Assembly (NCBI GenBank): GCA_027063755.1 | Contig: JAMORD010000100.1 | Coordinates: 1 to 6,899, forward strand | Length of the DNA stretch: 6,899 nt | Direction: 5' to 3' | Origin: a bacterium | GTDB taxonomy: Bacteria > Coprothermobacterota > Coprothermobacteria > Coprothermobacterales > JAADFF01 | Shown: positions 1 through 6,899 of the stretch, one piece after another | Layout of the letters: the number at the start of each line of letters is the position of its first letter | How positions within the stretch are numbered: the first letter of the stretch is position 1 | Translations under genes and position numbers: made by a program | Notes under the pieces: generated by a model | What the model was told of the DNA's origin: nothing | Databases searched by the model: none | The model's input: the letters and a program-made list of their open reading frames with translations, nothing else

Positions 1-1
1 T

Positions 2-31
2 ATTATACAAGATATATGCTTATTTATGCAA
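2..31 (-). promoter_or_regulatory. Possible sigma-A type promoter reading left out of the window
   Basis: On the minus strand there is a perfect TATAAT box (2-7), with TTGCAT (26-31) 18 bases upstream. The -35 match is poor (only the TTG agrees with TTGACA). It lies just downstream of the cyclase stop codon, so it would drive a minus-strand gene beyond the left edge. The region is AT-rich, so chance is a real alternative. No hairpin terminator is visible between the cyclase stop and this site, so read-through from the upstream pair is also possible. Confidence 0.35.
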
Positions 32-47
32 CTATGATGTGCTATTG

Positions 48-3011
48 CTATTGGTAATAGATTTCTATGCGATTCTTACCGTTATTTTTTGCAAGGTACA
101 TGGCCTTGTCGGCATTTTCTATAGCCCTTTCAAGGGGTATATCAGGTGAGGAGACTGTATATATGCCTATGGAGAGGGTTATCATATAGTGGGTAAGCAT
201 CAGATGATTTTTTATTTTTTCTTTTATTCTTTGGGCTACTTTAAGGGCTGACTGAGTATTTGAATATGGTAGTATGATGAGAAACTCATCGCCACCATAT
301 CGTATAGCCCTATCTGATATACGTATTTCTTCCATGATAATAGATGCCACTGTTTTTAAGACTTTATCGCCCTCTGCATGACCGTATATGTCATTGACAT
401 ACTTGAAGTTGTCAATGTCCATGAAGATAATAGATATGCTATGACCATCTTTTAGTGTTCTATTCCACATGCGAGGGGCGTCTTCAGTAAGAAACCATCG
501 TGAGTGTATACCTGTTAGGCTGTCAAATTTGGCTTTTTCTACAATAGTGAGTCCGTCAAGCATGTCTACTATGATAGATGCAAATCGTCTAATGGTTTTT
601 ACTGTTATAAGGTCAAAGATGCCGTCTGCATATCTATGCTCTGCATAAATAAGCAGTTTTCTGTCTCCTATTTTATAGGTTACTGTCACTGTGGAGGGTT
701 TCTCCGTTATAACATAGTCGTCTATATCGGGTATGTTTAGTTCTTCAATATCACCTATTAGTGAATAGGTGGCCTCAATATGGGTATCATTGCTTTCATA
801 TCTACCGTAGGCTACAAGATACGGTATATGTAGTCCTCTCAAGAGGTGTTTCATGACATCTTCTTTGTTGCTGCTACCTATGGCCGATATGGTTACCTCA
901 AGCAGGCGATTTTGCTCCCTAAATCTCCTAACAAGCGTTGATATGTAGGGATTATCCGGTTGTAGCAGTAAACCACCAGTTTCTTCTAATATATCTTGGG
1001 GGGCTATGCCTTCTATCTCGTCGTATAAAAATCTTGCGGTTAAGGCATGTTCTATGCTATCTGATGCATCTATATCTTTCAGCAGTCTGTATAGGTAGGT
1101 ATGTGTAATGGCTCGCTTTAGTATGTTGTCGCTTTGTGTATATTTCCTGACCATTGACCGAAGTGTTGCAATGGCATCATACTGTTTGTCTTTGATGTAT
1201 TTTCCCGATATATATACCAGTAGAGGATGCTTAATGGTATTCAGCGATGGCAGATCTATTTTTCCCTTTGCTATCTCTAATGCTATTTTCATTGTTTCCC
1301 ACTGTGGCGTGAAGTAAGGTACTACACCATAACTTTGCCACTGTCTGAGAATATCTTCCAGTGAGTTCCATTTTTCCTGATTGGTGGCCTCCATGGCCAG
1401 AAGCCTAAAGTATATGTTCTTGGCTATAACATGTTTGGTTTTGGGGATTAAACTCCGTATAGTATCAAGGTATAGGTGAAAGTCTTCTTCTCTTCCATAC
1501 AACAAGGCCGATTCGGCCATAGCACCGTATAGGTATATGGCTTCTTTAGGTCTAAACACAGATTTTAGCCCTGATGTGATAGATGTAAAGGTATGTTTTA
1601 CTGTGCTATATGGTATGCCGGCATATGGGGTTGTAATGAGCCAGTGTCCGAATGAGCTGCTACTGTGCATAATATCAAGACCTATGGCCTGCCAATACAT
1701 TGTCAGTGATACACGGGGTGATACATCTTCTTTCATCATGAGTGCCGTTGCAAGACTGCGAATAAGATGTCCTTCAAAGGCTTTAAATCCCTCTTTGCCG
1801 GAGATGTCTTCTATGGTGTCTCTTATCTTCTCGGTTGCACCATCTATGTCAGGCGCTTTGCCCAGATGTCGGGATAGTATTCTTAACAGGTGTACCTTGA
1901 TATGTAGAGGTATATCTTCTGGTATGGGATTCTTTTCTATGAGTTTGCGTATGTCTGTGCTATGCCTTGTAAAATGCACCATGTTGATGATGCCATATGC
2001 GGCATATACCTTATTGTGTCCTTGAGAAGTGTTATATGCTTTCCATAGGGATTCCCACAGAGTAGGGTGTATGTCAATATTTGTGCCTTCCATAATGACG
2101 CTAAGCATGAGTAGTAGAAGTGGGTCCTTTATACCCAATGTGTGAAATTGATTAAGCAATGTCTTTCCGTATGTACCCAGGAGTCTTGTGTATCCCAAAG
2201 CCAATATGGCGTATTTCAAAATGTCTTTATCTGAAAATATTTCTTCCGTTGTAAGTGTGCTTTCTATAAGGTGATACGCCGTGAGAAAATAGTTATCTTC
2301 TTCTATATAGCGGTGTAGAACTTTCTTGATGTACGGTATTTTTTCTTTCTTTAACGCTGTTGCGGCTATGAGGCCGCCGAGGAAACAAGGTTTGTCAAGT
2401 ACAGAGAGGGCTTGTTTGGCATGTTGTGGTGTGGCAGATACGATGAGTGTATAAATTTTATCTATGTCCCTAGGAATAAGGTATGGACTATCGGTATCTA
2501 TAAAAAGGTGTTTGTAATGTCCGACAGCGCTGGCATGTTTTTTGCTGAGGGCAAAGTTTTCTATGGCAAGTAGTGAAAGTATGTAATCGGTATCTGATGC
2601 CTTGATAAAAGTTTTTTTCTTGGGAATACGCAGGTATATATCTATATCTTTTTCTGTATTCAGTTTGGGGACGGTTCTCAAGAATTTTTCCACGGGAAAG
2701 TATATGCCTGGTAGATATCTGTCTATATACCATTTGTATATTCCTGTCTTTATTGAGATATATTCCATAGCCTGAAGGACAAGGGTACATGGTATACGTC
2801 CAAATGGCCTATCTCTTGTGCTGCTTTGCATTTCTTTAAGTACATATAAGTTCATGTGTGGTAGTTTGACATCGTGTTCTTTTACATAGAGCAATATTCT
2901 TTGTGCGATATTTTGCATAGGATAAGCAGATTGTGGAGTGGAGAGAGATATGTGCAATATATGCTCATCTTTAATGTCATGCTTAGTTTTTATAAGGTGG
3001 AAATGGGCCAT
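48..3011 (-). CDS. Large soluble diguanylate cyclase: helical-repeat region, GAF-like segment, GGDEF domain
   Basis: Predicted to make the second messenger c-di-GMP from two GTP. The C-terminal GGDEF domain spans about residues 829-987. It opens with the usual DSLTG-type motif and has metal-binding Asp in MDIDNF (about 865-868), an intact GGDEF signature (906-910), and an RISD I-site (897-900) exactly five residues before it, so it should be active and product-inhibited. Residues about 700-825 read like a GAF domain: the entry helix LLEVTISAIGSSNKEDV, a beta-rich middle, and an exit helix running straight into GGDEF. Residues about 130-690 are almost all amphipathic helices, resembling degenerate TPR-type repeats; I do not recognise the first 130. 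No signal peptide or membrane segment is seen, so it should be cytoplasmic. ATG at 3011 is preceded by AAGGGGAG, 9 bases away. It lies 26 bases after the flavin reductase gene on the same strand, probably one operon. The cyclase call is firm; the N-terminal domain call is tentative. Confidence 0.93.
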   Translation of the reverse strand: MAHFHLIKTKHDIKDEHILHISLSTPQSAYPMQNIAQRILLYVKEHDVKLPHMNLYVLKEMQSSTRDRPFGRIPCTLVLQAMEYISIKTGIYKWYIDRYLPGIYFPVEKFLRTVPKLNTEKDIDIYLRIPKKKTFIKASDTDYILSLLAIENFALSKKHASAVGHYKHLFIDTDSPYLIPRDIDKIYTLIVSATPQHAKQALSVLDKPCFLGGLIAATALKKEKIPYIKKVLHRYIEEDNYFLTAYHLIESTLTTEEIFSDKDILKYAILALGYTRLLGTYGKTLLNQFHTLGIKDPLLLLMLSVIMEGTNIDIHPTLWESLWKAYNTSQGHNKVYAAYGIINMVHFTRHSTDIRKLIEKNPIPEDIPLHIKVHLLRILSRHLGKAPDIDGATEKIRDTIEDISGKEGFKAFEGHLIRSLATALMMKEDVSPRVSLTMYWQAIGLDIMHSSSSFGHWLITTPYAGIPYSTVKHTFTSITSGLKSVFRPKEAIYLYGAMAESALLYGREEDFHLYLDTIRSLIPKTKHVIAKNIYFRLLAMEATNQEKWNSLEDILRQWQSYGVVPYFTPQWETMKIALEIAKGKIDLPSLNTIKHPLLVYISGKYIKDKQYDAIATLRSMVRKYTQSDNILKRAITHTYLYRLLKDIDASDSIEHALTARFLYDEIEGIAPQDILEETGGLLLQPDNPYISTLVRRFREQNRLLEVTISAIGSSNKEDVMKHLLRGLHIPYLVAYGRYESNDTHIEATYSLIGDIEELNIPDIDDYVITEKPSTVTVTYKIGDRKLLIYAEHRYADGIFDLITVKTIRRFASIIVDMLDGLTIVEKAKFDSLTGIHSRWFLTEDAPRMWNRTLKDGHSISIIFMDIDNFKYVNDIYGHAEGDKVLKTVASIIMEEIRISDRAIRYGGDEFLIILPYSNTQSALKVAQRIKEKIKNHLMLTHYMITLSIGIYTVSSPDIPLERAIENADKAMYLAKNNGKNRIEIYYQ

Positions 3012-3037
3012 TGGGGTTCACTCCCCTTGTGTTTGAT

Positions 3038-3544
3038 TTATATAGAAAATGTAGGGGCCTTGGGTGGTTCCTTGCCTCTTAATACATTGTGGTAGTAGTC
3101 GTAAGTTAGTGGTTTGCCATCTTTTATAATGTTGGCGTCTACTACCTTGCCTATAAACAATATGTGCATGCCCAGATCCATTTCTTGGGCTACATTGGCC
3201 TCAATGTATGCTATAGAGTGGTCTGTTACGATAGGGGCACCTGTTTTGCCTATTTTCCACGATATGGTATTGTCAAATTTGTTAAAATCTCTACCACTTC
3301 TGAAGCCAAATCTGCCTATAAATATCATGTCAGCTGTCTGGTCAAGCACAGATATGCTAAACACCTTTGATGTGTGAACATACTCGCATGTAAGGTTGTC
3401 TTTATGTAAGGCTATAACTACCTGCACAGGCTCCGATGTAACCTGAAATGCCACATTGGCAATCTGACCGTTGGGCTTTCCATCTTTGATGGAAGACACG
3501 ATGTAGAGCCCATATGTCATCTTATGAAGAGCATGTTTATTCAT
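3038..3544 (-). CDS. Flavin reductase-like (FMN-binding split-barrel) protein, stand-alone, no rubredoxin domain
   Basis: A 168-residue protein of the flavin reductase family (FMN-binding split barrel), which binds FMN and typically moves electrons between NAD(P)H and flavin, oxygen or an electron carrier. Family features visible are the N-terminal MTYGLY segment (9-14), NGQIAN (25-30), the FGFRSGRDFNKF block (79-90), the GMHILFIGKV strand (125-134) and the LTYDYYH end (147-152). The tail RGKEPPKAPTF resembles the linker which, in clostridial high-molecular-weight rubredoxin-type proteins, leads into a rubredoxin domain; here the protein stops there, with no CxxC motif. An in-frame GTG lies at 3553, but ATG at 3544 is preferred because AGAGGGG sits 8 bases upstream of it. 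No signal peptide, so cytoplasmic. It is the first gene of a probable operon with the GGDEF protein and is divergent from the chemoreceptor gene. Its exact electron donor and acceptor cannot be read from sequence. Confidence 0.88.
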   Translation of the reverse strand: MNKHALHKMTYGLYIVSSIKDGKPNGQIANVAFQVTSEPVQVVIALHKDNLTCEYVHTSKVFSISVLDQTADMIFIGRFGFRSGRDFNKFDNTISWKIGKTGAPIVTDHSIAYIEANVAQEMDLGMHILFIGKVVDANIIKDGKPLTYDYYHNVLRGKEPPKAPTFSI

Positions 3545-3645
3545 GGATATCACCCCTCTACCTGTATTGTATCAGAGAAGATAGCTTATGGCATAAATAT
3601 GATATTTGATACTATAAATATAGGCGAGATGTGGAGGTGATGTTG
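3545..3645. promoter_or_regulatory. Divergent intergenic region between flavin reductase and chemoreceptor genes
   Basis: This 101-base AT-rich gap must carry the start signals for both divergent units. At its ends are the two ribosome binding sites: AGAGGGG on the minus strand (about 3553-3559) and GGAGG on the plus strand (3633-3637), each 8 bases from its ATG. Plus strand: TATAAA at 3613-3618 is a candidate -10 box, but there is no good -35. Minus strand: TACAAT at 3566-3571 is a candidate -10, also without a good -35 and very close to the ribosome binding site. ATAAATAT occurs twice in the same orientation (3593-3600 and 3614-3621), 21 bases apart, about two helical turns. No sigma-28 motility promoter with correct spacing was found. 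Confidence 0.5.
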
Positions 3646-5187
3646 ATGTTATGGCTCGTGTTTGCCATTGTGTTTGCTTTTAGCGTTTATGCTGCTTTTT
3701 CAGCTGGAGTGTGGTTTGGTATTGTAGATGTTTTGCTATTTGCCATATTGGGTGTTGTACTTTATAAGTATGCAAATGGGACATATGTTGAAGAGGTTGC
3801 GGTAGACAGGCAAGACAATCTGCTGACAAAGGACATGGTGAAGATGACAACACGGCTTGTTGAAGAGAACGAAAAGCTTAGTGTAGATGCCGATGCCCTA
3901 AAGGAGAGCACCGAGAAGTTGAGGGTGGCAGAGAGGTATTTGGAAGAGAGTGTTTCCGAGATACAGAGGGCTACAGATCTCTTATCTGAACGCATGGATG
4001 TACTGAAAAATTATTCTGATGAGGCCCTTTCTGCAGCCGAGAGTGCAAGCAGTGCCGGTGAGATGTTAAGAAGATTGTCAGAAGAGGGAGAAGAGGCACT
4101 AAAGAGAATGGAAAGCAGTTTGGAACGAATAGAGCTTGTTGATAAGCAGAGCAAGAGTATGGTGCAGAAGCTTGAAGAGAAGAGTAAGGGTATTACAGAA
4201 CTTGTGAATATTATAGAAAAGATAGCTGCCCAGACTAATCTCTTGGCCCTCAATGCCGCTATAGAGGCTGCCCGTGCTGGTGAGGCAGGGCGGGGGTTTG
4301 CCGTTGTTGCCTCTGAGATACGCAAGCTGGCAGAAGAGACAAAGAACACGGCTGAGCAGATTAGAGCAGTTATTGATGAGATGACACAGGCTGTTGCAGA
4401 GGTTATGTCAACAAGCGATAATCTATCGGAAGAGATGAGGGATATTGCCACTATTACAGGCGATGTAACATCTAAATTTACTTCTATTATTGGCGGTGTG
4501 GGTGATGTACAAAATAGCATAGAAAACATGGTGAAGCTTTCCAGTAGCACGAGAGATGTGGCGTCATCTATTGGTGAGGCAACAGCACTTGTTGTTTCTG
4601 CTATGGAGAAATTGCAGACGGAAACCCATGTGCTTGCCGATGTAACACAAAATATAGAGAAGGCCACAGCCGATGTTATGCATAGTGCATCTATTACATC
4701 TGATATCGTCAGTGAAACGGCAGAGAGGGTATTTGGAGCTTATGAAGGTGCTATTAGGTCCAAGATAGAGCCATTTGTAGATAAGGCTATGGCTATTGTC
4801 TCTTCTTATTATGAGAAAGAAAAGACAGGGCAGATGACAAGACAGGAGGCTCAAGAACGGGCCAAGGAAGAGTTGAGGAACATGCGAAAGGGAAGTCTCT
4901 ATATATTTGTCAATGATGGTAACTATGTATCGGTTGTCAATGCCAACAGAGACCTTGAGGGACAAAACCTTGAGCATGTCAAAGATCCTCACGGTGTTGC
5001 ACTTGTTAAAGAGATGGTAGACGGATCAAAACTGGCTGGTGAAAAAGGTAAGACACTGATATATGTGTGGCCCAAGCCAGGTACGGGCAAGAGTTCCCCT
5101 AAGATGTCTATTGCCAAGTGGTTTGCACCATGGCAGTGGTCGGTGGGAACGGGTATTTATATAGATGAAGCATTTGATAATAAATAG
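3646..5187 (+). CDS. Methyl-accepting chemotaxis protein with C-terminal cytoplasmic Cache domain
   Basis: A 513-residue chemoreceptor. Two hydrophobic helices (about 2-19 and 22-40) with almost no loop form a membrane hairpin, so there is no extracellular sensor. No clear HAMP follows; a long coiled coil (about 50-190) leads into the canonical signalling tip (about 193-229, with [18 protein letters not shown] and [18 protein letters not shown]) that binds CheA/CheW, then a returning coiled coil to about 365. Residues about 370-510 match a single Cache domain (sCache_2 type): helix with [20 protein letters not shown], then [14 protein letters not shown], a KDPHG turn (446-450), YVWPKPG (473-479), [10 protein letters not shown], and [15 protein letters not shown]. 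Cache domains normally bind small ligands outside the cell and precede the signalling domain; here the order is reversed and the sensor should be cytoplasmic. In-frame GTG/ATG codons exist at 3631-3640, but ATG 3646 is chosen because GGAGG lies 8 bases upstream. No C-terminal CheR/CheB-tethering pentapeptide is seen. The lipoprotein gene follows after 49 bases with no terminator between. Confidence 0.93.
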
Positions 5188-5236
5188 TTGTGATATTATT
5201 TAGTATAAAAGTACATTATTGGGGGAGGGGGAATAT
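5188..5236 (+). promoter_or_regulatory. Short gap before lipoprotein gene: ribosome binding site and weak promoter-like pair
   Basis: The gap has no hairpin terminator, which favours co-transcription of the chemoreceptor and lipoprotein genes. A strong GGAGG (5224-5228) in a run of purines sits 8 bases before ATG 5237 and fixes the lipoprotein start. TTGTGA (5188-5193) and TACATT (5212-5217), 18 bases apart, each match consensus at 4 of 6 positions and could be a weak internal promoter. The ribosome binding site is convincing; the promoter is not. Confidence 0.4.
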
Positions 5237-5839
5237 ATGTTGCGTAGGTTATCTATATGGGTAGCGCTGGTGTTAAGCATATCATTGATACTTATGGGCT
5301 GTGGTGCTACACAGCCGTCTACAGGAACAGGGGATACATCTACCCAGACAGGTGGTGCCACACAGACACCAGAGGCACACGGCACAGATATAGAGATTAC
5401 ATCTTATGTCATAGCCGATGGTGGCACATATTTTTATCTAAAGCCTGTCAAGGTGAAGGTGCACTTTGACTCTACACCAACCCTTGAAGATAAGATTAAA
5501 GTGGCATTGTCTTTACTTGCATCACCCACACTTGCCACTGCTACCACACAGGTGCCACTGCCTGAAGGAACGAAGGTATTGGGGGTAGAGGTGACAGGTT
5601 CTGTGGCCACGGTGAATTTCTCTAAAGATATTATGAAAAACCCCGGTGTTGGTGCAGAGGGCGAAGCCCTGGCCCTGTGTAGCATACCCCTTACGGCAGA
5701 GCAGTTTGGTATAGAAAAGGTCTATGTGCTTATTGAGGGACAGAAACCATCTGAGTCCAATGGATACATAGACTTTTGGGGCCACATAGGGTTTTATGAA
5801 CAGCCCCTTACAGCTCAAGGTTGTAAAGACACACCATAG
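5237..5839 (+). CDS. GerMN-domain lipoprotein
   Basis: A 200-residue predicted lipoprotein. A basic start (MLRR) and a hydrophobic stretch end in a lipobox LMGC, making Cys22 the lipidated residue after signal peptidase II cleavage, so the mature protein is anchored on the outer face of the membrane. Residues about 23-50 are a Thr/Gly/Gln/Ser-rich flexible linker. The rest fits a single GerMN domain: YFYLKPVKVKVHF, then a helix with EDKIKVALSLLASP, LPEGTKVLGVEVTGSVATVNFS, the GAEGEALALCSIPLTAEQFGIEKVYVLIEG block, and a short tail. GerMN is named for the spore germination/sporulation protein GerM and also occurs singly in envelope lipoproteins; its biochemical role is not well defined. An in-frame TTG at 5219 is rejected as start because the ribosome binding site lies inside that extension. 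It follows the chemoreceptor gene and may be in its operon. Its stop abuts the stop of the convergent gene. Confidence 0.88.
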   Translation: MLRRLSIWVALVLSISLILMGCGATQPSTGTGDTSTQTGGATQTPEAHGTDIEITSYVIADGGTYFYLKPVKVKVHFDSTPTLEDKIKVALSLLASPTLATATTQVPLPEGTKVLGVEVTGSVATVNFSKDIMKNPGVGAEGEALALCSIPLTAEQFGIEKVYVLIEGQKPSESNGYIDFWGHIGFYEQPLTAQGCKDTP

Positions 5840-6775
5840 CTAAACATTGAGTCCATAGATGTCTCTGTAGAAGGCATCTATGGACTTTCTTGCATGTATG
5901 TAAAAGAAGTTGTCTGGTATATCAATATCGTCTATCAGTGAGAACTTCATAAACATACATCTAAGACAATCCTCCCTTGGTTGTGATATGAGCTCCTTCA
6001 AAATGGCTCGTATATGACTGGGAAGGGGAAAAGATATATGCCTTCTGAATGTCAGGTGTCCGTAGATATATAGGGCTATAAAGACCTGCTTTAGAACCTC
6101 TGGGGTTAGCTCACGGTTGCGTTTATAGTAGTCTCCAATATCCATGTCTATACGGTCTATAAGCACATCTACCCTGACATCTTGTATTTTTCTACCGAGC
6201 ATATCTATACCCACCTGCGTGTGATGATTTTCTCCCCTCCTGCTCCGGTATGGTCTAACAATACGGTAGTGGCTCCAGTCTATGAGGTCTATGACATCGG
6301 CTATTGAATCGTCTCTGTCAAGGTCCTGTATCTCTTCCCTGAGGTGTTTCAGCTCCTCTATATACTCTTTGGTGTATTCAAAGTGCCGAAGATGCCTGTA
6401 TATGATGCTTGATATGCCATAGAGGTTAAAGTTTACAAGGCTGTCTAGCTGTGAGGTAATATATCTTTCCCATAGGGGGTGCTTGTATACTACGGCATCG
6501 GGGTTGGTGTAGCTATAGGCAAGGAGTACGCTGTCCATGTCTCCTCTTCCTATGCCTGTGAGAAAAGACTGAAGTGTCATATATGTAATGGTGATACCGT
6601 CCTCTGTAAAATAAACTTTGCCCGGGCTGTCCATGTACATGATACTTCTTATGGTGGGGAGGAATACCCCCATAAGACGAGAGGTGTGTTTCGCACCGAG
6701 TGTAAGCTTTTCATCTACCGATGCTATGTAAAGCACATTGGGCACTATCTGCTTGCTCTTTAGTTGTATATCCAT
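5840..6775 (-). CDS. Protein of uncertain family, possible degenerate nucleotidyltransferase
   Basis: A 311-residue cytoplasmic protein, with no signal peptide or membrane segment; I do not recognise it securely. Its layout recalls predicted nucleotidyltransferases of the DNA polymerase beta superfamily (RlaP/COG3541 type). An N-terminal strand YIASV (16-20) stands where GS is expected, MGVFLP (35-40) stands where the family has RGV(F/Y)xP, and a helix LQSFLTGIGRGDMDSVLLAY (68-87) with HPLWERYI (99-106) follows. Near the C-terminus a helix leads into HISFPLPSHIRAIL (246-259), like the RLxxExLxxGxIxFPL segment. If so, the catalytic Gly-Ser and DxD carboxylates are replaced (AS, and TSR at 31-33), so it would be inactive. 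A charged helical middle (about 135-170) and a CLRC pair (270-273) are also seen. ATG 6775 is preferred over ATG 6790 because GGGGGA lies 7 bases upstream of it; the longer form would have 316 residues. Its 3' end carries a strong inverted repeat. It is a real gene; the family is a guess. Confidence 0.8.
   Translation of the reverse strand: MDIQLKSKQIVPNVLYIASVDEKLTLGAKHTSRLMGVFLPTIRSIMYMDSPGKVYFTEDGITITYMTLQSFLTGIGRGDMDSVLLAYSYTNPDAVVYKHPLWERYITSQLDSLVNFNLYGISSIIYRHLRHFEYTKEYIEELKHLREEIQDLDRDDSIADVIDLIDWSHYRIVRPYRSRRGENHHTQVGIDMLGRKIQDVRVDVLIDRIDMDIGDYYKRNRELTPEVLKQVFIALYIYGHLTFRRHISFPLPSHIRAILKELISQPREDCLRCMFMKFSLIDDIDIPDNFFYIHARKSIDAFYRDIYGLNV
5850..5886 (+). terminator. 12-bp perfect inverted repeat, likely terminator for the lipoprotein transcript, inside the opposite gene
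   Basis: AGTCCATAGATG (5850-5861) and CATCTATGGACT (5875-5886) are exact reverse complements around a 13-base loop. On the plus strand the hairpin begins 10 bases after the lipoprotein stop, and the stem runs into TTTCTTG, a modest U-rich tract, which suits intrinsic termination. On the minus strand the hairpin lies within the last codons of the convergent gene and is followed by CAATGTTTAG, a weaker U context. The tract is short, so the terminator role is likely but not certain. Confidence 0.6.
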
Positions 6776-6822
6776 ATCAGTTTCCCCCATATATCTAATA
6801 TATCACCTTGATGTAGAGAAAG

Positions 6823-6847
6823 AAAAAAAGGGGACCTGATGGTCCCC
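6823..6847 (-). terminator. Rho-independent terminator of a minus-strand transcript entering from the right
   Basis: On the minus strand the stem GGGGACC, loop ATCA and arm GGTCCCC (6830-6847) form a perfect 7-bp GC-rich hairpin, followed at once by seven T (6823-6829). The gene it serves lies beyond the right edge; a TAA on the minus strand at 6895-6897 could be its stop codon, leaving about 47 bases of 3' leader. No plus-strand T-run follows, so it is one-directional. It also insulates the 311-residue protein gene, whose promoter would have to lie in the roughly 47 bases between the terminator and ATG 6775. Confidence 0.85.
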
Positions 6848-6899
6848 GGAGACTACACACCACTTCCAGAAAGGGGGATATGTGTAAGGCACCTTTACA

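Follow-up and report, generated by a model that had tools for sequence, protein, structure and literature searches.

A chemoreceptor gene with a single Cache domain located C-terminal to the signalling domain and predicted to face the cytoplasm

Among prokaryotic sensors that lie outside the cytoplasm, Cache domains are considered the main kind, and for extracellular Cache domains signalling via a C-terminal membrane helix has been described as the only option; two families of the superfamily, YkuI_C and Diacid_rec, are termed principally intracellular (PMC4822843). The Cache domains solved as 5g4y, 4k08, 2qhk and 4exo are binders of small carboxylates, and in PscD seven residues touch propionate, of which Tyr90, His103, Tyr143 and Lys156 bind the carboxylate and Tyr90, His103 and Lys156 are called critical for this (PMC5062169). 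Sensors on the cytoplasmic side have also been described for chemoreceptors. Those of class IIIc are membrane-anchored and carry a cytoplasmic sensor (PMC8396549), and C-terminal CZB domains, which occur in many chemoreceptors, act on MCPs (PMC8262984).

Gene, domain order and membrane topology

The gene lies at positions 3646 to 5187 (+) of the 6,899 nucleotide stretch of DNA that was analysed (the window) and encodes an MCP chemoreceptor of 513 aa, identified from the open reading frame and Pfam and by an ortholog in a metagenome-assembled genome (MAG) of the same genus. A Shine-Dalgarno-like GGAGGTG, read from the sequence at 3633 to 3639 (+), is located 6 bases 5′ of the ATG at 3646, and the stop codon ends at 5187, so the coordinates given originally for the chemoreceptor are right. 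A wrong start concealing an N-terminal sensor was ruled out, as the in-frame ORF runs only about a dozen residues further upstream.

From the N- to the C-terminus the receptor comprises a membrane hairpin, a signalling coiled coil and a Cache domain. The MCPsignal domain (residues 168–311; 4147 to 4578, +) matches PF00015 at 5.7e-34 and has the conserved hairpin tip of MCP chemoreceptors. The signalling coiled-coil hairpin as a whole spans residues 56–360 (3811 to 4725, +), with arms of ~155 and ~149 residues and its tip near residue 211, and the single Cache domain follows at residues 365–511 (4738 to 5178, +). The original prediction had proposed this order and the absence of a HAMP domain; the order was confirmed by Pfam and is the same in the ortholog of the second species, and Pfam detected no HAMP match in the receptor at E <= 0.1.

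Hydropathy places two membrane segments within residues 1–42, joined by a loop only a few residues long (hairpin at residues 2–41; 3649 to 3768, +), which bears out the prediction of two membrane helices with almost no loop. Helices are present at residues 2–20 and 23–42 in a low-confidence model of the full-length receptor, and the hairpin is kept in the ortholog. The receptor does not belong to class I, whose sensor is periplasmic, as the few-residue loop between the membrane helices leaves no sensor outside. No later membrane helix was detected by hydropathy (no 19-residue segment above 1.2 after residue 60). Because no membrane helix follows the N-terminal hairpin there are strong grounds to expect that the Cache domain should be in the cytoplasm, as had been proposed; an outside C-terminus would be incompatible with an MCP signalling domain.

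Several other chemoreceptors, encoded on other contigs of the genome in frames of 365 to 587 aa, start with one or two membrane segments and leave scant or no space for a sensor outside the membrane. The lack of an extracytoplasmic domain thus seems to be common among the receptors of the source organism.

Fold and predicted ligand pocket of the Cache domain

Two Pfam families match the C-terminal domain, dCache_2 (PF08269; residues 367–509, 2.3e-30) and sCache_2 (PF17200; residues 375–508, 4.8e-28, 98.5 bits against a cut-off of 25), both above the curated cut-offs and far above chance. As the dCache_2 match covers only profile positions 43–186 of 298, one Cache module is present. When searched alone, the domain matched the solved Cache structures 5g4y (3.2e-23), 4k08, 2qhk and 4exo. 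An AlphaFold (AF2) model of the domain, made with 60 sequences for window positions 4690 to 5184, has a mean pLDDT of 93.7 and superposes on 4k08 with a Z of 21.3 (1.6 Å over 142 residues), on 5g4y with a Z of 21.2 and on 4exo with a Z of 20.2, followed by TlpB with a Z of 18. Residues 370–513, which had been recognised as Cache from the sequence, are thus a strong match to this fold by Pfam, by the search of solved structures and by superposition. Furthermore, the long N-terminal helix that belongs to the Cache fold is found in the model as its first helix (residues ~350–393; model residues 2–45), and is predicted to be unbroken across the junction of the signalling and Cache domains. As modelling of the full-length receptor, from an alignment of two sequences, gave a poor result (pLDDT 56.4), any geometry of this junction in the dimer is tentative.

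Alignment with PscD (PMC5062169) and 117 relatives locates the predicted ligand pocket at Y419, F421, N432, M457, Y473, W475 and K486 (4900 to 5103, +). Five of the seven PscD residues are identical (Tyr90=Tyr419, Met129=Met457, Tyr143=Tyr473, Trp145=Trp475 and Lys156=Lys486), two are changed (Trp92=Phe421 and His103=Asn432), and all seven are the same in the ortholog and the receptor. The position of His103 is occupied across the 117 relatives by His (102), Leu (14) or Met (1) and by Asn in none. With five of the seven residues kept, and Asn432 being the same in the ortholog, the pocket can be read as largely of the carboxylate type, with a single conserved change that is specific to this lineage. 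Tyr90 and Lys156 are kept but His103 is Asn432, and the domain is therefore not filed with the PscD-type group that binds C2/C3 carboxylates; it probably only works like it.

These residues favour a small carboxylate, or something close to it, over pH as the signal, and a carboxylate or close relative is, with moderate confidence, the predicted class of ligand. Against a carboxylate stand the replacement of the critical His103 by Asn432 and of Trp92 by Phe. There is some chance, though a modest one, that the domain is instead a cytoplasmic sensor for something other than a small carboxylate, be it an amide, an amino acid, redox state or pH; a ligand that is neutral or an amide could be favoured by Asn432, and structures of TlpB, a near neighbour in fold, contain bound urea and amides. 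However, Lys486, Tyr419 and Tyr473 are kept, the counterparts of which hold the carboxylate in PscD, and the TlpB pocket is unlike that of PscD (PMC5062169).

Conservation and distribution of the domain order

Looking for the same gene in relatives, as had been suggested, recovered the ortholog on GenBank contig JAADFF010000062.1 (Dictyoglomota bacterium L_MetaBat.91), a MAG of another species of the genus, where the hairpin, the signalling domain and the C-terminal Cache are all kept at 80% identity and the neighbourhood is syntenic with the receptor locus. The source genome is a draft of 251 contigs, and a chimeric contig or a frameshift that fuses two genes could give rise to an unusual order of domains. 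This explanation was rejected and has next to no probability, as the second species, in a separately assembled genome, carries the same gene in the same single frame, order and neighbourhood, and purifying selection acts on both sides of the signalling/Cache junction.

Between receptor and ortholog the dN/dS (Nei-Gojobori, with synonymous changes partly saturated) is 0.076 for the Cache and 0.22 for the hairpin, with values of 0.047–0.082 for the tip and descending helix. The Cache is also the best-conserved region, with 85% identity compared to 62% for the hairpin. Constraint on the Cache part is about as strong as on the signalling core, and weaker on the hairpin. With a dN/dS of 0.076 against 0.22 the constrained sensor would be the Cache rather than the hairpin, a pattern that would be predicted for a hairpin that serves as anchor and a Cache that serves as sensor.

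These values also bear on whether the Cache has lost ligand binding and now caps the bundle in a structural or dimerising role, with tuning by the hairpin (membrane state, compare class IIIm) or by array neighbours. A cap would be compatible with the change of the key carboxylate-binding His to an Asn unmatched in the 117 relatives, and with other MCPs of the genome, which likewise have membrane segments but little room for a sensor. It is nevertheless improbable, as the Cache and not the hairpin is the best-conserved part and five of the seven pocket residues are kept.

A putative lipoprotein with a GerMN domain (PF10646) is encoded at 5219 to 5839 (+), starting ~30 bases 3′ of the receptor stop; the gene keeps its position in the same-genus genome (L045, 4371–4955) and is possibly co-transcribed with the receptor. 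On the other strand are a 987-aa protein (48 to 3011, −) with a C-terminal GGDEF domain and ~820 N-terminal residues without a Pfam match, which is syntenic in the same-genus genome, and a 316-aa protein (5840 to 6790, −) which is well conserved there and for which Pfam and NCBIfam gave no match at E <= 0.1.

In a tree of 120 Cache domains the receptor and its ortholog form a pair with support of 100/100, located in a clade of poor resolution and long branches which also contains a same-genus dCache paralog (L046). As this clade is poorly resolved, the tree singles out no donor of the Cache domain.

The order of signalling domain then Cache was present in both of the two genomes of the genus examined, and sCache_2 had no match in the seven other genomes of the phylum that were examined. 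The Cache scan of 84,980 species genomes used a three-row alignment, and the best 80 Cache loci were taken: 69 hits were Cache-first, 11 were without a detected signalling domain, and the sole case of signalling then Cache among these best 80 was the ortholog. A further 30 loci, from 398 genomes of one phylum, included 26 that are Cache-first and none that is reversed. Pooling all loci, some of which overlap, gives 107 Cache-first hits, with the receptor and ortholog as the sole cases of the reversed order; these counts are samples around the nearest relatives and not a census of all Cache families. A profile of signalling domain plus Cache, run at strict thresholds on 103, 195, 80 and 398 genomes of four other phyla with part of the candidates scored, gave no match spanning both domains among the matches listed. 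Plasmids were sampled at five of 301 tblastn places, which is not a full census, and the two hits that reach toward the signalling side (H2 and H6) have the Cache at the N-terminus. In the literature covered, chiefly open papers, no MCP with a C-terminal domain of the sCache_2 type was described. The order of the receptor is rare among close relatives, and represents a rare domain order, well explained by domain shuffling, and not a new system.

Proposed working and comparison with described receptors

Both genomes contain genes for partners in signalling and adaptation, namely CheW, CheR, flagellins and a CheA-like frame of ~695 aa that has a CheW domain; the receptor can therefore feed the flagellar system. 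We think it probable that this is a membrane-tethered receptor which reads a small intracellular carboxylate, or a relative of one, with input at the C-terminal end of the coiled coil. Its ligand and signalling are inferred, and C-terminal input and the resulting behaviour are proposed by analogy with CZB receptors. The short hairpin would anchor a flagellar chemotaxis receptor to the inner face of the membrane, and the cytoplasmic, C-terminal single Cache would be its only recognisable sensor. The long first helix of the Cache would continue the descending signalling helix where the bundle is nearest the membrane, the usual place of HAMP. Binding of a small carboxylate (of the acetate, pyruvate, propionate or lactate type, or a variant picked by the His-to-Asn change) may shift this helix and so alter CheA activity via CheW, and the cell would steer by its own metabolite pool and not by the concentration outside. 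On a broader reading, about as likely as not, a Cache has been relocated from the front of a chemoreceptor to its back and has thereby come to lie inside the cell instead of outside; a domain that sensed carboxylates in the environment would now sense an internal metabolite and drive the bundle from the C-terminal end. If this is true, the Cache module would also function without a following membrane helix, and the receptor would offer a natural system in which to study taxis driven by metabolism and C-terminal input into a signalling bundle.

PscD, Adeh_3718 and the V. parahaemolyticus receptor (5g4y, 4k08 and 2qhk/4exo) share with the present receptor the Cache family and fold, an MCP output and most of the carboxylate pocket. 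However, their Cache precedes the signalling domain and lies in the periplasm, whereas here it is C-terminal and predicted to be cytoplasmic, with His103 changed to Asn and without HAMP. The receptor is also distinct from class IIIc, in which a cytoplasmic sensor precedes HAMP and the signalling domain; the present receptor has its sensor at the end and lacks HAMP. YkuI_C and Diacid_rec provide the precedent for a cytoplasmic Cache, although they are Cache families other than that of the receptor. YkuI_C is found on an EAL protein (YkuI) and Diacid_rec on sugar-diacid regulators, neither being known from MCPs. The earlier interpretation of the receptor is supported, but C-terminal input is in itself not new, since CZB does likewise (PMC8262984). 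The CZB chemoreceptors, such as H. pylori TlpD and Salmonella McpA, some of which are membrane-bound, share with it a cytoplasmic sensor on the C-terminal end of the signalling hairpin; CZB, however, is a zinc-binding domain and unrelated to the Cache of the present receptor.
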